Origin: Methylosinus sp. LW4
GTDB lineage: Bacteria; Pseudomonadota; Alphaproteobacteria; Rhizobiales; Beijerinckiaceae
Reading direction: 5' to 3'
NCBI RefSeq assembly: GCF_000379125.1
Contig: NZ_KB900626.1
Coordinates: 2,676,667 to 2,740,666 of the forward strand
Length of the DNA stretch: 64,000 bases
The notes below the pieces were generated by a model. That model searched no databases. It had not been told where the DNA came from and saw only the letters and a program-made list of their open reading frames with translations. Position numbers and translations under genes: made by a program. Shown here one piece after another: positions 1-64,000 of this stretch (position 1 is the first letter of the stretch; the number at the start of each line of letters is the position of its first letter).

Positions 1-516
1 GTAGGCCCGCGCGAAGCCCTCCTGATGGAAGCCATTGCGTTCCAGCAGCCGGATGGAGGCGGCGTTGGAGGGCAGGCAGGCGGCCTCGACGCGATGCAGG
101 CGCTGGCGGCTGAAGGCGTAATCCAGCGCGGCGCGCACCGCGCGGGACATATAGCCCTTGCCGGCATAGGGCTCGCCCATCCAATAGCCGAGCGTCGCCG
201 CCTGGGACACGCCGCGACGCACATGGCCGAGCGTCAAGCCGCCGACGAGCACGTCGTCCGCCTCGCGGAAAACGAAGAAGGAATAGGCTTCGTCGCGCGC
301 CATCTCCTCGGCGTGGCGGCGCACGCGATAGCGAAAGCTCCCACGCGTGAGATCATCCGACGGCCATGTCGGCTCCCAGGGCGTCAGAAAGGCGCGGCTG
401 CGCTCCCGGAGCGACGCCCAGGCGACGAAATCCCGCATCTCCGAGCCACGCAGATAGACGCCCTCCCCGCGCAGCGGCAGATCGCGATAGGCGGGAACGA
501 GGCCGAAGAGCGCCAT
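1..516 (-). CDS. GNAT-family N-acetyltransferase (RimJ-like), C-terminus outside window
   Basis: Reading back from an ATG at 516 gives 172 codons open to the window edge, so the C-terminus is missing. The protein resembles RimJ/RimL-type GNAT enzymes that move acetyl from acetyl-CoA to an amine, often a protein N-terminus. Supporting motifs are LRGSEMRDF near the N-terminus, a central VGGLTLGHVRRG strand, the acetyl-CoA loop region GYWMGEPYAGKGYMSRAV, and the late NAASIRLLERNGF helix. It starts 11 bp after the threonine synthase stop on the same strand, so it is probably co-transcribed. The substrate cannot be told from sequence. Confidence 0.85.
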   Translation of the reverse strand, partial: MALFGLVPAYRDLPLRGEGVYLRGSEMRDFVAWASLRERSRAFLTPWEPTWPSDDLTRGSFRYRVRRHAEEMARDEAYSFFVFREADDVLVGGLTLGHVRRGVSQAATLGYWMGEPYAGKGYMSRAVRAALDYAFSRQRLHRVEAACLPSNAASIRLLERNGFHQEGFARAY

Positions 517-526
517 GGAAGCCCTC

Positions 527-1939
527 TCAGACCGTGGCGCGCGCTGCGCGGGCGCGCTCGGAAATAAAGGCCGCGACCTTGCCCGAATCATTGTCGAGCA
601 CGGTGAAGCGCTCGCGCGCGTCCAGAATATGCGCGAGATGCTCGGGCAGCGGCGGGCGCTTGCCGATGGCGCGCTCCACAGCGTCGGGGAATTTCGCCGG
701 ATGCGCGGTGGCGAGCGAGACGATCGGCGTCGCAGGATCGATCGCGAGGCGTTTTCTCGCCGCATGAACGCCGGTGGCGGCGTGCGGATCGAGAATATAG
801 CCGGTCTCGCGATAGGTGCGGGCGATCTCTTCCGTCGTGTCGGCCTCATAGGCCGCGCTCGCCTCGAATTCCGCGCGGATCGCCTCGAGCGGCGCGGGGG
901 CGACGGTAAAGCCCTTGGATTGATCCAGCGCGCCCATCAGCCCGCGAATCTGCGCGGCGTCGCGATCGTAGACGTCGAACAGCAGACGCTCGAAATTGGA
1001 CGAGATCTGAATATCCATCGACGGCGATTGCGTCGGCGTCACGCCGCGCAGCTCATAGCGCCCGCTCGCCAGCGTGCGCGCGAGAATGTCGTTCGAATTC
1101 GTGCCGATGACGAGCTTGCCGATCGGCAGGCCCATGCGCCCGGCCACATAGCCCGCCAGCACATCGCCGAAATTGCCGGTGGGCACCGCGAAGCTCACCT
1201 CGCGATGCGGCGCGCCGAGCGCGACGGCGCTCGTGAAATAATAGGCCGTCTGCGCGACGACGCGCGCCCAATTGATGGAATTGACGCCGGCGAGGCCGAC
1301 GCTCTCGCGGAAACGCGCGTCGCGGAACAGCGATTTCAGAATCGATTGCGCATCGTCGAAGGAGCCGCGCAGCGCAATGGTGTGGATGTTGGCGGCCTCG
1401 ACCGTCGTCATCTGCCGGCGCTGCACGTTCGAGACGCGCTCATGCGGATAGAGGATGAAGACATCGACCCGATCGAGCCCGGCGAAGGCCTCGATCGCCG
1501 CCGCGCCCGTGTCGCCCGAGGTCGCGCCGACAATGGTCGCGCGCAAGCCACGACGGGCGAGGACGGCGTCCATCATGCGCCCGAGCAATTGCATGGCGAC
1601 GTCCTTGAACGCCAGCGTCGGGCCATGGAACAGCTCGAGGACGAAGAGATTGTCGGCGATCTGCGTCAGCGGCGCGATAGCGCTGTGACGGAAGCTCGAA
1701 TAGGCGCCCTGCGTCAGCGCGCGCAGCTCGGCGCCGTCGAAGGCCTCGCCGAGGAAAGGCGCGATGATGCGCGCGCTGGCCTCGGCGTAGGGGAGGCCGG
1801 CGAGAGAAGCGATATCGCCGCGCGCGAGTCCCGGATAGGACACGGGCGCATAGAGCCCGCCGTCGGAGGCGAGGCCGGCGAGGAGAACGTCTTCGAAGGC
1901 GAGCTCTGGAGCTTCGCCGCGTGTGGAAATGTAGCGCAC
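527..1939 (-). CDS. thrC: Threonine synthase
   Basis: 470 aa, a normal length for the long bacterial/fungal-type threonine synthase. It converts O-phosphohomoserine to threonine using pyridoxal phosphate. The N-terminal MRYISTRG, the PLP-lysine segment GPTLAFKDVAMQ (about residue 110) and the glycine-rich phosphate loop ATSGDTGAAA are all present, as is the PTGNFGDVLAGY motif. The preceding step, homoserine kinase, is encoded separately at 21081-22046. It lies downstream of the SURF1 gene with a gap of about 95 bp, the usual neighbourhood in Hyphomicrobiales, where an M16 peptidase normally follows; here a GNAT gene follows instead. Confidence 0.97.
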   Translation of the reverse strand: MRYISTRGEAPELAFEDVLLAGLASDGGLYAPVSYPGLARGDIASLAGLPYAEASARIIAPFLGEAFDGAELRALTQGAYSSFRHSAIAPLTQIADNLFVLELFHGPTLAFKDVAMQLLGRMMDAVLARRGLRATIVGATSGDTGAAAIEAFAGLDRVDVFILYPHERVSNVQRRQMTTVEAANIHTIALRGSFDDAQSILKSLFRDARFRESVGLAGVNSINWARVVAQTAYYFTSAVALGAPHREVSFAVPTGNFGDVLAGYVAGRMGLPIGKLVIGTNSNDILARTLASGRYELRGVTPTQSPSMDIQISSNFERLLFDVYDRDAAQIRGLMGALDQSKGFTVAPAPLEAIRAEFEASAAYEADTTEEIARTYRETGYILDPHAATGVHAARKRLAIDPATPIVSLATAHPAKFPDAVERAIGKRPPLPEHLAHILDARERFTVLDNDSGKVAAFISERARAARATV

Positions 1940-2033
1940 GGCGTCTCTTCTACCCGCGAAGCCGGCGCCGGCAAAGTCCGAAGGCGCCGAAATCGTCGCG
2001 AGAATCGCCTCCGCTGGAGAATGCGCGGCCGAC

Positions 2034-2762
2034 TCAGCGCCGTCTCAGCCGGCCGAATGCGTAGAAGGCGAAGCCTCCGGCGACCGCAGCCGAAAGCGAG
2101 AACCAGGTGATGGCGTAGGAAAGGTGATTATTGGAAAGCTCGATATTGTGGTCGTAGACGCGCGGCAGGCCGGGCGTCGGCGTCGCCGGATCGAGCTCGA
2201 GCAGAAAGGGCGCGGCGTCGGCGATTTTGAGATAGGCGGCCAGAGCCCGCGCGTCGGCGGTGTAGAACAGGCCCTCCTGCGGCGCATCGGCCGGCGTGAA
2301 GAGATTGCGCGCCTGCGGCCCGCGCAGCAGGCCTGCGATCGCGACCAGACCGGCAGGCTCGCGCTTGCGGGTCTCGTCGCCGCGCTGCGACAGCGGCAGA
2401 AAGCCGCGATCGACTAGGATCGCGCCGCCGCCGTCGAGCAGCAGAGGCGCGATCACCCGATAGCCCGGCTCCACCCCCGCGCCGGAGGGCGGCGGCGAGA
2501 AGATCAGCGCCTCGCGCGAAAGATCGAAATGGCCGGAGGCCCGGACATGGGTGAAATCATAGTCCTGCGGCGCGAGCGCCTCCCATTGCGCGCGCGGCGG
2601 CGGCGCGACAGGCGTGGCGGCCGCGCGCGTCTCGACGCGCTCGATCAGCGCCTCTTTCCAGGCGAGGCGCCGCAGCTGCCAGACGCCGAGCCCGGCCAGC
2701 AGCGCCGCCATGGCGAGCGAAAAGATCGCCGGCCCGATAAGAGCGCGCGCTTCAGCCTTCAT
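2034..2762 (-). CDS. SURF1 family cytochrome c oxidase assembly protein
   Basis: 242 aa with the SURF1 layout: an N-terminal transmembrane helix (about residues 10-30, followed by GVWQLRRLAWK), a periplasmic domain and a C-terminal transmembrane helix (about 215-235). Family motifs such as HVRASGHFD, VDRGFLP and the late HLSYAITWFSL are visible. SURF1 proteins help insert heme a into oxidase subunit I. It overlaps the upstream DUF983 gene by 11 bp, so the two are translationally linked, and sits at the end of the cta locus. Confidence 0.95.
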   Translation of the reverse strand: MKAEARALIGPAIFSLAMAALLAGLGVWQLRRLAWKEALIERVETRAAATPVAPPPRAQWEALAPQDYDFTHVRASGHFDLSREALIFSPPPSGAGVEPGYRVIAPLLLDGGGAILVDRGFLPLSQRGDETRKREPAGLVAIAGLLRGPQARNLFTPADAPQEGLFYTADARALAAYLKIADAAPFLLELDPATPTPGLPRVYDHNIELSNNHLSYAITWFSLSAAVAGGFAFYAFGRLRRR

Positions 2763-3132
2763 CGGCGCGATGCCCCTCCTCCGCCTTGTTGAAATATTGC
2801 AGCGCGATCAGCAAGCTCTTGGCCGGCCGCAGCAGGCCGGCGCAGACGATGACGGTGAGCGGCAGAAAGATGAGCCCATGCACCCAATAGGGCGGCGAAT
2901 AGGCGACCTCGACATAGAGCGCGGCGCCGACGACGATAAAGCCGGCGATAGTCATCACGAAGACGGCCGGCCCGTCGCCCGAATCGGCGAAAGCGAGATC
3001 GAGCCCACAGACCTCGCAGCTCGGCGCGAGCGTGAGGAAGCCGCGGAACAAATGTCCTTTGCCGCAACGCGGGCAGCGGCCGAGCAGGCCGGCGACATAA
3101 GGATTGACGGTGGAGTGTTCGTCCGCGGCCAT
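2752..3132 (-). CDS. DUF983 family membrane protein
   Basis: 126 aa. The N-terminus carries a four-cysteine zinc-ribbon-like element (CPRCGKGHLF, then CEVCGLDL), and the second half has two hydrophobic helices (about 55-75 and 85-105). DUF983 proteins are found almost always between ctaE and SURF1 in alphaproteobacteria, suggesting a role in oxidase assembly; the biochemical function is not known. It is followed directly by the overlapping SURF1 gene and preceded by a terminator-like hairpin, so DUF983-SURF1-thrC may have their own promoter or depend on read-through. Confidence 0.93.
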   Translation of the reverse strand: MAADEHSTVNPYVAGLLGRCPRCGKGHLFRGFLTLAPSCEVCGLDLAFADSGDGPAVFVMTIAGFIVVGAALYVEVAYSPPYWVHGLIFLPLTVIVCAGLLRPAKSLLIALQYFNKAEEGHRADEG

Positions 3133-3177
3133 GATGTTCCTATCCCTTTTGCGAGGGCGAGAGATCGACGAAACGAA

Positions 3178-3209
3178 AGAAGCGCCGACGAGACCCCGCC
3201 GGCGCTTCT
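3178..3209 (-). terminator. Intrinsic terminator after ctaE
   Basis: A perfect 10-bp stem (arms 3178-3187 and 3200-3209) with a 12-nt loop lies 31 bp past the ctaE stop. On the minus strand the hairpin is followed by a T-rich stretch. It separates the oxidase structural genes from DUF983-SURF1-thrC and may give partial termination. Confidence 0.6.
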
Positions 3210-3239
3210 CTCAAAAGAAGCCGAAATGGGCTCGTCCCG

Positions 3240-4103
3240 TCACTCCATATGGCCGCCCCAATTGCCCCAAACGTAGATGGAGGCGAACAGGAACAGCCAG
3301 ACGACGTCGACGAAATGCCAATACCACGCGGCGAACTCGAAGCCGAGATGCTGCTCCGGCTTGAACTGGCCGGCGAGCGCGCGCGCGAGGCAAACGATCA
3401 GGAAGATGGAGCCGACAATCACATGGAAGCCGTGGAAGCCGGTCGCCATGAAGAAGCTCGCGCCATAGATCGAGCCTTTGAAGGCGAAGGGCGCATGCGC
3501 GTATTCATAGGCCTGGACGCAGGTGAAGATCAGGCCGAGCGCGATGGTGGCGATGAGGCCCCTCTTCAGCGCGTCGCGATTATTGTGCAGCAGGCCGTGA
3601 TGCGCATAGGTGAGCGTCGCGCCGGAGGTGAGCAGGATCACCGTGTTCAGCAGCGGCAGATGCCAGGGATTGAGCACCTCGATCCCATGCGGCGGCCACA
3701 CGCCCTGGAACAGCTCGGTGCGGGCGAACTGCTGCGGATCGGCCGGGAAGATCGCCGAATTGAAGAAGGCCCAGAACCAGGCGACGAAGAACATCACCTC
3801 GGAGAGGATGAAGAGAATCACGCCATAGCGGTGATGCAACTGCACGACCGCGGTGTGATGGCCCTCATGCTCGGCCTCGCGGATGATGTCGCTCCACCAG
3901 GACCACATGGTGAAGAGAATGCCGGCGAAGCCGGCGCTGAACAGCAGCGGGCCGCCGATCTTCACGCCCAGCAGCGGCAGGCCCTTCATCCAATAAATGG
4001 CGCCGATCGCGGTGAACAGCGCGGCGAGCGAGCCGACGAGCGGCCACGGGCTCGGATCGACGAGATGGTAATCGTGATTTGGTTTCGCGTGTCCGTCCGA
4101 CAT
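3240..4103 (-). CDS. ctaE: Cytochrome c oxidase subunit III
   Basis: 287 aa, seven predicted transmembrane helices. The start MSDGHAKPNHDYHLVDPSPW and the segments WPPHGIEVLNPWHLP, TGFHGFHVIVG and the end YWHFVDVVWLFLFASIYVW are strongly conserved in subunit III of aa3-type oxidases. It stabilises the catalytic core and proton uptake in the inner membrane. It follows ctaG with about 108 bp between them. Confidence 0.98.
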   Translation of the reverse strand: MSDGHAKPNHDYHLVDPSPWPLVGSLAALFTAIGAIYWMKGLPLLGVKIGGPLLFSAGFAGILFTMWSWWSDIIREAEHEGHHTAVVQLHHRYGVILFILSEVMFFVAWFWAFFNSAIFPADPQQFARTELFQGVWPPHGIEVLNPWHLPLLNTVILLTSGATLTYAHHGLLHNNRDALKRGLIATIALGLIFTCVQAYEYAHAPFAFKGSIYGASFFMATGFHGFHVIVGSIFLIVCLARALAGQFKPEQHLGFEFAAWYWHFVDVVWLFLFASIYVWGNWGGHME

Positions 4104-4211
4104 ATCAGTATCCTCGAGATTTCGCCGGCCGGGCCGGTCTCGTTCACTAAGGCTCCATTCGCTCGAGTGGCTCCCCCCGCCGCGGGCGTCCCCTGTCGCA
4201 TTCTTTTTACG

Positions 4212-4808
4212 TCACGTCTTCGGCTTTACGCCGCTCGCCGCCTCCTTGGGCTTTGCGTCCTTGGGCTTTTTGGAGGCGAAGAAGGAATAGGAGAGCGTGA
4301 TCTCCTCGACGCGGGCCATCGTCTCATCGGCCTCGAGCGCCGGATCGAGGAAGAACACCACCGGCCATTCGGCGCTCTCATGCGGCGCGAGCTTCTGCTC
4401 GGAGAAGCAGAAGCAGGCGAGCTTGTCGAAATAGGCGCCGGCCTGATCCGGGCTGACATTGTAGGCCGCGACGCCGCTCGTCTCCTGATCGGAGAGATTG
4501 ACGACCTTGTAATAGACGGTCGCGGTCTCGCCGGTGCGCACCACGATGCGGGGCGTCTCCGGCTCGAAGCGCCAGGGCAGATCGCGCGCCACATTGGCGT
4601 CGAAGCGCACGCCGATGCTGCGCTCGCCGGGCTTGGCCGGCGCGAGCTTGGCGACCTGCGTCGTGCCGCCGAAGCCGGTGGCGGAGCAGAAGGCGCGATA
4701 GAGCGGGACCGAGGCGAAGGACAGAATCAGCATCGCCACCGAGCCGCCGATCAGCAGCGCGGCGCCCCTACCGGCGTGGCCTTTCTCTTTGCGATCCGCG
4801 CCCATCAC
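4212..4808 (-). CDS. ctaG: Cytochrome c oxidase assembly protein CtaG/Cox11
   Basis: 198 aa with a single N-terminal membrane anchor (about residues 15-38) followed by SVPLYRAFCSATGFGGTTQ, the Cox11 signature. The copper-binding CFCF pair lies near residue 133 in KLACFCFSEQKL. Cox11 delivers copper to the CuB site of subunit I from the periplasmic face. Only a few bases separate it from the small CoxF-like gene upstream. Confidence 0.97.
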   Translation of the reverse strand: MMGADRKEKGHAGRGAALLIGGSVAMLILSFASVPLYRAFCSATGFGGTTQVAKLAPAKPGERSIGVRFDANVARDLPWRFEPETPRIVVRTGETATVYYKVVNLSDQETSGVAAYNVSPDQAGAYFDKLACFCFSEQKLAPHESAEWPVVFFLDPALEADETMARVEEITLSYSFFASKKPKDAKPKEAASGVKPKT

Positions 4809-4812
4809 GACC

Positions 4813-4995
4813 TCACCCGGCTCGCGGCACGACGTTGCCGCCGAGCTTCACAATGGTGACGAAATAGAAGAGCGCCACGAATAGCGCCACGGCGACGCCG
4901 ATCGCAATGTTGCGGGCGCGGCGGCTCTTCGCCTGCTCCGGCGTGAGGACGACGCCCTCTCGCCGCTCAGTGTCCTCGTGTCGGCCGATCGTCAT
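4813..4995 (-). CDS. Small single-span CoxF-like protein
   Basis: 60 aa starting at the ATG at 4995, with a short hydrophilic N-terminus (MTIGRHEDTERREGVVLTPE), a basic QAKSRRARN stretch and one transmembrane helix (about residues 29-48). A gene like this is regularly found between ctaB and ctaG in alphaproteobacterial oxidase operons and is often named CoxF or left hypothetical. Tight spacing (11 bp after ctaB, 4 bp before ctaG) supports it being real. A longer reading frame running upstream through ctaB is a shadow. Confidence 0.8.
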   Translation of the reverse strand: MTIGRHEDTERREGVVLTPEQAKSRRARNIAIGVAVALFVALFYFVTIVKLGGNVVPRAG

Positions 4996-5006
4996 GCGAT
5001 GCTCCT

Positions 5007-5945
5007 TCAGGCCAGCCAGGACGAGAGGGCGACGAGCCTCTCGATCACCAGAACCATGAACAACAGCGTCAAATAGACGATGGAGAAGAAGAAGAGGCGC
5101 ATAGCCGCGCGGCGCGCCTTGTCGCCGTCGCGGCGCAGATAGACCTCCACCGCGCAGGCGACGAGCGCCACGCCCAGCAGCAGCGAGACGACGCCATAGA
5201 CCGGCGAGGCGAAGCCCAGCAGATAGGGCGCGACGCCGATGGGCGCGAGGAAGACGGAATAGACGAGGATCTCGAGGCGGGTGCGCGTCTCGCCATGCAC
5301 ATTGGGCAGCATGGGGATGCCGGCGGCGCCATATTCCTCGCGCTTGACCAGGGCCAGCGCCCAGAAATGCGGCGGCGTCCACATGAAGATGATGCCGAAG
5401 AGAATGACGCTGGAGAGATCGACGGCGCCGGTCGCGGCGGCGAAGCCGACGACGGGCGGCAGCGCGCCAGCCGCGCCGCCGATGACGATGTTCATCGGCG
5501 TCGAGCGCTTCAGCCACATCGTATAGACGACGACATAGAAGAAGATTGTGAAGGCGAGCAGGCCGGCGGCCAGCCAATTGGCGACCAGGCCGAGCGTGAA
5601 CACCGCCATTATGGAGAGGAAGAGGCCGAAGGCGAGCGCCTCCTCGCGGCCGAGGCGGCCGGCGGGAATGGGACGGCGGCGCGTGCGCGTCATCAGCCGG
5701 TCGATATCGGCGTCGTACCACATGTTGAGCGCGCCCGACGCGCCCGCGCCGACGGCGATGGCCAGCAGCGAGGCGAAGGCGATGAAAGGATGCGGCGCGG
5801 CCGGCGCCAGCAGAATGCCGGCGAGCGCCGTGAACACGACGAGCGACATCACGCGCGGCTTCAGCAGAGCGAAATAATCGCCGGGGGCGGCGACAGGCGC
5901 GCGCGGGGCCGAAGCTTCGTCGAGGATGAAGGAGGCGTCGCTCAT
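5007..5945 (-). CDS. ctaB: Heme O synthase (protoheme IX farnesyltransferase)
   Basis: 312 aa polytopic UbiA-superfamily enzyme that adds a farnesyl group to heme b to make heme o, the precursor of heme a. The prenyl-diphosphate/Mg motif is [19 protein letters not shown] (about residues 74-92), and the second acidic region lies around [14 protein letters not shown]. About nine hydrophobic segments are visible. It sits between ctaD and the small CoxF-like gene. Confidence 0.97.
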
Positions 5946-6089
5946 GCTCTCACTCTTTTATTGGCGATCGTTCTCGTTCTCGATTTTCGACGCTCTCGCG
6001 AAGATCATTGTCTCGCGGAGATCGTCGTCGTGTCGGCGATCGTTCCGAAGGTCGCGCGGGGCGCTCGTCCCGCGAGAAGAGCCGGATCG

Positions 6090-6122
6090 CTCCGGCCGCG
6101 GCAGCGAGCGCCGCGGCCGGAG
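6090..6122. other. Strong stem-loop between ctaD and ctaB
   Basis: A perfect 13-bp GC-rich inverted repeat (6090-6102 with 6110-6122) separated by 7 nt, about 10 bp beyond the ctaD stop. There is no U-tract on the minus-strand transcript, so it is more likely an mRNA-stabilising or attenuating structure than a simple terminator. The remainder of the 186-bp ctaD-ctaB gap shows nothing recognisable. Confidence 0.5.
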
Positions 6123-6131
6123 GATATTGTC

Positions 6132-8728
<2,597 letters not shown>

Positions 8729-9074
8729 GAAGATCGCCTCTCGGACCTCAGGAACAAGGTCGTTATGATTTTGTTATCCGGTAGCTTTAGATCGGCCCGA
8801 ACCCGCCACAAATCCGGCCCGTCAGGTATTCCCACGCGGGTTCAACCACAAACAGCGGCGCCGCGCAATCGCTGCGGCGCCACAGTCTGCCTGACAAAAA
8901 GTCGCGCCACCTGGCTCTGCGCAAAATTGCGGCGGCGGCGCCCGGCGGCTTGACAGCGGGCGGCCATTTGCTACGCAGGACCGGAGCTTCGAGATTATTC
9001 GTAACGCCCCGATTTGGCCCGCTTTCGATCCTAAGGGCCATAGGAATCCGCATCGAAGAAAAGATGGAGCGAAA
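8729..9074. other. Divergent intergenic region between ctaC and ialB-like gene
   Basis: 346 bp without a credible gene. It must hold the ctaC promoter (minus) and the promoter of the exported IalB-like gene (plus). A GC-rich inverted repeat lies at 8857-8864/8874-8881. Other than this and the promoter candidate listed separately, I see nothing. Confidence 0.5.
8950..8977 (+). promoter_or_regulatory. Candidate sigma70-type promoter for the IalB-like gene
   Basis: A perfect TTGACA (8950-8955) is followed after 16 nt by TACGCA (8972-8977), leaving roughly 90 nt of leader before the ATG at 9075. The -10 match is only partial, so this is a moderate prediction. Confidence 0.35.
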
Positions 9075-9608
9075 ATGAGGCCGCACGCCGCCGTTCTCCG
9101 GCTCGCGAGGTTGCGACATGTGGTCGCGGGGCTGTTTTTCGCAGTCGCAGCATGTTCTACGGCCTCGCCCGCCGCGGCGCAGGGCGCCGTCAAATCGAAA
9201 TATGGCGATTGGGAGATTCGCTGCGAGACGCCGGCCGGCGCCGCCGCCGAGCAATGCGCGCTGATTCAGAGCGTCGCCGCGGAGGACAAGGCCAATGTCA
9301 ATCTCGTCGTCGTGGTGCTGAAGACCAGCGACGGCAAGAGCCGGCTGCTGCGCGTCATCGCGCCGCTGAATGTCTTGCTCATCAAAGGCCTCGGCCTCAC
9401 CATCGACAAGACGCGCATCGGCGACACCGGCTTCGTGCGCTGCCTGCCCTCCGGCTGCGTCGCCGATGTGGTGATGGACGACGCTCTCGTCGAGCAGCTC
9501 AAGAACGGCAAGACGGCCACTTTCGTCATCTATCTGACGCCGGACGAAGGCGTCGGCCTGCCCTTGTCGCTCGCCGGCTTCAAGGAGGGATTCGCCAAAT
9601 TGCCGTGA
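9075..9608 (+). CDS. Invasion-associated locus B (IalB) family exported protein
   Basis: 177 aa with a signal peptide ending near ASPAAAQG (about residue 37). The mature part begins with KSKYGDWEIRCETP and includes two cysteine pairs (CETP...QCALIQ and VRCLPSGCVADVV), the pattern of IalB-family proteins that are common in free-living alphaproteobacteria. The name comes from Bartonella; no invasion role is implied. Likely periplasmic. It is followed by another exported protein gene in the same direction. Confidence 0.85.
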   Translation: MRPHAAVLRLARLRHVVAGLFFAVAACSTASPAAAQGAVKSKYGDWEIRCETPAGAAAEQCALIQSVAAEDKANVNLVVVVLKTSDGKSRLLRVIAPLNVLLIKGLGLTIDKTRIGDTGFVRCLPSGCVADVVMDDALVEQLKNGKTATFVIYLTPDEGVGLPLSLAGFKEGFAKLP

Positions 9609-9659
9609 TGGCGGTAATGGCGTTTTATGACGACGATGGGCGAGAGGGTGAGAGGGCCG

Positions 9660-10316
9660 ATGGACAAGAGACGGATGAAGGGACGCTTTTTCGCGATTCT
9701 CTCGATTTCCGCCATTGCGGCCGCGCTGGCGGCGAGCGGCGCGAGCGCCTTCGACTTTCCCAATCCGCTGTCTGTCTTCGGCGGCGGCGAGAAGGAGCCG
9801 CAAAAATCCGATCGGCCCGTGCAGGCCGCGCCCGGCGCTGCGGTCGATTGCCCGGAAATTCTCGTCGACACCGGCGCGGCGACGCTGCGCGTTCCGCCGG
9901 GAGCGGATAATTCCTCGGTGCGCTATCAGCTGTCGCTGTCGCATCTCGCGCGCGAATGCACAGTGTCCGGCGACCAGATTCTCATAAAGGTGGGCGTGGA
10001 GGGCGCGGCCGTGCTCGGCCCCAATGGCCAGCCCGGCTCCTTCTCCGGCGCGCTGAAGATCGCCGCGCGGCGGCAAAAGGACGAATCCATCCTCGCCTCC
10101 AAGACCTATCACATCTCGGCGAGCGTTCCCGCCGGCGCCGCGCGCGGCGAGTTCCGCGTGATCTCGGAGCCTCTGGCGGTCCCCTATCTCGGCGCGCAGG
10201 CGGCCGATGATTACGAGATACTCGTCGGCTTCGAAGGCGGCGCGGCCGACAAATCGGCGCCGGCGCAAAAGCGCCGCAAGCGCCACGCCCGGACTACAGA
10301 AGCTTCCCCGGATTGA
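9660..10316 (+). CDS. Hypothetical exported protein
   Basis: 218 aa from the ATG at 9660, chosen because a GAGAGGG Shine-Dalgarno lies just upstream and the product then begins with a classic signal peptide (MDKRRMKGRFFAILS, cleavage after GASA). A start at 9627 is possible but has no ribosome site. The mature protein is rich in beta-forming stretches, has two spaced cysteines (VDCPEILVD and ARECTVSGDQ), and ends in a basic tail (QKRRKRHARTTEASPD). No family recognised. Its 3' end overlaps the convergent FAD-oxidase gene by 23 bp. Confidence 0.75.
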   Translation: MDKRRMKGRFFAILSISAIAAALAASGASAFDFPNPLSVFGGGEKEPQKSDRPVQAAPGAAVDCPEILVDTGAATLRVPPGADNSSVRYQLSLSHLARECTVSGDQILIKVGVEGAAVLGPNGQPGSFSGALKIAARRQKDESILASKTYHISASVPAGAARGEFRVISEPLAVPYLGAQAADDYEILVGFEGGAADKSAPAQKRRKRHARTTEASPD

Positions 10317-11664
10317 GGATTCCCTTCGGGTCGAGCGCGGATTTGATCGCGCGCATCAGCTCGAGCGCCACAGGGTCCTTCACTCTGCGCAGCAGATCGC
10401 GCTTCAGCACGCCGATTCCATGCTCGGCGGAGACCGAGCCCGCATATTTCGTCACCAGCCCATGGACGATCTCGTTGATCTCCGCGCGGCGGGCGAGGAA
10501 GGCGTCGCGATCGGCGCCCTCGGGCTGCGAGACATTATAGTGGATGTTGCCGTCGCCCATATGGCCGAAGGGCGTCGGCCGCGCGCCCGGCGCATGGGCG
10601 ACGACGCGCGCGCTCGCCTCCTCGAGAAAGGCCGGAATCGACTCGAGCGGCACGGAGACGTCGTGCTTGATCGAGGCGCCCTCGGGCTTTTGCGCCTCCG
10701 GCAGAGTCTCGCGCAGCTTCCATAGGCCGGCGCGCTGCTCCAGCGTCGCGGCCAAAGCGGCGTCCTCGGCGATCCCCTGCTCCAACGCCTCGCCGAGCAA
10801 TTCGGTCAGCAGCTCCTCGACCCCGCTCTCGGCGGGCGAGGCCAGCTCCATCAGCACATACCAGCCATGCGCGCCGGCGAGCGGATCACGCACGCCGGCG
10901 ATATGGCGCGTCGTGAATTCGACGCCGATGCGCGGAATCAGCTCGAAGGCGACCAGCGCCGAGCCGGCCCGCGCCTTGGCGAGCGTCAGCAGCCCCAGCG
11001 CCGCGCGCGGATCGGAAAGGCCGACGAAAGCGGTGGCGCGCGACCGCGGCAGGGAAAAGAGCTTCAGCGTCGCGGCGGTGATGATTCCGAGCGTGCCCTC
11101 CGAACCGATGAACAAATGGGCGAGGTCATAGCCCGTATTGTCCTTGCGCAGCTTGGAGAGGCCGTTGAGCAGCCGCCCGTCGGCGAGCGCCACCTCGAGC
11201 CCGAGCGCGAGATCGCGCGTCGTTCCATAGGCGATCACATGCACGCCGCCGGCGTTGGTGGCGAGATTGCCGCCGATGGTGCAGCTGCCTTCGGCGGCGA
11301 GCGAAAGGGGGAAATAACGGCCGGCGGCTTCCGCGGCGGCCTGGACATTGGCGAGAATGACGCCGGCCTCGACCGTCATCGTGTCGGAAGCGGGATCGAC
11401 CTCGCGAATCCTGTCGAGCTTTTGCAGCGACAGCACGATCTGCGCGCCGCTGTCGTCGGGCGTCTGGCCGCCGACGAGGCCTGTATTGCCGCCCTGCGGA
11501 ACGACGCCGACGCCCGCCTCGTTGCAGAGGGCGAGAACGGAAGCGACCTCGCGGGCGCTTCGCGGCCTGACGATGCAAGGAGCCCGTCCAAAAAAGGCGT
11601 CGCGCGGCTCGCAGAGATAGGCGGCCATATCGCCGTGGTCGACGATGACGCCGGCTGCTCCCAC
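10294..11664 (-). CDS. FAD-binding oxidase, GlcD / D-2-hydroxyacid dehydrogenase type
   Basis: 456 aa from a GTG at 11664. There is no ATG upstream before an in-frame stop near 11760, although the preceding codons (ALLDRLSAIV) look like the family's N-terminus, so a non-standard start a little upstream cannot be excluded. The PCMH FAD domain shows RPRSAREVASVLALCNEAG, PQGGNTGLVGGQ and GGNLATNAGGVHV; the C-terminal cap ends with SAEHGIGVLKRDLL and DPKGILNPGKLL. Enzymes of this family oxidise D-lactate, D-2-hydroxyglutarate or glycolate; which substrate is not decided by sequence. Confidence 0.9.
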   Translation of the reverse strand: MGAAGVIVDHGDMAAYLCEPRDAFFGRAPCIVRPRSAREVASVLALCNEAGVGVVPQGGNTGLVGGQTPDDSGAQIVLSLQKLDRIREVDPASDTMTVEAGVILANVQAAAEAAGRYFPLSLAAEGSCTIGGNLATNAGGVHVIAYGTTRDLALGLEVALADGRLLNGLSKLRKDNTGYDLAHLFIGSEGTLGIITAATLKLFSLPRSRATAFVGLSDPRAALGLLTLAKARAGSALVAFELIPRIGVEFTTRHIAGVRDPLAGAHGWYVLMELASPAESGVEELLTELLGEALEQGIAEDAALAATLEQRAGLWKLRETLPEAQKPEGASIKHDVSVPLESIPAFLEEASARVVAHAPGARPTPFGHMGDGNIHYNVSQPEGADRDAFLARRAEINEIVHGLVTKYAGSVSAEHGIGVLKRDLLRRVKDPVALELMRAIKSALDPKGILNPGKLL

Positions 11665-11760
11665 GATCGCGCTCAGGCGATCGAGCAGCGCCGTGTCATC
11701 GCGTCCTTTTTCGACGGCGGTCAGCGAAGATTGCCTCGATTGCGGACCTTTGCGAGAAGG

Positions 11761-11880
11761 TCACCAGTGGCGACGGCGATGCGCTTCATCGGTGCGGCGG
11801 ACCCGCACATAAGCGGCGGCGGCGACAGGAAGTCCGCCGAGGACGATACTGCACAATGTTGCGGCGATAAGCGCATTCAT
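11761..11880 (-). CDS. Small single-helix membrane protein (39 aa)
   Basis: A 39-codon frame starting at the ATG at 11880, preceded by a strong AAGGAGATGGTCAC ribosome site. The product has one hydrophobic helix (about residues 3-25) and a short Arg/His-rich tail (VRVRRTDEAHRRRHW). The helix and the ribosome site argue that it is real, but no family is recognised. A longer frame from 11964 adds residues that do not look coding. It lies between the FAD oxidase and a 240-bp gap. Confidence 0.5.
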   Translation of the reverse strand: MNALIAATLCSIVLGGLPVAAAAYVRVRRTDEAHRRRHW

Positions 11881-12120
11881 GTGACCATCTCCTTCCAGAT
11901 TCGAGCCTGGACCCTCGAGGAGCCGGCTCCCCACGCTGGACATGGACGCAAATCCTATGCCCAACTCGGCCGGGCTGGCAAGACAAATTCCCCGCCCAGC
12001 CCGAAAACGCTTTCTGAATACCGTCCATTGTCACATGAAATGCATCGCCGGAATGTAGGATTTGCGGGCCCTTCCGCCATCCGTAGACATACCTAGAAAT
12101 TATGCCGCGCCGGCGCGCGC

Positions 12121-13389
12121 TCAGCGCGACAGCAGGCGCCGGCGCGGCGCCGCCTCGGCCGCTCGCTCGAAGAGAGCGACCAGCTCGAGATGCGGCGAAT
12201 GCCGAAATTGGTCGATCGGCGTGATGAATTTTGCGGCATATCGGCCCTTGCTCAAGACAGCGGCGTCGCGCGCGAAGCTCTGCGGATCGCAGGAGACGGC
12301 GACGATGCGGCGCACGGCGGAGGCGGCCAGCGCCTCGGCCTGAGCCAGCGCGCCGGCGCGCGGCGGATCGAAGACGACCGCGTCGAAGCGACTCAGCTCC
12401 TGAGGGTCGAGCGGACGACGGAAGAGATCGCGCGCCTGGGCGATGATCGGCCGCAGCCCCCGCGCCGTGCGGGCGGCGCGGTCCAGCGCCTCCACCGCGG
12501 CCACATCCGAATCGATCGCCGTCACTTGCGCCTGCGCCGCGAGCCGCAGCGCGAAAGCGCCGACGCCGCAGAAGAGATCGGCCACGCGCTTGGCCTTCTC
12601 GCCGACGCCCTGCGCGACGAGGCGGGCGATGGCGGCCTCGCCCTCCGCCGTCGCCTGCAGAAAGGCGCCGGGCGGCGGGAGGACTTGCGTCTTGCCGATC
12701 ATCACGCCGGGCGGGAGGCGCAGCGTCACCAGCCGCCCGTGATTGGCGAGACGGGCGAGATCGAGCGTCTCGGCGAGCTCCAGCAGAACCAGAGTCTCGC
12801 GCTCCTCCAGCTCGCCGGCGCCGCGAATGTCGATATCGAGGCCGCCGGTCGCCGCGGTCACGGCGAGATCGAGCGGCTTGCCGCGCCCGGCGAGCGCCTG
12901 CGCCAGAGCGCGCGCCGCGGCTGGCGCGCCGGCGAGGCGCGGCTCGAGCAATGGGCAGGCGTCGATCTCGACGAGATCATGCGAGCGCGCGCGCATGAAG
13001 CCGACGCGCGCCACGCCCTTTTCGTAGCGGGCGTGAAAGGTCACGCGCCGGCGCCCGGCGCCATGGGCGTCGATCAGCGGCTCGACCGGCCAGTCGAGCC
13101 CGGCGTTGCGCAGCGCGGTCTCGGCGAGGCTGCGTTTCCATTGCGCATAGGCGGGCGCGGCCAAGGTCTGCACGGCGCAGCCGCCGCAAACGCCGTAATG
13201 CGGGCAGAAAGCCTCGATGCGATCCGGCGACGGCTCGAGAATATCCACGACGCGGGCGCGCTCGCCCTCCACCTCGGCGAGAACCGTCTCGCCCGGCAGA
13301 GCGAAAGCCGCGAAGACCAGCCCCTCCTCCGTGCGGGCGACGCCCTCGCCCTTATGGCCGAGACGTTCGATGACCAATCTTTGCAACAT
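12121..13389 (-). CDS. 23S rRNA/tRNA (uracil-5-)-methyltransferase, TrmA/RlmD family
   Basis: 422 aa. The N-terminal TRAM RNA-binding domain (about residues 1-58) is followed by a short Cys motif (FCPHYGVCGGCAVQTL) like the Fe-S site of RlmD, then a Rossmann SAM domain (VADLFCGVGAFALRLA; DPPRAGA). The catalytic cysteine is in VAVSCDPQSFARD. It methylates a uridine to m5U in structured RNA. The ATG at 13389 shares its A with the TlyA stop codon (TGATG), so the two RNA methylases are translationally coupled. Confidence 0.93.
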   Translation of the reverse strand: MLQRLVIERLGHKGEGVARTEEGLVFAAFALPGETVLAEVEGERARVVDILEPSPDRIEAFCPHYGVCGGCAVQTLAAPAYAQWKRSLAETALRNAGLDWPVEPLIDAHGAGRRRVTFHARYEKGVARVGFMRARSHDLVEIDACPLLEPRLAGAPAAARALAQALAGRGKPLDLAVTAATGGLDIDIRGAGELEERETLVLLELAETLDLARLANHGRLVTLRLPPGVMIGKTQVLPPPGAFLQATAEGEAAIARLVAQGVGEKAKRVADLFCGVGAFALRLAAQAQVTAIDSDVAAVEALDRAARTARGLRPIIAQARDLFRRPLDPQELSRFDAVVFDPPRAGALAQAEALAASAVRRIVAVSCDPQSFARDAAVLSKGRYAAKFITPIDQFRHSPHLELVALFERAAEAAPRRRLLSR

Positions 13390-14129
13390 CAAGCCCGCCG
13401 CGCATGGAGGAGAAATTCACGATTGCCGTCGCCGCCCTCGATCGGCGAGGCGATGACGCCGAGCACAGGCCAGGCCAAAGCCTCGACCTCCGTGGAAATG
13501 CGCGCGCAGACCTCGGCGTGGACGGCCTCGTCGCGCACGACGCCTTTCTTGCCGGCCTTGCGGCCGGCCTCGAATTGCGGCTTGACCAGAGCCAGCAGGC
13601 TCGCCCCCTCGGCAGCGAGCGGCAGCACCGGCGGCAGCACCATCGCCAGCGAGATGAAGCTGGCGTCGATCACGATCAGCGACGGCGCCTCGGCCAGATG
13701 CGCGCGCGTCAGGGCGCGCGCGTCCTGACCCTCCAGCGAGGTGACGCGCGCGTCACGCCGCAACCGCTCGTGCAATTGATCGTGGCCGACGTCTACCGCG
13801 ACGACATGCCGGGCGCCAGCGCGCAGCAGCGCGTCGGTGAAGCCGCCGGTCGAGGCGCCGACATCGAGGCAATAGCGATCGCGCGCATCGACGGCGAAAG
13901 CCTCCAGCGCATGGGCGAGCTTGACGCCGCCGCGCGAGACGTAAGGATGCGGCGCCCGGGCGACGATCTCCGCGCCGGGCGCGACGAGCTGCGAAGGCTT
14001 GGCGATCCTGCGGCCGTCCGCCTCGACGAGGCCGGCGAGAATCGCCTCGCGCGCCTTGGCGCGGCTCTCGAAAAAACCGCGCTCGCACAAAGCCACATCG
14101 GCGCGGAGCGGCCCCTGCGCGCTCACCAT
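13389..14129 (-). CDS. tlyA: TlyA-family rRNA 2'-O-methyltransferase
   Basis: 246 aa. The N-terminal S4 RNA-binding domain (LRADVALCERGFFESRAKAREAI, about residues 7-60) is followed by an FtsJ-like SAM domain beginning with YVSRGGVKLAHALEAF and YCLDVGASTGGFTDALL; the later LALVKPQFEAG holds the catalytic lysine region. Family members methylate 16S/23S rRNA ribose. The start MVSAQGPLRAD at 14129 was chosen over an upstream extension that has no domain similarity. In many alphaproteobacteria it follows dxs; here it follows nrsF, overlapping it by 7 bp. Confidence 0.93.
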   Translation of the reverse strand: MVSAQGPLRADVALCERGFFESRAKAREAILAGLVEADGRRIAKPSQLVAPGAEIVARAPHPYVSRGGVKLAHALEAFAVDARDRYCLDVGASTGGFTDALLRAGARHVVAVDVGHDQLHERLRRDARVTSLEGQDARALTRAHLAEAPSLIVIDASFISLAMVLPPVLPLAAEGASLLALVKPQFEAGRKAGKKGVVRDEAVHAEVCARISTEVEALAWPVLGVIASPIEGGDGNREFLLHARRA

Positions 14130-14761
14130 CTCAGTAGTCGCGCGCCGAGCGCCGCTCCGGCGAGAGTGACGACGCCGATGGCCAGCGAATACCAGACGGC
14201 GACGAAGAGCGGGCTGTCGTCGGTGCAATGCGTGGCGTAGAAGCTCGCCGCCAGCGCGCCGGCGACGAGGCCGGCGACCGCCCCGGCCAGCGTCGGCCGG
14301 CTGGGCGCGCCGCGCCGCAGCGCCAGAATGAGAATGACGAGCGGCCCCGTCGCGATCAACGGAATGAGCAGGACGCAGGCGCGCGCATTATGTCCGACGA
14401 GCCGCGCGCCCCAGCTCTCCGCCGGCGCGGCGACGAGCTCGAGGCCGACCGCGATGAGGAGCGCGAGCAGCGCCAGCAATGGCGCGAAACGCCAATAGCC
14501 GGGCTCTGCGCCCGGCGTGGCGAGCCGGCGCAGCAGGCCGACGCCGGCGGCGAGCAGGCAGAGCGTCACCGCGAATTTGGCGAGAAAGCGCAACGTGTGC
14601 ATGGCCACGCCGAGATCGGCCCGCACACCGATGAAGGCGAGGAGCGCGGCGCCGGCGACGATTGCGGCGGCGACGAGCGCGCCGGCGAAAATCTGCGCGA
14701 AGCGAAAGCGCGAGGGCGCATGGTCCGCGACGAGCGCGCCGATCAGCTCTTCCGTTCTCAT
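14123..14761 (-). CDS. nrsF: NrsF-type anti-sigma factor (DUF1109)
   Basis: 212 aa with six hydrophobic helices, the layout of DUF1109/NrsF proteins that hold SigF-type ECF sigma factors at the membrane. The start MRTEELIGALVADHAP overlaps the sigF stop by 4 bp (ATGA). A cysteine typical of the family lies in the periplasmic part (FYATHCTDDSPLF, near residue 180). In Caulobacter this partner responds to metal stress; the same role here is inference. Confidence 0.88.
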   Translation of the reverse strand: MRTEELIGALVADHAPSRFRFAQIFAGALVAAAIVAGAALLAFIGVRADLGVAMHTLRFLAKFAVTLCLLAAGVGLLRRLATPGAEPGYWRFAPLLALLALLIAVGLELVAAPAESWGARLVGHNARACVLLIPLIATGPLVILILALRRGAPSRPTLAGAVAGLVAGALAASFYATHCTDDSPLFVAVWYSLAIGVVTLAGAALGARLLRW

Positions 14762-15315
14762 TTCTCGCCCCTCCGATAGAGCGCCGCCAGAGCCTTGATC
14801 GCGCGATGCAGAGCGACGCGCACCGCGCCCTCGCTCATTCGATAGCGCTCGGCCGCCTCCTTCACCGAATGTCCGTCGATCGAGAGGTAGCGCACGAGAT
14901 CGCGCTGACGCTCGCCGAGCCCGCCGAGCAGACGATCGACATCCTGCCGGTCGACGCCCTCGTCCGCCGCCTCGGGCGCCGCGAGCTCGAAGGCGTCGTC
15001 GATCGGCAGCGGCGATTTCGCGCCGCGGCGACGACGCGCGTCGATCAGCTTGTTGCGCGCAATGGTCATGATCCATGGCCCGATCGGCCGGTCCATATCC
15101 CAAGTGTCGCGCTTCAGATGAATGGCGAGCAGCGTCTCCTGCACGATATCCTCGGCCTCTGCGACATCGAGGCCGAGCCGCGCGCAATCGCGCCGAGCGA
15201 CGCCGCGCAGCGTCGGCGTCAGCGACAGCAGCAGCCTCTTATAGGCGCCCGAATCGCCCGCTATGGCGGCGCGCATCAGCACGGCCCATTCCTCCTCGGC
15301 GTCTCGCGCTCCCAA
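14758..15315 (-). CDS. sigF: ECF RNA polymerase sigma factor, SigF type
   Basis: 185 aa from a TTG at 15315. Region 2 is seen in AEDIVQETLLAIHLKRDTWD with the -10 recognition segment PIGPWIMTIARNKLIDARRR, and region 4 in LSIDGHSVKEAAERYRMSEG. A GTG at 15282 or ATG at 15276 sits behind a strong GAGGAGG and may be the true start. Overlap with nrsF and a GTAACG-N16-CGAA element immediately upstream support a SigF/NrsF autoregulated pair. Confidence 0.9.
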   Translation of the reverse strand: MGARDAEEEWAVLMRAAIAGDSGAYKRLLLSLTPTLRGVARRDCARLGLDVAEAEDIVQETLLAIHLKRDTWDMDRPIGPWIMTIARNKLIDARRRRGAKSPLPIDDAFELAAPEAADEGVDRQDVDRLLGGLGERQRDLVRYLSIDGHSVKEAAERYRMSEGAVRVALHRAIKALAALYRRGEK

Positions 15316-15330
15316 ATGCCCACCTTGCCA

Positions 15331-15356
15331 TTCGTGAAAAAGCGCTCTCTCGTTAC
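15331..15356 (-). promoter_or_regulatory. Candidate SigF-dependent autoregulatory promoter
   Basis: On the minus strand, GTAACG (15356-15351) is separated by exactly 16 nt from CGAA (15334-15331), just ahead of sigF. The SigF motif described in Caulobacter, as I recall it, is GTAACC-N16-CGAA, so only one base differs. With the TTG start, the leader would be very short (about 10 nt); with the downstream GTG/ATG it would be about 45 nt. Confidence 0.55.
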
Positions 15357-15391
15357 GTCATGCGCGGGGGATGCGTCGAGAGGCGCGTTTT

Positions 15392-15452
15392 CGGTTCTCG
15401 GATTTTCGTTTTTCGGTTCTCGGATTTTCGTTTTTCGGTTCTCGGATTTTCA
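15392..15452. repeat. 22-bp tandem repeat, about 2.8 copies
   Basis: The unit cggttctcggattttcg plus five T's begins at 15392, 15414 and 15436, the last copy being cut short by about five bases. The period of 22 bp is close to two helical turns, so the copies face the same side of the DNA. It lies in the sigF to L,D-transpeptidase divergent region. Confidence 0.8.
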
Positions 15453-15573
15453 TGGCGCGTCACAAAAACGCCGGACTATTCGCGCCTTCTTAACGAAAGA
15501 ATCGCAAATCTATCGACGCGCCGCGCGACAGCGGCCTCGCCCGCTGCGGGCGCAGTCGGATTGGAGCTCCCCC

Positions 15574-16896
15574 TTGCGTAGGTTTTCGAAGTCCGTCTTT
15601 TCGTTGAGCGTTCTCGCTCTCGCCGGCGCCGGGACGACTGCGGCGATCGCCGCGGGCGACGCCTATGACGGCCAGGCCGAATGGGCGCAGCGCTATGACG
15701 CCGACCCGAGACTGACCGTCTCGCGCTCGACCACCCCCATCCTCTCTGCGCAGACCGTCGCCGCGACCGAGGCCGCCATCACGCAGCTGCAGGAGATCGT
15801 CGCGCGCGGCGGCTGGCCCATGGTGCCGGCCGGCCAGCAGCTGCGGCTCGGCTCCAACGGCCCGGCCGTCTCGGCGCTGCGCCGCCGGCTCATCGTCTCC
15901 GGCGACATCGGCGCCGAGGCCGGCGTGAGCCCCGTCTTCGATTCTTTCGTGGAAGCCGCGGTGCGGCGCTTCCAGGCGCGCCACGGCGTCAACGCCACGG
16001 GCGTCGTCTCGACGCAGACCTTCGCCGCGCTCAATGTCTCCGCCGAGCTGCGCCTGCGCCAGCTCGAGACCAATCTCGTGCGCCTGCGCAGCTTCTCGCG
16101 CGATCTCGGCAATCGCTATGTGACCGCCAATATCCCCGCCGCCACTGTGGAGACGGTGGAGAACGGCGCCGTCGTCACCCATCACACGGCCGGCGTCGGC
16201 AAGATCGACCGCCAGTCGCCGGTGATGCAGACCAAGGCGATCCAGGTCAATTTCAACCCGTTCTGGACCGTGCCGGCCTCCGTGATCCGCAAGGATCTGA
16301 TCCCCAAGATGCAGGCGGACCCCAATTATCTCTCCGACAATCACATCCGCGTCTACAATAAGGAGGGCGTCGAGCTCTCCCCGCAGCAGATCAACTGGAA
16401 CTCGCTCGAGGCGCTGAACTACAAGTTCCGCCAGGACACGGGCGGCGATTTCAACTCGCTCGGCGTGGTGCGCATCGACATCGCCAATCCTTACGGCGTC
16501 TATATGCACGACACGCCGGCCAAGGGCATTTTCGGCGACGATTTCCGCTTCGTCTCCTCCGGCTGCATCCGCCTGCAGAATGTGCGCGACTATGTCGCCT
16601 GGCTGCTGAAGGAGACGCCCGGCTGGGACCGCGACCATATCGACGAGGCGATCCGCTCCGGCGAGCGCATCGATGTGAAGATCTCTCCCGCCGTGCCGGT
16701 CTATTGGGTCTATGTCACCGCCTGGGCGACGCCCGACGGGGTGATGCAGTTCCGCGAGGATATTTATCAGCGCGACGGCCTCGGCCTCGCCGCCTCCATC
16801 CCGCAGCAATCGGGTCCGGCGCCGACGCCCGCTCCCTCGCGCCAGGCCTCCCGCTCGCCGCAGCTGCTGCCGGTGTTCGGCGAGGAGGAGAACTGA
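15574..16896 (+). CDS. L,D-transpeptidase (YkuD) with peptidoglycan-binding domain
   Basis: 440 aa from a TTG at 15574, chosen because GGAG lies 6-7 nt upstream and the product then starts with a signal peptide (cleaved near AAIAAGDAYDG). Order of domains: a PG_binding_1 repeat (LGSNGPAVSALRRRL to STQTFAALNV, about residues 90-155), then a YkuD domain with HDTPAKGIFG and the catalytic SSGCIRLQN near residue 330. Such enzymes form 3-3 peptidoglycan cross-links or attach proteins to the wall. The C-terminus is a Pro/Ser-rich tail. Only 4 bp separate it from the following small membrane protein gene. Confidence 0.93.
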   Translation: MRRFSKSVFSLSVLALAGAGTTAAIAAGDAYDGQAEWAQRYDADPRLTVSRSTTPILSAQTVAATEAAITQLQEIVARGGWPMVPAGQQLRLGSNGPAVSALRRRLIVSGDIGAEAGVSPVFDSFVEAAVRRFQARHGVNATGVVSTQTFAALNVSAELRLRQLETNLVRLRSFSRDLGNRYVTANIPAATVETVENGAVVTHHTAGVGKIDRQSPVMQTKAIQVNFNPFWTVPASVIRKDLIPKMQADPNYLSDNHIRVYNKEGVELSPQQINWNSLEALNYKFRQDTGGDFNSLGVVRIDIANPYGVYMHDTPAKGIFGDDFRFVSSGCIRLQNVRDYVAWLLKETPGWDRDHIDEAIRSGERIDVKISPAVPVYWVYVTAWATPDGVMQFREDIYQRDGLGLAASIPQQSGPAPTPAPSRQASRSPQLLPVFGEEEN

Positions 16897-16900
16897 GCGC

Positions 16901-17269
16901 ATGCGTTGGGAGCAGGCGCTCACGATCCTGCTCCTGCTCGCATGCTATCTCATTCCTTTCGCCTCGACGCTCGCGATGCGCGGGCGGCGGCGGCTCGCCG
17001 CCGTATCGATCTTCTGGCTCGCGATCATCGCATTTTTGGCGCAGCCCCTCCTCGACCGCCCGTCCGAACCGAGCTGCGGGCTGGGCGCGATGATCTCATT
17101 GATCGTTGCGGCGGTGGTCGCCGCAGCCTTCGCCACGGGCTTCATCGGACGCGTCCTGCTGTCGCGTGATCCGGCCATGACACGCACGCGCGCGGCGACA
17201 ATCACCGTCACGCTGGGTCTCACAGGCGTCGCCGGCGTCGCTCGACTGTTTCAAGGCCTGTTCAGCTGA
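16901..17269 (+). CDS. Hypothetical small membrane protein
   Basis: 122 aa with about four hydrophobic helices (residues 5-25, 33-50, 62-85 and 98-115 approximately). No known family recognised. It starts 4 bp after the L,D-transpeptidase stop and is probably co-expressed with it. The translation shows a plausible membrane topology with basic loops (MRGRRRLAA and RDPAMTRTRAA), which supports coding. Confidence 0.65.
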   Translation: MRWEQALTILLLLACYLIPFASTLAMRGRRRLAAVSIFWLAIIAFLAQPLLDRPSEPSCGLGAMISLIVAAVVAAAFATGFIGRVLLSRDPAMTRTRAATITVTLGLTGVAGVARLFQGLFS

Positions 17270-17312
17270 ACGCTCGCAAGGCTCCGAGGCGGCGGCGCTG
17301 GCGCCGCTCCTC

Positions 17313-18686
17313 TTACAGCAGGCAATCCGTGAAGGCCGGATCGACCGAGCGGCCCCAGCTTCCGTGATAGGCCTCGAGCCGCCGTTCTGCGAGCGTGCGG
17401 CCCGTCTCGGCGATCTCCTCCAGCGGCGCGAGATAGATGGTCTCGTCGCGGCCTTGCGCGTCCAGCCTCGCCCGACGGGCGAGGCCGCCGCGCGCCAGAG
17501 CCAGCATATCGCGCGCAATGTCGAGCGCCCGCCGTCCGCCGATACGCGCCTCCAAGGCGAGGCGCGGAACATCGGCGCGCAGCGCCTCGCGCTCCTCGGC
17601 GCTCCAGCCCTCGATCAGCGCCAGCGCGCCGTCCAGCGCCGCGCGATCGTAGAAGAGGCCGACGAAGAGCGCCGGCAGAGCGGTCATATGGGAGCGCGGC
17701 CCGCCATCGGCGCCGCGCATCTCGAGATAGCGCTTCAGCCGCGCCTCCGGGAAAATCGCGCCGAGATGATTGGCCCAGTCGGACATTGTCGCGCGCTCGC
17801 CGGGCAGAGCCGCGAGCTTGCCGTCCAGCAGGTCGCGGAAGCTCGCGCCGGCGACATCGTGATAGACCTCGCCGCGCTTCACGAAATAGAGCGGCACGTC
17901 CAGCGCGTAATCCACATAGCGCTCGAAGCCCATGCCGGGCTCGAAGGCGAAGGGCAGCATTCCGGTGCGGTCGCCGTCGGTGTCGCGCCAGATTTGCGAG
18001 CGCTGCGACAGGAAGCCGCTCGGCTCGCCGTCGATGAAGGGCGAATTGGCGAAGAGCGCCGTGACCATCGGCTGCAGCGCCAGGCCGACGCGCAGCTTGT
18101 CCACCATGTCCTTCTCGGATGTGTAGTCGAGATTGACCTGAATGGTCGCGGTGCGGAACATCATGTCGAGGCCGAGCGAGCCGACCTTCGGCATATAGCC
18201 GGCCATGATCCCATAGCGCTGCTTGGGCATGGCCGGCGTCTCGCTGCGCCGCCATTTGGGGCTCGCACCGAGATCGAGGAAGGAGACGCCGAAACGGCGC
18301 GCCACCGGCTCCAGCGCCGCGAAATGGGCGTCGAGCTCGGCCTTCGTGCCATGGACGGTGGCCAGCGGCGCGCCGGAGAGCTCGAACTGTCCGCCCGGCT
18401 CCAGCGACACGGCGCCCATGCCATGCGGATCATAGAGGCCGATGATCGCCTCACGGTCGGTGATCGGCTCCCAGCCGAGCGCGGCGCCCAGACCTTCCAG
18501 CAGATCCTTTATGCCGCCGGCCGGCGACGTATAGGGAACCGGCGCGCGGCTTTTGTCGAAAAACGCGATTTTCTCGTGTTCCGTCCCGACATTGAGATCG
18601 TCGGGCGTCTTAACGCCGGCCTCGAACCACTCCACGAGCGCATTGCGCGACGTGATCGGCGTCGTATCGTTTACGTCGCGAGCCAT
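17313..18686 (-). CDS. gshA: Glutamate-cysteine ligase, plant/alphaproteobacterial type
   Basis: 457 aa from the ATG at 18686; a TTG at 18692 would add only two residues. It joins glutamate and cysteine, the first step of glutathione synthesis. The sequence has the GCS2-type pattern of plants and alphaproteobacteria: GTEHEKIAFF, YDPHGMGAVSLEPGGQFELSG, FLDLGASPKW and MFRTATIQVNLDY. The end SFTDCLL-like AFTDCLL is also a family mark. Cytosolic. It is convergent with the small membrane gene upstream of it on the map. Confidence 0.96.
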   Translation of the reverse strand: MARDVNDTTPITSRNALVEWFEAGVKTPDDLNVGTEHEKIAFFDKSRAPVPYTSPAGGIKDLLEGLGAALGWEPITDREAIIGLYDPHGMGAVSLEPGGQFELSGAPLATVHGTKAELDAHFAALEPVARRFGVSFLDLGASPKWRRSETPAMPKQRYGIMAGYMPKVGSLGLDMMFRTATIQVNLDYTSEKDMVDKLRVGLALQPMVTALFANSPFIDGEPSGFLSQRSQIWRDTDGDRTGMLPFAFEPGMGFERYVDYALDVPLYFVKRGEVYHDVAGASFRDLLDGKLAALPGERATMSDWANHLGAIFPEARLKRYLEMRGADGGPRSHMTALPALFVGLFYDRAALDGALALIEGWSAEEREALRADVPRLALEARIGGRRALDIARDMLALARGGLARRARLDAQGRDETIYLAPLEEIAETGRTLAERRLEAYHGSWGRSVDPAFTDCLL

Positions 18687-18997
18687 CAGCAACTTTCAGT
18701 GAGGACCGGCGCAGCGGTCCATATAGGTCGACTTCCCTTTCGGCGGGCGCGAAAGGGCGGGCGCGAACCACAGCGCTTCCGGCGTGGGCGCCGAAGCAAT
18801 ATGCGTTCCGGCTGCTGAATTGGCGGAAAAGCCGCCCGCGCGCAAGACCGCCCCGCCGCGCCGGGCGCCCGGGCGGCGCATGGCTTAACGCTTTCGAGAC
18901 GAATTAAGCTTATGTTTCTGTTACCGAGACGGCCGTGTTTTCGTCAAATGAAATGCGACGCCCGCTCCCCGGCCGGCCCGCCCGAGGAATTTGATCC
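18687..18997. other. Intergenic region between gshA and flp pilin gene
   Basis: 311 bp without a credible coding frame. GC-rich in the first two thirds, then an AT-richer stretch near 18886-18950 likely to hold the pilin promoter. No repeat or RNA structure stands out. Confidence 0.4.
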
Positions 18998-19165
18998 ATG
19001 CCGAATTGCCTGCGCCGATTTCTGGCCGACGAGAGCGGAGCGACCACCCTCGAATATGCGATGATCGGCTTTTTTCTCTCGATCGTGATCCTGGCGGCGA
19101 CGCGCATCATCGGCACAAAGCTCTCGGCGGCCTATTATCTGCCCGTCGCCAATAATCTGACCTGA
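18998..19165 (+). CDS. Flp/Fap-type pilin
   Basis: 55 aa, start ATG at 18998 with GAGG 11 nt upstream. The N-terminus MPNCLRRFLADESG is followed by ATTLEYAMIGFFLSI, i.e. the prepilin-peptidase site (cleavage after Gly, Glu at +5, Tyr at +6) and a hydrophobic assembly helix. This is the Flp family of type IVb pilins, assembled by a Tad system. No tad/cpa genes are nearby, so this is an isolated copy. Too short to be found by ordinary ORF cut-offs. Confidence 0.88.
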   Translation: MPNCLRRFLADESGATTLEYAMIGFFLSIVILAATRIIGTKLSAAYYLPVANNLT

Positions 19166-19169
19166 GCTC

Positions 19170-19847
19170 TCAGACCTTCGCCGAGGCGAAGATCCGTCCC
19201 AGCAATTCGTCGAGATCGGCCTGCCGCTCGGCCGCGGGCGCGAGCGTCTCGCGAATTTTTGTTCGAGCGGCTTCCAGCGCGTCCACGGGCTCGGCGGCGG
19301 GGACGGCCTGCGGCGGCGGGGCCGCCGGCTTCGTCCCGAACAAAGTTCCAAAAAGCGCGCTCAGCCAGCCGCCCGAGGGCGCGAGCGCCGGGGCCGGCGC
19401 GGGAGCCGGAGGCTCGGCGGCGCTCTGACGCTCCAGCGTCGAGCCGAGGCCGCCGGCGGCGACGGAGACGAGAATCGGCAGCAGGCGCTGCAGCACATCG
19501 GCGCGCAGGCCGCTGTCGCGCGCGACGAATTGCGAGACCTCGCCGGCGGCCGAGGCGGAGCCGAAGAGATGCGCGACAATGGCGTCGCCGCCCTCGACGC
19601 TGGCCTGCGAATGGGCCTCCTCGGCGCTCTCGAAAGCGGCGCGATGAGTGGAATCATTGGCGGCGTCGATGACGGGGCGCAGCGAATCGGGCTCTTCGGC
19701 CGCCTTGCTCAGCGCCGCGACCAGCGCCGGCAGCAGCGATTCGACCGCCGATCGCGTCTGCCAGGACGCGAGGCCGAAGCGCTCGGAGAGATTTTCGATG
19801 ATCTGGCCGCCCTGGGCGGACTGTATTATATCGACGATATTCGACAT
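19170..19847 (-). CDS. DUF937 family protein (YidB-like)
   Basis: 225 aa. The N-terminal half begins MSNIVDIIQSAQGGQIIENL and continues with SAVESLLPALVAALSK, the DUF937 pattern of short helical repeats. The middle is a Pro/Ala-rich linker (AEPPAPAPAPALAPSG), and the end is a charged helix. Cytosolic, function unknown. It is convergent with the flp gene with only 4 bp between stops. Confidence 0.8.
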   Translation of the reverse strand: MSNIVDIIQSAQGGQIIENLSERFGLASWQTRSAVESLLPALVAALSKAAEEPDSLRPVIDAANDSTHRAAFESAEEAHSQASVEGGDAIVAHLFGSASAAGEVSQFVARDSGLRADVLQRLLPILVSVAAGGLGSTLERQSAAEPPAPAPAPALAPSGGWLSALFGTLFGTKPAAPPPQAVPAAEPVDALEAARTKIRETLAPAAERQADLDELLGRIFASAKV

Positions 19848-20075
19848 ATTCGCCCCCGTCCCCTCAATGGGCCGCGAGACACTCCGGCATTGGCGCGGCC
19901 AGTCTTCGTCGATCGCCTGTGTAGCAGATTTTTCGGCAGGCCGCGAGGGATCGGCTCAGAGCGTCGGGCGATCGTCCCCAATGGCGCGGACCCTCGGCTT
20001 GACACCTTTCCCTATGCGGGACACACAAAGCGGCGCGCTTCGGCCGCCCCCTTTTCGATCGAGAGGCGCTAGAGG

Positions 20076-21047
20076 ATGAATATTCAGCATCGCCCGTCGT
20101 CAAAGCCGCCGTTGAAGATTCTGCTGTGCTCGCCGCGGGGCTTTTGCGCCGGCGTCGTGCGCGCGATCGACGCGGTGGAGCGGGCGCTCGCCAAATTCGG
20201 CCCGCCCGTCTATGTGCGGCACGAGATCGTCCATAATCGCTATGTGGTCGAGGCGCTGAAGGCCAAGGGCGCGATCTTCGTCGAGGAGTTGGAGGAGGTG
20301 CCGGACACCAAGGCGCCGGTGATCTTCTCCGCCCATGGCGTCGCCAAATCCGTTTCCGCCGAGGCCGCATCGCGCAATCTTCTGGCGATCGACGCCACCT
20401 GCCCGCTGGTGACGAAGGTGCATCGCGAGGCGGAGATTCATCACAAGCGCGGGCGAAAAGTGCTGCTCGTCGGCCATTCCGGCCACCCGGAAGTGGTCGG
20501 CACCATGGGCCAGCTGCCGCCGGGCGCGGTCGTGCTGGTCGAATCGGTGGAGGCGGTGGCGGAGCTGCGGCTCGAGGATGTGGCCGATCTCGCCTATGTG
20601 ACGCAGACAACTCTGTCGCTCGACGATTCGCAGGAGATCGTCAGCGCGCTGACGCGGCGCTTCCCGCAGATCGTCGGTCCGCACAAGGAGGACATCTGCT
20701 ATGCGACCACCAATCGCCAGGGCGCGGTCAAGCAGGTCGCGCCGCAGGTCGATGCGGTGATCGTCGTCGGCTCGCCCAATTCCTCCAACTCGCAGCGCCT
20801 GCGCGAGGTGGCCGAGCGCGCCGGCGCGCCCGCCCAGCTGGTCCAGGGCCGCAGCGAGATCGACTGGAGCATGTTCACCGGCATCGGCTCGCTCGGCATC
20901 AGCGCCGGCGCCTCGGCGCCGGAGGTTCTGGTCGAGGAGATCATGGAGGCTTTCGCCGAGCGCTATGAGATCTCGGTCGAGACCGTCTCCGCCGCGCTGG
21001 AGGATGTCGCCTTCCCGCTTCCCAAGGAGCTGCGCGCGCACGCTTGA
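20076..21047 (+). CDS. ispH: 4-hydroxy-3-methylbut-2-enyl diphosphate reductase
   Basis: 323 aa. Last enzyme of the MEP isoprenoid pathway, giving IPP and DMAPP. The three cysteine ligands of the 4Fe-4S cluster are in [11 protein letters not shown] (C24), [12 protein letters not shown] and [10 protein letters not shown]; the HxGHxE-like region is [11 protein letters not shown]. It is followed after 33 bp by thrB and rnhA, an order conserved in many alphaproteobacteria. Confidence 0.98.
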
Positions 21048-21080
21048 CGCGCCCGGCATTTCTCCAACCGCGCGGAACTC

Positions 21081-22046
21081 ATGGCCGTCTACACGGATGT
21101 CGACGACGAGGAGCTGATCGGCTTTCTCGCCGGCTACGACCTCGGCGCGCTCTTGTCCTGCAAGGGCATCGCCGAAGGAGTCGAGAACTCCAACTATTAC
21201 CTGCATACGAGCGCCGGCAGCTTCATCCTCACCCTCTATGAGAAGCGCGTCGCCGAGGCCGATCTGCCCTTCTTCCTGGGGCTGATGGAGCATCTCTCCG
21301 CCAAGGGCCTCGGCTGTCCGCAGCCGGTGCGCGACCGCGCCGGCGCGGCGCTCGGGCGACTCGCCGGGCGGCCGGCGGCGATCGTCACCTTTCTCGACGG
21401 CTATTCCATCCATCATCCCGAGCCCGCCCATTGCGCGCGGCTCGGCGAGGCGCTGGCGCAGCTGCATCTCGCCGGCGCGGATTTTCCGCTGCGCCGCGCC
21501 AACGCCCTCTCGGTCGGGGGCTGGCGGCCGCTCTATGCGCCTTTTTCCGCCCGCGCCGGCGAGGTGGCGGAGGATTTGGGCGCGATCGTCGCCACGGAGC
21601 TGGAGACGCTGGAGCGCGATTGGCCCAGCGGCCTGCCGGAGGGCGTGATCCACGCCGATCTCTTCCCGGACAATGTGTTCTTCCTCGGCGATCGCGTCTC
21701 CGGCCTCATCGATTTCTATTTCGCCTGCGTCGATTCGCTGGCCTATGATCTCGCCATCTGCCTCAACGCTTGGTGCTTCGACGCCGCCGGCGCCTATGAC
21801 GCAGAGAAGGGCGCCGCGCTGCTCTCCTCATACGCGCGCGCGCGGCCGCTGACGGCGGCGGAGGTGGAGGCGTTTCCGCTGCTCGCGCGCGGCGCGGCCC
21901 TGCGCTTTCTGCTGACGCGCTTCGTCGATTGGCTGAATGTGCCGCCGGGCGCGCTGGTGCGGCCCAAGGACCCGCGCGAATATCTCGCCCGTCTGCGCTT
22001 CCACCGGACGATCCGCTCCGCGCGCGACTATGGCCTCGGCGCATGA
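21081..22046 (+). CDS. thrB: Homoserine kinase
   Basis: 321 aa, the APH-like (ThrB2) type of homoserine kinase found in alphaproteobacteria, which phosphorylates homoserine for threonine synthase (thrC at 527-1939). It starts [20 protein letters not shown]. The Brenner-type catalytic motif is [14 protein letters not shown], followed by the metal-binding segment [19 protein letters not shown]. Its stop overlaps the rnhA start (ATGA). Confidence 0.96.
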
Positions 22047-22492
22047 GCGGGCGCGTCGCCATTTGGACGGATGGCGCCTGCTCCGGCAATCCCGGCCCCG
22101 GCGGCTGGGGCGCGATTTTGCGCTTCGGCGAGCGCGAGAAGGAGATTTGCGGCGGCGAGACGGGGACCACCAACAACCGCATGGAGCTGACCGCCGCGAT
22201 CGAGGCGCTGGAGGCGCTGACGCGGCCCTGCAATGTCGATCTGCACACGGATTCGCAATATTTGCGCGACGGCATCACCTCCTGGCTGAAGGGCTGGAAG
22301 GCGCGCGGCTGGAAGACCGCCGACCGCAAGCCGGTCAAGAATGTCGATCTGTGGACGCGGCTCGACGCTGCGGCCGAGCGTCACGAGATCGCCTGGCATT
22401 GGGTGCGCGGCCACGCCGGCGACGAGATGAACGAGCGCGCCGACGCTCTCGCCCGCAAGGGCATGGCGCCGTTTCAGACGAAAACGCGCTGA
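22043..22492 (+). CDS. rnhA: Ribonuclease HI
   Basis: 149 aa from the ATG at 22043. It degrades the RNA strand of RNA-DNA hybrids. The four acidic catalytic residues are visible in [16 protein letters not shown] (D10), [24 protein letters not shown] and the late [15 protein letters not shown], along with a basic handle ([16 protein letters not shown]). The start overlaps the thrB stop by 4 bp. Confidence 0.98.
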
Positions 22493-22572
22493 TCGAGCGA
22501 GCGCGCCGATCGCCCCTTGTCGAATGAGACTCTAAATACCATATCGAAGAATGCAGAGCTCTTCTTCTTACT

Positions 22573-22596
22573 GGGCGCGGCCCTCGGGCCGCGCCC
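22573..22596. terminator. Terminator between rnhA and the convergent DsbD-like gene
   Basis: An 11-bp GC-rich inverted repeat (22573-22583 with 22586-22596) followed by a T-rich stretch on the plus strand. It can also serve the convergent gene ending at 22642, although the other side is less U-rich. Confidence 0.7.
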
Positions 22597-22641
22597 TTCT
22601 TATTGTTTTGGAGTGTTTTCAGAACAAGGGAATCGAGAGCC

Positions 22642-23448
22642 TCAATCCAGCTTCAGCGGCAGCTCCACCCCGCCCTTTTCGGTGCGGATGGTCGCGCGGG
22701 CTTCGATCGCGCCCTGCTGCTTTCCTTCGCCGAGCTTCAGCTCGAAGCCGCCTTGGCCGTCGGCGGCGCTGTCGATGATGTAGGGCTCCGGCGCCTCGAT
22801 GAAGACATCCGCGGCCTTGCCCGGCCCGAGATAGCGCAACCGCCACGCGCCGGCCCCGGCGCGGGCCACCTCCACCAGCTTCTTCGCCTCGCCGGCGCCG
22901 ATCGGCCGGGGAACCAAAGTCTCCGCCGCCGCCAGCCGCTCGGCAAAGGGCGAGGCCCCGGCCTGTGGCAGCGCCAAGGAGAGCTTCGCCTTGGCCGGCA
23001 AGCAGATTTGCGCGCAGGCGGCATAGTCCAGCGCCAGCTTCAGCACGACGGGCGCGCTCGCCTTTTTCGCTGTGACGCGCAAGGGAAAAACCAGGCTCTC
23101 GTCATAGCCGGCGACCGTCATTCCGGCCTCGGCGATATGCTTGGGCGCCGGATAGAGCGTCTCGACGGCGGCGACATTCTCCGAGCCGGAAAAATCGAGG
23201 ACGGGCGGCGCGCCGGCGTCGCCGGGGCTGCGCCAATAGGTGACGGTTCCCGGATCGAGCGCGATCTCGACGCCCAGGCGATAGACGCCGCCGCTCGGCG
23301 CGCCGGCCGAGAGGAGACGGGCCGCCGAATGCGCCGCGCGGGCGAAGGGGGTTGCGAAGTCGGCGTCCTGCGCCGCCGCCGGCCGGGCGAGCGACGCCAG
23401 CGCGAGCGAGGTCGCGGCGAGCGCCGCCGCCAGATTTCGTGACTGCAT
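22642..23448 (-). CDS. Secreted DsbD-alpha-like (thiol:disulfide interchange) domain protein
   Basis: 268 aa from the ATG at 23448, with GAGG upstream; a longer frame to 23679 crosses into the divergent yqgE gene. A signal peptide (cleaved near RPAAAQ) precedes a beta-rich domain similar to the periplasmic N-terminal domain of DsbD. The YAACAQICLPAKAKL segment (near residue 125) carries the CxxxC pair of that family. No membrane or thioredoxin domain of full DsbD is attached, so it may work with another reductant carrier. Confidence 0.8.
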   Translation of the reverse strand: MQSRNLAAALAATSLALASLARPAAAQDADFATPFARAAHSAARLLSAGAPSGGVYRLGVEIALDPGTVTYWRSPGDAGAPPVLDFSGSENVAAVETLYPAPKHIAEAGMTVAGYDESLVFPLRVTAKKASAPVVLKLALDYAACAQICLPAKAKLSLALPQAGASPFAERLAAAETLVPRPIGAGEAKKLVEVARAGAGAWRLRYLGPGKAADVFIEAPEPYIIDSAADGQGGFELKLGEGKQQGAIEARATIRTEKGGVELPLKLD

Positions 23449-23536
23449 TTCGAGGTCCTCGGGGCGCCCCCCGCGCCGGTTTTTACGTCGTCTAACGGCG
23501 CTTGTTATGCGTTTGCGCCGCGCGTAGTATGACCCT

Positions 23537-24268
23537 ATGAGCCCGGTCGGCAAGAAACAAGGCCTCGAGAAATCGGCCGCCCGCGCAGCCCGGCGGTCGG
23601 CGGGCTCGCGCGTCGCCGGCTCCTCCGTTCCGATCATCCGCGGTCCCGAGGCGGGGCGCGAGACGGGCGCGGGCTCCAAATCTTCCGGCAGGCGCTATCT
23701 CGACGGGCAGATGCTGGTGGCGATGCCCGGCATGGTCGACGAGCGTTTCGCGCGCTCGGTCATCTATCTCTGCGCCCATTCGGAAGACGGCGCCATGGGC
23801 ATTGTCGTCAATCAGCCCTCGCAGGTCCGAAATTTCCCCGATCTTCTGGTGCAGCTGCAGATCATCGCGCCGCAGGAGCGCATCAGCCTGCCCAAGGAGA
23901 CCGAGACGATCCAAGTGCTGCAGGGCGGCCCGGTGCAGACCGACCGCGGCTTCGTGCTGCATTCCTCGGATTTCTTCATCGACAATTCGACGCTGCCAAT
24001 CGACGATGGCGTGTCCCTGACCGCCACCATCGACATTCTGCGCGCCATCGCCTCCGGCGAGGGGCCGAATCGAGCGCTGCTGGCGCTGGGCTACGCCGGC
24101 TGGGACCCCGGCCAGCTCGAGAATGAGATCCAGCACAATGGCTGGCTCAACTGCCCGGCCGACCCCGCCATATTGTTCGACACCGATCTCGAGTCGAAAT
24201 ATGCGCGCGCCCTGCGCCTCATCGGCATAGATCTGGCGCGGCTGTCCTCGGCCGCCGGCCACGCGTGA
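23537..24268 (+). CDS. YqgE/AlgH family protein (UPF0301)
   Basis: 243 aa. After an Arg/Ser-rich N-terminal extension (residues 1-50), the conserved part starts with [15 protein letters not shown] and contains [19 protein letters not shown] and [17 protein letters not shown], diagnostic of YqgE. Cytosolic; function not established, proposed as a transcriptional or redox factor in some bacteria. It is divergent from the DsbD-like gene by 88 bp. Confidence 0.93.
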
Positions 24269-24272
24269 CCGG

Positions 24273-25724
24273 CTAATTCCCCTCTTTCTCCTCCGGCGCG
24301 TCCAGCCCGAAGCGATAGGCGAGCGCGAGCCGAATGGTCTCCTCCTTCAGGCGGATGCGGTAGAGATTGCCGTCGAAGCTCGACGAGGCGAAGGCGATCT
24401 CGCCGGGGCGGCCATGGCGATACTCCACGCGCCCGCTCCAGTGATCGGCGAGCGCATATTCGACCCCGCCGCCGATGGTCCAGCCGGTCTGCGCCCGATC
24501 GAAGGGCTCGCCCATCGCGGTCGCCGAGACGTCGGCGACAGTGAGGCCGCCGGTCGCATAGAATAGGCCGCGGTCGCGAGCGAGGCCGACACGGCCGCGC
24601 AAGGAGGCGCGCGCGTCATTGCGCAACCGCGCGCCCCCACGCGATCCGAAGGTCGCGCCCGAGACGCTTCCCGCCTCCACATCGGTCTCCACGCCGAGCA
24701 CCGCTGAGCCGAGCTGCGCGTCATAGCCGGCGAAGCCGCCGAGCGCCGCTCCGCGCGATCCGCTCGGCGCGTCCGGCGTCGCGGAATAGCCGACGACGAG
24801 CGTTTCTCCCGTGCGGCGAAAGAGACCGCCAAGCGAAAGTCCGGCGTGAAATCCAGACCAGTCGACGGTCGCGGAAGAGCGCGGAGCTTCGCTCGCGCTT
24901 TTCGAAGCCTCTTCGCCATCGGTGACCTGAAAGCCGAGGTACCAGGTGAATTGCCCGGTCTCCTTCGGACGCGTCAGAGCGCGACCGAGCGACGCCAGCA
25001 AATGATAGCGGGGCGAGAGATCGTAGATCGCGCCGACGTTGAAGCCCGTCGTCGCAGCAGCTCCGACCTCGCTGGGCGTCTGGTGAAATATTTCGGCGCC
25101 GAGCGTCAGCCGCTCGTCGATCTTGCGCAGCAGCGCCCAGCCGAGAAAGCCGAAGTTCCGCGCGCCGGGGCCGGGATTGATCCAATAGCCGCCGCCGCCG
25201 AAGGTCGACCAATCGCCGAAATCCTTCTGCAGCCAGACAGGGAGAAAGACGCGGGCGCGACCGCCGCTAAGGCCGCGCGATGCGTCTCCTGTCGGCGTTT
25301 CGATCAGCGGATAAAAGGCCGCGGATGGCGCGGCGCCGTCCTTGTCCTGCTCGAGGAAGCGATATTTGACGCCGAGCTCGACATCGCCGGCGCCCCAGAA
25401 CAGATCGCCGCCGCCGGGCCGCCGGAAGGCCATGCCGGGCTGCACATGGAATTGCACATTGGGGAGCACGCCGAAATTGCAGTCGCAAGCGGGCGCGACG
25501 CCGCTCGTCTCGCCGCCGGCGCGTGCGCCTTGCGAGAAAACGTAGAATTCATAATGGCCGTATTCGACCGGCTCGGGATCGTCGGTCAGGAACGGCGGCC
25601 CCGCCTTCGCGGGGGAGAGGGCGAAAGGAAAGCCCGCGATCAGCGCGAATGCGAGCCGCCTTCTCGCCTCGCCGCGAAATCGGGCGCAGCGCCCTTCGCT
25701 TCGTTTCACCTTCACGCGACGCAC
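24273..25724 (-). CDS. Outer-membrane protein with two fused beta-barrel-like domains
   Basis: 483 aa, signal peptide to about residue 40. The first part (about 42-275: GPPFLTDDPEPVEYGHYEFY, NFGVLPNVQFHVQPGMAF) looks like the transporter-type barrel of MetA-pathway proteins. The second part (about 290-475: DWSGFHAGLSLGGLF, FAGYDAQLGSAVLGVETDV, GRVEYRHGRPGE) is a typical Omp25/Hbp-type 8-strand barrel ending in a basic/aromatic strand. The linker is Ser/Glu-rich. It is the last gene after the acyl/glycosyltransferase operon, 42 bp downstream of the GT2 gene. Confidence 0.72.
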   Translation of the reverse strand: MRRVKVKRSEGRCARFRGEARRRLAFALIAGFPFALSPAKAGPPFLTDDPEPVEYGHYEFYVFSQGARAGGETSGVAPACDCNFGVLPNVQFHVQPGMAFRRPGGGDLFWGAGDVELGVKYRFLEQDKDGAAPSAAFYPLIETPTGDASRGLSGGRARVFLPVWLQKDFGDWSTFGGGGYWINPGPGARNFGFLGWALLRKIDERLTLGAEIFHQTPSEVGAAATTGFNVGAIYDLSPRYHLLASLGRALTRPKETGQFTWYLGFQVTDGEEASKSASEAPRSSATVDWSGFHAGLSLGGLFRRTGETLVVGYSATPDAPSGSRGAALGGFAGYDAQLGSAVLGVETDVEAGSVSGATFGSRGGARLRNDARASLRGRVGLARDRGLFYATGGLTVADVSATAMGEPFDRAQTGWTIGGGVEYALADHWSGRVEYRHGRPGEIAFASSSFDGNLYRIRLKEETIRLALAYRFGLDAPEEKEGN

Positions 25725-25766
25725 GCCTTTCGCACGTCCGGGGACTGTGACCGTCCCCGGGCCGCC

Positions 25767-27071
25767 TCACTCCGCTTCTTGAATCGTCGGCGTCGCAGTC
25801 GCCGCCGCCACTTCCGTCTTCGGCGTGCGCTTGAAGGTGGATTTGCGGCCGCGCATCGTCTGCAAAATCTTCGCGCCATTGGAGAAGGCGAGATAGATCA
25901 TCAGCGGCGGCACCGAGACCATGGTCTTCACATAATCGGTCAGCGAGCCGCGCTTCAGCGCCAGATAGGGCAGAAGCGTGAAGCCGAGCACGACGACCAG
26001 CGTCTCGAGGAAGATGAACTCCAGCACCGGCAGATAGGGCGCCAGCGAGCCGCGCAGGATCACGCCGAGCAGCAGGCAGATGAGGCCGATCGCCGCCGTC
26101 GGGAAGAAGATCTGATGCACGATGAGCACAATGGCGGCGACGCGGCGGGTCAGCGACCAGGGCGCGTTCCACAGCGGCAGAACGGTCTTCTGCGCCACTT
26201 GCACGAAGCCGTTGGACCAGCGGCGCTGCTGGCGGCGATAGTCGCGCAGCCCCTCCGGCACCTGGCCGGGAATGGGCGGCTCGGACACGAAGATGCCATG
26301 CCAGCCGCCGAGCGCCGCGCGCACGGTGAGGTCCAAATCCTCGCAGAGCGAGTAATCGGACCAGCCGCCGGCGGCCTCGATCGTCTGACGGCGCCAGATG
26401 CCGCCGGTGCCGTTGAATTGGAACAGCCAGCCGGCGAGCGCGCGCGTGCGTTGCTCAACGAGGAAATGGCCGTCCTGCACGAGACCTTGCGCCCGCGTCA
26501 GCCAATTCTTGCGATAATTGGAGAATTCGCAGCGCGATTGCACGAAGCCGGCGCGATCGTCCTTCACCAGCAGCGGCACGGTGCGGCGCAGCCAGTCGGC
26601 CGGCGGACGGAAATCGGCGTCCAGCATGGCGATATAGGGCGCGTCGAAGAGCTTCAGCCCCTCGGCGCAGGCGCCGGCCTTGAAGCCGGAGCGATCGGCG
26701 CGGCGCACATGATGAATGTCGACGCCCTTGGCGCGCAGCTCGATCGCCACCGCCTCGGCGCGCACGGGCGTCTCGTCGGTCGAATCGTCGAGCAGCTGAA
26801 TATGCAGCCGGTCCTTGGGCCAATCGAGCTCGGCGACGCAGCGCAGCGCCTGCTCCGTCACCTCGGCCTCGTTGAAGACGGGGATCTGCAGCAGCACATG
26901 CGGCAGCTCCTCCTCGGGCAGGACGATCGCCTCGGGATCGCGCGCGCCGCGCAATTGATCGAAGAGGAAGCGGGCGATGATCGCGACGAAGCCGGCGCCG
27001 ATCAGGATCATGATCAGCGCCGCGACGAGCCAGACGCTATCGACGAGAAACTGCAGAAGAGCGAGGATCAA
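25767..27071 (-). CDS. Membrane glycosyltransferase, GT2 family (cellulose synthase-like)
   Basis: 434 aa. One N-terminal and four C-terminal membrane helices surround a GT-A domain. The catalytic residues are in place: LLDDSTDET (UDP-binding), MLDADFRPP (metal), EDLDLTVRAALGGW (base), and RQQRRWSNG (the QxxRW motif of processive enzymes). The layout resembles plant CslA and bacterial curdlan/mannan-type synthases. It lies 6 bp downstream of the GT21 gene. Confidence 0.9.
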   Translation of the reverse strand: MILALLQFLVDSVWLVAALIMILIGAGFVAIIARFLFDQLRGARDPEAIVLPEEELPHVLLQIPVFNEAEVTEQALRCVAELDWPKDRLHIQLLDDSTDETPVRAEAVAIELRAKGVDIHHVRRADRSGFKAGACAEGLKLFDAPYIAMLDADFRPPADWLRRTVPLLVKDDRAGFVQSRCEFSNYRKNWLTRAQGLVQDGHFLVEQRTRALAGWLFQFNGTGGIWRRQTIEAAGGWSDYSLCEDLDLTVRAALGGWHGIFVSEPPIPGQVPEGLRDYRRQQRRWSNGFVQVAQKTVLPLWNAPWSLTRRVAAIVLIVHQIFFPTAAIGLICLLLGVILRGSLAPYLPVLEFIFLETLVVVLGFTLLPYLALKRGSLTDYVKTMVSVPPLMIYLAFSNGAKILQTMRGRKSTFKRTPKTEVAAATATPTIQEAE

Positions 27072-27077
27072 GCGGTT

Positions 27078-28259
27078 TTATCCTTCTTCCTTCGCGACTT
27101 GCGGCTCCGTCGCGGCGGCCGCCTCGCCGCAGGAGCGCGTGTCGATCGTCGTCCTGGCCCAGACGACCTTGGTGGCTGTCCAAGCGTGCAGCCACACTGC
27201 GAACATCAACGCCTCGCGCGTCAGAAAAATCACCGGCGCGGACCAAGATACCTTCCACCCCTTGGCGATGGAAAGCAGCGTCTCCGAGCTTAGCCACAGA
27301 CCAAAAGTGACGGTCAAGGCCGTCATCGGCGTCACGCCGGCGAGCGGCGAGCCGATCGCCGCCGCCGCGAAGGCCGGCAGCGCCTGGCAGAAGGGCTCGG
27401 CCAGGAAGGAGAGGATCTCGTCGTCGCGGCGCACCACGCTCCAGCGCAATTGCCGATTATAGACGTCGCGGAGATCGCGCTCGCCCAATTCCTGGCGCAC
27501 CAGCCGATGCGAGAAGACGGTGCGAAGCTTGATGCGGCCCAGCGCCTTGGCGGTGGCGTTGTCCTCGCCCACCGTATGGGCGATAGCCGCAAAGCCGCCG
27601 GCGCGCAGAAAATCGCTGCGGCGAAACAGCATGATCTTGCCGACGCCGAAGCCGCCGCCGAGCGCGGAGGCCGCGAACAGCATGCGCTGATGCGGGCCGT
27701 TCATTATGCCGGCCTCGACCAGCGCGGCGAAATTCTCCGGCCGCGCCGCATAGGGAATAGCGCAGACCATGCCGACGCCGGGCTTCAAATGGCGCATCGT
27801 CTCGGAAAGGTCGTCCGGCTCCAGCACGATGTTGGAGTCCTTCATGAAGATCACATCGTTGCGCGCCGCATTGACGGGCGCGAAGAGATTGTCGACCTTG
27901 GGACTCGCGGCGAAACGCGCCGTGGAGTGGAGAATGCGCGACTCGATCTGCGGATGACGCGCGAAGATGTCGCGCATCGCCGCAATGGCGGGGGAGTCCG
28001 CCTCCGTCGCCGAGGCCAGCGCCTCCAATTGTGGATAAGTCTGCGCGAGAGCCGATTCTTGAGCGCGCTCGAAGCTCTGGTCCAGCATTTTCACCGGCAG
28101 GACGAGCGAGACGGGCGGTTGCTCCCGGCTGGTTCCGCGCATGGCGACGAGCCAGGGATGGATGAGCGCCGCCGTCACCGAGAGAAGCAGCAGCAAGGCG
28201 GAGCAGGCCCAGAACACAGCCGACAGAACGACGAGCGAAGACAAGATGCTGTCGATCAC
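27078..28259 (-). CDS. GT21-type (ceramide glucosyltransferase-like, HpnI-like) glycosyltransferase
   Basis: 393 aa with an N-terminal membrane helix and C-terminal hydrophobic helices. GT21 motifs can be read: VKMLDQSFE near residue 57, MKDSNIVLEPDDL (D-x-N metal site), GEDNATAKALG (base), and NRQLRWSVVRRDD ([R/Q]xxRW). Family members put sugar on lipid acceptors: ceramide in eukaryotes, and GlcNAc on hopanoids for HpnI. The lipid acceptor here is unknown. The start overlaps the SDR stop by 4 bp. Confidence 0.85.
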   Translation of the reverse strand: MIDSILSSLVVLSAVFWACSALLLLLSVTAALIHPWLVAMRGTSREQPPVSLVLPVKMLDQSFERAQESALAQTYPQLEALASATEADSPAIAAMRDIFARHPQIESRILHSTARFAASPKVDNLFAPVNAARNDVIFMKDSNIVLEPDDLSETMRHLKPGVGMVCAIPYAARPENFAALVEAGIMNGPHQRMLFAASALGGGFGVGKIMLFRRSDFLRAGGFAAIAHTVGEDNATAKALGRIKLRTVFSHRLVRQELGERDLRDVYNRQLRWSVVRRDDEILSFLAEPFCQALPAFAAAAIGSPLAGVTPMTALTVTFGLWLSSETLLSIAKGWKVSWSAPVIFLTREALMFAVWLHAWTATKVVWARTTIDTRSCGEAAAATEPQVAKEEG

Positions 28260-29053
28260 GGCTTCTCCCGTTCATGGGTCTGAGGCACGGACACTTCGAA
28301 GAGCCGCATGACCGAATCGACAGTGCGGGGCGGCAGCATCGCAAACAGCTTCATCGCATAATAGACGAAGAGCGGAAAGGCGATCACCGCCGCACGTCTG
28401 TCCAGACCGCGCATGATGATCTCCGCCGCTTTCTCGTCGCTGACCTTGCCGGCCTGCCACGCCTTCAGCTTGTCCGTCATCGGCGTCGCCACGAAGCCGG
28501 GGACGATCAGGCTCACATGCACGCCATGCGGGGCGAGCGCGCCGCGCAGGGAATCGGCATAGAGATGAACCGCGGCCTTGCTGGCGCAATAGGCCGGCGA
28601 ATAGGGCAGCCCGCGCAGCCCGGCCATTGAGCCGACGACGGCGATCTGCCCGCGCCGGCGCGCCGTCATCGCCTCTATGGCCGGCTCCACCGTGTTGAAC
28701 ACGCCGAGCACATTGATCGACAGCGTGCCGCGAACCGCCTCGGGATCCTCGGCGATCTGGCCGCGGGAGAGGCCGGTGGAGACGCCGGCGTTGGCGATGA
28801 CGAGATCGAGAGGCTCGCGCGCATCCGCCGCGGCGATGCGCTCCGCCATTGCGGCCCGGTCGCGCACATCCGCGATGGAGACGTCCGCCTCGGCCCCCTT
28901 GGCCCGGCAGTCGGCGGCGACCGCTTCCAGCCGCGCAGCGTCGCGGCCGAACAGCGCGAGGCTGCGCCCCTCCTGCGCATAGCGCAGCGCCAGCGCGCGG
29001 CCGATGCCGCTGGATGCGCCGGTGACGAGAATGCGCCGCGCCCCGCGCTTCAC
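28256..29053 (-). CDS. Short-chain dehydrogenase/reductase
   Basis: 265 aa from a GTG at 29053 (MKRGARRILVTG), which overlaps the MaoC gene's stop (GTGA); a longer frame from 29257 is a shadow. Rossmann motif TGASSGIG, the NAG motif (VIANAGVS) and catalytic Ser plus YCASK are intact. The C-terminus contains a hydrophobic stretch (VIAFPLFVYYAMKLFAMLP), as in membrane-associated reductases of keto-lipids. Likely reduces the beta-keto product of the ketosynthase or a related lipid intermediate. Confidence 0.9.
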   Translation of the reverse strand: MKRGARRILVTGASSGIGRALALRYAQEGRSLALFGRDAARLEAVAADCRAKGAEADVSIADVRDRAAMAERIAAADAREPLDLVIANAGVSTGLSRGQIAEDPEAVRGTLSINVLGVFNTVEPAIEAMTARRRGQIAVVGSMAGLRGLPYSPAYCASKAAVHLYADSLRGALAPHGVHVSLIVPGFVATPMTDKLKAWQAGKVSDEKAAEIIMRGLDRRAAVIAFPLFVYYAMKLFAMLPPRTVDSVMRLFEVSVPQTHEREKP

Positions 29054-29469
29054 CGGCGGAGCTTTCGCGGCAGGGTCATCAGCGCCTCGCCGACGATCGC
29101 CGGCGCGCGCGTTTCGCCATAGGCCAGAAGTCGCAAGAACACTCCCTCCTCGGGGGATGAGCGCAGCACGCGGGCGGTGAGCGTCACCGCCTCGCCGCGC
29201 AGCACCGGCTGCACGAATTTGCCGGAGAGCCGCGCCAGAAACAAATCGCGCCGCCAAGCGCTGAGCAGCGGCTCGAAGGCGGCGAGAAGCTTCATGCCAT
29301 GGACCGGCGGCGCGGGAAAGCCGATGGCGCGCGCCAGATCCTCGTCGAGATGCAGCGGATTGGCGTCGCCGGAGGCCTCCGCATAGGCGGCGAGCGCGGC
29401 GGCGTCGAAGGGGCCGATCCGCCAGTCCGGCAGGCGTTCGCCGACCGCGGGCAGATAGGCGCCGCTCAC
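29050..29469 (-). CDS. MaoC-like (R)-hydratase, catalytic subunit
   Basis: 139 aa hot-dog protein. The hydratase-2 motif is present: AEASGDANPLHLDEDLARAI followed by GFPAPPVHGM, with the catalytic Asp and His. It would add or remove water at a beta-hydroxyacyl thioester. It overlaps the gene for a second hot-dog protein (29466-29882) and the SDR gene, so it is a member of a tight operon. Confidence 0.87.
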   Translation of the reverse strand: MSGAYLPAVGERLPDWRIGPFDAAALAAYAEASGDANPLHLDEDLARAIGFPAPPVHGMKLLAAFEPLLSAWRRDLFLARLSGKFVQPVLRGEAVTLTARVLRSSPEEGVFLRLLAYGETRAPAIVGEALMTLPRKLRR

Positions 29470-29882
29470 GGAGCGCCCCCGACGCCCGCCGGGCGCGGCA
29501 CGATGCGCAAAAGCGTCTCGGCGTGCAGGCGCGGCTCGCCGCCTGTCGTCATGAGGTTGGCGTTGACGGCGAGGCGCGGCGGCTCCGCCTCGCGGCGCAT
29601 GGAGACGGTCAGATCATAGCTCTCGCCGACGCGCAGCGGCGCGAAATAATGGAAGCTCTGCGACTCGTGCACCGGAACCACATCGGCGTCCGCCAAAAAA
29701 TCGCGGATCGCCGTCTCGATCTCCTCTGTCGTCATCCACACGGCGGGAAAGGCGACCGGCACGATCTTCTCCAGCGTGTCGGGAAAGCCGGTCTCGCGGC
29801 GGTAGCGCGCGATGCGCTCTTCGTCCGCCACGACGCGCAGTGGGCCGATCCGCGTCTCGCCGCTCTCGGGCGCTTCGGCCAT
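29466..29882 (-). CDS. MaoC N-terminal-like (HadA-type) dehydratase subunit
   Basis: 138 aa. The sequence (DEERIARYRRETGFPD, VHESQSFHYFAPLRVGE) resembles the non-catalytic N-terminal half of MaoC/FAS1-like dehydratases and mycobacterial HadA. It lacks the D-x4-H motif that is in the next gene, so together the two look like a split HadAB-type heterodimer. Its start is one base after the ketosynthase stop. Confidence 0.75.
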   Translation of the reverse strand: MAEAPESGETRIGPLRVVADEERIARYRRETGFPDTLEKIVPVAFPAVWMTTEEIETAIRDFLADADVVPVHESQSFHYFAPLRVGESYDLTVSMRREAEPPRLAVNANLMTTGGEPRLHAETLLRIVPRPAGVGGAP

Positions 29883-31127
29883 CTAGGCCTCTCCCGCGAG
29901 CGCGCGCACGATCAGCACGGCGTTGATCCCGCCGAAGGCGAAGGAGTTGGACATGGCCGTGCGAATCTCGACGCGGCGCGCCTCATTGGGTACGGCGTCT
30001 ATCGGGCAGCGCGGATCGAAGCCGAGGAAATTGATGGTCGGCGGCGCGATCTGCTCCTGCAGCGCGCGGATCGTCAGCGCCAGCTCGAGCCCGGCGCTGG
30101 CGCCCAGAGCGTGGCCGTGGATCGGCTTGGTGGAGGAGACCGGCAGATGCGCGGCGCGCTCGCCGAACACGCGGCCGATGGCGGCCGCCTCGGTGACGTC
30201 ATTGGCGTGGGTCGCCGTGCCATGGGCGTTGAGATAGTCGATCGCCTCCGGGCCGAGCCCGGCGTCGGCGAGGGCCGCCTGCATCGCGCCGGTCATTCCG
30301 TCGAGATCGGGCCGCACGAAATCCTTGGCGTCGCTCGTCGTGCCATAGCCGGCGAGCTCGCAGAGCGGCGCATGTCCGCGCTTTTGCGCCGATTCCAGCG
30401 TCTCCAGCACGAAGACCGCGGCGCCCTCGCCGAGGCTCATGCCGTTGCGGCCCATGGAGAAGGGCCGGCAGAAATCCGGCGTCATCACGCGCAGCCCTTC
30501 CCAGGCGCGGATGGTGCCATTGATGACGCAGGCCTCGGCGCCGCCGACGATGGCGCGGTCCATGAGGCCGAAGCGGATCATCTGCGCGCCGAGCCCCACC
30601 GCCTGGCTGGCCGAGGAGCAGGCGCTGCCGAGCGCGAAAGTCGGGCCATTGGCGGAATAGCGCATGCCGAGCGTCGTCGGCGCGGCGCTCGGAATGAGGC
30701 GCGGGACGCTGAACGGATCGGGCCTTATGCGCTCCTGATAGTAATGGCGCAGGCCATTGTCGATCGTCGTCATCCCGCCGATGCCGGAGCCGACGATGAC
30801 GCCGACGCGCGGGCCGGAGAGCTCCTCGCGCGCAAAGCCGGCCTGAGCGACCGCCTCATCGGCGGCGACCAGCGTGAATTGCGTGAACGGATCGCAGAAG
30901 GTGAGAAGCGCCTTCTCGAGATATTGCGACGGATCGAAGCCGGGAACCTGCGCCGCGATCCTGATGCGGCCGTCATAGGGATATTCGGTCACGAGCGGCC
31001 GGATTTGCGAGACTCCGTCCCGGGCCGCCGTCCACAGCGCCGCGGCGCCGACGCCCGCCGCCGAGACGGCGCCCATGCCCGAAATCACCACCCGACGCTC
31101 GCCGACGCCCCCGGACGAAGCGGCCAT
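29883..31127 (-). CDS. Beta-ketoacyl-ACP synthase, FabF/NodE type
   Basis: 414 aa from the ATG at 31127; the longer frame from 31157 would overlap the ACP gene. Catalytic residues Cys-His-His are readable in SACSSASQAVG, NAHGTATHAND and TKPIHGHALGASAG. It condenses malonyl-ACP with an acyl primer. The dedicated ACP gene directly upstream, as with NodF-NodE, points to a specialised acyl chain rather than housekeeping fatty acids. Confidence 0.92.
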   Translation of the reverse strand: MAASSGGVGERRVVISGMGAVSAAGVGAAALWTAARDGVSQIRPLVTEYPYDGRIRIAAQVPGFDPSQYLEKALLTFCDPFTQFTLVAADEAVAQAGFAREELSGPRVGVIVGSGIGGMTTIDNGLRHYYQERIRPDPFSVPRLIPSAAPTTLGMRYSANGPTFALGSACSSASQAVGLGAQMIRFGLMDRAIVGGAEACVINGTIRAWEGLRVMTPDFCRPFSMGRNGMSLGEGAAVFVLETLESAQKRGHAPLCELAGYGTTSDAKDFVRPDLDGMTGAMQAALADAGLGPEAIDYLNAHGTATHANDVTEAAAIGRVFGERAAHLPVSSTKPIHGHALGASAGLELALTIRALQEQIAPPTINFLGFDPRCPIDAVPNEARRVEIRTAMSNSFAFGGINAVLIVRALAGEA

Positions 31128-31128
31128 A

Positions 31129-31404
31129 TTATTGTTTCTCTCTCTCTTTCGACACATATTCGGCGATGGCGTCGATCAATCCCTCGACATTCTTGGCGTC
31201 CTGCAGAGCGCCATCCATCGGGATATAGACGTTGAACTTTTCCTCGAGCGCCGTGAGAATCATGACGATATCGACCGATTTGAGGCCGAGGCTCTCGATC
31301 GTCGCATCGGGCGTGACCTTCGTGCGGTCGATCATGCCTTCCTTGGCGATGACCTCGATGATCTCTTCGACGAGCTTGGCCTTATCCTGCGGATCTTCAG
31401 CCAC
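31129..31404 (-). CDS. Acyl carrier protein (specialised)
   Basis: 91 aa from the GTG at 31404, which lies 5 nt after GGAGG; the GTG at 31410 would sit directly on the ribosome site. The phosphopantetheine Ser is in LGLKSVDIVMILTALEEKF (near residue 42). It is an isolated ACP sharing an operon with KAS, dehydratase and reductase genes, as in NodF-type or very-long-chain systems, so it probably carries a special acyl chain. Confidence 0.88.
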   Translation of the reverse strand: MAEDPQDKAKLVEEIIEVIAKEGMIDRTKVTPDATIESLGLKSVDIVMILTALEEKFNVYIPMDGALQDAKNVEGLIDAIAEYVSKEREKQ

Positions 31405-31594
31405 GTCCACCTCCGTTCAGGGTTTCTCAGCCAGTCGGGCCGCCTCCTCGCGGCGGGCGGCGTCGCGTTCTCGTTAAGGCGCCCGGAGGCGAAAATAAAG
31501 CCCGGCGCGGGAGAAGGCTGCGGATATGGGTGGCGGCGCGCGGCGCTTCATGCAAGAAGACGCCCGCAACCCCGTCATTGTTCGAGGCTCGCTC

Positions 31595-33448
31595 ATGAGT
31601 TTGCAAGACGCGCCGCTGGCCGGCGTTTTTCCACCGGGAAACGAGGAGGGCTGGCGCAAAATCGTCGACCGGGCGCTCAAGGGCGCGTCCTTCGACCGGC
31701 TGATATCCAAGACCTATGACGGGGTGGAGATATCCCCGCTCTATCCGCGCGCGACCGCGCCGGGTCCGCGCGCGCTGCGCGCCGCGGCCGGCCGCTGGTC
31801 CATTTTGGCGCGGGTCGACGTTTCCGGCCCCGACGCCGCCAACGCCCTCGCGCTCGGCGATCTCGAGGGCGGCGCCGACGGCTTGCACATCGTCTTCGCG
31901 GGCGCGCAGGGCGCCTATGGAACGGGCCTTACCGACGATGGCGAGGAGGCGCTCGCCCATGTCTTCGACAAGATCCGCTTCGACTACGGAATTCCCGCGC
32001 TGGTGGAGTTTTCCCCAGCCGCGCCGAAAGCGGCGGACACGCTGCTGCGCATCCTCGATCGCGCCCATATAGAGCCGAGCATCACGCGCCTCTCCTTCGG
32101 GCTCGATCCGCTCGGCGCCAAGGCGCTGCACGGCTTTTCCCCCGCGCCTTGGGGCGAGGAGAGCAAATCCTTCGCGGCGCGCGCCAAGAGCCTCGCCTCG
32201 GCCGGCTATCGTTTCGGGACCGTCGCCGCCGACGCCCGCGTGATCCACGCCGCCGGCGGGACGGAGGCGCAGGAGCTCGGCTTCGCGCTCGCCGCCGCGC
32301 TCGCCTATCTGCGCGCCCTCGAGGCGGGCGGCGTCGCGCTCGACGAAGCGCGCGCGCTGCTCGCCTTCCGCCTCGCGGCGGACGCCGATGAATTCGTCAC
32401 CATCGCCAAGTTCCGCGCTCTGCGGCGCCTGTTCGCGCGCGTGGAGGAGGCTTGCGGCCTCGCGCCGGCGCCGATCTTCGTCCACGCCGAGACGGCGTGG
32501 CGCATGATGACGCGGCGCGACCCTTGGACCAATCTGCTGCGCGCGACGCTCGCCTCTTTCGGCGCGGCGATCGGCGGCGCCGACGCCGTGACCGTTCTGC
32601 CCTTCACCCAGGCGCTCGGCGCCCCGGATGATTTCGCCCGTCGCCTCGCGCGCGACACGCAGCTGGTGCTGCAGGACGAATCCCACATCTATGCGGTCGA
32701 CGATCCGGCGAGCGGCTCCGGCGGCATGGAGGCGCTGACCGAGGCGCTCTGCGAGCGCGGCTGGGCCGAGTTCCAGAGCCTCGAAGCCGAGGGCGGCCTC
32801 GCCGCGGCGCTGGAGAAGGGCTCCTTCCAGGGCCGCGTCGCCGAGGTCGCCGGCAAGCGCGCGCAGAATGTCGCGCGCTCGCGCGACAAGATCACCGGCT
32901 CCAACGCGTTTCCCGATATCGGCGAAGCGCCTGTGGCGACGCTGGCGCCTTTCGACGCCGCGCTCGCAGAGGCGCCCGCCCCCGCCGGCGCGCTGAAATC
33001 GCCGCCTCTGCGGCCGCGTCGTCTCGCCGAGCCTTTCGAGACGCTGCGCGAACGCTCCGACGCCGCTGCGGCGAAGGGCGCGCGTCCGCGAATTTTTCTG
33101 GCCAATCTCGGCGCGGTGGCCGTCTTCACCGCGCGCGCCAATTTCGCCAAGAATTTTTTCGAGGCGGGCGGCATAGAGGCCGTGTTCGGCGACGAGGGCG
33201 CGGATGTCGCGGCGGGCTTTCGCGCGAGCGGCGCGAAACTCGCATGCATCTGCTCGTCCGACGCGATCTATGCGGAAAAAGCCGAGCAGGCGGCGCGCGA
33301 TCTCGCCGCCGCCGGCGCGCGGGTCTATCTCGCCGGCCGGCCGGGAGAGCTCGAGACGGCGCTGAGAGCGGCGGGCGTTGCAGAATTTATTTACGCTGGC
33401 GGCGATATGTTCGACACGCTGCAGCGTGCGTTCGAGGAGGCCGGGTGA
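31595..33448 (+). CDS. mutA: Methylmalonyl-CoA mutase small (beta) subunit
   Basis: 617 aa from the ATG at 31595 (MSLQDAPLAGVF; GAGG upstream). It matches the small subunit of heterodimeric B12-dependent methylmalonyl-CoA mutase: the TIM-barrel part starts EEGWRKIVDRALKG and SKTYDGVEISPLY, with a later KITGSNAFPDIGE. The C-terminal B12-like domain lacks the DxHxxG cobalamin ligand, as is normal for this subunit. The catalytic large subunit is not adjacent; an unrelated small exported protein follows with overlapping stop/start. Confidence 0.92.
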   Translation: MSLQDAPLAGVFPPGNEEGWRKIVDRALKGASFDRLISKTYDGVEISPLYPRATAPGPRALRAAAGRWSILARVDVSGPDAANALALGDLEGGADGLHIVFAGAQGAYGTGLTDDGEEALAHVFDKIRFDYGIPALVEFSPAAPKAADTLLRILDRAHIEPSITRLSFGLDPLGAKALHGFSPAPWGEESKSFAARAKSLASAGYRFGTVAADARVIHAAGGTEAQELGFALAAALAYLRALEAGGVALDEARALLAFRLAADADEFVTIAKFRALRRLFARVEEACGLAPAPIFVHAETAWRMMTRRDPWTNLLRATLASFGAAIGGADAVTVLPFTQALGAPDDFARRLARDTQLVLQDESHIYAVDDPASGSGGMEALTEALCERGWAEFQSLEAEGGLAAALEKGSFQGRVAEVAGKRAQNVARSRDKITGSNAFPDIGEAPVATLAPFDAALAEAPAPAGALKSPPLRPRRLAEPFETLRERSDAAAAKGARPRIFLANLGAVAVFTARANFAKNFFEAGGIEAVFGDEGADVAAGFRASGAKLACICSSDAIYAEKAEQAARDLAAAGARVYLAGRPGELETALRAAGVAEFIYAGGDMFDTLQRAFEEAG

Positions 33449-33876
33449 TGCGGGGGCTGGGAATTTTCATTTTTGCTTCGATGATGGCGATCGGCGCCGC
33501 CGAAGCGGCTCCGCGCGAATCGGCGAGCGCTGCGCCCGAGGCCGGCCGCTATGACGGCGGCTGGGCGTTCGAGGCGCGCACGACCGTCGGCTCCTGCCCG
33601 GGGCTTCTGCCCGACTCGATCGAGATTCGCGGCGATCTTCTCGTCGGCACGCAGGCCGGCGCCGCAGCGCTCGCCGCCGGCCGCATGGCGCATTGGGGCT
33701 ATGTGGAAGGCGACGGCGCCATCATGACGCGCTTCACCACGCAGGGCGGCCGCGTGGCCCGCGCCCATGGCCATTTGCACGGCAACGCCGGGCAAGGCGC
33801 GTGGTCCTCATCCACCGACAAATGCGGCGGCACTTGGCGCGCCCATCGCGGCGGCGCTCAGCGCGCGGGGAATTGA
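33448..33876 (+). CDS. Hypothetical exported protein
   Basis: 142 aa from the ATG at 33448, whose A overlaps the mutA stop (TGATG). Signal peptide to about residue 21 (AIGAAEAAP). The mature part GRYDGGWAFEARTTVGSCPG resembles small exported beta-rich proteins of Hyphomicrobiales, with two cysteines (SCPGLLPD and DKCGGTWRAHR) that could form a disulfide. No function known. Confidence 0.7.
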   Translation: MRGLGIFIFASMMAIGAAEAAPRESASAAPEAGRYDGGWAFEARTTVGSCPGLLPDSIEIRGDLLVGTQAGAAALAAGRMAHWGYVEGDGAIMTRFTTQGGRVARAHGHLHGNAGQGAWSSSTDKCGGTWRAHRGGAQRAGN

Positions 33877-34252
33877 TCTTTCGCGACCTTCCCTGTCTTC
33901 AGCGCGCGCCACGAGAATAGCGCGCGCTCTTTTCTCGCAGCGGCGAGCCGTCAATCGGCGCGCCGCGCGACAACCCCGAGCATAGGCGCCGAGCCGCGCA
34001 CACTCCAAAGTCATCGCGAGAATGATGACGCGCGGCGCCTTTTGTTTTCAGCGCCGCCGATCTGTCTTTCGTGATCGCGCGCCGAGCAGAGCCGCGCTTC
34101 ATTGCGGCGACGTCCACGACTTCACCCTTATCGCATCGCAGCGATGCTGCGCACGCGCGCGCCATTGCTTCGATGCGGGAGTCCTTTGTGGACAGCACCG
34201 GCGGCGCCATGAGATAAACGGCCGCTTTCAGCTTTCGGAACGATGGTGGCCT
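33877..34252. other. Intergenic region before the GT17 gene, with REP-like fragment
   Basis: 376 bp without a convincing gene. At 34010-34029 GTCATC and GATGAC form a 6-bp inverted repeat; the first 11 bases equal the start of the REP-like element at 59561. A frame from 34022 is open into the GT17 gene, but its first 77 residues look non-coding (Cys/Arg-rich). Confidence 0.4.
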
Positions 34253-35986
34253 ATGCCGAAGATCGTCGACTGTGTTATCGGATTCAACGAAATCGATATG
34301 CTCTTGGTGCGAGTCGCCGAGCTGACCAATGTCGTGGACGCTTTCGTCGTCGTTGAATCCTCGAAGACGCATACAGGCGCGCCCAAGCCGATATTGCTTC
34401 GTGACGCGGTCGCCGAGCTGCGCGACGCCGGCTATGACATTCTCCATTATTTGATCGACGACATGCCCGGCGCCTTCGGCAGCGCGCGCGAGCTCGGATG
34501 GATCGTCGAAAATCTGCAGAGAAACTGCATTCTGCGTCCGCTGTCCTTGATGGGCCTTCCCGACGACGCCATCATCATGGTGTCGGACATAGACGAAATT
34601 CCGCGCGCCGAATGCGTGAAGCAGCTTCCCGCGCTGCTCGACAATCCGCGCAACATCGCCATCTTCGACATGGTGATGAAGAAATATTTCGTGAACAATG
34701 AGACGATCAGCCACTTCAACAATCTGCCTTGGCTCGGCACGGTCGCCTGCGGATATGGCCTGCTGAAGAACATCATGCCGCAAGGCGCGCGCATGGGCGA
34801 TCCGATCAGCCCGCGCAGCGGCTGTCTCAATCTCGGCTATGATCGCGAGCTCTATTCCTACGAGCGCCGCGTGCCCAATGGCGGCTGGCATTTCTCCAGC
34901 ATGGGCGGCATGGAGGCGCTCGCGCTGAAGATGCAATCGATCGTCGAGCGCACACGCGACAATACGGAAGTGGTGGCGAAGCCGACGCGCTTCGGCAAGC
35001 ACAATTATCGCGGCTTCCGCGAGTCGAACGCCGAGGTCGTCACCAAATTCCTGGCCGAGCATACGCCCGAGCTGAAGAATGTGAATTCGCCGACATTGAA
35101 GGATGTCGCCGAGCTCGACATTCCCGATGTGCTGAAGACGTCGCCGCGTCAATTCGACTTTCTGTTCTATTTCACCGAGGCGATCGACGAGAACAGCGCG
35201 CCCTTCGACGAGCTGCCGCCGATCGAGAAGCTTCCCTATCCCGGACCGCTGCTCAATTACGCGCCCAACTCCATAGAGCGGATTCGCGGGCATGTGAGCC
35301 TCGCCGGCAAGAATGTGCTGCTCGTCGGCTATTCGGAGGCGCAGGCGCAATCGCTGATGGCGCAGGAGCACATCGCCTCCGCCAAGCGCCTCGCTCTGTG
35401 GGAAGACCACATCGACGCGCAAGGCTCCGCCTTCCCCGTCATCATAGACGATATTTGCGGCCGCACCTCATTCGACGACAACTCCTTCGACGCCGTGGTC
35501 TTCATGTCGGTGTGGGAGCATATGCGCGATATCGAAGCCGCCTGCCGTGAATCCGCGCGCCTCACCAAGAATGGCGGCGTCGTCTTCACCGAATTCGGCC
35601 CGGTGTGGACGGGCGCGACCGGCCATCATCTCTATCTCGACGGCGGCAATCCAGCGCTCGATTTCACGCAACGCCAGCTGCCGAGCCATATGCATCTTCT
35701 CTATGATCGCGAGACGATCGCGCGCTATCTCTCCGATCATCGCGGCATTCACCCGCATCACGCCGATCAAGCGGTGGAGTTCATCTTCGACTCCGACAAT
35801 TTAAACCGCCAGCCCGCGCCCGCCTATTTCAAGGCGGCTCAGCACTTCCGTCCGATCGTGACCGAGGATTATGTGTCGCCGGTGCGGCTGGACATTCTGC
35901 GCCATTTGCGCGCGCGCTGGCCGCAGATCGATCGCTTCGATCTCGACGGCGGCGCCTGGGCCTTCGCGGTCGAAAAGCCGTCCTGA
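34253..35986 (+). CDS. GT17 glycosyltransferase fused to a methyltransferase-like domain
   Basis: 577 aa. The N-terminal about 290 residues match GT17 (beta-1,4-GlcNAc transferase, GnT-III-like): DCVIGFNEIDMLLVRVAEL, VVVESSKTHTGAPKP, and the metal-site-like VSDIDEIPRAECV. After a linker, residues 345-575 form a class I methyltransferase-like fold (NVLLVGYSEAQAQSL, then FDAVVFMSVWEHMRDI), but the SAM glycine motif is degenerate. The start MPKIVDCVIG was chosen for domain fit. Cytosolic; perhaps decorates surface glycans. Confidence 0.8.
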   Translation: MPKIVDCVIGFNEIDMLLVRVAELTNVVDAFVVVESSKTHTGAPKPILLRDAVAELRDAGYDILHYLIDDMPGAFGSARELGWIVENLQRNCILRPLSLMGLPDDAIIMVSDIDEIPRAECVKQLPALLDNPRNIAIFDMVMKKYFVNNETISHFNNLPWLGTVACGYGLLKNIMPQGARMGDPISPRSGCLNLGYDRELYSYERRVPNGGWHFSSMGGMEALALKMQSIVERTRDNTEVVAKPTRFGKHNYRGFRESNAEVVTKFLAEHTPELKNVNSPTLKDVAELDIPDVLKTSPRQFDFLFYFTEAIDENSAPFDELPPIEKLPYPGPLLNYAPNSIERIRGHVSLAGKNVLLVGYSEAQAQSLMAQEHIASAKRLALWEDHIDAQGSAFPVIIDDICGRTSFDDNSFDAVVFMSVWEHMRDIEAACRESARLTKNGGVVFTEFGPVWTGATGHHLYLDGGNPALDFTQRQLPSHMHLLYDRETIARYLSDHRGIHPHHADQAVEFIFDSDNLNRQPAPAYFKAAQHFRPIVTEDYVSPVRLDILRHLRARWPQIDRFDLDGGAWAFAVEKPS

Positions 35987-36056
35987 CGGAGCGCGTCTCC
36001 GACCGGAAGCCCCTTACGGCTCCCGACCCCGGCGAGAGCCGGTCCCGCGCAGCAGC

Positions 36057-36095
36057 GTCATGCCCGGGCTCGTCGTGGACGAGCCCGGGCATGAC
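36057..36095. repeat. Perfect 18-bp palindrome, REP-like
   Basis: Arms 36057-36074 and 36078-36095 are exact reverse complements with a 3-nt gtg spacer; the core is gcccgggc flanked by gtcat/atgac. Such extragenic palindromes are common in alphaproteobacterial chromosomes. It lies between the GT17 gene and the convergent mini-porin-like gene and could also stop transcription. Confidence 0.8.
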
Positions 36096-36134
36096 GTCGC
36101 GAGCGCGAAAAGGACCTCGAGAGCGGGCGCGCCT

Positions 36135-36470
36135 TCAGCGCGCATAGAGGCCGGGGGCGCTCGGCGCGCGCACATAGGAATGGCCGATCGGCCGCACGCC
36201 GGCCTGCCCCCAGCCGGGGCCGAGATCGCCGGCGCGCACATGGCCGCCGAGACGCACGCAATTATCCGAGCCGGAGACCGGGACGAAGCCCTCGCCGAAA
36301 CGGGCGCAGCGCCCGCCGGAGGGAATCGAGCCGGTCGTCTGCGCCTCCGCGGCCGGCGCGCCGAAGGCGGCGCAAAGGCACAGGCAAGCGAAAAGACGGC
36401 GGACGTCGAGCCCGCGAGCTTCGGCGGTGAAAACGGTCATTCGCAGATCAGCCTCGAAAATGTCTCGCAT
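36135..36470 (-). CDS. Small exported protein resembling a porin N-terminus
   Basis: 111 aa (a start at 36440, giving 101 aa, is equally possible). Signal peptide ends near PAAEAQ. The mature part, CARFGEGFVPVSGSDNCVRLGGHVRAG, has the cysteine pair and spacing seen at the beginning of alphaproteobacterial Porin_2 proteins (compare YGAAFFYIPGNNTCLRIGG in the porin at 50311-51981), but the barrel is missing. It could be a truncated porin or an independent small family of periplasmic proteins. Confidence 0.55.
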   Translation of the reverse strand: MRDIFEADLRMTVFTAEARGLDVRRLFACLCLCAAFGAPAAEAQTTGSIPSGGRCARFGEGFVPVSGSDNCVRLGGHVRAGDLGPGWGQAGVRPIGHSYVRAPSAPGLYAR

Positions 36471-36635
36471 CGCAACAACCGAGTCGACGCGCCTTGCGCG
36501 CCTCCCGATGTTGCCGCCGGATGTTTACCAACTCGTTACTTCGCACGCTTCGACGCGAGGGGTCACGCGACGGCGACCACTTAGGTCCAATAAGGTCGAA
36601 CAATCGTGGCAGGATCGTGTCGCTCGAGGCCGTCA

Positions 36636-37379
36636 TCAGCGCCAATCGCCGAGAACCGCCTGCGCCAATGTCAGCGCCGCGACGGCGGCCGTGTCCGCCC
36701 GCAAGATGCGCGGGCCGAGCGAGAGGCGCGCGACCAGCGGCGCGGCGAGGATCGCCTCCCGCTCGGCGGGATCGAAGCCCCCCTCCGGGCCGACCAGAAC
36801 ATCGACGCCCGCATGCGCCGGCGCCACGCGCAGGGCCGCGACGGGATCGGCATGCACGGCGTCCTCGTCGCAGAAGACGAGCAGCCGCCCCGCCTCGCGC
36901 GCGGCGAGATAGGCCTCCAGCGCGACCTCCTCCACCACCTCCGGCACGCTCAGCACGCCGCATTGCTCGGCCGCCTCCACCACATTGGCGGCGAGGCGCT
37001 CCAGATTGACGCGGCGCGCCTGTGTGCGGCGGGTGATGATCGGGGCGAGGCGCGCGGCGCCCATCTCTGTCGCCTTTTGGGCCATATAGTCGAGCCGCGC
37101 ATGCTTCAGCGGCGCGAAGCAGTAATGGAGATCGGCGGCGAGGGTCTGCGCGCGCAGGCGCTCCTTGGCGACGAGAATCGCCTTGCGCTTGGCCACCTCC
37201 TCGAGATTCGCGCGCCATTCCCCGTCGCGGCCGTTGAACAGCAAGATCGCGTCGCCCTCGCGCAGACGCAGCACATTCAACAGATAATTGAGCCGATCGG
37301 CGTCGGGAATGATACGCGCTCCGGCCTCGAGGCGCGCCTCGACGAAGAGCCTCTGCGCGGAGAAATCGTAACGTGACAC
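36636..37379 (-). CDS. rsmE: 16S rRNA (uracil1498-N3)-methyltransferase
   Basis: 247 aa if started at the GTG at 37379 (MSRYDFSAQRLFVEA fits the family's beginning); an ATG at 37415 or 37412 adds 11-12 residues. SPOUT-type methylase: the end RLSLGPRILRADTAAVAALTL forms the knot with SAM-binding GPEGGFDPAEREA. Methylates U1498 of 16S rRNA. It is divergent from the exported protein gene at 37508. Confidence 0.93.
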   Translation of the reverse strand: MSRYDFSAQRLFVEARLEAGARIIPDADRLNYLLNVLRLREGDAILLFNGRDGEWRANLEEVAKRKAILVAKERLRAQTLAADLHYCFAPLKHARLDYMAQKATEMGAARLAPIITRRTQARRVNLERLAANVVEAAEQCGVLSVPEVVEEVALEAYLAAREAGRLLVFCDEDAVHADPVAALRVAPAHAGVDVLVGPEGGFDPAEREAILAAPLVARLSLGPRILRADTAAVAALTLAQAVLGDWR

Positions 37380-37507
37380 GAGCTTTCCCGGAGGGTGAGA
37401 GCGGAGCGCCATCAAGCCGCCGCTTTATCCGCGAAACTGCCGGATGCTTGCAAGAGGCGCAAGTCTCTTGCTAAGACCGCATAAACCATAACAAGGGGAT
37501 CGCCGCC

Positions 37508-37984
37508 ATGAGGGCCAAGGGTGCAATCACGGCCAGGAGCGGACAGCGGGCGCGAAATGTCGCAGGCATGATCGCCGGCGCGCCGATTTTGGGACTTCTT
37601 CTCGCGACGGCGGGGGCGTCGACCGCTCTGGCTCAGTCCTGCCAGGAGGATTTTCAGAAGCTCTCGCAGCGGCGCATGTCGCAGATCCAGACGCTCAACA
37701 ATATCGGCAAGGCGTCCAAGGGCAAGATGGACCCGGTCGCGGCCTGTCCGGTGGCGCGCAAGCTCGTCTCCATAGAGACCGAGATGGCCGCCTATATCGA
37801 GAAGAACAAGGACTGGTGCAACATACCGGAAGCCATGGTCGACGGCTTCAAACAGGCCCGCGGCAAGACGCAGACTTTCGCCGCCCAGGCCTGCGCCGTC
37901 GCCGCCAAGGCGAAGAAAATGCAGGAAGAGCAGGCCGCCGGCATCGGCCCGCAGGCGCAGAAGCTGCCCGCCGGCCCGCTGTGA
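37508..37984 (+). CDS. Hypothetical exported protein
   Basis: 158 aa, AAGGGG upstream of the ATG. Signal sequence to about residue 42 (ASTALAQ). The mature, mostly helical protein has four cysteines (SCQEDF, VAACPVA, DWCNIPEA, AQACAVAA) and a Lys/Gln-rich end. Conserved in Hyphomicrobiales to my knowledge, of unknown role. The stop overlaps the ubiA start (GTGA). Confidence 0.72.
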   Translation: MRAKGAITARSGQRARNVAGMIAGAPILGLLLATAGASTALAQSCQEDFQKLSQRRMSQIQTLNNIGKASKGKMDPVAACPVARKLVSIETEMAAYIEKNKDWCNIPEAMVDGFKQARGKTQTFAAQACAVAAKAKKMQEEQAAGIGPQAQKLPAGPL

Positions 37985-38934
37985 GCGCTGCGGAACGGCC
38001 TCAGGACGAGCCGCGGCTGCCCGACGCCGTCGCCGACCATCCGCTGTGGCGCCTCGCGCCGGACCCGCTCCGTCCCTATGTGCAGCTCGCCCGCCTCGAT
38101 CGGCCGATCGGCTGGTGGCTGCTGCTGCTGCCCTGCTGGCAAGGCAGCGCGCTCGCCGCCGCGGCGCTCGGCGCGCCGCTCAATGTCTGGCATTTGCTGC
38201 TCTTCTTCATCGGCGCGGTCTCCATGCGCGGCGCCGGCTCCACCTATAACGACATCGTCGACCGCAAGATCGACGCGAAGGTGGAGCGCACGCGGCTGCG
38301 TCCGCTGGCCAGCGGCCGCGTCTCCTTGCGCGCTGCGATCGCCTTTCTCGTGGCGCAATGCCTCGTCGGGCTCGGCGTTCTTCTGTCCTTCAACGGCTTC
38401 ACCATCGCGCTCGGCTTCGCCTCGCCGCTGATCGTGCTGATCTATCCTTTCGCCAAGCGCGTCACCTCCTGGCCGCAGGCGGTGCTGGGGCTGGCTTTCG
38501 CTTATGGCGCGCTGCTCGGCTGGACGGCGCTCGCCGGCGGGCTCGGCCTTCCGGCCGTCCTGCTCTACGCCTCGGCGATTTTGTGGACGATCGGCTTCGA
38601 CACGATCTATGCGCTGCAGGACAAGCGCGACGACGCCATTGCGGGCGTGCGCTCGACGGCGCTGCTGTTCGGCGCGCGCGTGCGGCTCGCGGTCGGCGCG
38701 CTCTATCTCGGCTCCGCCGTCCTCGCGGAATTGGCGCTGCTGTCCGCCGATGTCGGCGGCTTCGCGCAGCTTGGCCTCGCCGCCTATGCGGCGCATTTTT
38801 GCTGGCAGGTTTATCGGACCAGCGACTCCGCCGCGCCGGAGACGGCGCTCATGCTGTTCCGCTCCAATCGCGACGCCGGCCTGCTGCTCTTCGCCGGCCT
38901 CGCGGCGCAGAGCGCCATTCTCGCTTATTCATAG
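37981..38934 (+). CDS. ubiA: 4-hydroxybenzoate octaprenyltransferase
   Basis: 317 aa from a GTG at 37981 that overlaps the preceding stop. It attaches the polyprenyl chain to 4-hydroxybenzoate in ubiquinone synthesis, within the inner membrane. The two Asp-rich motifs are TYNDIVDRKIDAKVERTRLR (near residue 85) and YALQDKRDDAIAGVRST. Around nine hydrophobic helices. It ends 10 bp into the convergent DUF6101 gene. Confidence 0.95.
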   Translation: MSAAERPQDEPRLPDAVADHPLWRLAPDPLRPYVQLARLDRPIGWWLLLLPCWQGSALAAAALGAPLNVWHLLLFFIGAVSMRGAGSTYNDIVDRKIDAKVERTRLRPLASGRVSLRAAIAFLVAQCLVGLGVLLSFNGFTIALGFASPLIVLIYPFAKRVTSWPQAVLGLAFAYGALLGWTALAGGLGLPAVLLYASAILWTIGFDTIYALQDKRDDAIAGVRSTALLFGARVRLAVGALYLGSAVLAELALLSADVGGFAQLGLAAYAAHFCWQVYRTSDSAAPETALMLFRSNRDAGLLLFAGLAAQSAILAYS

Positions 38935-39536
38935 CAGACGATCTCGCGCTCGCCCTCATAGACCGTCGCCATGCGCTCGCCTTCGCCCTGCTTGCGGCGC
39001 GCGCAGAAGCGCGGACGGCGCTTGATGACCGTGGAGTTCTTGCGGCGCGCGATCGTCTCGCGCAGCGCGACGCCGCCGAGGCGCGGATCGATGGTCTCCA
39101 GCTCGCCGCCGCGCGCCGCGAGGCGCGGCAGATCGAGATAGGACGCCCAATATTTCCAATCCGCCGAGATCGCGCCGCCATCGGCCGTCTCGGTGAGAAC
39201 GACGTCGAGATCGGGGTCCTGATGGGCGAGCGACAGGCGGTAGGAGGCGCCGCCGTCCAGCCTCGGCTCGACATCCAGAGCGACGCCGCGATAGGCCTGC
39301 ACCGGCACGCTGATCATCATGGACATTCCGGCAAAGCGCCGGGAAATCAGAATGTCGCGCCGGCCGACGCGCACCTGGCGCTGGCCGCCGTCGGCGCGCC
39401 GATCGCGCTGAACGGCGAATTGAAGCTGCGTCTCCGCCATGGCTTTGGTCTCGAACATGCGCTCGCTCCCCGAGATGTGACCTTCGCGACTGATCTCGCG
39501 TTTCATGGGTCGCATGTTGGGCGACGGTTGCGGCAA
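38925..39536 (-). CDS. DUF6101 family protein
   Basis: 203 aa (a later start at MKREISREG would remove ten residues). The core VRVGRRDILISRRFAGMSMM and SYRLSLAHQDPDLDVVL resemble DUF6101, a family of Hyphomicrobiales proteins usually next to ubiA. The C-terminus has a basic stretch (ARRKNSTVIKRRPRFCARRK). No enzymatic motifs. Overlaps the ubiA end by 10 bp. Confidence 0.7.
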   Translation of the reverse strand: MPQPSPNMRPMKREISREGHISGSERMFETKAMAETQLQFAVQRDRRADGGQRQVRVGRRDILISRRFAGMSMMISVPVQAYRGVALDVEPRLDGGASYRLSLAHQDPDLDVVLTETADGGAISADWKYWASYLDLPRLAARGGELETIDPRLGGVALRETIARRKNSTVIKRRPRFCARRKQGEGERMATVYEGEREIVCYE

Positions 39537-39698
39537 AGCTCGCTAACAAGGCTGGTGAATCGCCCGTAAACCATTGCCTTTTCGACCGATTCGCGAGCTT
39601 TGGGTTAGCGCCCGGCAAACGAGATCGTCGAAATTCGCGGCAATTCGCCGAAAAGACCGCCTTGCGGGAGGGGCTCCGCTCGCTTAACGACTATAGCA

Positions 39699-40517
39699 AT
39701 GGCCGACAATGCAACCGACTTCGCGGCTCAGCTGCCGCAGCTCGAGGCCGTCGCGCGGCGAGCGGGCGAGATCGCCATGGGCTTCTTCCGCCCGGGCGAG
39801 AAGACCAGCGCGGCCGTCTCCTATAAGGACGGCGGCTCGCCCGTGACCGAGGCGGACATGGCGGTCGACCGCTTCCTGCAGGAGGCGGCGATGGCGCTGT
39901 TCCCGGACGCCGGCTGGCTCTCCGAGGAGACGGCCGACAATAAGGAGCGGCTGCTTCGCCCCCGGCTGCTGGTCGTCGATCCGATCGACGGAACCCAGGC
40001 TTTTCTGCGCGGAGACAGGCGCTGGGCGGTCTCCATCGCGCTGATCGACCAAGGGCGGCCCAAGCTCGGCGTCATTCACGCGCCGGCGCTGGAATGGACA
40101 TTCGCCGCCGCCGCCGGCCATGGCGCGGCGCTGAATGGCGCGCCGATCCGCGTCGCCACGCTCGCCGTTCTGGCGGGCGCGCGGCTGGAGGCGCCGCGCG
40201 GCCTGGCGGCGCGCTTCGCCGGCTCCGAATATAAATTCGCGGTTCAGGACCGCACGCCGTCGCTGGCTCTGCGCGTCGCCGACGTCGCCTCCGGCCGCAA
40301 TGATCTCACCATCGCTTCCGCGGATTCGAAAGACTGGGACATTGCCGCGGCCGATGTGATACTCACCGAGGCGGGCGGCGTCTTGTCCGAGCTCGAGGGG
40401 CTTCCCTTGCGCTATAATCGTCCGCAGCTGCGGCGCGATATGCTGGTGGCGGCGCCGCAATCGATCTTTCCCGAGAGTCTCGCGCTGGCGCGAGCCGTTT
40501 CCAAGGGCGTGATATGA
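39699..40517 (+). CDS. cysQ: 3'(2'),5'-bisphosphate nucleotidase CysQ
   Basis: 272 aa inositol-monophosphatase-fold enzyme removing a phosphate from PAP during sulfate assimilation. Metal-site motifs: GWLSEETADN (Glu), VVDPIDGTQAFLRGD and WDIAAADVILTEAGG. In alphaproteobacteria it begins the cysQ-DUF4170-waaA-lpxK cluster, seen here in full. The end overlaps the DUF4170 start (ATGA). Confidence 0.95.
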   Translation: MADNATDFAAQLPQLEAVARRAGEIAMGFFRPGEKTSAAVSYKDGGSPVTEADMAVDRFLQEAAMALFPDAGWLSEETADNKERLLRPRLLVVDPIDGTQAFLRGDRRWAVSIALIDQGRPKLGVIHAPALEWTFAAAAGHGAALNGAPIRVATLAVLAGARLEAPRGLAARFAGSEYKFAVQDRTPSLALRVADVASGRNDLTIASADSKDWDIAAADVILTEAGGVLSELEGLPLRYNRPQLRRDMLVAAPQSIFPESLALARAVSKGVI

Positions 40518-40762
40518 GCGAAACGACGACACTGAACGGCGGCGCGCCACAGGCGCTTCATCTCGTTTTCGGAGGCGAGCTGATCGACCTCCAGGGCGTC
40601 GCCTTCCGCGACCCGACGAAGCTCGACATCGTCGGCATTTATTCGGACAACGCCTCCGCGCTCGCCGCCTGGAAGGCGAAGGCGCACGCCACCGTCGACA
40701 ACGCCCATATGCGCTATTTCGTCGTGCAGCTGCACAGCCTCCTCGATCCCGAGACGAATTGA
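40514..40762 (+). CDS. DUF4170 family protein
   Basis: 82 aa. The segment LHLVFGGELIDLQGVAFRDP and the end MRYFVVQLHSLLDPE mark DUF4170, always found between cysQ and waaA in alphaproteobacteria. Its role is unknown; the context hints at a link with lipid A/Kdo synthesis. The start overlaps the cysQ stop by 4 bp. Confidence 0.9.
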   Translation: MSETTTLNGGAPQALHLVFGGELIDLQGVAFRDPTKLDIVGIYSDNASALAAWKAKAHATVDNAHMRYFVVQLHSLLDPETN

Positions 40763-40898
40763 GTCTCCTTCCGCGCGGCCGATCGACGGCGCGCCCGACG
40801 GCCCCGCTGGGCCGGGGCGTCGCGATCGGCCCTTTCATTCGAATACGGCGCGGCGAGAGCTCGGCCGTCGCATTATTGGCGAGTTCACCGGGGCGTCG

Positions 40899-42176
40899 AT
40901 GCCGGTCTTGACGATTTATCGGTTGCTGACCATCGGTTTGGCGCCACTCGCCGGCGTGGCGCTCGGCTGGCGCGCGAGACAAGGCAAGGAAGATCCCGCG
41001 CGGCTCGGCGAGCGCATGGGCGCGCCGAGCCTCGAGCGTCCCGCCGGACGGCTCGTTTGGCTGCATGGCGCGAGCCTCGGCGAGAGCCTCGCTCTTTTGC
41101 CGCTGGTGGAGCGCTTCATTCAGCGCGGCGTCGAGGTTCTCGTCACCACGGGCACGGTCTCCTCCGCCAAAGTGCTGCGGGCGCGGCTGCCGGCCGGCGC
41201 CGTGCATCAGTTTCTGCCGCTGGACGCGCCGCAATTCGTCGAGCGCTTTCTCGAGCATTGGCGTCCCGACATCGTGCTCTTCGCCGAGTCGGAGCTGTGG
41301 CCCAATATGATCCGCGCCATCCATGCGCGGCGACTGCCGCTCGTGCTCGTCAACGCCACCATCTCGCGCCGCTCCGCCGCGCGCTGGCGGCGCCTGCCCG
41401 GCGGCGCGCGAACCTTGTTCGGCGAGATCGATCTCTGCCTCGCGCAAAACGCCGAGAGCGCCGCGCGCTATCTGGGCCTCGGCGCGCCGCGCGTGCGCGT
41501 GTGCGGCAATCTGAAATTCGATGTGCCGCCGCCGCCCGTCGGCGCCGGCCGGCTCGCCGAATTCAACGGCGCCATCGGCCCGCGTCCCGTCTGGGCGGCG
41601 ATCTCCACCCATGCGGGCGAGGAGGAGATCGCGATCGACGCGCATCTCTCGCTTTCCGGCGAAGTCCCGTCGCTGCTGACCATCATCGTGCCGCGCAAGC
41701 CCGAGCGCGGCGCCGAGATCGCCGCTCTCGCCAGCGCCAAAGGCCTCGCTGTGGGCCTGCGCTCGCGCGACGGCGAGCCGCGCCGCGGCGTGCAGATCTA
41801 TGTCGCCGACACAGTGGGCGAGCTCGGCCTGTTCCTGCGCGCCGTCAGCGTCGTGTTCACGGGAAAATCGCTGACGGCGGAGGGCGGGCATAATCCGATA
41901 GAGCCGGCCAAGCTCGGCTGCGCGATCCTGCACGGGCCGCATGTCGAGAATTTCGCCGATATTTATGGCGAGCTGGCCGCCGCCCGCGCCGCCGCCCGCG
42001 TGAGCGACGCGGAATCGCTGGCGCGCGCGCTGCAATTTCTGCTGTCCGACCCCTCTCGCATGCGCGCGATGGGCCGCGCCGGCGCCGAGGTGGTGCGAAA
42101 GCTCGGCGGCGCCTCGCAGAGCATTATGGCGGCGATCGAGCCTTATCTCGCGCAATCGGCGCTGGAGCAGAAATGA
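40899..42176 (+). CDS. waaA: 3-deoxy-D-manno-octulosonic acid (Kdo) transferase
   Basis: 425 aa, membrane-anchored GT30 enzyme that adds Kdo to the lipid A precursor. N-terminal hydrophobic anchor (about 1-24), then WLHGASLGESLALLPLV (with the catalytic Glu) and the later SLTAEGGHNPIEPAKLG sugar-nucleotide site. It lies 136 bp after DUF4170, with an N-terminal MPVLTIYRLLTIG typical of WaaA. lpxK follows after 21 bp. Confidence 0.97.
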   Translation: MPVLTIYRLLTIGLAPLAGVALGWRARQGKEDPARLGERMGAPSLERPAGRLVWLHGASLGESLALLPLVERFIQRGVEVLVTTGTVSSAKVLRARLPAGAVHQFLPLDAPQFVERFLEHWRPDIVLFAESELWPNMIRAIHARRLPLVLVNATISRRSAARWRRLPGGARTLFGEIDLCLAQNAESAARYLGLGAPRVRVCGNLKFDVPPPPVGAGRLAEFNGAIGPRPVWAAISTHAGEEEIAIDAHLSLSGEVPSLLTIIVPRKPERGAEIAALASAKGLAVGLRSRDGEPRRGVQIYVADTVGELGLFLRAVSVVFTGKSLTAEGGHNPIEPAKLGCAILHGPHVENFADIYGELAAARAAARVSDAESLARALQFLLSDPSRMRAMGRAGAEVVRKLGGASQSIMAAIEPYLAQSALEQK

Positions 42177-42197
42177 GCCCGCGGCGCCGCATCGCCA

Positions 42198-43178
42198 ATG
42201 CGCGCGCCTGACTTCTGGCGACGCGCGCCGGCCTCGCCGCTGGCGCGGGCTCTGGCGCCGTTCGGCGCGCTCTACGGCGCGGCCGTTTCAGCGCGCATGA
42301 GACGGAGGGGCGCGCGCGCCGATCTTCCGACGATCGTGATCGGCGGCCCGACGCTCGGCGGCGACGGCAAGACGCCGGCCGCGCTCGCCATCGCCGCTCT
42401 GCTCACGGAAATGGGCGAGCGGCCCTTCTTCCTCACCCGCGGATATGGCCGCCGCACTGCGCGGCGCGCGCCTTTTCTCATCGATCCGAGCATTCATTCC
42501 GTGCGCGAGACGGGCGATGAAGCGCTGCTGCTGGCACGCTGCGCTCCGACCATCGTCGGCGCCGACCGCGCGGCCGGCGCGCGGCTCGCACGCGCTCTCG
42601 GCGCGACGGCGCTGGTGCTGGACGATGGCTTGCAGAGCCGGCGGCTCGAGCCCGATCTCGCATTGATGGTCGTCGACGGCGCCTATGCCGCCGGCAATGG
42701 CCTATGCCCGCCCGCCGGCCCGCTGCGCGCGCCCTTGCCCGGCCAGCTCGCCGCTGTGGATGCGCTCGTGCTGATCGGCGAAGGCGCGGCGGGAGAAGCG
42801 GTCGCCGCACATGCGAGAGCGGCGGGAAAGCCCGTTCTGCGCGCCGGCGTCGCGCCCCTCCCCGCGCGCCTTCCGCAGCGCGCGCTCGCCTTTGCGGGCA
42901 TCGCGCGGCCGCAGAAGTTTTTCGCGACTCTGGAGGCTTTGGGGCTCGAGATCGTCGGCCGAAAAAGCTTCGCCGATCATCATGCCTTCACGGCGCGCGA
43001 GATGGCGGCGCTCGAGCGCGAAGCCGCGCGTCTTCGCGCGACGCTGGTCACGACGGAAAAAGACGCGGCGCGTCTTTCGCCCGACATGGCCGCGCGCGTG
43101 GACGTTCTACCGATCGACCTCCGCTTCGCAGAGGAAGAAGACATGCGCGCGCTCCTTCGCCGCTCCATTACGGATTAA
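42198..43178 (+). CDS. lpxK: Tetraacyldisaccharide 4'-kinase
   Basis: 326 aa. It phosphorylates the lipid A disaccharide at 4'. The P-loop reads GGPTLGGDGKTPAALAIA, with Asp where GGTGKTP is usual in enterobacteria, a variation I think is tolerated. Other motifs: SDEALLLA-like GDEALLLARCAPTIVGADR and VLDDGLQSRRLEPDL. The 3' end overlaps the convergent yjdF-like gene by 4 bp. Confidence 0.96.
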   Translation: MRAPDFWRRAPASPLARALAPFGALYGAAVSARMRRRGARADLPTIVIGGPTLGGDGKTPAALAIAALLTEMGERPFFLTRGYGRRTARRAPFLIDPSIHSVRETGDEALLLARCAPTIVGADRAAGARLARALGATALVLDDGLQSRRLEPDLALMVVDGAYAAGNGLCPPAGPLRAPLPGQLAAVDALVLIGEGAAGEAVAAHARAAGKPVLRAGVAPLPARLPQRALAFAGIARPQKFFATLEALGLEIVGRKSFADHHAFTAREMAALEREAARLRATLVTTEKDAARLSPDMAARVDVLPIDLRFAEEEDMRALLRRSITD

Positions 43179-43594
43179 CGGTCGCCGCGACGCGCCTTCG
43201 CTCTGCTCCGACGCCGATTCCAACGGCGCTCACGCTCCTCCTCGCGCCGCGTAGCCGCCTCGGCGCGCCTCTGTTTCTTGCGTTGTTCCAGAGCGACTCG
43301 CATCGCCTCCCGCGCCTTTGAGCCGAAACCGATCGTCGCCGCCTCGAGCGCGGCGAGGCGCCTCGCGCGCTTGGGATTCGGCTTTTCGGCGCCAGGCGCC
43401 TCCGGCGCACCCCCACAAGGGTGGAACTGCAGGCGAGGTAGCTCGCGATCGACCCAATAGAGCAATTCGGCATTGCTCGGCTCGGCGCCGAAGCAATGGC
43501 GCGCCGTCTCGAGGCCGTCCTCGCTGCGCCGCTCGATCTCGGCGACCCAAAACTGGCCGTCGAAAAATATGGATGTGATTGTTCTGGTGAGCAT
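43175..43594 (-). CDS. yjdF: YjdF family protein (DUF2992)
   Basis: 139 aa. The first 50 residues (SIFFDGQFWVAEIERRSEDG, ARHCFGAEPSNAELLYWVDR) are clearly YjdF-like: the FxDGQFWVxxxE and FGxEPSxxE motifs. The second half is a long Arg/Lys/Glu-rich helix (about residues 70-139). In Bacillota, yjdF is controlled by a riboswitch that binds azaaromatics; the protein's biochemical role is unknown. Here it follows a heavily structured leader (see 43595-43698). Confidence 0.85.
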   Translation of the reverse strand: MLTRTITSIFFDGQFWVAEIERRSEDGLETARHCFGAEPSNAELLYWVDRELPRLQFHPCGGAPEAPGAEKPNPKRARRLAALEAATIGFGSKAREAMRVALEQRKKQRRAEAATRREEERERRWNRRRSRAKARRGDR

Positions 43595-43698
43595 TATCCG
43601 ACCCTACAGACGCACTTTCTCATGCGCCGAGGGTCACGCCGATAGGCGACGTGACAGAGCCCTGCTCTCACAGGGCGCCCGGACTCACCTCACCGGGC
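43595..43698 (-). promoter_or_regulatory. Structured 5' leader of yjdF, candidate riboswitch
   Basis: Four hairpins in a row on the minus-strand RNA. H1 (43698-43677): 6-bp GCCCGG stem, 10-nt loop. H2 (43676-43659): 6-bp GCCCTG stem, hexaloop TGAGAG. H3 (43655-43633): GTCACG/CGTGAC stem with possible inner CGCC/GGCG. H4 (43635-43600): outer GACCCT/AGGGTC, inner GCGCAT/GTGCGT. The AGGG in the last arm is the likely ribosome site, 7 nt before the ATG, so H4 hides it; H3 and H4 share three bases. Family not recognised. Confidence 0.6.
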
Positions 43699-43787
43699 CG
43701 CCTTTTTCCGACCGGCAAATATTACCGCGGTTTGGAATTCATGTCATCGGTTTTTCGCGGGAGAGCGCGCAGAACGTCGAGCGTGCT

Positions 43788-44015
43788 CTAAGGCTTCTTC
43801 GGGAAGCTCACGCCGATGCGGATGAGCTTGGCGTCGGTGCTCGAATAGGCCTCTTGCAGGTCGACGTTCCAATAGCGGAGCTCTTCCAGCAGTATGGGCT
43901 CGCCGGTCACGGCGCAGCGCACGAAGGCGCCTGGACGGCGAACGCGGAAGTCGCCGTCGCGATATTCGACCTCGGCCTCGACCGCGGCCTGCGGCTGTCG
44001 TTCGAACCGGTTCAT
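43788..44015 (-). CDS. DUF2093 family protein
   Basis: 75 aa from the ATG at 44015 (MNRFERQPQAAVEAEVEYRD). The middle GDFRVRRPGAFVRCAVTGEP and LEELRYWNVDLQEAY are typical of DUF2093, a small family from Hyphomicrobiales with unknown function, often near lipid A and lpxK genes. Longer frames upstream lack similarity. Confidence 0.85.
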   Translation of the reverse strand: MNRFERQPQAAVEAEVEYRDGDFRVRRPGAFVRCAVTGEPILLEELRYWNVDLQEAYSSTDAKLIRIGVSFPKKP

Positions 44016-44227
44016 GCGGATCCTGCGTCTCGCCCGCTCGGTTAAGCGGCGCACTGACGAAATAAACGAGGTCATGCCGAATTTTCAATAGGAGAGACGC
44101 GATTGGCAAGGCCGAATCGCATTTGGGCGGCAAAGCTTGCGCCAGCGCTCGCCAAAAAACCCGCGCCCGCGCCAGAAGCCGGCTCGGATGAGCGCCATTT
44201 GAAAGGAAATCGCCCCAAAACACGAAT

Positions 44228-44248
44228 GGCCGCCCCAAAGGGGCGGCC
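44228..44248 (-). terminator. Terminator-like hairpin after the first 552-aa porin gene
   Basis: A perfect 9-bp ggccgcccc stem with a 3-nt loop lies 35 bp past the stop at 44283. The same ggccgccc core ends the other two porin genes. On the minus strand the following bases are only moderately T-rich. Confidence 0.55.
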
Positions 44249-44282
44249 ATGAAGATCGATTCGATGTTGTTTCGACGCGCTC

Positions 44283-45941
44283 TCACCAGAAGACGTTGGC
44301 GCGGGCGAGGAACAAGCTCGGATGCTCTCCGTTGAGATAGGGACGGTCGGAGGGCGCAACCAGCGTCAGCGCCTTCGTCCAATTGGCCTGCAAGCGGAAG
44401 CCGTTGACCGGATACCAGTTCAAGCCGATCGTCAGATTGTCCTGGCGACCGCCGAGCGTCGCCGTGCTGGCGAGCGCTTTTTGAGCCGCCGTGCCCGCCG
44501 CCGTCGCCGCATAGACGAAATTGCCATCGACGAGGCCGCCATTGTTGAGATTGATCTCGCTGTAGCGCGCGGCGAGCTCCCAGGCGCCCCAGCCGCCCTT
44601 GTTGACGGGATCCTTGATCTGGATCGGGCCGAAAGTGCCGGGCGTGAAAAAGTTCTTGTCGTAGCTGCCATAGACGGCGGCGCGCGATTCTCCGGTCAGG
44701 AACCACGAACCTTGGACATAATAGCCGCTGTATTGGAGGCTCGAGCCGCCGCCATTGCCGAGCAGGAGAGCGTTGAGCGGATCGCGCTCGTAACGCGTGG
44801 CGATATATTCGCCTTGCAGCGAGACCGGGCCGTAGCTGGCGGCGGCCTCGAAGCCGTAGCTATAAGCGTATTTCAAGCAGCCGTTCTTCAGGACGAAAGG
44901 CGCGGACAGGAGACCGAGGCCGGTCGCGTTCGTCGCCAGGCTGCCCGAGGCCGCGCAAGTCAAATCCTGCGCCGCGGACACGCGCGTCCAGGTGCCGCTG
45001 CCGCCCAGCACATCCGCCTCCTCGCGCTCCGTGCCGGCGCCCGGCCGGAGGAAGGCGGAATCGGTGGCGGCCGTCGTGTTCTCCGGCTTGTGATAACGGA
45101 AGGACGAGCCGAGATGCAGCAGCTTGTCCTCTTCCTGAATGGGCGCATAGGTGGCGCGCACCGCCGCGTCCCAATATTGCGCGCCGCCAGTGGGCGGAGC
45201 GACCGCTGTATCCTGCGGCGAGGTGGAGAAAATGCCGGTCTTCACCGTCCACAGCTTGTCGCCGATGGTGACGGCCGCGCCCGTATGGCGGCTCGGCGCC
45301 AGCACCGTCGGCAGCGCGCGCTCGAGGAAGGTGATGTTGCTCGTCGAGCTGTTCGTCTCCATGCTGAACGGCTCGAAGAAATTGCCGACCTGGAAGGTGA
45401 CGGGCTGCTTGGAGATCTCTTCCGGCAGCAGCTTGGCGCGATAGCCGATATAGGCGTCGCGAATGCCGGTCACGCCGGAGTTGGTGAAATCATACTGGAA
45501 CCGGTAGAACCAGTCCTTATAGGCCTTGCCCTCGAGCCAGATCTGCGCGCGGCGGAAGCCCACATTGCTGCGCGACATGGTGTCGGCCGAGCTGGCGAAG
45601 CCGCCGTCGATCTGCATGCGGCCGCCGAGCTTGAAGCTGAACGCCTTGTCCTCGGTCTCGACGAAGAGGCCGTTGCGGAAGCTGACGAACACCGGCGGCG
45701 GCGCGACGAGGCCCGGCTGGGTCTTGGCGGAATTCAGCGCATTCTTGACCTGGGCGTTGGTCTTGGCCTGCTCGGTCACCCGAGCCTCGAGGCGCTTGAT
45801 CTGCTCCTTCAGCGCCTTGATCTCGCTCGCCGTGTCCGCCAGCGCCGACGCCGGAGCGCCCACCATCCCGCAGAAGGCGGCGAGCGCGACGCCGCCCGAG
45901 AGCCGCTGCGCCATTTTCGACCCGATAGTCTGTTCTCTCAT
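44283..45941 (-). CDS. OprO/OprP-type porin, paralog A
   Basis: 552 aa from the ATG at 45941. Signal peptide (to ASALAD), then a short coiled-coil segment (TASEIKALKEQIKRLEARV and onward to about residue 60) and a large beta-barrel ending in the canonical aromatic residue (FLARANVFW). The barrel contains SNVGFRRAQIWLEGKAYKDW, like Pseudomonas OprO/OprP phosphate porins. Its closest relative here is paralog C. Substrate unknown; the barrel may carry phosphate, diphosphate or another anion. Confidence 0.9.
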   Translation of the reverse strand: MREQTIGSKMAQRLSGGVALAAFCGMVGAPASALADTASEIKALKEQIKRLEARVTEQAKTNAQVKNALNSAKTQPGLVAPPPVFVSFRNGLFVETEDKAFSFKLGGRMQIDGGFASSADTMSRSNVGFRRAQIWLEGKAYKDWFYRFQYDFTNSGVTGIRDAYIGYRAKLLPEEISKQPVTFQVGNFFEPFSMETNSSTSNITFLERALPTVLAPSRHTGAAVTIGDKLWTVKTGIFSTSPQDTAVAPPTGGAQYWDAAVRATYAPIQEEDKLLHLGSSFRYHKPENTTAATDSAFLRPGAGTEREEADVLGGSGTWTRVSAAQDLTCAASGSLATNATGLGLLSAPFVLKNGCLKYAYSYGFEAAASYGPVSLQGEYIATRYERDPLNALLLGNGGGSSLQYSGYYVQGSWFLTGESRAAVYGSYDKNFFTPGTFGPIQIKDPVNKGGWGAWELAARYSEINLNNGGLVDGNFVYAATAAGTAAQKALASTATLGGRQDNLTIGLNWYPVNGFRLQANWTKALTLVAPSDRPYLNGEHPSLFLARANVFW

Positions 45942-46534
45942 CTCAGCCCCCTGCGCTCGGCGATTGCGTGGCGCCTCGGACGTCCGCTCGCCGGACGAGA
46001 TTTGCATTCGGTCGAATGAATATCTCGCGTCGACGACAGATCTCCCCGGCCCGAAGAACACATGCAAGGCGCGCGACGATTGCACCTTTTGCCTACTAAA
46101 CATCGGATGATGCCCAAATTATCGCCAGATGCGCCCGCATGATGAGCTTCTAACGGCGAAATGTTCTTTGGATACATCACATGTAATTGTCTTACATTTC
46201 GATCGGCCGTTCGCGCAAGGCCGGAATCGGCTTCTCTTAAGGATTTTCACGTACGTGTTGCCGATTCGACACAATCGCTATGCGGCGTCGCTATGAGGCT
46301 CGACCATATTGCGATTGCGGCGCGCGGCGGCGAGCGGCTCGGACCAGACGCCTAGAGGGATCGAAGGCGATCCGGCGGCGGCCGCGCTCCCTCGGCCACG
46401 GCGACGTGGCATTTGGGCAACACCTTAAGTGGAAACCGATGTCACAATCCGCCGCCGCCGCCTTTTGTGATGAATGTGTCACACAACGCCTCTAGCCGTG
46501 CCGTAGCGGTAAGCAATTCAAGGCAGAGGCTGAC
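45942..46534. other. Divergent intergenic region between porin genes A and B
   Basis: 593 bp without a convincing gene. It holds the promoters of two oppositely directed porin genes. An AT-richer part near 46150-46200 contains several TACAT-like half sites (46160-46198) that could bind a regulator but match no box that I can confirm. Near 46478-46492 there is a tgtgatgaatgtgtcac-type imperfect inverted repeat. Confidence 0.4.
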
Positions 46535-48193
46535 ATGAGACAGGTACCGAACGTTCAGACGATCGCGAAGGGCGCGACGCCTTCGAAGCTGCTGGGAGGC
46601 GTAGCGGTCCTCGCCCTCGGCGCGTTCGGCGCGCCCGCGGCGGCTCACGCCGACACGGCGAGCGAGATCAAGGCGCTCAAGGCCGAGCTGAAGCGGCTCG
46701 AGCACAAGCTCGACGAGCAGGCCAAGACGACCCATCAGGTCAAGAACGCGCTGAACTCGGCCAAGGCCGCGCCGGGCGGCAATGCTCCGCCGCCGGTGTT
46801 CGTCAGCTTCAAGAACGGCCTCTATGTCGAGACCGAGGACAAGAGCTTCGACTTCAAGATTGGCGGCCGCATTCAGGCCGACGGCGGCTTCACCAGCTAT
46901 CCCTCCGCCTCCGGCGCCCGCAGCAACGTCGGCTTCCGCCGCGCTCGCCTCGAGGTCGAAGGCAAGGCGTATAAGAACTGGTTTTACAAGTTCCAATACG
47001 ACTTCACCGGCACCGGCGTGACCGGCATTCGCGACGCGTTCGTCGCCTATCGCGACACGCTGCTGCCGGAGTCCATCACCAAGCAGCCGGTCACCTTCCA
47101 GGTCGGTAGCCAGTACGAGCCGTTCAGCATGGAGACGGTGACCTCCTCCAAGCACATCACCTTCATCGAGCGTGCGCTTCCCGGCGCTCTGGCCCCGGAT
47201 CGCCATGTCGGCGCCAAGGTCGGCCTCGGCGACAAGAATTGGAGCGTGCAGGCGGGCGTGTTCTCGACCAGCTTCGGCCAGGACTCCGCGCAGGCTCCCG
47301 CCGTCACCGGCCATCAATATTGGGACCTGACGACGCGCGCCACCTATGCGCCGATCGTCGAGGAGGACAAGCTGCTGCATTTCGGCGGCTCGTTCATGTT
47401 CCACAGGCCGAACGACTCGACCGCCGCCCAGGACCCGAACAATCTGCTGCCGGGCACCGGCTCGCGCGACGAGACCGACATTCTCAACAATCGCTATGTC
47501 GTCGTCCCCTCGGCTCAGGCGCTGACCTGCAGCCCGGTCTACAAATCGGCGGCCGGCGTCGCCCTGCTGTGGACTCCCGGCTATCTGCAGAACAGCTGCC
47601 TGAAATACAGCTTCAACTATAACTTCGAAGTGGCGGCCTCTTATGGGCCGTTCTCGGTCCAAGGCGAATATTCCGGCGCTCATTACGAGCGTGATGCGGG
47701 AACGGCCTTGGCGCTCGGCAACAATGGCGGATCGAGCCTCAATTACAGCGGCTATTATGTCCAGGGCTCGGTCTTCCTGACCGGCGAGTCCCGCGCGGCC
47801 TCTTATAGGGGCTATGACAAGGACTGGAACACGCCCGGCACCTTCAGCGACATCGTGATCCTCAATCCGCTCAGCAAGGGCGGCCTCGGCGCCTGGGAAT
47901 TCGCCGCGCGCTACAGCGAGCTCAACCTCAACAATGGCGGTCTCGTCAGCGGTCCCTACGCCTATTGGGCGGCGGTGGCCGGCGGCGCCGCCGACAAGGC
48001 GCTGGCGAGCACGGCGACGCTCGGCGGCCGCGAGGAGAACCTCACTCTGGCGCTCAATTGGTATCCGGTGAGGGGCGTCCGCTTCCAGGCCAATTGGACG
48101 CGCGCCATGACGCTCGTCGCTCCGTCCGACAAGCCCTATCTCAACGGCCAGCACCCGAGCACCTTCCTCGCCCGCGCCCAGGTCTTCTGGTGA
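46535..48193 (+). CDS. OprO/OprP-type porin, paralog B
   Basis: 552 aa. Same layout as paralogs A and C: signal peptide (GAPAAAHAD), coiled coil (SEIKALKAELKRLEHKLDEQ), barrel with SNVGFRRARLEVEGKAYKNW and a terminal FLARAQVFW. The loops differ more than between A and C (for example TGHQYWDLTTRATYAPIV). Upstream AGGCAGAGGCTGAC contains GAGG as the ribosome site. An intrinsic terminator follows at 48241. Confidence 0.9.
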   Translation: MRQVPNVQTIAKGATPSKLLGGVAVLALGAFGAPAAAHADTASEIKALKAELKRLEHKLDEQAKTTHQVKNALNSAKAAPGGNAPPPVFVSFKNGLYVETEDKSFDFKIGGRIQADGGFTSYPSASGARSNVGFRRARLEVEGKAYKNWFYKFQYDFTGTGVTGIRDAFVAYRDTLLPESITKQPVTFQVGSQYEPFSMETVTSSKHITFIERALPGALAPDRHVGAKVGLGDKNWSVQAGVFSTSFGQDSAQAPAVTGHQYWDLTTRATYAPIVEEDKLLHFGGSFMFHRPNDSTAAQDPNNLLPGTGSRDETDILNNRYVVVPSAQALTCSPVYKSAAGVALLWTPGYLQNSCLKYSFNYNFEVAASYGPFSVQGEYSGAHYERDAGTALALGNNGGSSLNYSGYYVQGSVFLTGESRAASYRGYDKDWNTPGTFSDIVILNPLSKGGLGAWEFAARYSELNLNNGGLVSGPYAYWAAVAGGAADKALASTATLGGREENLTLALNWYPVRGVRFQANWTRAMTLVAPSDKPYLNGQHPSTFLARAQVFW

Positions 48194-48240
48194 GCGAAAG
48201 CTCCGGCCTTCGCAAGGCTCAGCGAGACGATCGAATCACG

Positions 48241-48268
48241 AAAGGCCGCCCTTCGGGGCGGCCTTTTT
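48241..48268 (+). terminator. Intrinsic terminator after porin B
   Basis: An 11-bp stem (48241-48251 with 48256-48266) closed by a stable TTCG tetraloop and followed by TTTTT. Same ggccgccc core as the other porin terminators. Confidence 0.85.
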
Positions 48269-48418
48269 CGTTATGAAACCAATATTTATAACGTGACATT
48301 TCCGCAACAGAGGCGGCGGAAACGCCGCCGCGGCGGCCCGGCTCGGCTCCACATCTCTAGTCAATCCCTATAGTCCATGGTTAAGGAATTTTACTGATCC
48401 GTTCATATGGGGACGAAC

Positions 48419-50077
48419 ATGAAGAAACACGGCGATATCGGCGGCTCGACCGCGCGCCTCTCGGGCGGAGTCGCCCTTGTCGCATTTTGCGGGCTGCTGG
48501 GCGTTCCGGCCTCGGCGCTGGCGGATACGGCGAGCGAGATCAAGGCGCTGAAGGCGGAGCTCAAGCGGCTCGAGGCCAAGGTCTCGCAGCAGGCCAAGGA
48601 CAATGCGCAGGTCAAGAATGCGCTGAATTCCGCCAAGGCCGCGCCCACCAACGCCCCGCCGCCGGTCTTCGTCTCCTTCCGCAACGGCCTCTTCGTCGAG
48701 ACCGAGGATCAGGACTTCAATTTCAAGGTCGGCGGACATCTGCAGATCGACGGCGGCTTCGCCTCCTCGGCCGACACCATCTCCCGCTCCAATGTCGGCT
48801 TCCGCCGCGCCCGCCTCGAGATCGAGGGCAAGGCGTTCAAAAACTGGTTCTACAAGGTCCAGTACGACTTCACCGGCGCCGGCGTCGCCGGCATTCGCGA
48901 TTTCTATGTCGCCTATCGCGACAAGCTGCTCCCCTCGGAGATCAGCTCGCAGCCCGTCACCTTCCAGATCGGCAATTTCCGCGAGCCCTTCAGCCTGGAA
49001 GCGACCGAATCGTCGAAATATTTCACCTTCATCGAGCGCTCTCTGCCTTCCGTCCTCTCGCCGAGCCGCCATACCGGCGCGGCGGTCGGCGTCGGCGACA
49101 AGCAGTGGAGCGTCAAGGCCGGCATATTCTCGACCAGCCCGCAGGACACGGCGACCGCGCCGCCCACGGGGGAGGCGCAATATTGGGATGCGGCCGTGCG
49201 CGGCGTCTATGCGCCGATCACCGAGGAGGACAAGCTGCTCCATCTCGGCGGCTCCTTCAAATATCACAAGCCGAACAACACCACCGCGGCGACCGACGCC
49301 GCCAATCTGCGCCCCGGCCAATCGCCCGAGCGCGAGGAGACCGACGTGCTCGGCGGCGGCGGCGCGCTCACCCGCGTCTCCGCGGCGCAGGATCTCTCCT
49401 GCGGCGCCTCGGCGGCCAGCCTCAACATCACGACCACCGGAGCGGGCCAGCTCATCGCTCCCTTCGCCCGTCGCTCGAGCTGCCTGAAATACTCCTACAA
49501 CTACGGCTTCGAGGCCGCCGCCGCCTATGGCCCGGTCTCACTGCAGGCGGAATATATCGCCGCCCAATATGAGCGCGACTTCACCAACGCCCTCATCTTC
49601 GGCAATGGCGGCGGAACCAGCCTGCGCTATAGCGGCTATTACGTTCTCGGCTCCCTGTTCCTGACCGGCGAGTCCCGCGCGGCCTCCTACAAGGGCTACG
49701 ACAAGGACTTCAACACGCCGGGCAGCTTCGGCGAGGTTCAGATCAAGAACCCGCTGAACAAGGGCGGCTATGGCGCCTTCGAGCTGGCGGCGCGCTACAG
49801 CGAGATCAATCTCAACAATGGCGGTCTCGTCGACGGCAACTTCGTCTATGCGGCGACCGTGGCCGGCAACGCCGCGCAGAAGGCCCTGGCCAGCACGGCG
49901 ACGCTGGGCGGACGCCAGGACAATTTCTCCCTCGCGCTGAACTGGTATCCGGTGAAGGGCGTGCGCTTCCAGGCCAATTGGACCAAGACGCTGACGCTGG
50001 TCGCGCCCTCCGACCGCCCCTATCTCAATGGCGAGCATCCGAGCCTCTTCCTCGCCCGGGCGCAAATCTACTGGTGA
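48419..50077 (+). CDS. OprO/OprP-type porin, paralog C
   Basis: 552 aa from the ATG at 48419 (MKKHGDIGGS, GGGGA upstream); an ATG at 48407 adds four residues but has no better ribosome site, and 48419 gives exactly the length of paralogs A and B. Signal peptide, coiled coil (SEIKALKAELKRLEAKVSQQ), barrel with SNVGFRRARLEIEGKAFKNW and final FLARAQIYW. Loops such as TEEDKLLHLGGSFKYHKPN match paralog A closely. Confidence 0.9.
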   Translation: MKKHGDIGGSTARLSGGVALVAFCGLLGVPASALADTASEIKALKAELKRLEAKVSQQAKDNAQVKNALNSAKAAPTNAPPPVFVSFRNGLFVETEDQDFNFKVGGHLQIDGGFASSADTISRSNVGFRRARLEIEGKAFKNWFYKVQYDFTGAGVAGIRDFYVAYRDKLLPSEISSQPVTFQIGNFREPFSLEATESSKYFTFIERSLPSVLSPSRHTGAAVGVGDKQWSVKAGIFSTSPQDTATAPPTGEAQYWDAAVRGVYAPITEEDKLLHLGGSFKYHKPNNTTAATDAANLRPGQSPEREETDVLGGGGALTRVSAAQDLSCGASAASLNITTTGAGQLIAPFARRSSCLKYSYNYGFEAAAAYGPVSLQAEYIAAQYERDFTNALIFGNGGGTSLRYSGYYVLGSLFLTGESRAASYKGYDKDFNTPGSFGEVQIKNPLNKGGYGAFELAARYSEINLNNGGLVDGNFVYAATVAGNAAQKALASTATLGGRQDNFSLALNWYPVKGVRFQANWTKTLTLVAPSDRPYLNGEHPSLFLARAQIYW

Positions 50078-50121
50078 GGGGCGCTTCGATCGAGGCGTCT
50101 TATATTACGCTCCAATTCACG

Positions 50122-50151
50122 CGGCCGCCCCTTCGGGCGGCCGTTTTTTTT
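50122..50151 (+). terminator. Intrinsic terminator after porin C
   Basis: A 9-bp CGGCCGCCC stem (50122-50130 with 50135-50143), four-base loop and a run of eight T's (50144-50151). Confidence 0.88.
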
Positions 50152-50310
50152 GGGCGATGCGACGCGGCGGCGGACGTTTGCATCCCGTAGAAAACATAAT
50201 ATCAAATTAAGAACTTTGCGTCGTCGATTCGGCGCAGCGTAGGTAATCGGCCTATTTACTTAAGCGTAAATACGTAATTCGATTCCTTTTTGCTGCGGCG
50301 GATCTCAAAT

Positions 50311-51981
50311 ATGTCCAATATTTTCCGTATTTCTATTGTCATCGCGACAGTCGCGCAAAGCGTCGCTGCGGGGCGCGCCGAAGAGCTTCCGAAACGGCAG
50401 GCCGCGCCCGTCGAATATGTCCGCATCTGCGACCAATATGGCGCGGCCTTCTTCTATATCCCCGGCAACAACACCTGCCTGCGCATCGGCGGCGCCGTCG
50501 TCGCCGAATGGCGCTCTTGGAGCACCTCCTATCGAATGTCGCGCAGCATCATCGCGACCGACAATCCTTTCGCCTTCGGCCCCAGCATCAACTCGAATCC
50601 GCTCGGCATTCCGGGACATGTTCCCATCCTGGGCTATTCCAATCCGCGCAGCGGCGACAATTCCGGCTTCGTCGGCCTCGGCCGGGTGGAGATGGACGCG
50701 CGCGCGCCGACCGACTACGGCACGATGCGCGCCTTCGTGCGGCTCGAATCGCAATTCGGCTCGGACAGCAGCGCGGCGACCGGCTCGATCAGCGGCTCGC
50801 AATATTTCGGCGCGGCCAATTACTCCAATGGCAATGTATTCCGCACGACGGCGCGCGAGACGACGATCCTCAACAAGGCCTTTGTGCAATTTGGCGGCAT
50901 TACCGCCGGCCGCGTGCAATCCTTCTTCGATTTCTACACGGACAATATCGATTGGGAGGCGCTGCGCGGCTCCAACGCCACCGTCGGCGCGCTGGCCTAT
51001 ACCTATAGCTTCCGCGACGGCGTCTCTCTGAGCTTTTCTCTCGAGGACAATGTCTCGCGGCGCGGCTTCGTCGGCTCGACCATCGGCGCCTTCAATTATG
51101 TGGCGGCGGTCTACGGCCTCTCGGGCGCGGCAGCGGACGCCGCCGCGGCGGCCTGGGGAACACGCTTCACCGGCGTGCCGGACGGCGTGCAAATTCCAGA
51201 GATCGTCGGCGCCTTCCGCATCGACCAGCCCTGGGGCGCCGTGCAGCTGTCCGGCGCGGCGCATCAGCTGCGCACATCCACCTACACGCGCAACGCCACA
51301 GTGGCGACGCCCGTCACCGGCCTGCCGCTCGGCACCGCCATCCCCGTCGTTTCGCAGGACGATTACGGCTATGCGTTTCAGCTCGGCTGGCAGTTCAATC
51401 TCGACAAATTCGCCCCCGATATTTTTTCCGAGGGCGACAAATTATGGGTGCAGGGAACCTACGCCCGCGGCGCCGTCGGCTATCTGATGGGCAATAATCT
51501 CAGCTTCAACGGCGGCCCCGTGAACGGCAACGCCTTCTACGGCTATGGCAATGGCGGCGTGAAAGCCAGCAATGGCTGGGAGTTTCTGAGCTTCGACTGC
51601 ATATGGACCGCCGCCGCCCATTGCGACAAATCGATCGGCTGGGTGGGGCTGGCCGCCTTCAAGCATTATTGGACGCCGACGCTCTCCTCCGGCGTCTACG
51701 GCTCGCTGATGGAGCTCTATTACAGCCCGAGCGCCATCGCCGATTTCGGCGGCGGCGTCGGCGCCGTGAACACGACCGAATATCGCGTCGGCTCCAATCT
51801 CGTCTGGACGCCGATCAAGAATTTCGACCTCGGCGGCGAGCTGATGTATCTGCGCGACAATCATCACAGCCGGCCGGTGGGGCTCGCGCCGGACATAGCG
51901 CTGTGGTCGGTCGGCCTGCCGTCATGGAAGGGCGCCAACGCCACTGTGGAAGGCCGCCTGCGCCTCCAACGCTCCTTCTGA
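50311..51981 (+). CDS. Alphaproteobacterial Porin_2-type porin
   Basis: 556 aa from the ATG at 50311; a TTG at 50290 would add seven residues. Signal peptide (to AAGRAEE), then YVRICDQYGAAFFYIP and NNTCLRIGGAVVAEW, the two-cysteine start of Omp2a/b-type porins. The barrel has RVEMDARAPTDYGTMRAFVR and ends FEGRLRLQRSF-like (VEGRLRLQRSF). Not related to the OprO/OprP type next to it. A diffusion channel for small solutes in the outer membrane. Confidence 0.88.
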   Translation: MSNIFRISIVIATVAQSVAAGRAEELPKRQAAPVEYVRICDQYGAAFFYIPGNNTCLRIGGAVVAEWRSWSTSYRMSRSIIATDNPFAFGPSINSNPLGIPGHVPILGYSNPRSGDNSGFVGLGRVEMDARAPTDYGTMRAFVRLESQFGSDSSAATGSISGSQYFGAANYSNGNVFRTTARETTILNKAFVQFGGITAGRVQSFFDFYTDNIDWEALRGSNATVGALAYTYSFRDGVSLSFSLEDNVSRRGFVGSTIGAFNYVAAVYGLSGAAADAAAAAWGTRFTGVPDGVQIPEIVGAFRIDQPWGAVQLSGAAHQLRTSTYTRNATVATPVTGLPLGTAIPVVSQDDYGYAFQLGWQFNLDKFAPDIFSEGDKLWVQGTYARGAVGYLMGNNLSFNGGPVNGNAFYGYGNGGVKASNGWEFLSFDCIWTAAAHCDKSIGWVGLAAFKHYWTPTLSSGVYGSLMELYYSPSAIADFGGGVGAVNTTEYRVGSNLVWTPIKNFDLGGELMYLRDNHHSRPVGLAPDIALWSVGLPSWKGANATVEGRLRLQRSF

Positions 51982-51999
51982 CCCGCTTGGGGCGTCGCC

Positions 52000-53157
52000 T
52001 CAACCCGCGCGCGGCGTGAAGACGCCGTCCGCCTCCATCATCTCGAGCAGCATGCCCTCGCGCAGGCCGCGATCGGCGATGCGGGTGCGGGCCGCCGGGA
52101 AGACGCGGCGTATCGCCTCAAAGATCGCGCAGCCGGCGAGCACGAGATCGGCGCGCTGCGGGCCGATGCAGCCATTGGCGGCGCGCTGGTCGAAATCCAT
52201 GGCGCGCAGCGAATCGATGGCGCGCGTGGCGTCCTCGTCCGAGAGCCAGAGCCCGTCGACGCGCCAGCGATCATAGCGCTCGAGGCCGAGATGCACACCG
52301 GCGAGCGTCGTCACCGTGCCGGAGGTGCCGAGCAGATGAAAGCGCTCGCAGCGCCGCTCCGCCGCCGTGCGCTCGGCGAAGGCGGCGAGCCCCTCGAGCG
52401 CGCGCGCCGTCATCGCCTCATAAATGTCCGGCGTCACGCTCTTGCCGCCGAATCGCTCCGCCAGCGAGACGACGCCGAGCTCGAGCGAGGTCCAATGGCG
52501 CAATTCGCCGCCCTGCGCGTCGCGCGTCAGCCACACCAGCTCGGTGGAGCCGCCGCCGATGTCGAAGAGCAGAATGCTCTCCGCGCGCGGATCCGCGAGC
52601 GAGCCGCAGCCGCGCGCGGCGAGGCGGGCCTCGGTCTCGCGATCGATGACCTCGAGCAGCAGGCCGGTGCGCTCGCGCACGCGCTCGACGAATTCCGCGC
52701 CATTGTCGGCCGCGCGGCAGGCCTGGGTGGCGATCAGTCGGGCGCGGGAGACGCCGCGGGCGCTCATTTTCTCGCGGCAGACGTCCAGCGCCTCCAGCGT
52801 GCGCTCGATCGCCTGCTCGCAGATGCGGCTCGAGGAGCCCATGCCCTCGCCGAGCCGCACGATGCGCGAGAAGGCGTCGACGATGCGCAGCATGTCCGTC
52901 TTGCGCCGGGAGCGCTGCTCCGGCCGGGCGATCAGCAGCCGGCAATTATTGGTGCCGAGATCGAGCGCCGCATAGACATGATCGTCGCGCCGCTCGCCCA
53001 GAAAGCGAGCGCTCCGCGCGGAGACGTCCGCAGCGCAAAGGGGGTCGGATGGGCGAACAGGATCGCCCGCGCCGTCCACGGATGCGCGCGCCCCCGCTCC
53101 AGCGCGCGGCGCCTCGCCTCCGCCCAGGCCCCCGCCCCAATGTTCCGGCTTTTTCAA
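52000..53157 (-). CDS. Ppx/GppA family phosphatase
   Basis: 385 aa from a TTG at 53157 behind GGGAGG. After a poorly conserved N-terminal 60 residues, the ASKHA-fold signature AALDLGTNNCRLLIARP is followed by LFDIGGGSTELVWL and LGTSGTVTTLAGVHL, as in exopolyphosphatase/guanosine pentaphosphatase. In alphaproteobacteria it often precedes rlmE; here the tRNA-Gln gene is the nearest upstream feature. It hydrolyses polyphosphate or pppGpp; which is not decided. Confidence 0.92.
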   Translation of the reverse strand: MKKPEHWGGGLGGGEAPRAGAGARASVDGAGDPVRPSDPLCAADVSARSARFLGERRDDHVYAALDLGTNNCRLLIARPEQRSRRKTDMLRIVDAFSRIVRLGEGMGSSSRICEQAIERTLEALDVCREKMSARGVSRARLIATQACRAADNGAEFVERVRERTGLLLEVIDRETEARLAARGCGSLADPRAESILLFDIGGGSTELVWLTRDAQGGELRHWTSLELGVVSLAERFGGKSVTPDIYEAMTARALEGLAAFAERTAAERRCERFHLLGTSGTVTTLAGVHLGLERYDRWRVDGLWLSDEDATRAIDSLRAMDFDQRAANGCIGPQRADLVLAGCAIFEAIRRVFPAARTRIADRGLREGMLLEMMEADGVFTPRAG

Positions 53158-53431
53158 CCCGCCTCCCGATCGGCCTTTTTTCCTTCGCGCCGCCGCGCCG
53201 CCGATCCCCGTCTCGACGAACTCTCATGGCCGATCGCGGGAAGTGTAGCAAGGCCGGCGCGAATGCCAAGGAGCGCGTTTACGGGCCGCGCCGGCGGGCG
53301 CGAGCGAGGCCGTTGTGAAAACCAGCAAAGGTCGCGCCACGAACCGCGCCGATCAAACCGCGCCGATCATGTTGACAGAGGCGCATCCTCTCTTTAGATC
53401 ACCGCGACGCGCCGCTTCGCCGCGCGACCGT

Positions 53432-53505
53432 TGGGGGATAGTTCAACGGTAGAACAGCGGACTCTGACTCCGTTAATCTTGGTTCGAATCCAGGTCCCCC
53501 AGCCA
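53432..53505 (+). tRNA. tRNA-Gln (CTG anticodon)
   Basis: 74 nt including an encoded CCA (53503-53505). The acceptor stem pairs TGGGGGA with TCCCCCA, discriminator G. Anticodon stem GCGGA/TCCGT encloses the loop CTCTGAC, giving CTG, which decodes CAG. The T arm GGTTCGAATCC is canonical. Confidence 0.96.
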
Positions 53506-53567
53506 TTTACGTCCGAGCTTTCGCCGAAAGCTCGCGGCCGAGCTCTCCCCGCCAGCCTCGCGCCTCC

Positions 53568-53831
53568 TCACTCGAAGGTCACGCTCAGCCCGTGGCGCTC
53601 GAGCTCTTCTTCTATCGCTTCGAGAATCGACTGCAGCTCGACGATGTCGATGGGGATTTCCTGGTCGGGCGCGTCCCAATGGTCGATGTCGTCGAGGCGG
53701 ATGAAGAAATCCGTGTCCTCCTCGGCGTCCGGGGGCGGCGCGCTATTGGCGATGGTCAGCACATGGCCGCCGGAGAGGACGCGAATCGCGCCTTCCGTCA
53801 TCTCGATCTGGATCGATTTGCGCCGCGCCAT
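53568..53831 (-). CDS. Small hypothetical protein, Imm74-like
   Basis: 87 aa. The start MARRKSIQIEMTEGAIRV, then SGGHVLTIANS and FFIRLDDIDHWDAP, followed by a helix (VELQSILEAIEEELERHG) and a final strand, resembles the Imm74 fold of small immunity-like proteins that are often solitary. No toxin gene is next to it, so an immunity role is doubtful. It is placed 21 bp after mutY on the same strand. Confidence 0.6.
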   Translation of the reverse strand: MARRKSIQIEMTEGAIRVLSGGHVLTIANSAPPPDAEEDTDFFIRLDDIDHWDAPDQEIPIDIVELQSILEAIEEELERHGLSVTFE

Positions 53832-53852
53832 GCAAGATGCTCCCGCTTCAGC

Positions 53853-54965
53853 TCACTCTACGATCAAACCGGCCCGCACCGCCACTTTTCGCATCAAGGT
53901 CGGCAGCCCTTCCTCGGAAAGGCGCGCCAGAGGCGTCCAGCGGCCGTTCTCGATATGGGGCGGCGGCGCCGGAAGCGTCGCGGCGAATATGGTCAGCCGC
54001 AGCGAAAAATGCGTGAACACATGCTCGACCTCCCCTGGCAGCGCGCGCCAGCGCGCCGCGGCGGGCGCATGGGCTTGGGCGCGGGAGGGGTCGAAATCGA
54101 CGCGAAAAGGCGTCGAGGGAAATTCGCTCATGCCGCCGAGCAGGCCGCGCGGCGGCCGCGTGCGCAGCAGGGCCGCGCCGCCGCAGGTGAGGACGAAGGC
54201 CGCGCCGCGCCGCAGCGGCTTCTCGAGCTTTTGCGCCTTTACCGGGAAGCGCTCGGTCTCGCCGCGCCGCGCCGCCTCGCAGCCGGACGCGAAAGGGCAG
54301 AGATCGCAGCGCGGCCCGCGCGGCGTGCAGACCGTCGCGCCGAGATCCATCAAGGCTTGCGTGAAATCGCCGGAGCGCGCGGCGGGAAGCAGCGTCTGCG
54401 CCGTCTCGCGCAATTCGCGCTTGGCCTCGCGGATCGGGCGGTCGATGGCGAAGAGCCGAGCGACGACGCGCTCGACATTGCCGTCGACGGCGACGCAAGG
54501 CGCGTCGAATGCGATGGCCGCCACCGCCGCCGCCGTATAGGGGCCGACGCCGGGCAGAGAGAGAAGATCCCCCTCCTCCCGCGGGAAGACGCCGCCGCGC
54601 TCGAAAGCCACCTGCTGCGCGCAAGCGTGGAGATTGCGGGCGCGGGCGTAATAGCCGAGGCCGGCCCAGGCTTTCATCACCTCCTCCAGCGGCGCGGCGG
54701 CGAGCGCCTCGACGCTCGGCCAACGAGTGAGAAAGCCGAGGAAATAGGGCTTGACCGCCTCCACCGTCGTTTGCTGCAGCATGATCTCCGACAGCCAGAC
54801 GGCGTAAGGGTCGGCCCGCTCGCCGGGCGCGGCGCGCCAGGGCAGATCGCGGCGGCGGCGGTCATACCAGGAGAGCAAATCGGAGAGCAGCGCGCGCGGA
54901 TCGGGCCGCGGCGGCGATTTTGTGGACGACCTCGCGGCCGACGACTTGGCGGGGGCTCTCGGCAT
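53853..54965 (-). CDS. mutY: A/G-specific adenine glycosylase
   Basis: 370 aa. It removes adenine mispaired with 8-oxoguanine. Readable features: YAVWLSEIMLQQTTVEAV (catalytic Glu in the usual place), the HhH-GPD LPGVGPYTAAAVAAIAFD with the following VAVDGNVERVVARL catalytic Asp, and the Fe-S cysteines CTPRGPRCDLCPFASGC. The NUDIX-like C-terminal domain is present (VEHVFTHFSLRLTIF). Divergent from the DUF721 gene. Confidence 0.96.
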   Translation of the reverse strand: MPRAPAKSSAARSSTKSPPRPDPRALLSDLLSWYDRRRRDLPWRAAPGERADPYAVWLSEIMLQQTTVEAVKPYFLGFLTRWPSVEALAAAPLEEVMKAWAGLGYYARARNLHACAQQVAFERGGVFPREEGDLLSLPGVGPYTAAAVAAIAFDAPCVAVDGNVERVVARLFAIDRPIREAKRELRETAQTLLPAARSGDFTQALMDLGATVCTPRGPRCDLCPFASGCEAARRGETERFPVKAQKLEKPLRRGAAFVLTCGGAALLRTRPPRGLLGGMSEFPSTPFRVDFDPSRAQAHAPAAARWRALPGEVEHVFTHFSLRLTIFAATLPAPPPHIENGRWTPLARLSEEGLPTLMRKVAVRAGLIVE

Positions 54966-55015
54966 GGGCTAACCTGTCCTTACCGAGATCAGAGCCGATC
55001 GCGCAAGGAGAGAAC

Positions 55016-55567
55016 ATGACCGACGCGGCGGCCGGACGCTCGAAAATGCGGCGATCGCGCCTCCTCGGCGAATTCGTCGACAAGACGCTCGATCCTCTCG
55101 CCGCGCGCCAGGGCTTCAGCGAAAGCTCGCTGCTGCTGCGCTGGGAGGCGATCGTCGGCGCGCGCGTCGCCGCCATTTGCGAGCCGGTGAAGCTGCAATG
55201 GCCGCCGCGCGCCAAAAAGCGCGCGGCCGACGAAAACCAAGCCGGCGCCAAAAGCCGCGCGGCCGAGAAGACAGACGAGCCAGCGATTCTGGCGCTGCAC
55301 GTCGAGCCGGGCTTCGGCCTCGACATTCAGCATATGAGCGCCGCCATCATCGAACGCGTGAACACGCATCTCGGCTGGCGCTGCGTCGCCAAGATCACGA
55401 TGAAGCAGGAGCCGCTCGCCCCCCGTCGCGTCCGGCCGACGAAGCCGCCGGTCGATCTCGCAGCGCGCCGGCAGGCGGAAGCCGTGACCGAAGGCGTCGC
55501 CGACGAGAGGCTGCGGGCCGCGCTGGTGGCGCTGGGCGAGCGCGCGCTGGCCAAGCCGACCCGCTGA
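55016..55567 (+). CDS. DUF721 (DciA-like) family protein
   Basis: 183 aa from the ATG at 55016 with AAGGAG upstream. The N-terminal DUF721 part (MRRSRLLGEFVDKTLDPL, LLLRWEAIVGARVA) resembles DciA, a loader of the replicative helicase DnaB. The middle is Lys/Ala-rich; the C-terminus is a charged helix. Usually located next to mutY and dsbA in alphaproteobacteria; dsbA is missing here, replaced by a small exported protein gene. Confidence 0.83.
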   Translation: MTDAAAGRSKMRRSRLLGEFVDKTLDPLAARQGFSESSLLLRWEAIVGARVAAICEPVKLQWPPRAKKRAADENQAGAKSRAAEKTDEPAILALHVEPGFGLDIQHMSAAIIERVNTHLGWRCVAKITMKQEPLAPRRVRPTKPPVDLAARRQAEAVTEGVADERLRAALVALGERALAKPTR

Positions 55568-55885
55568 TTATTGGATGATCCAATAAGCGTCGGGATCGCC
55601 GCGCATATGCACCTTCACCAGCCGGCTGAAGGGCGGAACTGCCTCGACGATGATGTCGCCGCCGAGCACGCGGCAATCCTTGCTCTTCAGGCCGCGGCGG
55701 ATGATCTCGCGCGCCGCCTCGAGATCATATTGCTCGGCGAGATCGACGACGCGCTGCATATCCGCGCGCTCCTTGCAGCCGGCATAGCCCGGAAAGCCTT
55801 CGTAGATGACGGCGACCTCGACGGCCGCCGCGGGCGCCAGAAGAAAAAGCGCGAGCGCCGCGCCGAGAATGTAAGAGAGCTTCAT
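55568..55885 (-). CDS. Small hypothetical exported protein
   Basis: 105 aa from the ATG at 55885, with GGAGACGAAT upstream. Signal peptide to about residue 21 (LAPAAAVEV). The mature part carries a cysteine pair (YAGCKERADM and KDCRVLGGD) and a helix (VVDLAEQYDLEAAREIIRRG). No family recognised. The stop codons of this gene and the convergent DUF721 gene are immediately adjacent. Confidence 0.75.
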   Translation of the reverse strand: MKLSYILGAALALFLLAPAAAVEVAVIYEGFPGYAGCKERADMQRVVDLAEQYDLEAAREIIRRGLKSKDCRVLGGDIIVEAVPPFSRLVKVHMRGDPDAYWIIQ

Positions 55886-56026
55886 ATTCGTCTCCAATGA
55901 AAAATCGGCTCGCCGTCAGGGGACGCGCACGCATTCAAAAAAGGACAGCCGGAAATAGATCATCGACGCCGAGGCGAATCACTGCGCGCCATGGTCGCTC
56001 ATTCGGCGAAAAAATTCCGTTGTGGA

Positions 56027-57277
56027 TTATCGAAATCGCTCGACCGCATAGGGCGCCGGATCGGTGAAGGGCGCCTCTCCGGTCATCATCTCGGCGAGCA
56101 GCCTGCCGCTCACCGGGCCGAGCGTGAAGCCGTGATGCTGATGGCCGAAATCGAACCAGAGGCCCTGATGGCGCGGCGCCTTGCCGATGATCGGCAGCAT
56201 GTCCGGGAAGCAGGGGCGGCAGCCCATCCAGGGCTTGGGGTCCAGCCGCTCACCGAGCGGGAACAGCGTGCGCGCGAGCGCTTCGTCCTTTCCCACCTGC
56301 ACGGGCGTCGGCGCGGCGTCGCGGCGAGCGAATTCCGCGCCGGTGGTGAGGCGCACGCCGCGCGTCATCGGCGCCAGCACATAACCATTGTCGGCGTCGA
56401 GAACGGGATGGAAAAGCCGCGCGCCCTCCTTGGTTCCGTAATGCATGTGATAGCCGCGCTTGACCGCGAAGGGCAGATCATAGCCGAGCGGGCGGAAAAT
56501 CTGGTCGGACCAGGGGCCGAGCGCGACGACGACATCGCGGACGATCAGCGCGCCGTCATGCGTGGGCACGCTCCAATGTCCGTCGCGCGTCTGCGCGAGA
56601 GCGCGAACGTCGCCGGCGAGAAAGCGCCCGCCGCGACGCTGGAACAGCTCCGCATAGGCCTGCGCCACCGCGCAAGGATCGGCGACCGAGGCGGTGTCGC
56701 GAAAATGCACGGCGCCGACAACGGGCGCTATGTCGGGCTCCAGCGCCGAGAGGCCGGCGGCGTCCAGCTCCTCGACGCGAAGTGAAAAGTCGCGCAGCCG
56801 GGCGGCGTCGACGAGCCCTTTGGCGAGGCTCTTGTCGCTGCGATAGAGCTTGATCCAGCCGGTGCGGCGGACGATGTCGCCGGCGCCCGAGAGCTGGATC
56901 AGCGCGTCATGCTCCTCGAGGCAGCGCTCGACCAAAGGCAGCGCGTCCAGAGCGTGACGTTTGGCGCGCTCCGGCGCGCTCTCGCGAAAATAGCGCCACA
57001 GCCAGGGCGCGACGCTGGGCAGGGCCGAGACATGATAATGCGCCTGCGGCGAGAGATTGAGCGCATAGCGCAGGAGATCGCCGAGATCGCGCGGGAAGAG
57101 ATAGGGAAAGACGGAGGCGCGCTCGATGAGCCCGGCGTTGCCGAAGCTCGTCTCCAATCCGGCCGCGCCATGCCGATCGACGAGGACGACATCGCGCCCC
57201 CGCGCCTGCAGATGCAGGGCGGCCGAGACTCCGACCATTCCCGCGCCCAGCACGGCGACATCGGCGGTCTGCTGCAT
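56027..57277 (-). CDS. FAD-dependent D-amino acid dehydrogenase-like oxidoreductase
   Basis: 416 aa of the DAO fold. The FAD motif is DVAVLGAGMVGVSAALHLQARG. Other family marks are GLETSFGNAGLIERASVFPY, and near the end GCRPCFPDMLPIIGKAP and WFDFGHQHHGFTLGP, as in DadA, which deaminates D-amino acids such as D-alanine. Probably peripheral to the membrane, feeding quinone. The usual alr partner gene is not nearby. Its start has no obvious regulatory motif upstream. Confidence 0.87.
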   Translation of the reverse strand: MQQTADVAVLGAGMVGVSAALHLQARGRDVVLVDRHGAAGLETSFGNAGLIERASVFPYLFPRDLGDLLRYALNLSPQAHYHVSALPSVAPWLWRYFRESAPERAKRHALDALPLVERCLEEHDALIQLSGAGDIVRRTGWIKLYRSDKSLAKGLVDAARLRDFSLRVEELDAAGLSALEPDIAPVVGAVHFRDTASVADPCAVAQAYAELFQRRGGRFLAGDVRALAQTRDGHWSVPTHDGALIVRDVVVALGPWSDQIFRPLGYDLPFAVKRGYHMHYGTKEGARLFHPVLDADNGYVLAPMTRGVRLTTGAEFARRDAAPTPVQVGKDEALARTLFPLGERLDPKPWMGCRPCFPDMLPIIGKAPRHQGLWFDFGHQHHGFTLGPVSGRLLAEMMTGEAPFTDPAPYAVERFR

Positions 57278-57421
57278 AAGGTCCTCCGGGCGAACACATT
57301 CTGAAACCGAGATATGGCGGCCCGAGCGGGCGAACGCCAGCGCTGGCGTTGGTTCATCCGCAGCAATATTTCGGCCAGAGAGGGCGTCTCGAATTCCAAC
57401 GGTCCGGCCGGCGAAGCGGGC

Positions 57422-57751
57422 TCAAATTACCTCGATGAGGCTTTCGCCTCGCTCCAGCGCCGCCAAGATGTCGGGAAGCATCGTTTCGAACCAGGCCAGA
57501 AGCTCGCGCTTCCGCGTGTTCGGAACGCGCACCCAGACGATTGGCGGGCCGCCACTCTCGAGCGCTTTCCGCTGCGCAAAATCCTCGTCTTTGGAGATAA
57601 CAACGGCGCCGGCCGCAAGGGCATAGCTCCAGATCGAACTGTCGCTGGCGTCTCCGAGACCGACATCCCCGACATGCTCCGCCTCATGTCCCGCCGCGGA
57701 GAGCCAGCGCGCAAGCGCCGGCGGCAGCTGCGCATCGACGAGAAAGCGCAT
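57422..57751 (-). CDS. DUF5615 PIN-like toxin candidate
   Basis: 109 aa. Start MRFLVDAQLPPALARWLSAAGH is the classic DUF5615 N-terminus; then GDASDSSIWSYALAAGAVV and SKDEDF, the acidic residues of a PIN-like nuclease fold. It overlaps the preceding DUF433 gene stop by one base (TGATG). DUF433-DUF5615 pairs are proposed toxin-antitoxin modules. Confidence 0.87.
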   Translation of the reverse strand: MRFLVDAQLPPALARWLSAAGHEAEHVGDVGLGDASDSSIWSYALAAGAVVISKDEDFAQRKALESGGPPIVWVRVPNTRKRELLAWFETMLPDILAALERGESLIEVI

Positions 57752-57975
57752 CAGGCGACGCGCAGGATCGGATGATCGCTCTGGCGCGCGGCAAATTCGA
57801 GGACGGCAACGATATCCGCCGCCTCGAGCAGCGGATAATCCTCGAGAATCTCCTCATTCGAGGCCCCGGCCGCGAGAAGGTCCAGAACGTCTTTGACGCG
57901 AATGCGCAGCGAGCGGATACAAGGGCGTCCGCCGCATTGCTGCGGATCGACAGTGATACGCTCGAGCTGGCTCAT
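57751..57975 (-). CDS. DUF433 antitoxin-like protein
   Basis: 74 aa. MSQLERITVDPQQCGGRPCI followed by RSLRIRVKDVLDLLAAGASN and EEILEDYPLLEAADIVAVLE is the DUF433 signature, a compact helix-turn-helix domain usually encoded before a DUF5615 gene. Likely binds its own promoter and the partner. Confidence 0.9.
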   Translation of the reverse strand: MSQLERITVDPQQCGGRPCIRSLRIRVKDVLDLLAAGASNEEILEDYPLLEAADIVAVLEFAARQSDHPILRVA

Positions 57976-58206
57976 TTCGACCTCCGGTTCCCTTTCAATA
58001 TATCGCGAGGCGCGCTCGGGGTCACCCGGGCCTTCGCCCGGAACGCCAGCCCTGCACCGCGCCTTGCTATCTTTAGGATATGTTCACCACGAAGACTGGA
58101 AGCGGAGCCGGCCCCGCCCCCTTCACTCCGCTCGCGGAAGGGCCTAAACGATCGTCTTCCCGCCGAACCGGCCGCACGAAGACTTTTCCAAAGGACGCCC
58201 GAGCCC

Positions 58207-59514
58207 ATGATCCCTCGCTATTCCCGCCCCGAGATGACCAAGATTTGGGAGCCGCAGACGCGCTTTCGCATCTGGTTCGAGATCGAGGCCTATGCCTGCG
58301 ACGCGCTCGCCGAAATCGGCGTGATCCCCAAGGAGAGCGCCAAGGCGATCTGGGACAAGGCCGATTTCGTCACTTTCGACGTCGCCCGCATCGACGAGAT
58401 CGAGCGCGTGACCAAGCATGACGTCATCGCCTTCCTCACCCATCTCGGCGAGTTCATCGGGCCGGATTCGCGCTTCGTGCATCAGGGCATGACCAGCTCC
58501 GACGTGCTCGACACATGTCTCGCCGTGCAATTGGCGCGCGCCGCCGATCTTCTCATCGCCGACGTCGACGGCCTGCTCGCCGCGATAAAGCGCCGCGCTC
58601 TCGAGCATAAATATACGCCGACCATCGGCCGCTCGCATGGCATTCACGCCGAGCCGACGACCTTCGGCCTGAAGCTCGCGCAAGCCTATGCCGAATTCAC
58701 GCGCTCGCGCGAGCGGCTCGTCGCCGCGCGCAAGGAGGTCGCGACCTGCGCCATTTCCGGCGCCGTCGGCACTTTCGCCAATGTCGATCCGCGCGTCGAG
58801 GAGCATGTGGCGAAGCAGCTCGGCCTCGCGGTGGAGCCCGTCTCCACGCAGGTCATTCCGCGCGACCGTCACGCCGCTTTCTTTGCGACGCTCGGCGTCG
58901 TGGCGTCATCAGTGGAGCGGCTGGCCATCGAGATTCGCCATCTGCAGCGCACAGAGGTGCTGGAGGCGGAGGAATATTTCTCGGCCGGGCAGAAGGGCTC
59001 CTCCGCCATGCCGCATAAGCGCAACCCCGTGCTCACCGAAAATCTCACCGGCCTCGCGCGGCTGGTGCGCGGCATGGTGACGCCGGCGCTGGAGAATGTC
59101 GCGCTGTGGCATGAGCGCGACATTTCGCACTCTTCCGTCGAGCGCAATATCGGCCCCGACGCCACGGTGACGCTCGACTTCGCGCTCTCGCGCCTGACCA
59201 GCGTCATCGATCAGCTCATGATCTATCCCGAGAACATGCAGAAGAATCTCGACCGCCTCGGCGGGCTCGTGCATTCGCAGCGCGTGCTGCTGGCGCTGAC
59301 GCAAAAGGGCGTCTCACGCGAGGACGCTTATTCGCTGGTGCAGCGCAACGCCATGCCCGTGTGGCGCGGCGAAGGCGAGTTCCGCAAGCTGCTCGGCGCC
59401 GACGCCGAGGTGAGCGCGAAGCTCTCGCCCGCGGAGCTCGATGAATTGTTCGATCTCGCCTATCACTTCAAGCATGTCGACACGATCTTCGATCGCGTGT
59501 TCGGCAAGGCGTGA
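58207..59514 (+). CDS. purB: Adenylosuccinate lyase
   Basis: 435 aa from the ATG at 58207 ([20 protein letters not shown]), the usual length for alphaproteobacteria. It cleaves adenylosuccinate and SAICAR in purine synthesis. Catalytic parts: [34 protein letters not shown] and the signature [11 protein letters not shown]. An in-frame upstream extension to 57772 belongs to the opposite strand's TA genes and is rejected. Confidence 0.97.
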
Positions 59515-59560
59515 CGCTGCTCGCGGACGCTCGCTCCGCAAAACCCGACAATCGCCGCGC

Positions 59561-59640
59561 GTCATCGCGAGCGGAGCGAAGCGATCCAGAGCCATGGGGC
59601 GGCTCCTGGATTGCTTCGTCGCTACGCTCCTCGCAATGAC
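59561..59640. repeat. REP-like imperfect palindrome
   Basis: An 80-bp imperfect inverted repeat. Left arm 59561-59589 (gtcatcgcgagcggagcgaa...gatccag) pairs with 59606-59640 (ctggattgcttcg...ctcgcaatgac) with a few mismatches and bulges. This is the dispersed hairpin type seen in many alphaproteobacteria after genes. It sits after purB. Confidence 0.7.
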
Positions 59641-59701
59641 GGCGAACCGATCGTCCGCAAAAGCCTTCCTGCTCGCGCGCTCCGCCCGACCTACGCCGCC
59701 C

Positions 59702-60001
59702 TCACGCCACCGTCTGCTTGCCATTCTCGTCGAACAGCACCTCGGTCTCGTCCTCGCCCATCAGAATGAGCGCGCGGGCGAGACCGCCCTCGGCGCGATA
59801 TTCATACGCGTGGCGCAGCTCCACCTCGCCATAGACCATCTTCTCGCACAGAAGCAGACGCTCGGCCGCGTCATAGCGGGCGCGAAAGAATGTGTTGCGA
59901 TTGTTGAGGTCGTTCGGATCGAGCGGCGACGTCAATTTGAGCGGAAGGCTCACGCCGCTATAGGTAAGGAAATAGTAATAACCGTCACTGTCCGCTTGCA
60001 T
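59702..60001 (-). CDS. DUF6156 family protein
   Basis: 99 aa. The start MQADSDGYYYFLTYSGVSLP, then LKLTSPLDPNDLNNRNTFFR and MVYGEVELRHAYEYRAEGGL look like a small conserved family (DUF6156, from memory) of beta-rich cytosolic proteins of unknown role. Convergent with purB across the REP-like element. Confidence 0.7.
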   Translation of the reverse strand: MQADSDGYYYFLTYSGVSLPLKLTSPLDPNDLNNRNTFFRARYDAAERLLLCEKMVYGEVELRHAYEYRAEGGLARALILMGEDETEVLFDENGKQTVA

Positions 60002-60621
60002 GCGCTTCTCTCCCGTCGGACCGGCATTGGCGCTCCCGCCGGCCTCGTCGGAGCCATTGCGTAGCGCGCCGCGCGCAAAAAGAAAACCGCCTCGCCGCGA
60101 CCAATTCTGCGCTTGACGAAATCGAGAATCGAGATCACCATTTCATCATCGCGTCACAGGGGGCCGCGGGAAACGGCGAGGAGCCGAGAACCGTGCGAAC
60201 CGATCGAGCGGGACCTCGAGGGATGAGAACGCGATGGGCGGGCCGGCGTGGCAACGCACGCAGGCCTCGAGTCGAGCGATACATGCGAGAGGAGCATGAC
60301 GCCACCGGGTCACACCGTTTGACCTCAGCAGAGGTCGATGGCGCAGCGAAGAAATCGAGCGCAGGTTTCCTCGGGCGCCGACATTCGTGACATCCCGACG
60401 GGCGGCGAAACGCGAAGGCCAAGCGCGACGCCTCCCTCCACTCCGAATCTGGAACTTTCCGGAGATTTCGCATTCTGCGAAACAAGCGGCCCCGCCAGCC
60501 TCAGCGCTGCGGGGCCATCTCATGACATCTCCTCTTCTACCCTCTCCCGCCGAAATCATTTGTAATTGGTCCGCATATTCGCTAGCGCCTGCCTGCGGCG
60601 CAGCGTCGCGGAGGCGTCGGT
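60002..60621. other. Long non-coding region upstream of nasT
   Basis: 620 bp in which several weak frames occur on both strands, none with credible translation. Structures seen: a perfect 6-bp inverted repeat GACCTC/GAGGTC (60321-60326, 60331-60336) and a strong hairpin with an 8-bp GGCCCCGC stem (60488-60495, 60509-60516) capped by a 3-bp stem and hexaloop CTCAGC. It should hold the nasT promoter. Confidence 0.45.
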
Positions 60622-61194
60622 TTGAAAATCGTCATCGTCGATGAAAGTCCGGTGCGCGCTGCGATCCTCGAGGATGGATTGCGCGAGGCCGGCTTCACCA
60701 ATGTCGAGCGCATTGGCGAGATGCGCAGCCTGCTCGCGCGCATCTATGCGATCGACCCGGACGTCATCCTCATCGATCTCGAAAATCCGAGCCGCGACAT
60801 ATTGGAGCAGATGTTCCAGGTGAGCCGCGCCGTGCGCCGGCCCGTCGCAATGTTCGTCGATCAGAGCGACGCCGCCTCCATTCAGGCGTCCGTCGACGCC
60901 GGCGTCTCCGCCTATATCGTCGACGGGCTGAAGAAAGAGCGCATCAAATCCATTCTCGATCTCTGCGTGTCGCGCTTCAACGCCTTTTCGCGCCTGCAGG
61001 ACGAATTGGCGCGCGCCAAATCGGAGATCGAGGAGCGCAAGACGATCGACCGCGCCAAGGGCCTCTTGATGAAGGCGAAGAACCTCAGCGAGGAGGACGC
61101 CTATCGGCTGATGCGCAGCACGGCCATGCGCGAGAAGAAGAAGATTTTCGAGATCGCCCAGGCGATCATCACCGCCTCGGAGCTGTTCAAATGA
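60622..61194 (+). CDS. nasT: ANTAR-domain response regulator NasT
   Basis: 190 aa from a TTG at 60622 with GGAGG 7 nt upstream. Receiver-like domain (MKIVIVDESPVRAAILEDGL; DPDVILIDLENPS with the conserved Asp) and a C-terminal ANTAR RNA-binding domain (KTIDRAKGLLMKAKNLSEED through FEIAQAIITASELF). NasT-type proteins bind tandem hexaloop hairpins and prevent termination. The stop overlaps nasS (ATGA). The target is the leader at 62528-62609. Confidence 0.95.
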   Translation: MKIVIVDESPVRAAILEDGLREAGFTNVERIGEMRSLLARIYAIDPDVILIDLENPSRDILEQMFQVSRAVRRPVAMFVDQSDAASIQASVDAGVSAYIVDGLKKERIKSILDLCVSRFNAFSRLQDELARAKSEIEERKTIDRAKGLLMKAKNLSEEDAYRLMRSTAMREKKKIFEIAQAIITASELFK

Positions 61195-62351
61195 CCGCGG
61201 AGCGCGAACATTTACGCATCGGCTTCATTCCGCTCGCGGACGCCGCCTCGCTCTTCGTCGCCGTGGACAAGGGTTTCGCTACGCAGGAAGGGCTGGACGT
61301 CGAGCTCGTGCAGGAAGTCTCCTGGTCCAATGTGCGCGACAAGCTCAATATCGGCATGTTCGACGCCGCGCATCTTCTCGCGCCCATCGCCGTCGCTTCC
61401 AGCCTCGGCGTCGGCCATGTGAAGACACCGATCGTCGCGCCCTATAATCTCGCCATGAACGGCAACGCCATCACGCTCTCTCCGACGCTGCATGAGGCGA
61501 TGCGGGCGCGTCTCGACGGCGATGCGCTCGATCCGCTGGCCACGGCGCGCGCGCTCGCCCGCGTCGTCGCCGATCGCAAGGCCGCGCAGGCGGAGCCGCT
61601 GACCTTCGGCATGACCTTCCCCTTCTCCGGCCATAACTACCAATTGCGCTATTGGATGGCCGCCGGCGGCGTCGACCCGGATGAGGACGTGCGCCTCGTC
61701 GTGCTGCCGCCGCCCTATATGGTCGGCAGCCTGGCGCAGGGCCATGTCGACGGCTTTTGCGTCGGCGCGCCGTGGAATTCGGTCGCCGTCGATCTCGGCG
61801 TCGGACATATTCTGCATTTTTCTGTCGAGCTGTTCTCGCGCTGCGCGGAAAAATCGCTGGCTATGCGCGAGAGCTTCGCGCTCGAGCACCCGAATGTCGT
61901 CGCCGCTCTGCTGCGCGCTCTACATCGCGCCGCGCGTTTCATCGGCGAAGCGGATCCGCATGAGATCGCAGCGCTGCTCGCGCGGCCAGATCGCGTCGGC
62001 GTCGGCGCCGATGTGATCTTGCGGACGCTGCAAGGCCGGCTCAAAATCACGCCCGATGGCGCGACGCGCGAGAACGCGCGCTATCTGCTGCTCGGCCGGG
62101 AAGGCGCCGAGCGGCCGGACCCCACTCAGGCCGCATGGCTCTATGCGCAAATGGCGCGCTGGGGACAGGCGCCCGTCTCGACCGCGCTTCTCGACGCGGC
62201 GAAAGCCGTGTTCCGCGCCGATCTCTTCGACGCCGCTCTGCCTGCAGCGCCGCGCCCCAGCGACGCCATCGGCGCCTTTTGCGGCCCGAAATTCGATGAG
62301 CGCGACCTCGACGCCTATCTCGCCGCCTTCCCCATTCGCCGCGCGCCATAG
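61191..62351 (+). CDS. nasS: NasS-type nitrate-sensing regulator (NrtA/CmpA-like, cytosolic)
   Basis: 386 aa, periplasmic-binding-protein fold without a signal peptide, consistent with a cytosolic sensor. LRIGFIPLADAASLFVAVDK begins it; the GHNYQLRYWMAAGGVDPDED and VDGFCVGAPWNSVAVDLGVG segments match nitrate-binding NrtA. In Paracoccus and Azotobacter, NasS holds NasT and lets go when nitrate or nitrite binds. It overlaps nasT by 4 bp, fitting a co-translated pair. Confidence 0.93.
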   Translation: MTAEREHLRIGFIPLADAASLFVAVDKGFATQEGLDVELVQEVSWSNVRDKLNIGMFDAAHLLAPIAVASSLGVGHVKTPIVAPYNLAMNGNAITLSPTLHEAMRARLDGDALDPLATARALARVVADRKAAQAEPLTFGMTFPFSGHNYQLRYWMAAGGVDPDEDVRLVVLPPPYMVGSLAQGHVDGFCVGAPWNSVAVDLGVGHILHFSVELFSRCAEKSLAMRESFALEHPNVVAALLRALHRAARFIGEADPHEIAALLARPDRVGVGADVILRTLQGRLKITPDGATRENARYLLLGREGAERPDPTQAAWLYAQMARWGQAPVSTALLDAAKAVFRADLFDAALPAAPRPSDAIGAFCGPKFDERDLDAYLAAFPIRRAP

Positions 62352-62527
62352 CCTGTTTTTTATCGGTTCGGCGCCCGCCTATTGGGCAAGGCGCCGATAC
62401 AGACGTCGCGCCTCGCCGTGACGGTTCCGCCGAAATTCATTGAATTACAAAGGATAGCGGGTGCGCGGCCTTTTGGCGCGCAGCTTGCACCATTCTTCCC
62501 GACGATGCGCCTCGCGCATCTTTCCAT

Positions 62528-62561
62528 TTGTCCAACGACGGACGAACAGCAACGCCGCTGT
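62528..62561 (+). ncRNA. ANTAR tandem-hexaloop RNA motif
   Basis: Two directly adjacent hairpins. First: TTGTCC (62528-62533), hexaloop AACGAC (62534-62539), GGACGA (62540-62545), one G-U pair. Second: ACAGC (62546-62550), hexaloop AACGCC (62551-62556), GCTGT (62557-62561). Both hexaloops have A at position 1 and G at 4, the ANTAR-binding rule. The second hairpin shares 62555-62561 with the terminator. Confidence 0.85.
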
Positions 62562-62609
62562 CCCAGGGAGCTCGAGCGCCATGCGCTCTCCCGAGGGAAG
62601 CGGCTTTTT
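62555..62609 (+). terminator. Conditional terminator in the nrtA leader
   Basis: Stem CCGCT-g-TCCC (62555-62564) with GGGA-AGCGG (62595-62603), one bulge, enclosing a secondary GGGAG/CTCCC hairpin; a CTTTTTG run (62604-62610) follows. It cannot form together with the second ANTAR hairpin, so NasT binding should allow read-through into nrtA. Confidence 0.82.
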
Positions 62610-62690
62610 GCGTTTCGCGCCGTCGACTAAAGGACGGCGCCGACTCGCCCTGACCGATGCGCTCGCAGCGCGAAGAGGACGACGGTGACG

Positions 62691-64000
62691 ATGACAGACG
62701 AAACAAGCTCAGCGAAGACCAATGCGGCCATGACGCTCGATCGCCGCGCGCTGCTGCGTGGCGCGGCCGGCGCCGCCGCGAGCTTCGCCGCCATTCGTGC
62801 GGCCTTCCCCGCCGGCGCCTTCGCGCAAGGCGCAGGGCCGGAAACGACGAAAGCGATCCTCGGCTATATCGCGCTGGTCGACGCCGCGCCGCTCATCATC
62901 GCCAAGGAAAAAGGCCTTTTCGCCAAGCACGGCATGTCGGAGGTCGAGGTCGTCAAGCAAGCGTCCTGGGGCGCGACGCGCGACAATCTCGTGCTCGGCG
63001 GCGCCGCCAACGGCATAGACGGCGCGCATATTCTCACGCCCATGCCCTATCTCATCACCACCGGCAAAGTGACGCAGAACAATGCACCGACGCCCATGTA
63101 CATACTCGCGCGCCTCAATCTCGACGCGCAGGGCATTTCCGTCGCCAATGAATATAAGGATCTGAAGATCACCACCAACGCCTCGGCGCTGCGTGACGCC
63201 TTCGCCAAGAAGAGAGCGGAAGGTAAGGAGGTGAAGGTCGCCATGACCTTCCCCGGCGGCACGCATGATTTGTGGCTGCGCTATTGGCTCGCCGCGGCCG
63301 GCGTCGATCCCGACAAGGATGTCTCGACCATCGTCGTGCCGCCCCCGCAAATGGTGGCGAATATGAAGGTCGGCAATATGGACGCCTTTTGCGTCGGCGA
63401 GCCTTGGAACGAGCAGCTCGCCAATCAGAACATCGGCTACACCGCCTGCGCCACCGGCGAGATCTGGTCGAAGCATCCCGAAAAAGCGCTCGGCCTGCGC
63501 GCCGATTGGGTCGACAAAAATCCGCGCGCCGCACGCGCGCTCACCGCCGCCGTGCTGGAAGCGCAGCAATGGTGCGACAAAATGGAGAACAAGGCCGAGC
63601 TCGCGGAGATCGTCGGCAAGCGCCAATGGTTCAACGTGCCCGTCGCCGATATCGTCGGCCGCCTCAAAGGCGATCTCAATTACGGCAATGGCCGCATCGA
63701 GAAAGGAACGAAGCAGTTCATGAAATTCTGGCGCGACGCCGCCTCCTATCCGTTCAAGAGTCACGACGCCTGGTTCGTCACCGAGGACATTCGCTGGGGC
63801 AAGCTCGAGCCGACGACGAATATCAAAGCGCTGGTCGACAAGGTGAATCGCGAGGACATTTGGCGCGAGGCGGCGAAGTCCATCAATGTCCCCGCCAAGG
63901 AAATTCCGACATCGACGTCGCGCGGCAAGGAGACCTTCTTCGACGGCAAGGTCTTCGACCCTGAAAATCCGCAGGCCTATCTGAAGAGCCTGTCCATCAA
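62691..64000 (+). CDS. nrtA: Nitrate ABC transporter substrate-binding protein, C-terminus outside window
   Basis: 436 codons read to the window edge; the product continues. The N-terminus MTDETSSAKTNAAMTLDRRA carries a twin-arginine (RR) signal followed by a hydrophobic segment and cleavage near GAFAQG. The rest is NrtA/CmpA-type: FAKHGMSEVEVVKQASWGAT, GTHDLWLRYWLAAAGVDPD, MDAFCVGEPWNEQLA. Delivers nitrate to an ABC importer (expected downstream). Same fold as NasS. Expression is predicted to need NasT antitermination. Confidence 0.94.
   Translation, partial: MTDETSSAKTNAAMTLDRRALLRGAAGAAASFAAIRAAFPAGAFAQGAGPETTKAILGYIALVDAAPLIIAKEKGLFAKHGMSEVEVVKQASWGATRDNLVLGGAANGIDGAHILTPMPYLITTGKVTQNNAPTPMYILARLNLDAQGISVANEYKDLKITTNASALRDAFAKKRAEGKEVKVAMTFPGGTHDLWLRYWLAAAGVDPDKDVSTIVVPPPQMVANMKVGNMDAFCVGEPWNEQLANQNIGYTACATGEIWSKHPEKALGLRADWVDKNPRAARALTAAVLEAQQWCDKMENKAELAEIVGKRQWFNVPVADIVGRLKGDLNYGNGRIEKGTKQFMKFWRDAASYPFKSHDAWFVTEDIRWGKLEPTTNIKALVDKVNREDIWREAAKSINVPAKEIPTSTSRGKETFFDGKVFDPENPQAYLKSLSI

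Follow-up and report, generated by a model that had tools for sequence, protein, structure and literature searches.

A divergent yjdF-type riboswitch candidate with a rebuilt ligand pocket ahead of yjdF in Methylosinus sp. LW4 and four other alphaproteobacterial loci

The leader of the yjdF gene in Methylosinus sp. LW4 raises the question of whether a riboswitch class described from other phyla also occurs in the Alphaproteobacteria, and whether its ligand pocket is the same there. The gene lies within a 64,000-nucleotide stretch of contig NZ_KB900626.1, which is referred to here as the window. In PMC4793209 (Li et al. 2016) the yjdF (azaaromatic) riboswitch, RF01764, is attributed to Firmicutes, Actinobacteria, Fusobacteria, Spirochaetes and Synergistetes; Proteobacteria are not named in that list, and the string 'proteobacteri' does not occur anywhere in the text of PMC4793209 or PMC9142559. 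A literature search of partial coverage returned no published report of an alphaproteobacterial form. Both the natural ligand of these riboswitches and the function of the YjdF protein are described as unknown in PMC10987639 and PMC4793209. The initial annotation of the locus had proposed a riboswitch candidate and offered two readings, a class not described before or a remote relative within the yjdF motif. From sequence comparison, we consider the window leader to be a real, conserved and divergent yjdF-type riboswitch candidate that falls outside the Rfam threshold and has a rebuilt pocket common to five leaders. The lineage would then include a phylum that is missing from the taxa listed above.

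The gene had been correctly recognised as yjdF in the initial annotation, and together with its leader it fills an interval between lpxK and a gene encoding a DUF2093 protein:

43175 to 43594, minus strand: yjdF gene, encoding a DUF2992 protein of 139 aa (PF11208, E 8.3e-31)
43179 to 43787, no strand assigned: gap of 609 bp from the lpxK stop to the DUF2093 stop, occupied by yjdF and its leader

The final four bases of yjdF overlap the end of lpxK, whose product in the window is 87% identical to LpxK of Methylosinus sp. PW1. The lpxK–DUF2093 interval lacks a yjdF-type insertion in nine of nine congeners, where the two genes are close and leave no room for yjdF. They almost adjoin in four of these loci (L098-L101) and are separated in L102 by an unrelated stretch of about 100 bases; the interval in L103 was scored by locus layout because the BLAST match covered the DUF2093 side only. 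Two of the same-genus lpxK matches (L103 and L105) lie inside unusually long open frames of 514 and 518 aa.

In overlapping sets of genomes searched for PF11208, a match was present in one of 199 genomes of the window's family, namely the window's own, and was absent from all eight other genus members in that set (the ninth congener, G1546, lies outside it). The 385 genomes of the class gave two matches, the window's own and one in genome G396 that falls below the family cut-off (E 6.9e-4) and contains an internal stop. Beyond the window's own genome there was none in 397 genomes of the order or 398 of the phylum. The family-level set was therefore unusable for comparison of leaders, and relatives were instead taken from a scan for YjdF relatives across bacterial and archaeal genomes, in which 124 loci were confirmed and the best 80 of the 124 were analysed.

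Four of these best 80 loci are alphaproteobacterial: Sinorhizobium sp. A49 (L004), Novosphingobium sp. CF614 (L005), a Devosia MAG (L006) and an alphaproteobacterial MAG (L007). A leader of the window type precedes yjdF in all four; the initial annotation had named a lack of conserved stems in ortholog leaders as a refutation, and this check came out in its favour. An Rfam scan of the whole window at gathering score reported tRNA only. A search with RF01764, as had been suggested, here run at a lax threshold, yielded a match at 43719-43616 that spans the full model (1-101) with 29.2 bits (E 0.0021 in 401 bases), which is below the gathering score of 45 bits. The leaders of L006 and L007 scored 24.4 and 24.2 bits, both in register just 5' of yjdF, and no RF01764 match was reported for L004 and L005 at E 5. 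Among the 76 loci from other phyla the gathering score was reached in 49 (20/20, 8/20, 12/20 and 9/16 by batch).

A covariance model built from the five alphaproteobacterial leaders only (R1) was searched against 542 kb up to E 10 and gave 43 matches, comprising the five training sequences, 33 correctly placed yjdF leaders of other phyla and five matches elsewhere. Many of the 33 are individually weak (E 0.0006 to 2.8), the evidence being their placement. On the window's genome R1 found one strong copy only. As R1 recovers these 33 yjdF leaders, there is good support for a shared origin with the yjdF riboswitch. All five alphaproteobacterial elements are located in the 5' leader of yjdF with the P1–P4 four-stem junction in the published order (as judged by model alignment and five-leader pairing). 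The idea of a distant yjdF member is thus upheld, while that of an undescribed class finds no support.

The leader RNA reads 5' to 3' from 43712 to 43595, with the structured element at 43712-43601, and is organised as follows:

43742 to 43746, minus strand: putative promoter-like -35 element TGACA, exactly 34 nt 5' of P1 (GUCG) in four of the five leaders
43719 to 43724, minus strand: putative promoter-like -10 element TAATAT, its TA at identical offset in five of five
43709 to 43712, minus strand: 5' strand of P1, GUCG, pairing with CGGC at 43629-43626; four pairs kept in five of five
43699 to 43708, minus strand: J1/2, GAAAAAGGCG, corresponding to the A-rich junction of the yjdF aptamer; retains the A run and C18 and has G for C16
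43677 to 43698, minus strand: P2 (6 bp, one pair varying between C-G and U-A) with T-loop-like L2, UGAGGUGAGU; GGU and AG kept as in RF01764
43686, minus strand: extra purine between GGU and AG of L2, in all five alphaproteobacterial leaders
43659 to 43676, minus strand: P3, kept in four of five; two of the four counted pairs are broken in L005 as aligned
43633 to 43655, minus strand: P4, nine base pairs, GUCACGUCG / CGGCGUGAC; two-sided change at six of nine pairs, 95.6% of cells paired
43630 to 43633, minus strand: CCCU, the last base of P4 plus J4/1, also the anti-Shine-Dalgarno; ACCC invariant in five of five; pairs with AGGG in the fold
43626 to 43629, minus strand: 3' strand of P1, CGGC, also within the 5' arm of P5 (overlap read from sequence)
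43601 to 43634, minus strand: P5 hairpin hiding the likely ribosome site AGGG (43605-43602), predicted in five of five

Transcription may start at or near P1, since TGACA (in four of the five, L007 having TGCCG at this position) and TA (in all five) stand at fixed offsets from it; both promoter activity and this start are suggested by sequence motifs. The AGGG ribosome site is seven bases ahead of the AUG, and in the window, L004 and L006 its bases are paired with a probability of at least 0.85. The element had originally been drawn at 43595..43698, an interval that contains P2 to P5 and cuts off P1 (43712-43709/43629-43626) and J1/2 (43708-43699). The four consecutive hairpins described there can form, as P2 (43698-43677), P3 (43676-43659), P4 (43655-43633) and P5 (43634-43601), although not all in one minimum-energy fold. 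Likewise, the last stem does pair AGGG with CCCT (43605-43602 with 43633-43630), and the three bases said to be common to the last two stems are GAC at 43635-43633, between P4 and P5.

The window leader folds with a z score of -3.41, and none of 200 shuffles was equally stable. Two computations of its minimum-energy fold contain P3 and P5 in both cases, P2 in one and P1 and P4 in neither, so the case for P1, P2 and P4 comes from comparison with relatives; in L004 the minimum-energy fold is without P2. In an alignment of the five homologous leaders (A2: window, L004, L005, L006 and L007), 96.5% of the cells in P1–P4 are paired and eight of 23 pairs are changed on both sides, a count that 0 of 500 shuffles reach. 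The covariation score for P1–P4 is 0.400 compared with 0.210 in shuffles (0/500 as high), and P4 supplies most of it with six of its nine pairs. P5 has four of 14 pairs changed on both sides, which is reached by eight of 500 shuffles for the count and by none of 500 for the covariation score. Its register is shifted in L007 in a manner not visible in the alignment, and in L005 48 of 300 mononucleotide shuffles form an equally stable P5. Covariation among five related sequences gives indications rather than proof, as shuffling leaves their relatedness in. P1 is not proved by covariation because it is nearly invariant, with three unchanging pairs and one that is U-G or U-A. The minimum-energy folds of L004-L007 contain a 3-bp hairpin in which GUC of P1 pairs with the GRC that arises where C16 is replaced by G; it was judged too short to argue for.

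Taken together, the structures common to the five leaders, the homology with RF01764 and the regulated gene make it probable that this leader belongs to the lineage of the yjdF (azaaromatic) riboswitch as a divergent member and is a putative translational ON switch for yjdF. The published class acts as an ON switch through access to the ribosome site (PMC10987639 and PMC4793209). The 5' arm of P5 includes both the 3' strand of P1 (43629-43626) and the CC of J4/1, so that the aptamer and P5 are mutually exclusive. Without ligand, the Shine-Dalgarno AGGG would be tied up with CCCU in P5, keeping translation low. Ligand would stabilise the P1–P4 aptamer, in which the CC of J4/1 is expected to pair with the GG of L2 and the adjoining CGGC would pair with GUCG as P1, drawing on the 5' arm of P5; loss of this arm to the aptamer would then free the ribosome site. 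We infer ligand binding, a planar aromatic compound or a relative as the ligand, P1 itself and the ON direction, and the L2–J4/1 contact is carried over by analogy from the crystal structure of another member.

The closed fold (P2–P5) lies below the open fold (P1–P4) by 9.5 kcal/mol in the window to 14.4 kcal/mol in L004, as computed for the five leaders without tertiary contacts or ligand. It is the lower of the two in all five, which would make closed, or OFF, the default state, in keeping with the ON direction expected for the class (PMC4793209). A difference of this size is large for a ligand to overcome at equilibrium, and therefore switching would have to be co-transcriptional. The model in PMC4793209 pairs P4 with the ribosome site, whereas in the five alphaproteobacterial folds its partner is J4/1 and P1 sequence. 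A crude count, made with a rough ribosome-site window and with too long a P4 stretch for the alphaproteobacterial L005, gave for the 49 other leaders complementarity to the ribosome site with a mean run of 6.5 to P4 and 7.3 to J4/1-P1. As both complementarities occur in the 49, this distinction separates the groups poorly; the proposal that J4/1-P1 pairing is peculiar to Alphaproteobacteria was dropped, long complementarity of this kind being present in several Coriobacteriia. Points that count against the ON-switch explanation as a whole are that the three scored leaders are below the gathering score, that pocket residues otherwise invariant are changed and that P1 has four base pairs and is nearly invariant.

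The changed residues can be placed with reference to crystal structures of the Ruminococcus gauvreauii riboswitch, in which the ligand sits between U55 and A56 of L2, above a platform in which G53-G54 pair with C118-C117 of J4/1, and is surrounded by C16-G95, A97, U96 and A17-U58 (PMC10987639). The motifs AACAC, GGUAGU, AAGUA and UCC served to place the crystal residues on the Rfam consensus. Among 41 aligned leaders of RF01764 level, C16, A17, C18, G54, A56, G57, U58, G95, U96 and A97 are invariant, and position 55 carries U in 38 leaders and C in the other three. When all 49 leaders of this level are considered, C16 and GUA (A97) are kept in 49, A17 in 48 and an insertion between U55 and A56 is found in none. 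The J1/2 motif CAC is thus seen in 41 of 41 aligned leaders, and in 48 of 49 overall (it is present in L016, L020 and L022), the exception being L030, which has CGC. This leader, from Eubacterium barkeri (L030, 2832-2957), has G in place of A17 and C in place of U58, a double change that would preserve the A17-U58 pair in the form of G-C. The alphaproteobacterial leaders depart from this pattern in a consistent way. One extra purine splits GGU from AG in all five (G in four, A in one), C16 is G in all five and A17 is A in three and G in two. J3/4, CAGUA in the known class, is changed from GUA to GUC or GUU, the C or U at A97 being paired within P4, and J4/1 is ACCC in place of GUCC, with CC kept. 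The five also retain the A run, C18, GGU and AG together with the first U of L2, as well as G95 and U96.

In summary of the comparison with RF01764 (PMC10987639; structures 8UIW and 8UTA; PMC4793209), both forms stand 5' of yjdF (DUF2992) and have a P1–P4 junction, an A-rich J1/2, GGU and AG in L2, CC in J4/1 and a ribosome site controlled in cis. The alphaproteobacterial form differs in its scores of 24.2-29.2 bits where reported, in the L2 purine, the C16-to-G change and J3/4 GU(C/U), in a P4 of nine pairs compared with about four plus non-canonical contacts, and in a P1 of four pairs. Its ribosome site pairs with J4/1 and P1 in a local hairpin, in contrast to pairing with P4 in the model of PMC4793209. 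Departure from the yjdF consensus has a precedent in yjdF-like RNAs of Streptococcus thermophilus (PMC2864571), for which the authors raised a distinct ligand as a possibility. These also depart at P4, but they are without consensus features from P4 onwards and precede an NAD operon, whereas in the alphaproteobacterial leaders P4 is reinforced and the gene is yjdF; the two are set apart here by description.

It is possible that the rebuilt leaders are ordinary azaaromatic riboswitches that have drifted, recognising the same ligands through a different local solution of the pocket, and we regard this as close to an even prospect without quite reaching one. The gene under control has not changed; GGU and AG, the opening U of L2, C18, G95, U96 and the J4/1 CC persist; and the ligand range of the class is reported to be broad (PMC4793209). 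Set against such drift is the conservation of C16, A97 and the uninterrupted loop in 49 of 49 leaders, including those of Bacillota, Actinomycetota and Spirochaetota, and because they are so kept these features can be argued to matter for the azaaromatic ligand set.

A pocket that accepts a different ligand, within the same fold and expression logic, is somewhat less probable, though a serious possibility. Here the L2 purine would fill or reshape the slot between U55 and A56, and the lost C16-G95 and A97 contacts would open one side of the pocket. All of the changes fall at pocket positions of the crystal structure (PMC10987639) and occur in five of five leaders compared with none of the 49 others, and P4 is lengthened by pairs that involve G95 and U96, residues of the pocket lining in other members. 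The P2 loop also appears to tolerate little: in the B. subtilis RNA a single mutation of a conserved A or G there abolishes proflavine and riboflavin binding (PMC4793209), and on this analogy an insertion common to all five leaders is unlikely to be neutral. Nevertheless, the known class is promiscuous, such that pocket changes need not alter the ligand, the regulated gene is unchanged, and the crystal numbering was mapped by motif. A change of ligand on a kept scaffold has been described for the ykkC subtypes and for a spermidine variant of the SAM aptamer (PMC7266159 and PMC10853860), which have a known new ligand, whereas for the alphaproteobacterial variant the change of ligand is itself a proposal. 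A natural variant with small, defined pocket changes allows a direct comparison and so narrows the search for the real ligand of the class.

It is unlikely that the leader is a ligand-independent tRNA-like element, in which the extra purine would serve as a built-in T-loop intercalator and P5 would answer to temperature, ribosomes or the speed of transcription. Certain T-loops do contain an intercalating base (PMC10987639), the insertion is a purine in five of five leaders, and tRNA-like leaders can increase translation without ligand (PMC9142559); in all five, however, the computed energies strongly favour P5, and this speaks against a leader that is open constitutively. Less probable still is an autoregulatory leader bound by the basic YjdF protein, or by another protein, in place of a small molecule. 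YjdF has a Lys/Arg-rich C-terminal stretch predicted to form a long helix (mean pLDDT 81, pTM 0.41), but homologous leaders bind small molecules directly (PMC4793209) and a structural search with YjdF gave no significant relative that would indicate RNA binding. Hairpins arising by chance, or a transcription terminator, could be imagined in a G+C-rich gap with hairpins between two genes and not all stems in the window's minimum-energy fold, yet either is very unlikely, to the point of being negligible, given the folding z score, two-sided changes in five genomes, the five-leader alignment with its P1–P4 covariation, the RF01764 and R1 matches and the absence of the sequence from the congeners' gap.

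Beyond the known loci, PF11208 was found in none of 195 genomes of the genus of the Novosphingobium locus, 75 of that of the Devosia locus and 16 of that of the Sinorhizobium locus, nor in 199 genomes of the order of the L007 MAG. Viral contigs gave no match by leader pattern and 15 stretches by protein, none of them confirmed, and phages gave none; five plasmid records were found by protein (Priestia and Subdoligranulum) and none by leader DNA. In a tree of YjdF proteins with few columns and long branches, the alphaproteobacterial proteins and their metagenomic kin group together weakly (16 rows, support 87/39), within which two parts are well supported, one of 13 rows (98/95) and one formed by L007, P0012 and P0013 (100/100). 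The variant leader is present in both parts. The pattern suggests joint movement of riboswitch and gene as a single unit. More speculatively, and with somewhat less assurance than a change of ligand as such, we suggest an alphaproteobacterial yjdF-derived subclass in which the slot has been rebuilt (by the extra purine, C16 to G, and G95 and U96 taken into P4) for a non-azaaromatic compound, and which would travel with yjdF between distant Alphaproteobacteria as an own-promoter unit of about 0.6 kb.

The Novosphingobium locus carries a tRNA, a transposase (HTH_Tnp_1) and a phage integrase gene less than about 3 kb from yjdF (L005, 4054-6326), a possible transfer route. The annotated YjdF at this locus (P0010; L005, 2926-3347) is extended at its N terminus by what looks like translated leader, and the codon aligned with the start of other members is AUA. 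At six loci with yjdF riboswitches (L015, L025, L029, L044, L051 and L055), whose names are Lawsonibacter, Flintibacter, Oscillospiraceae or unclassified, an FMN riboswitch lies on the opposite strand about 0.9-1.3 kb 3' of yjdF. Flavins bind yjdF RNAs and are judged to be unlikely natural ligands in PMC4793209.
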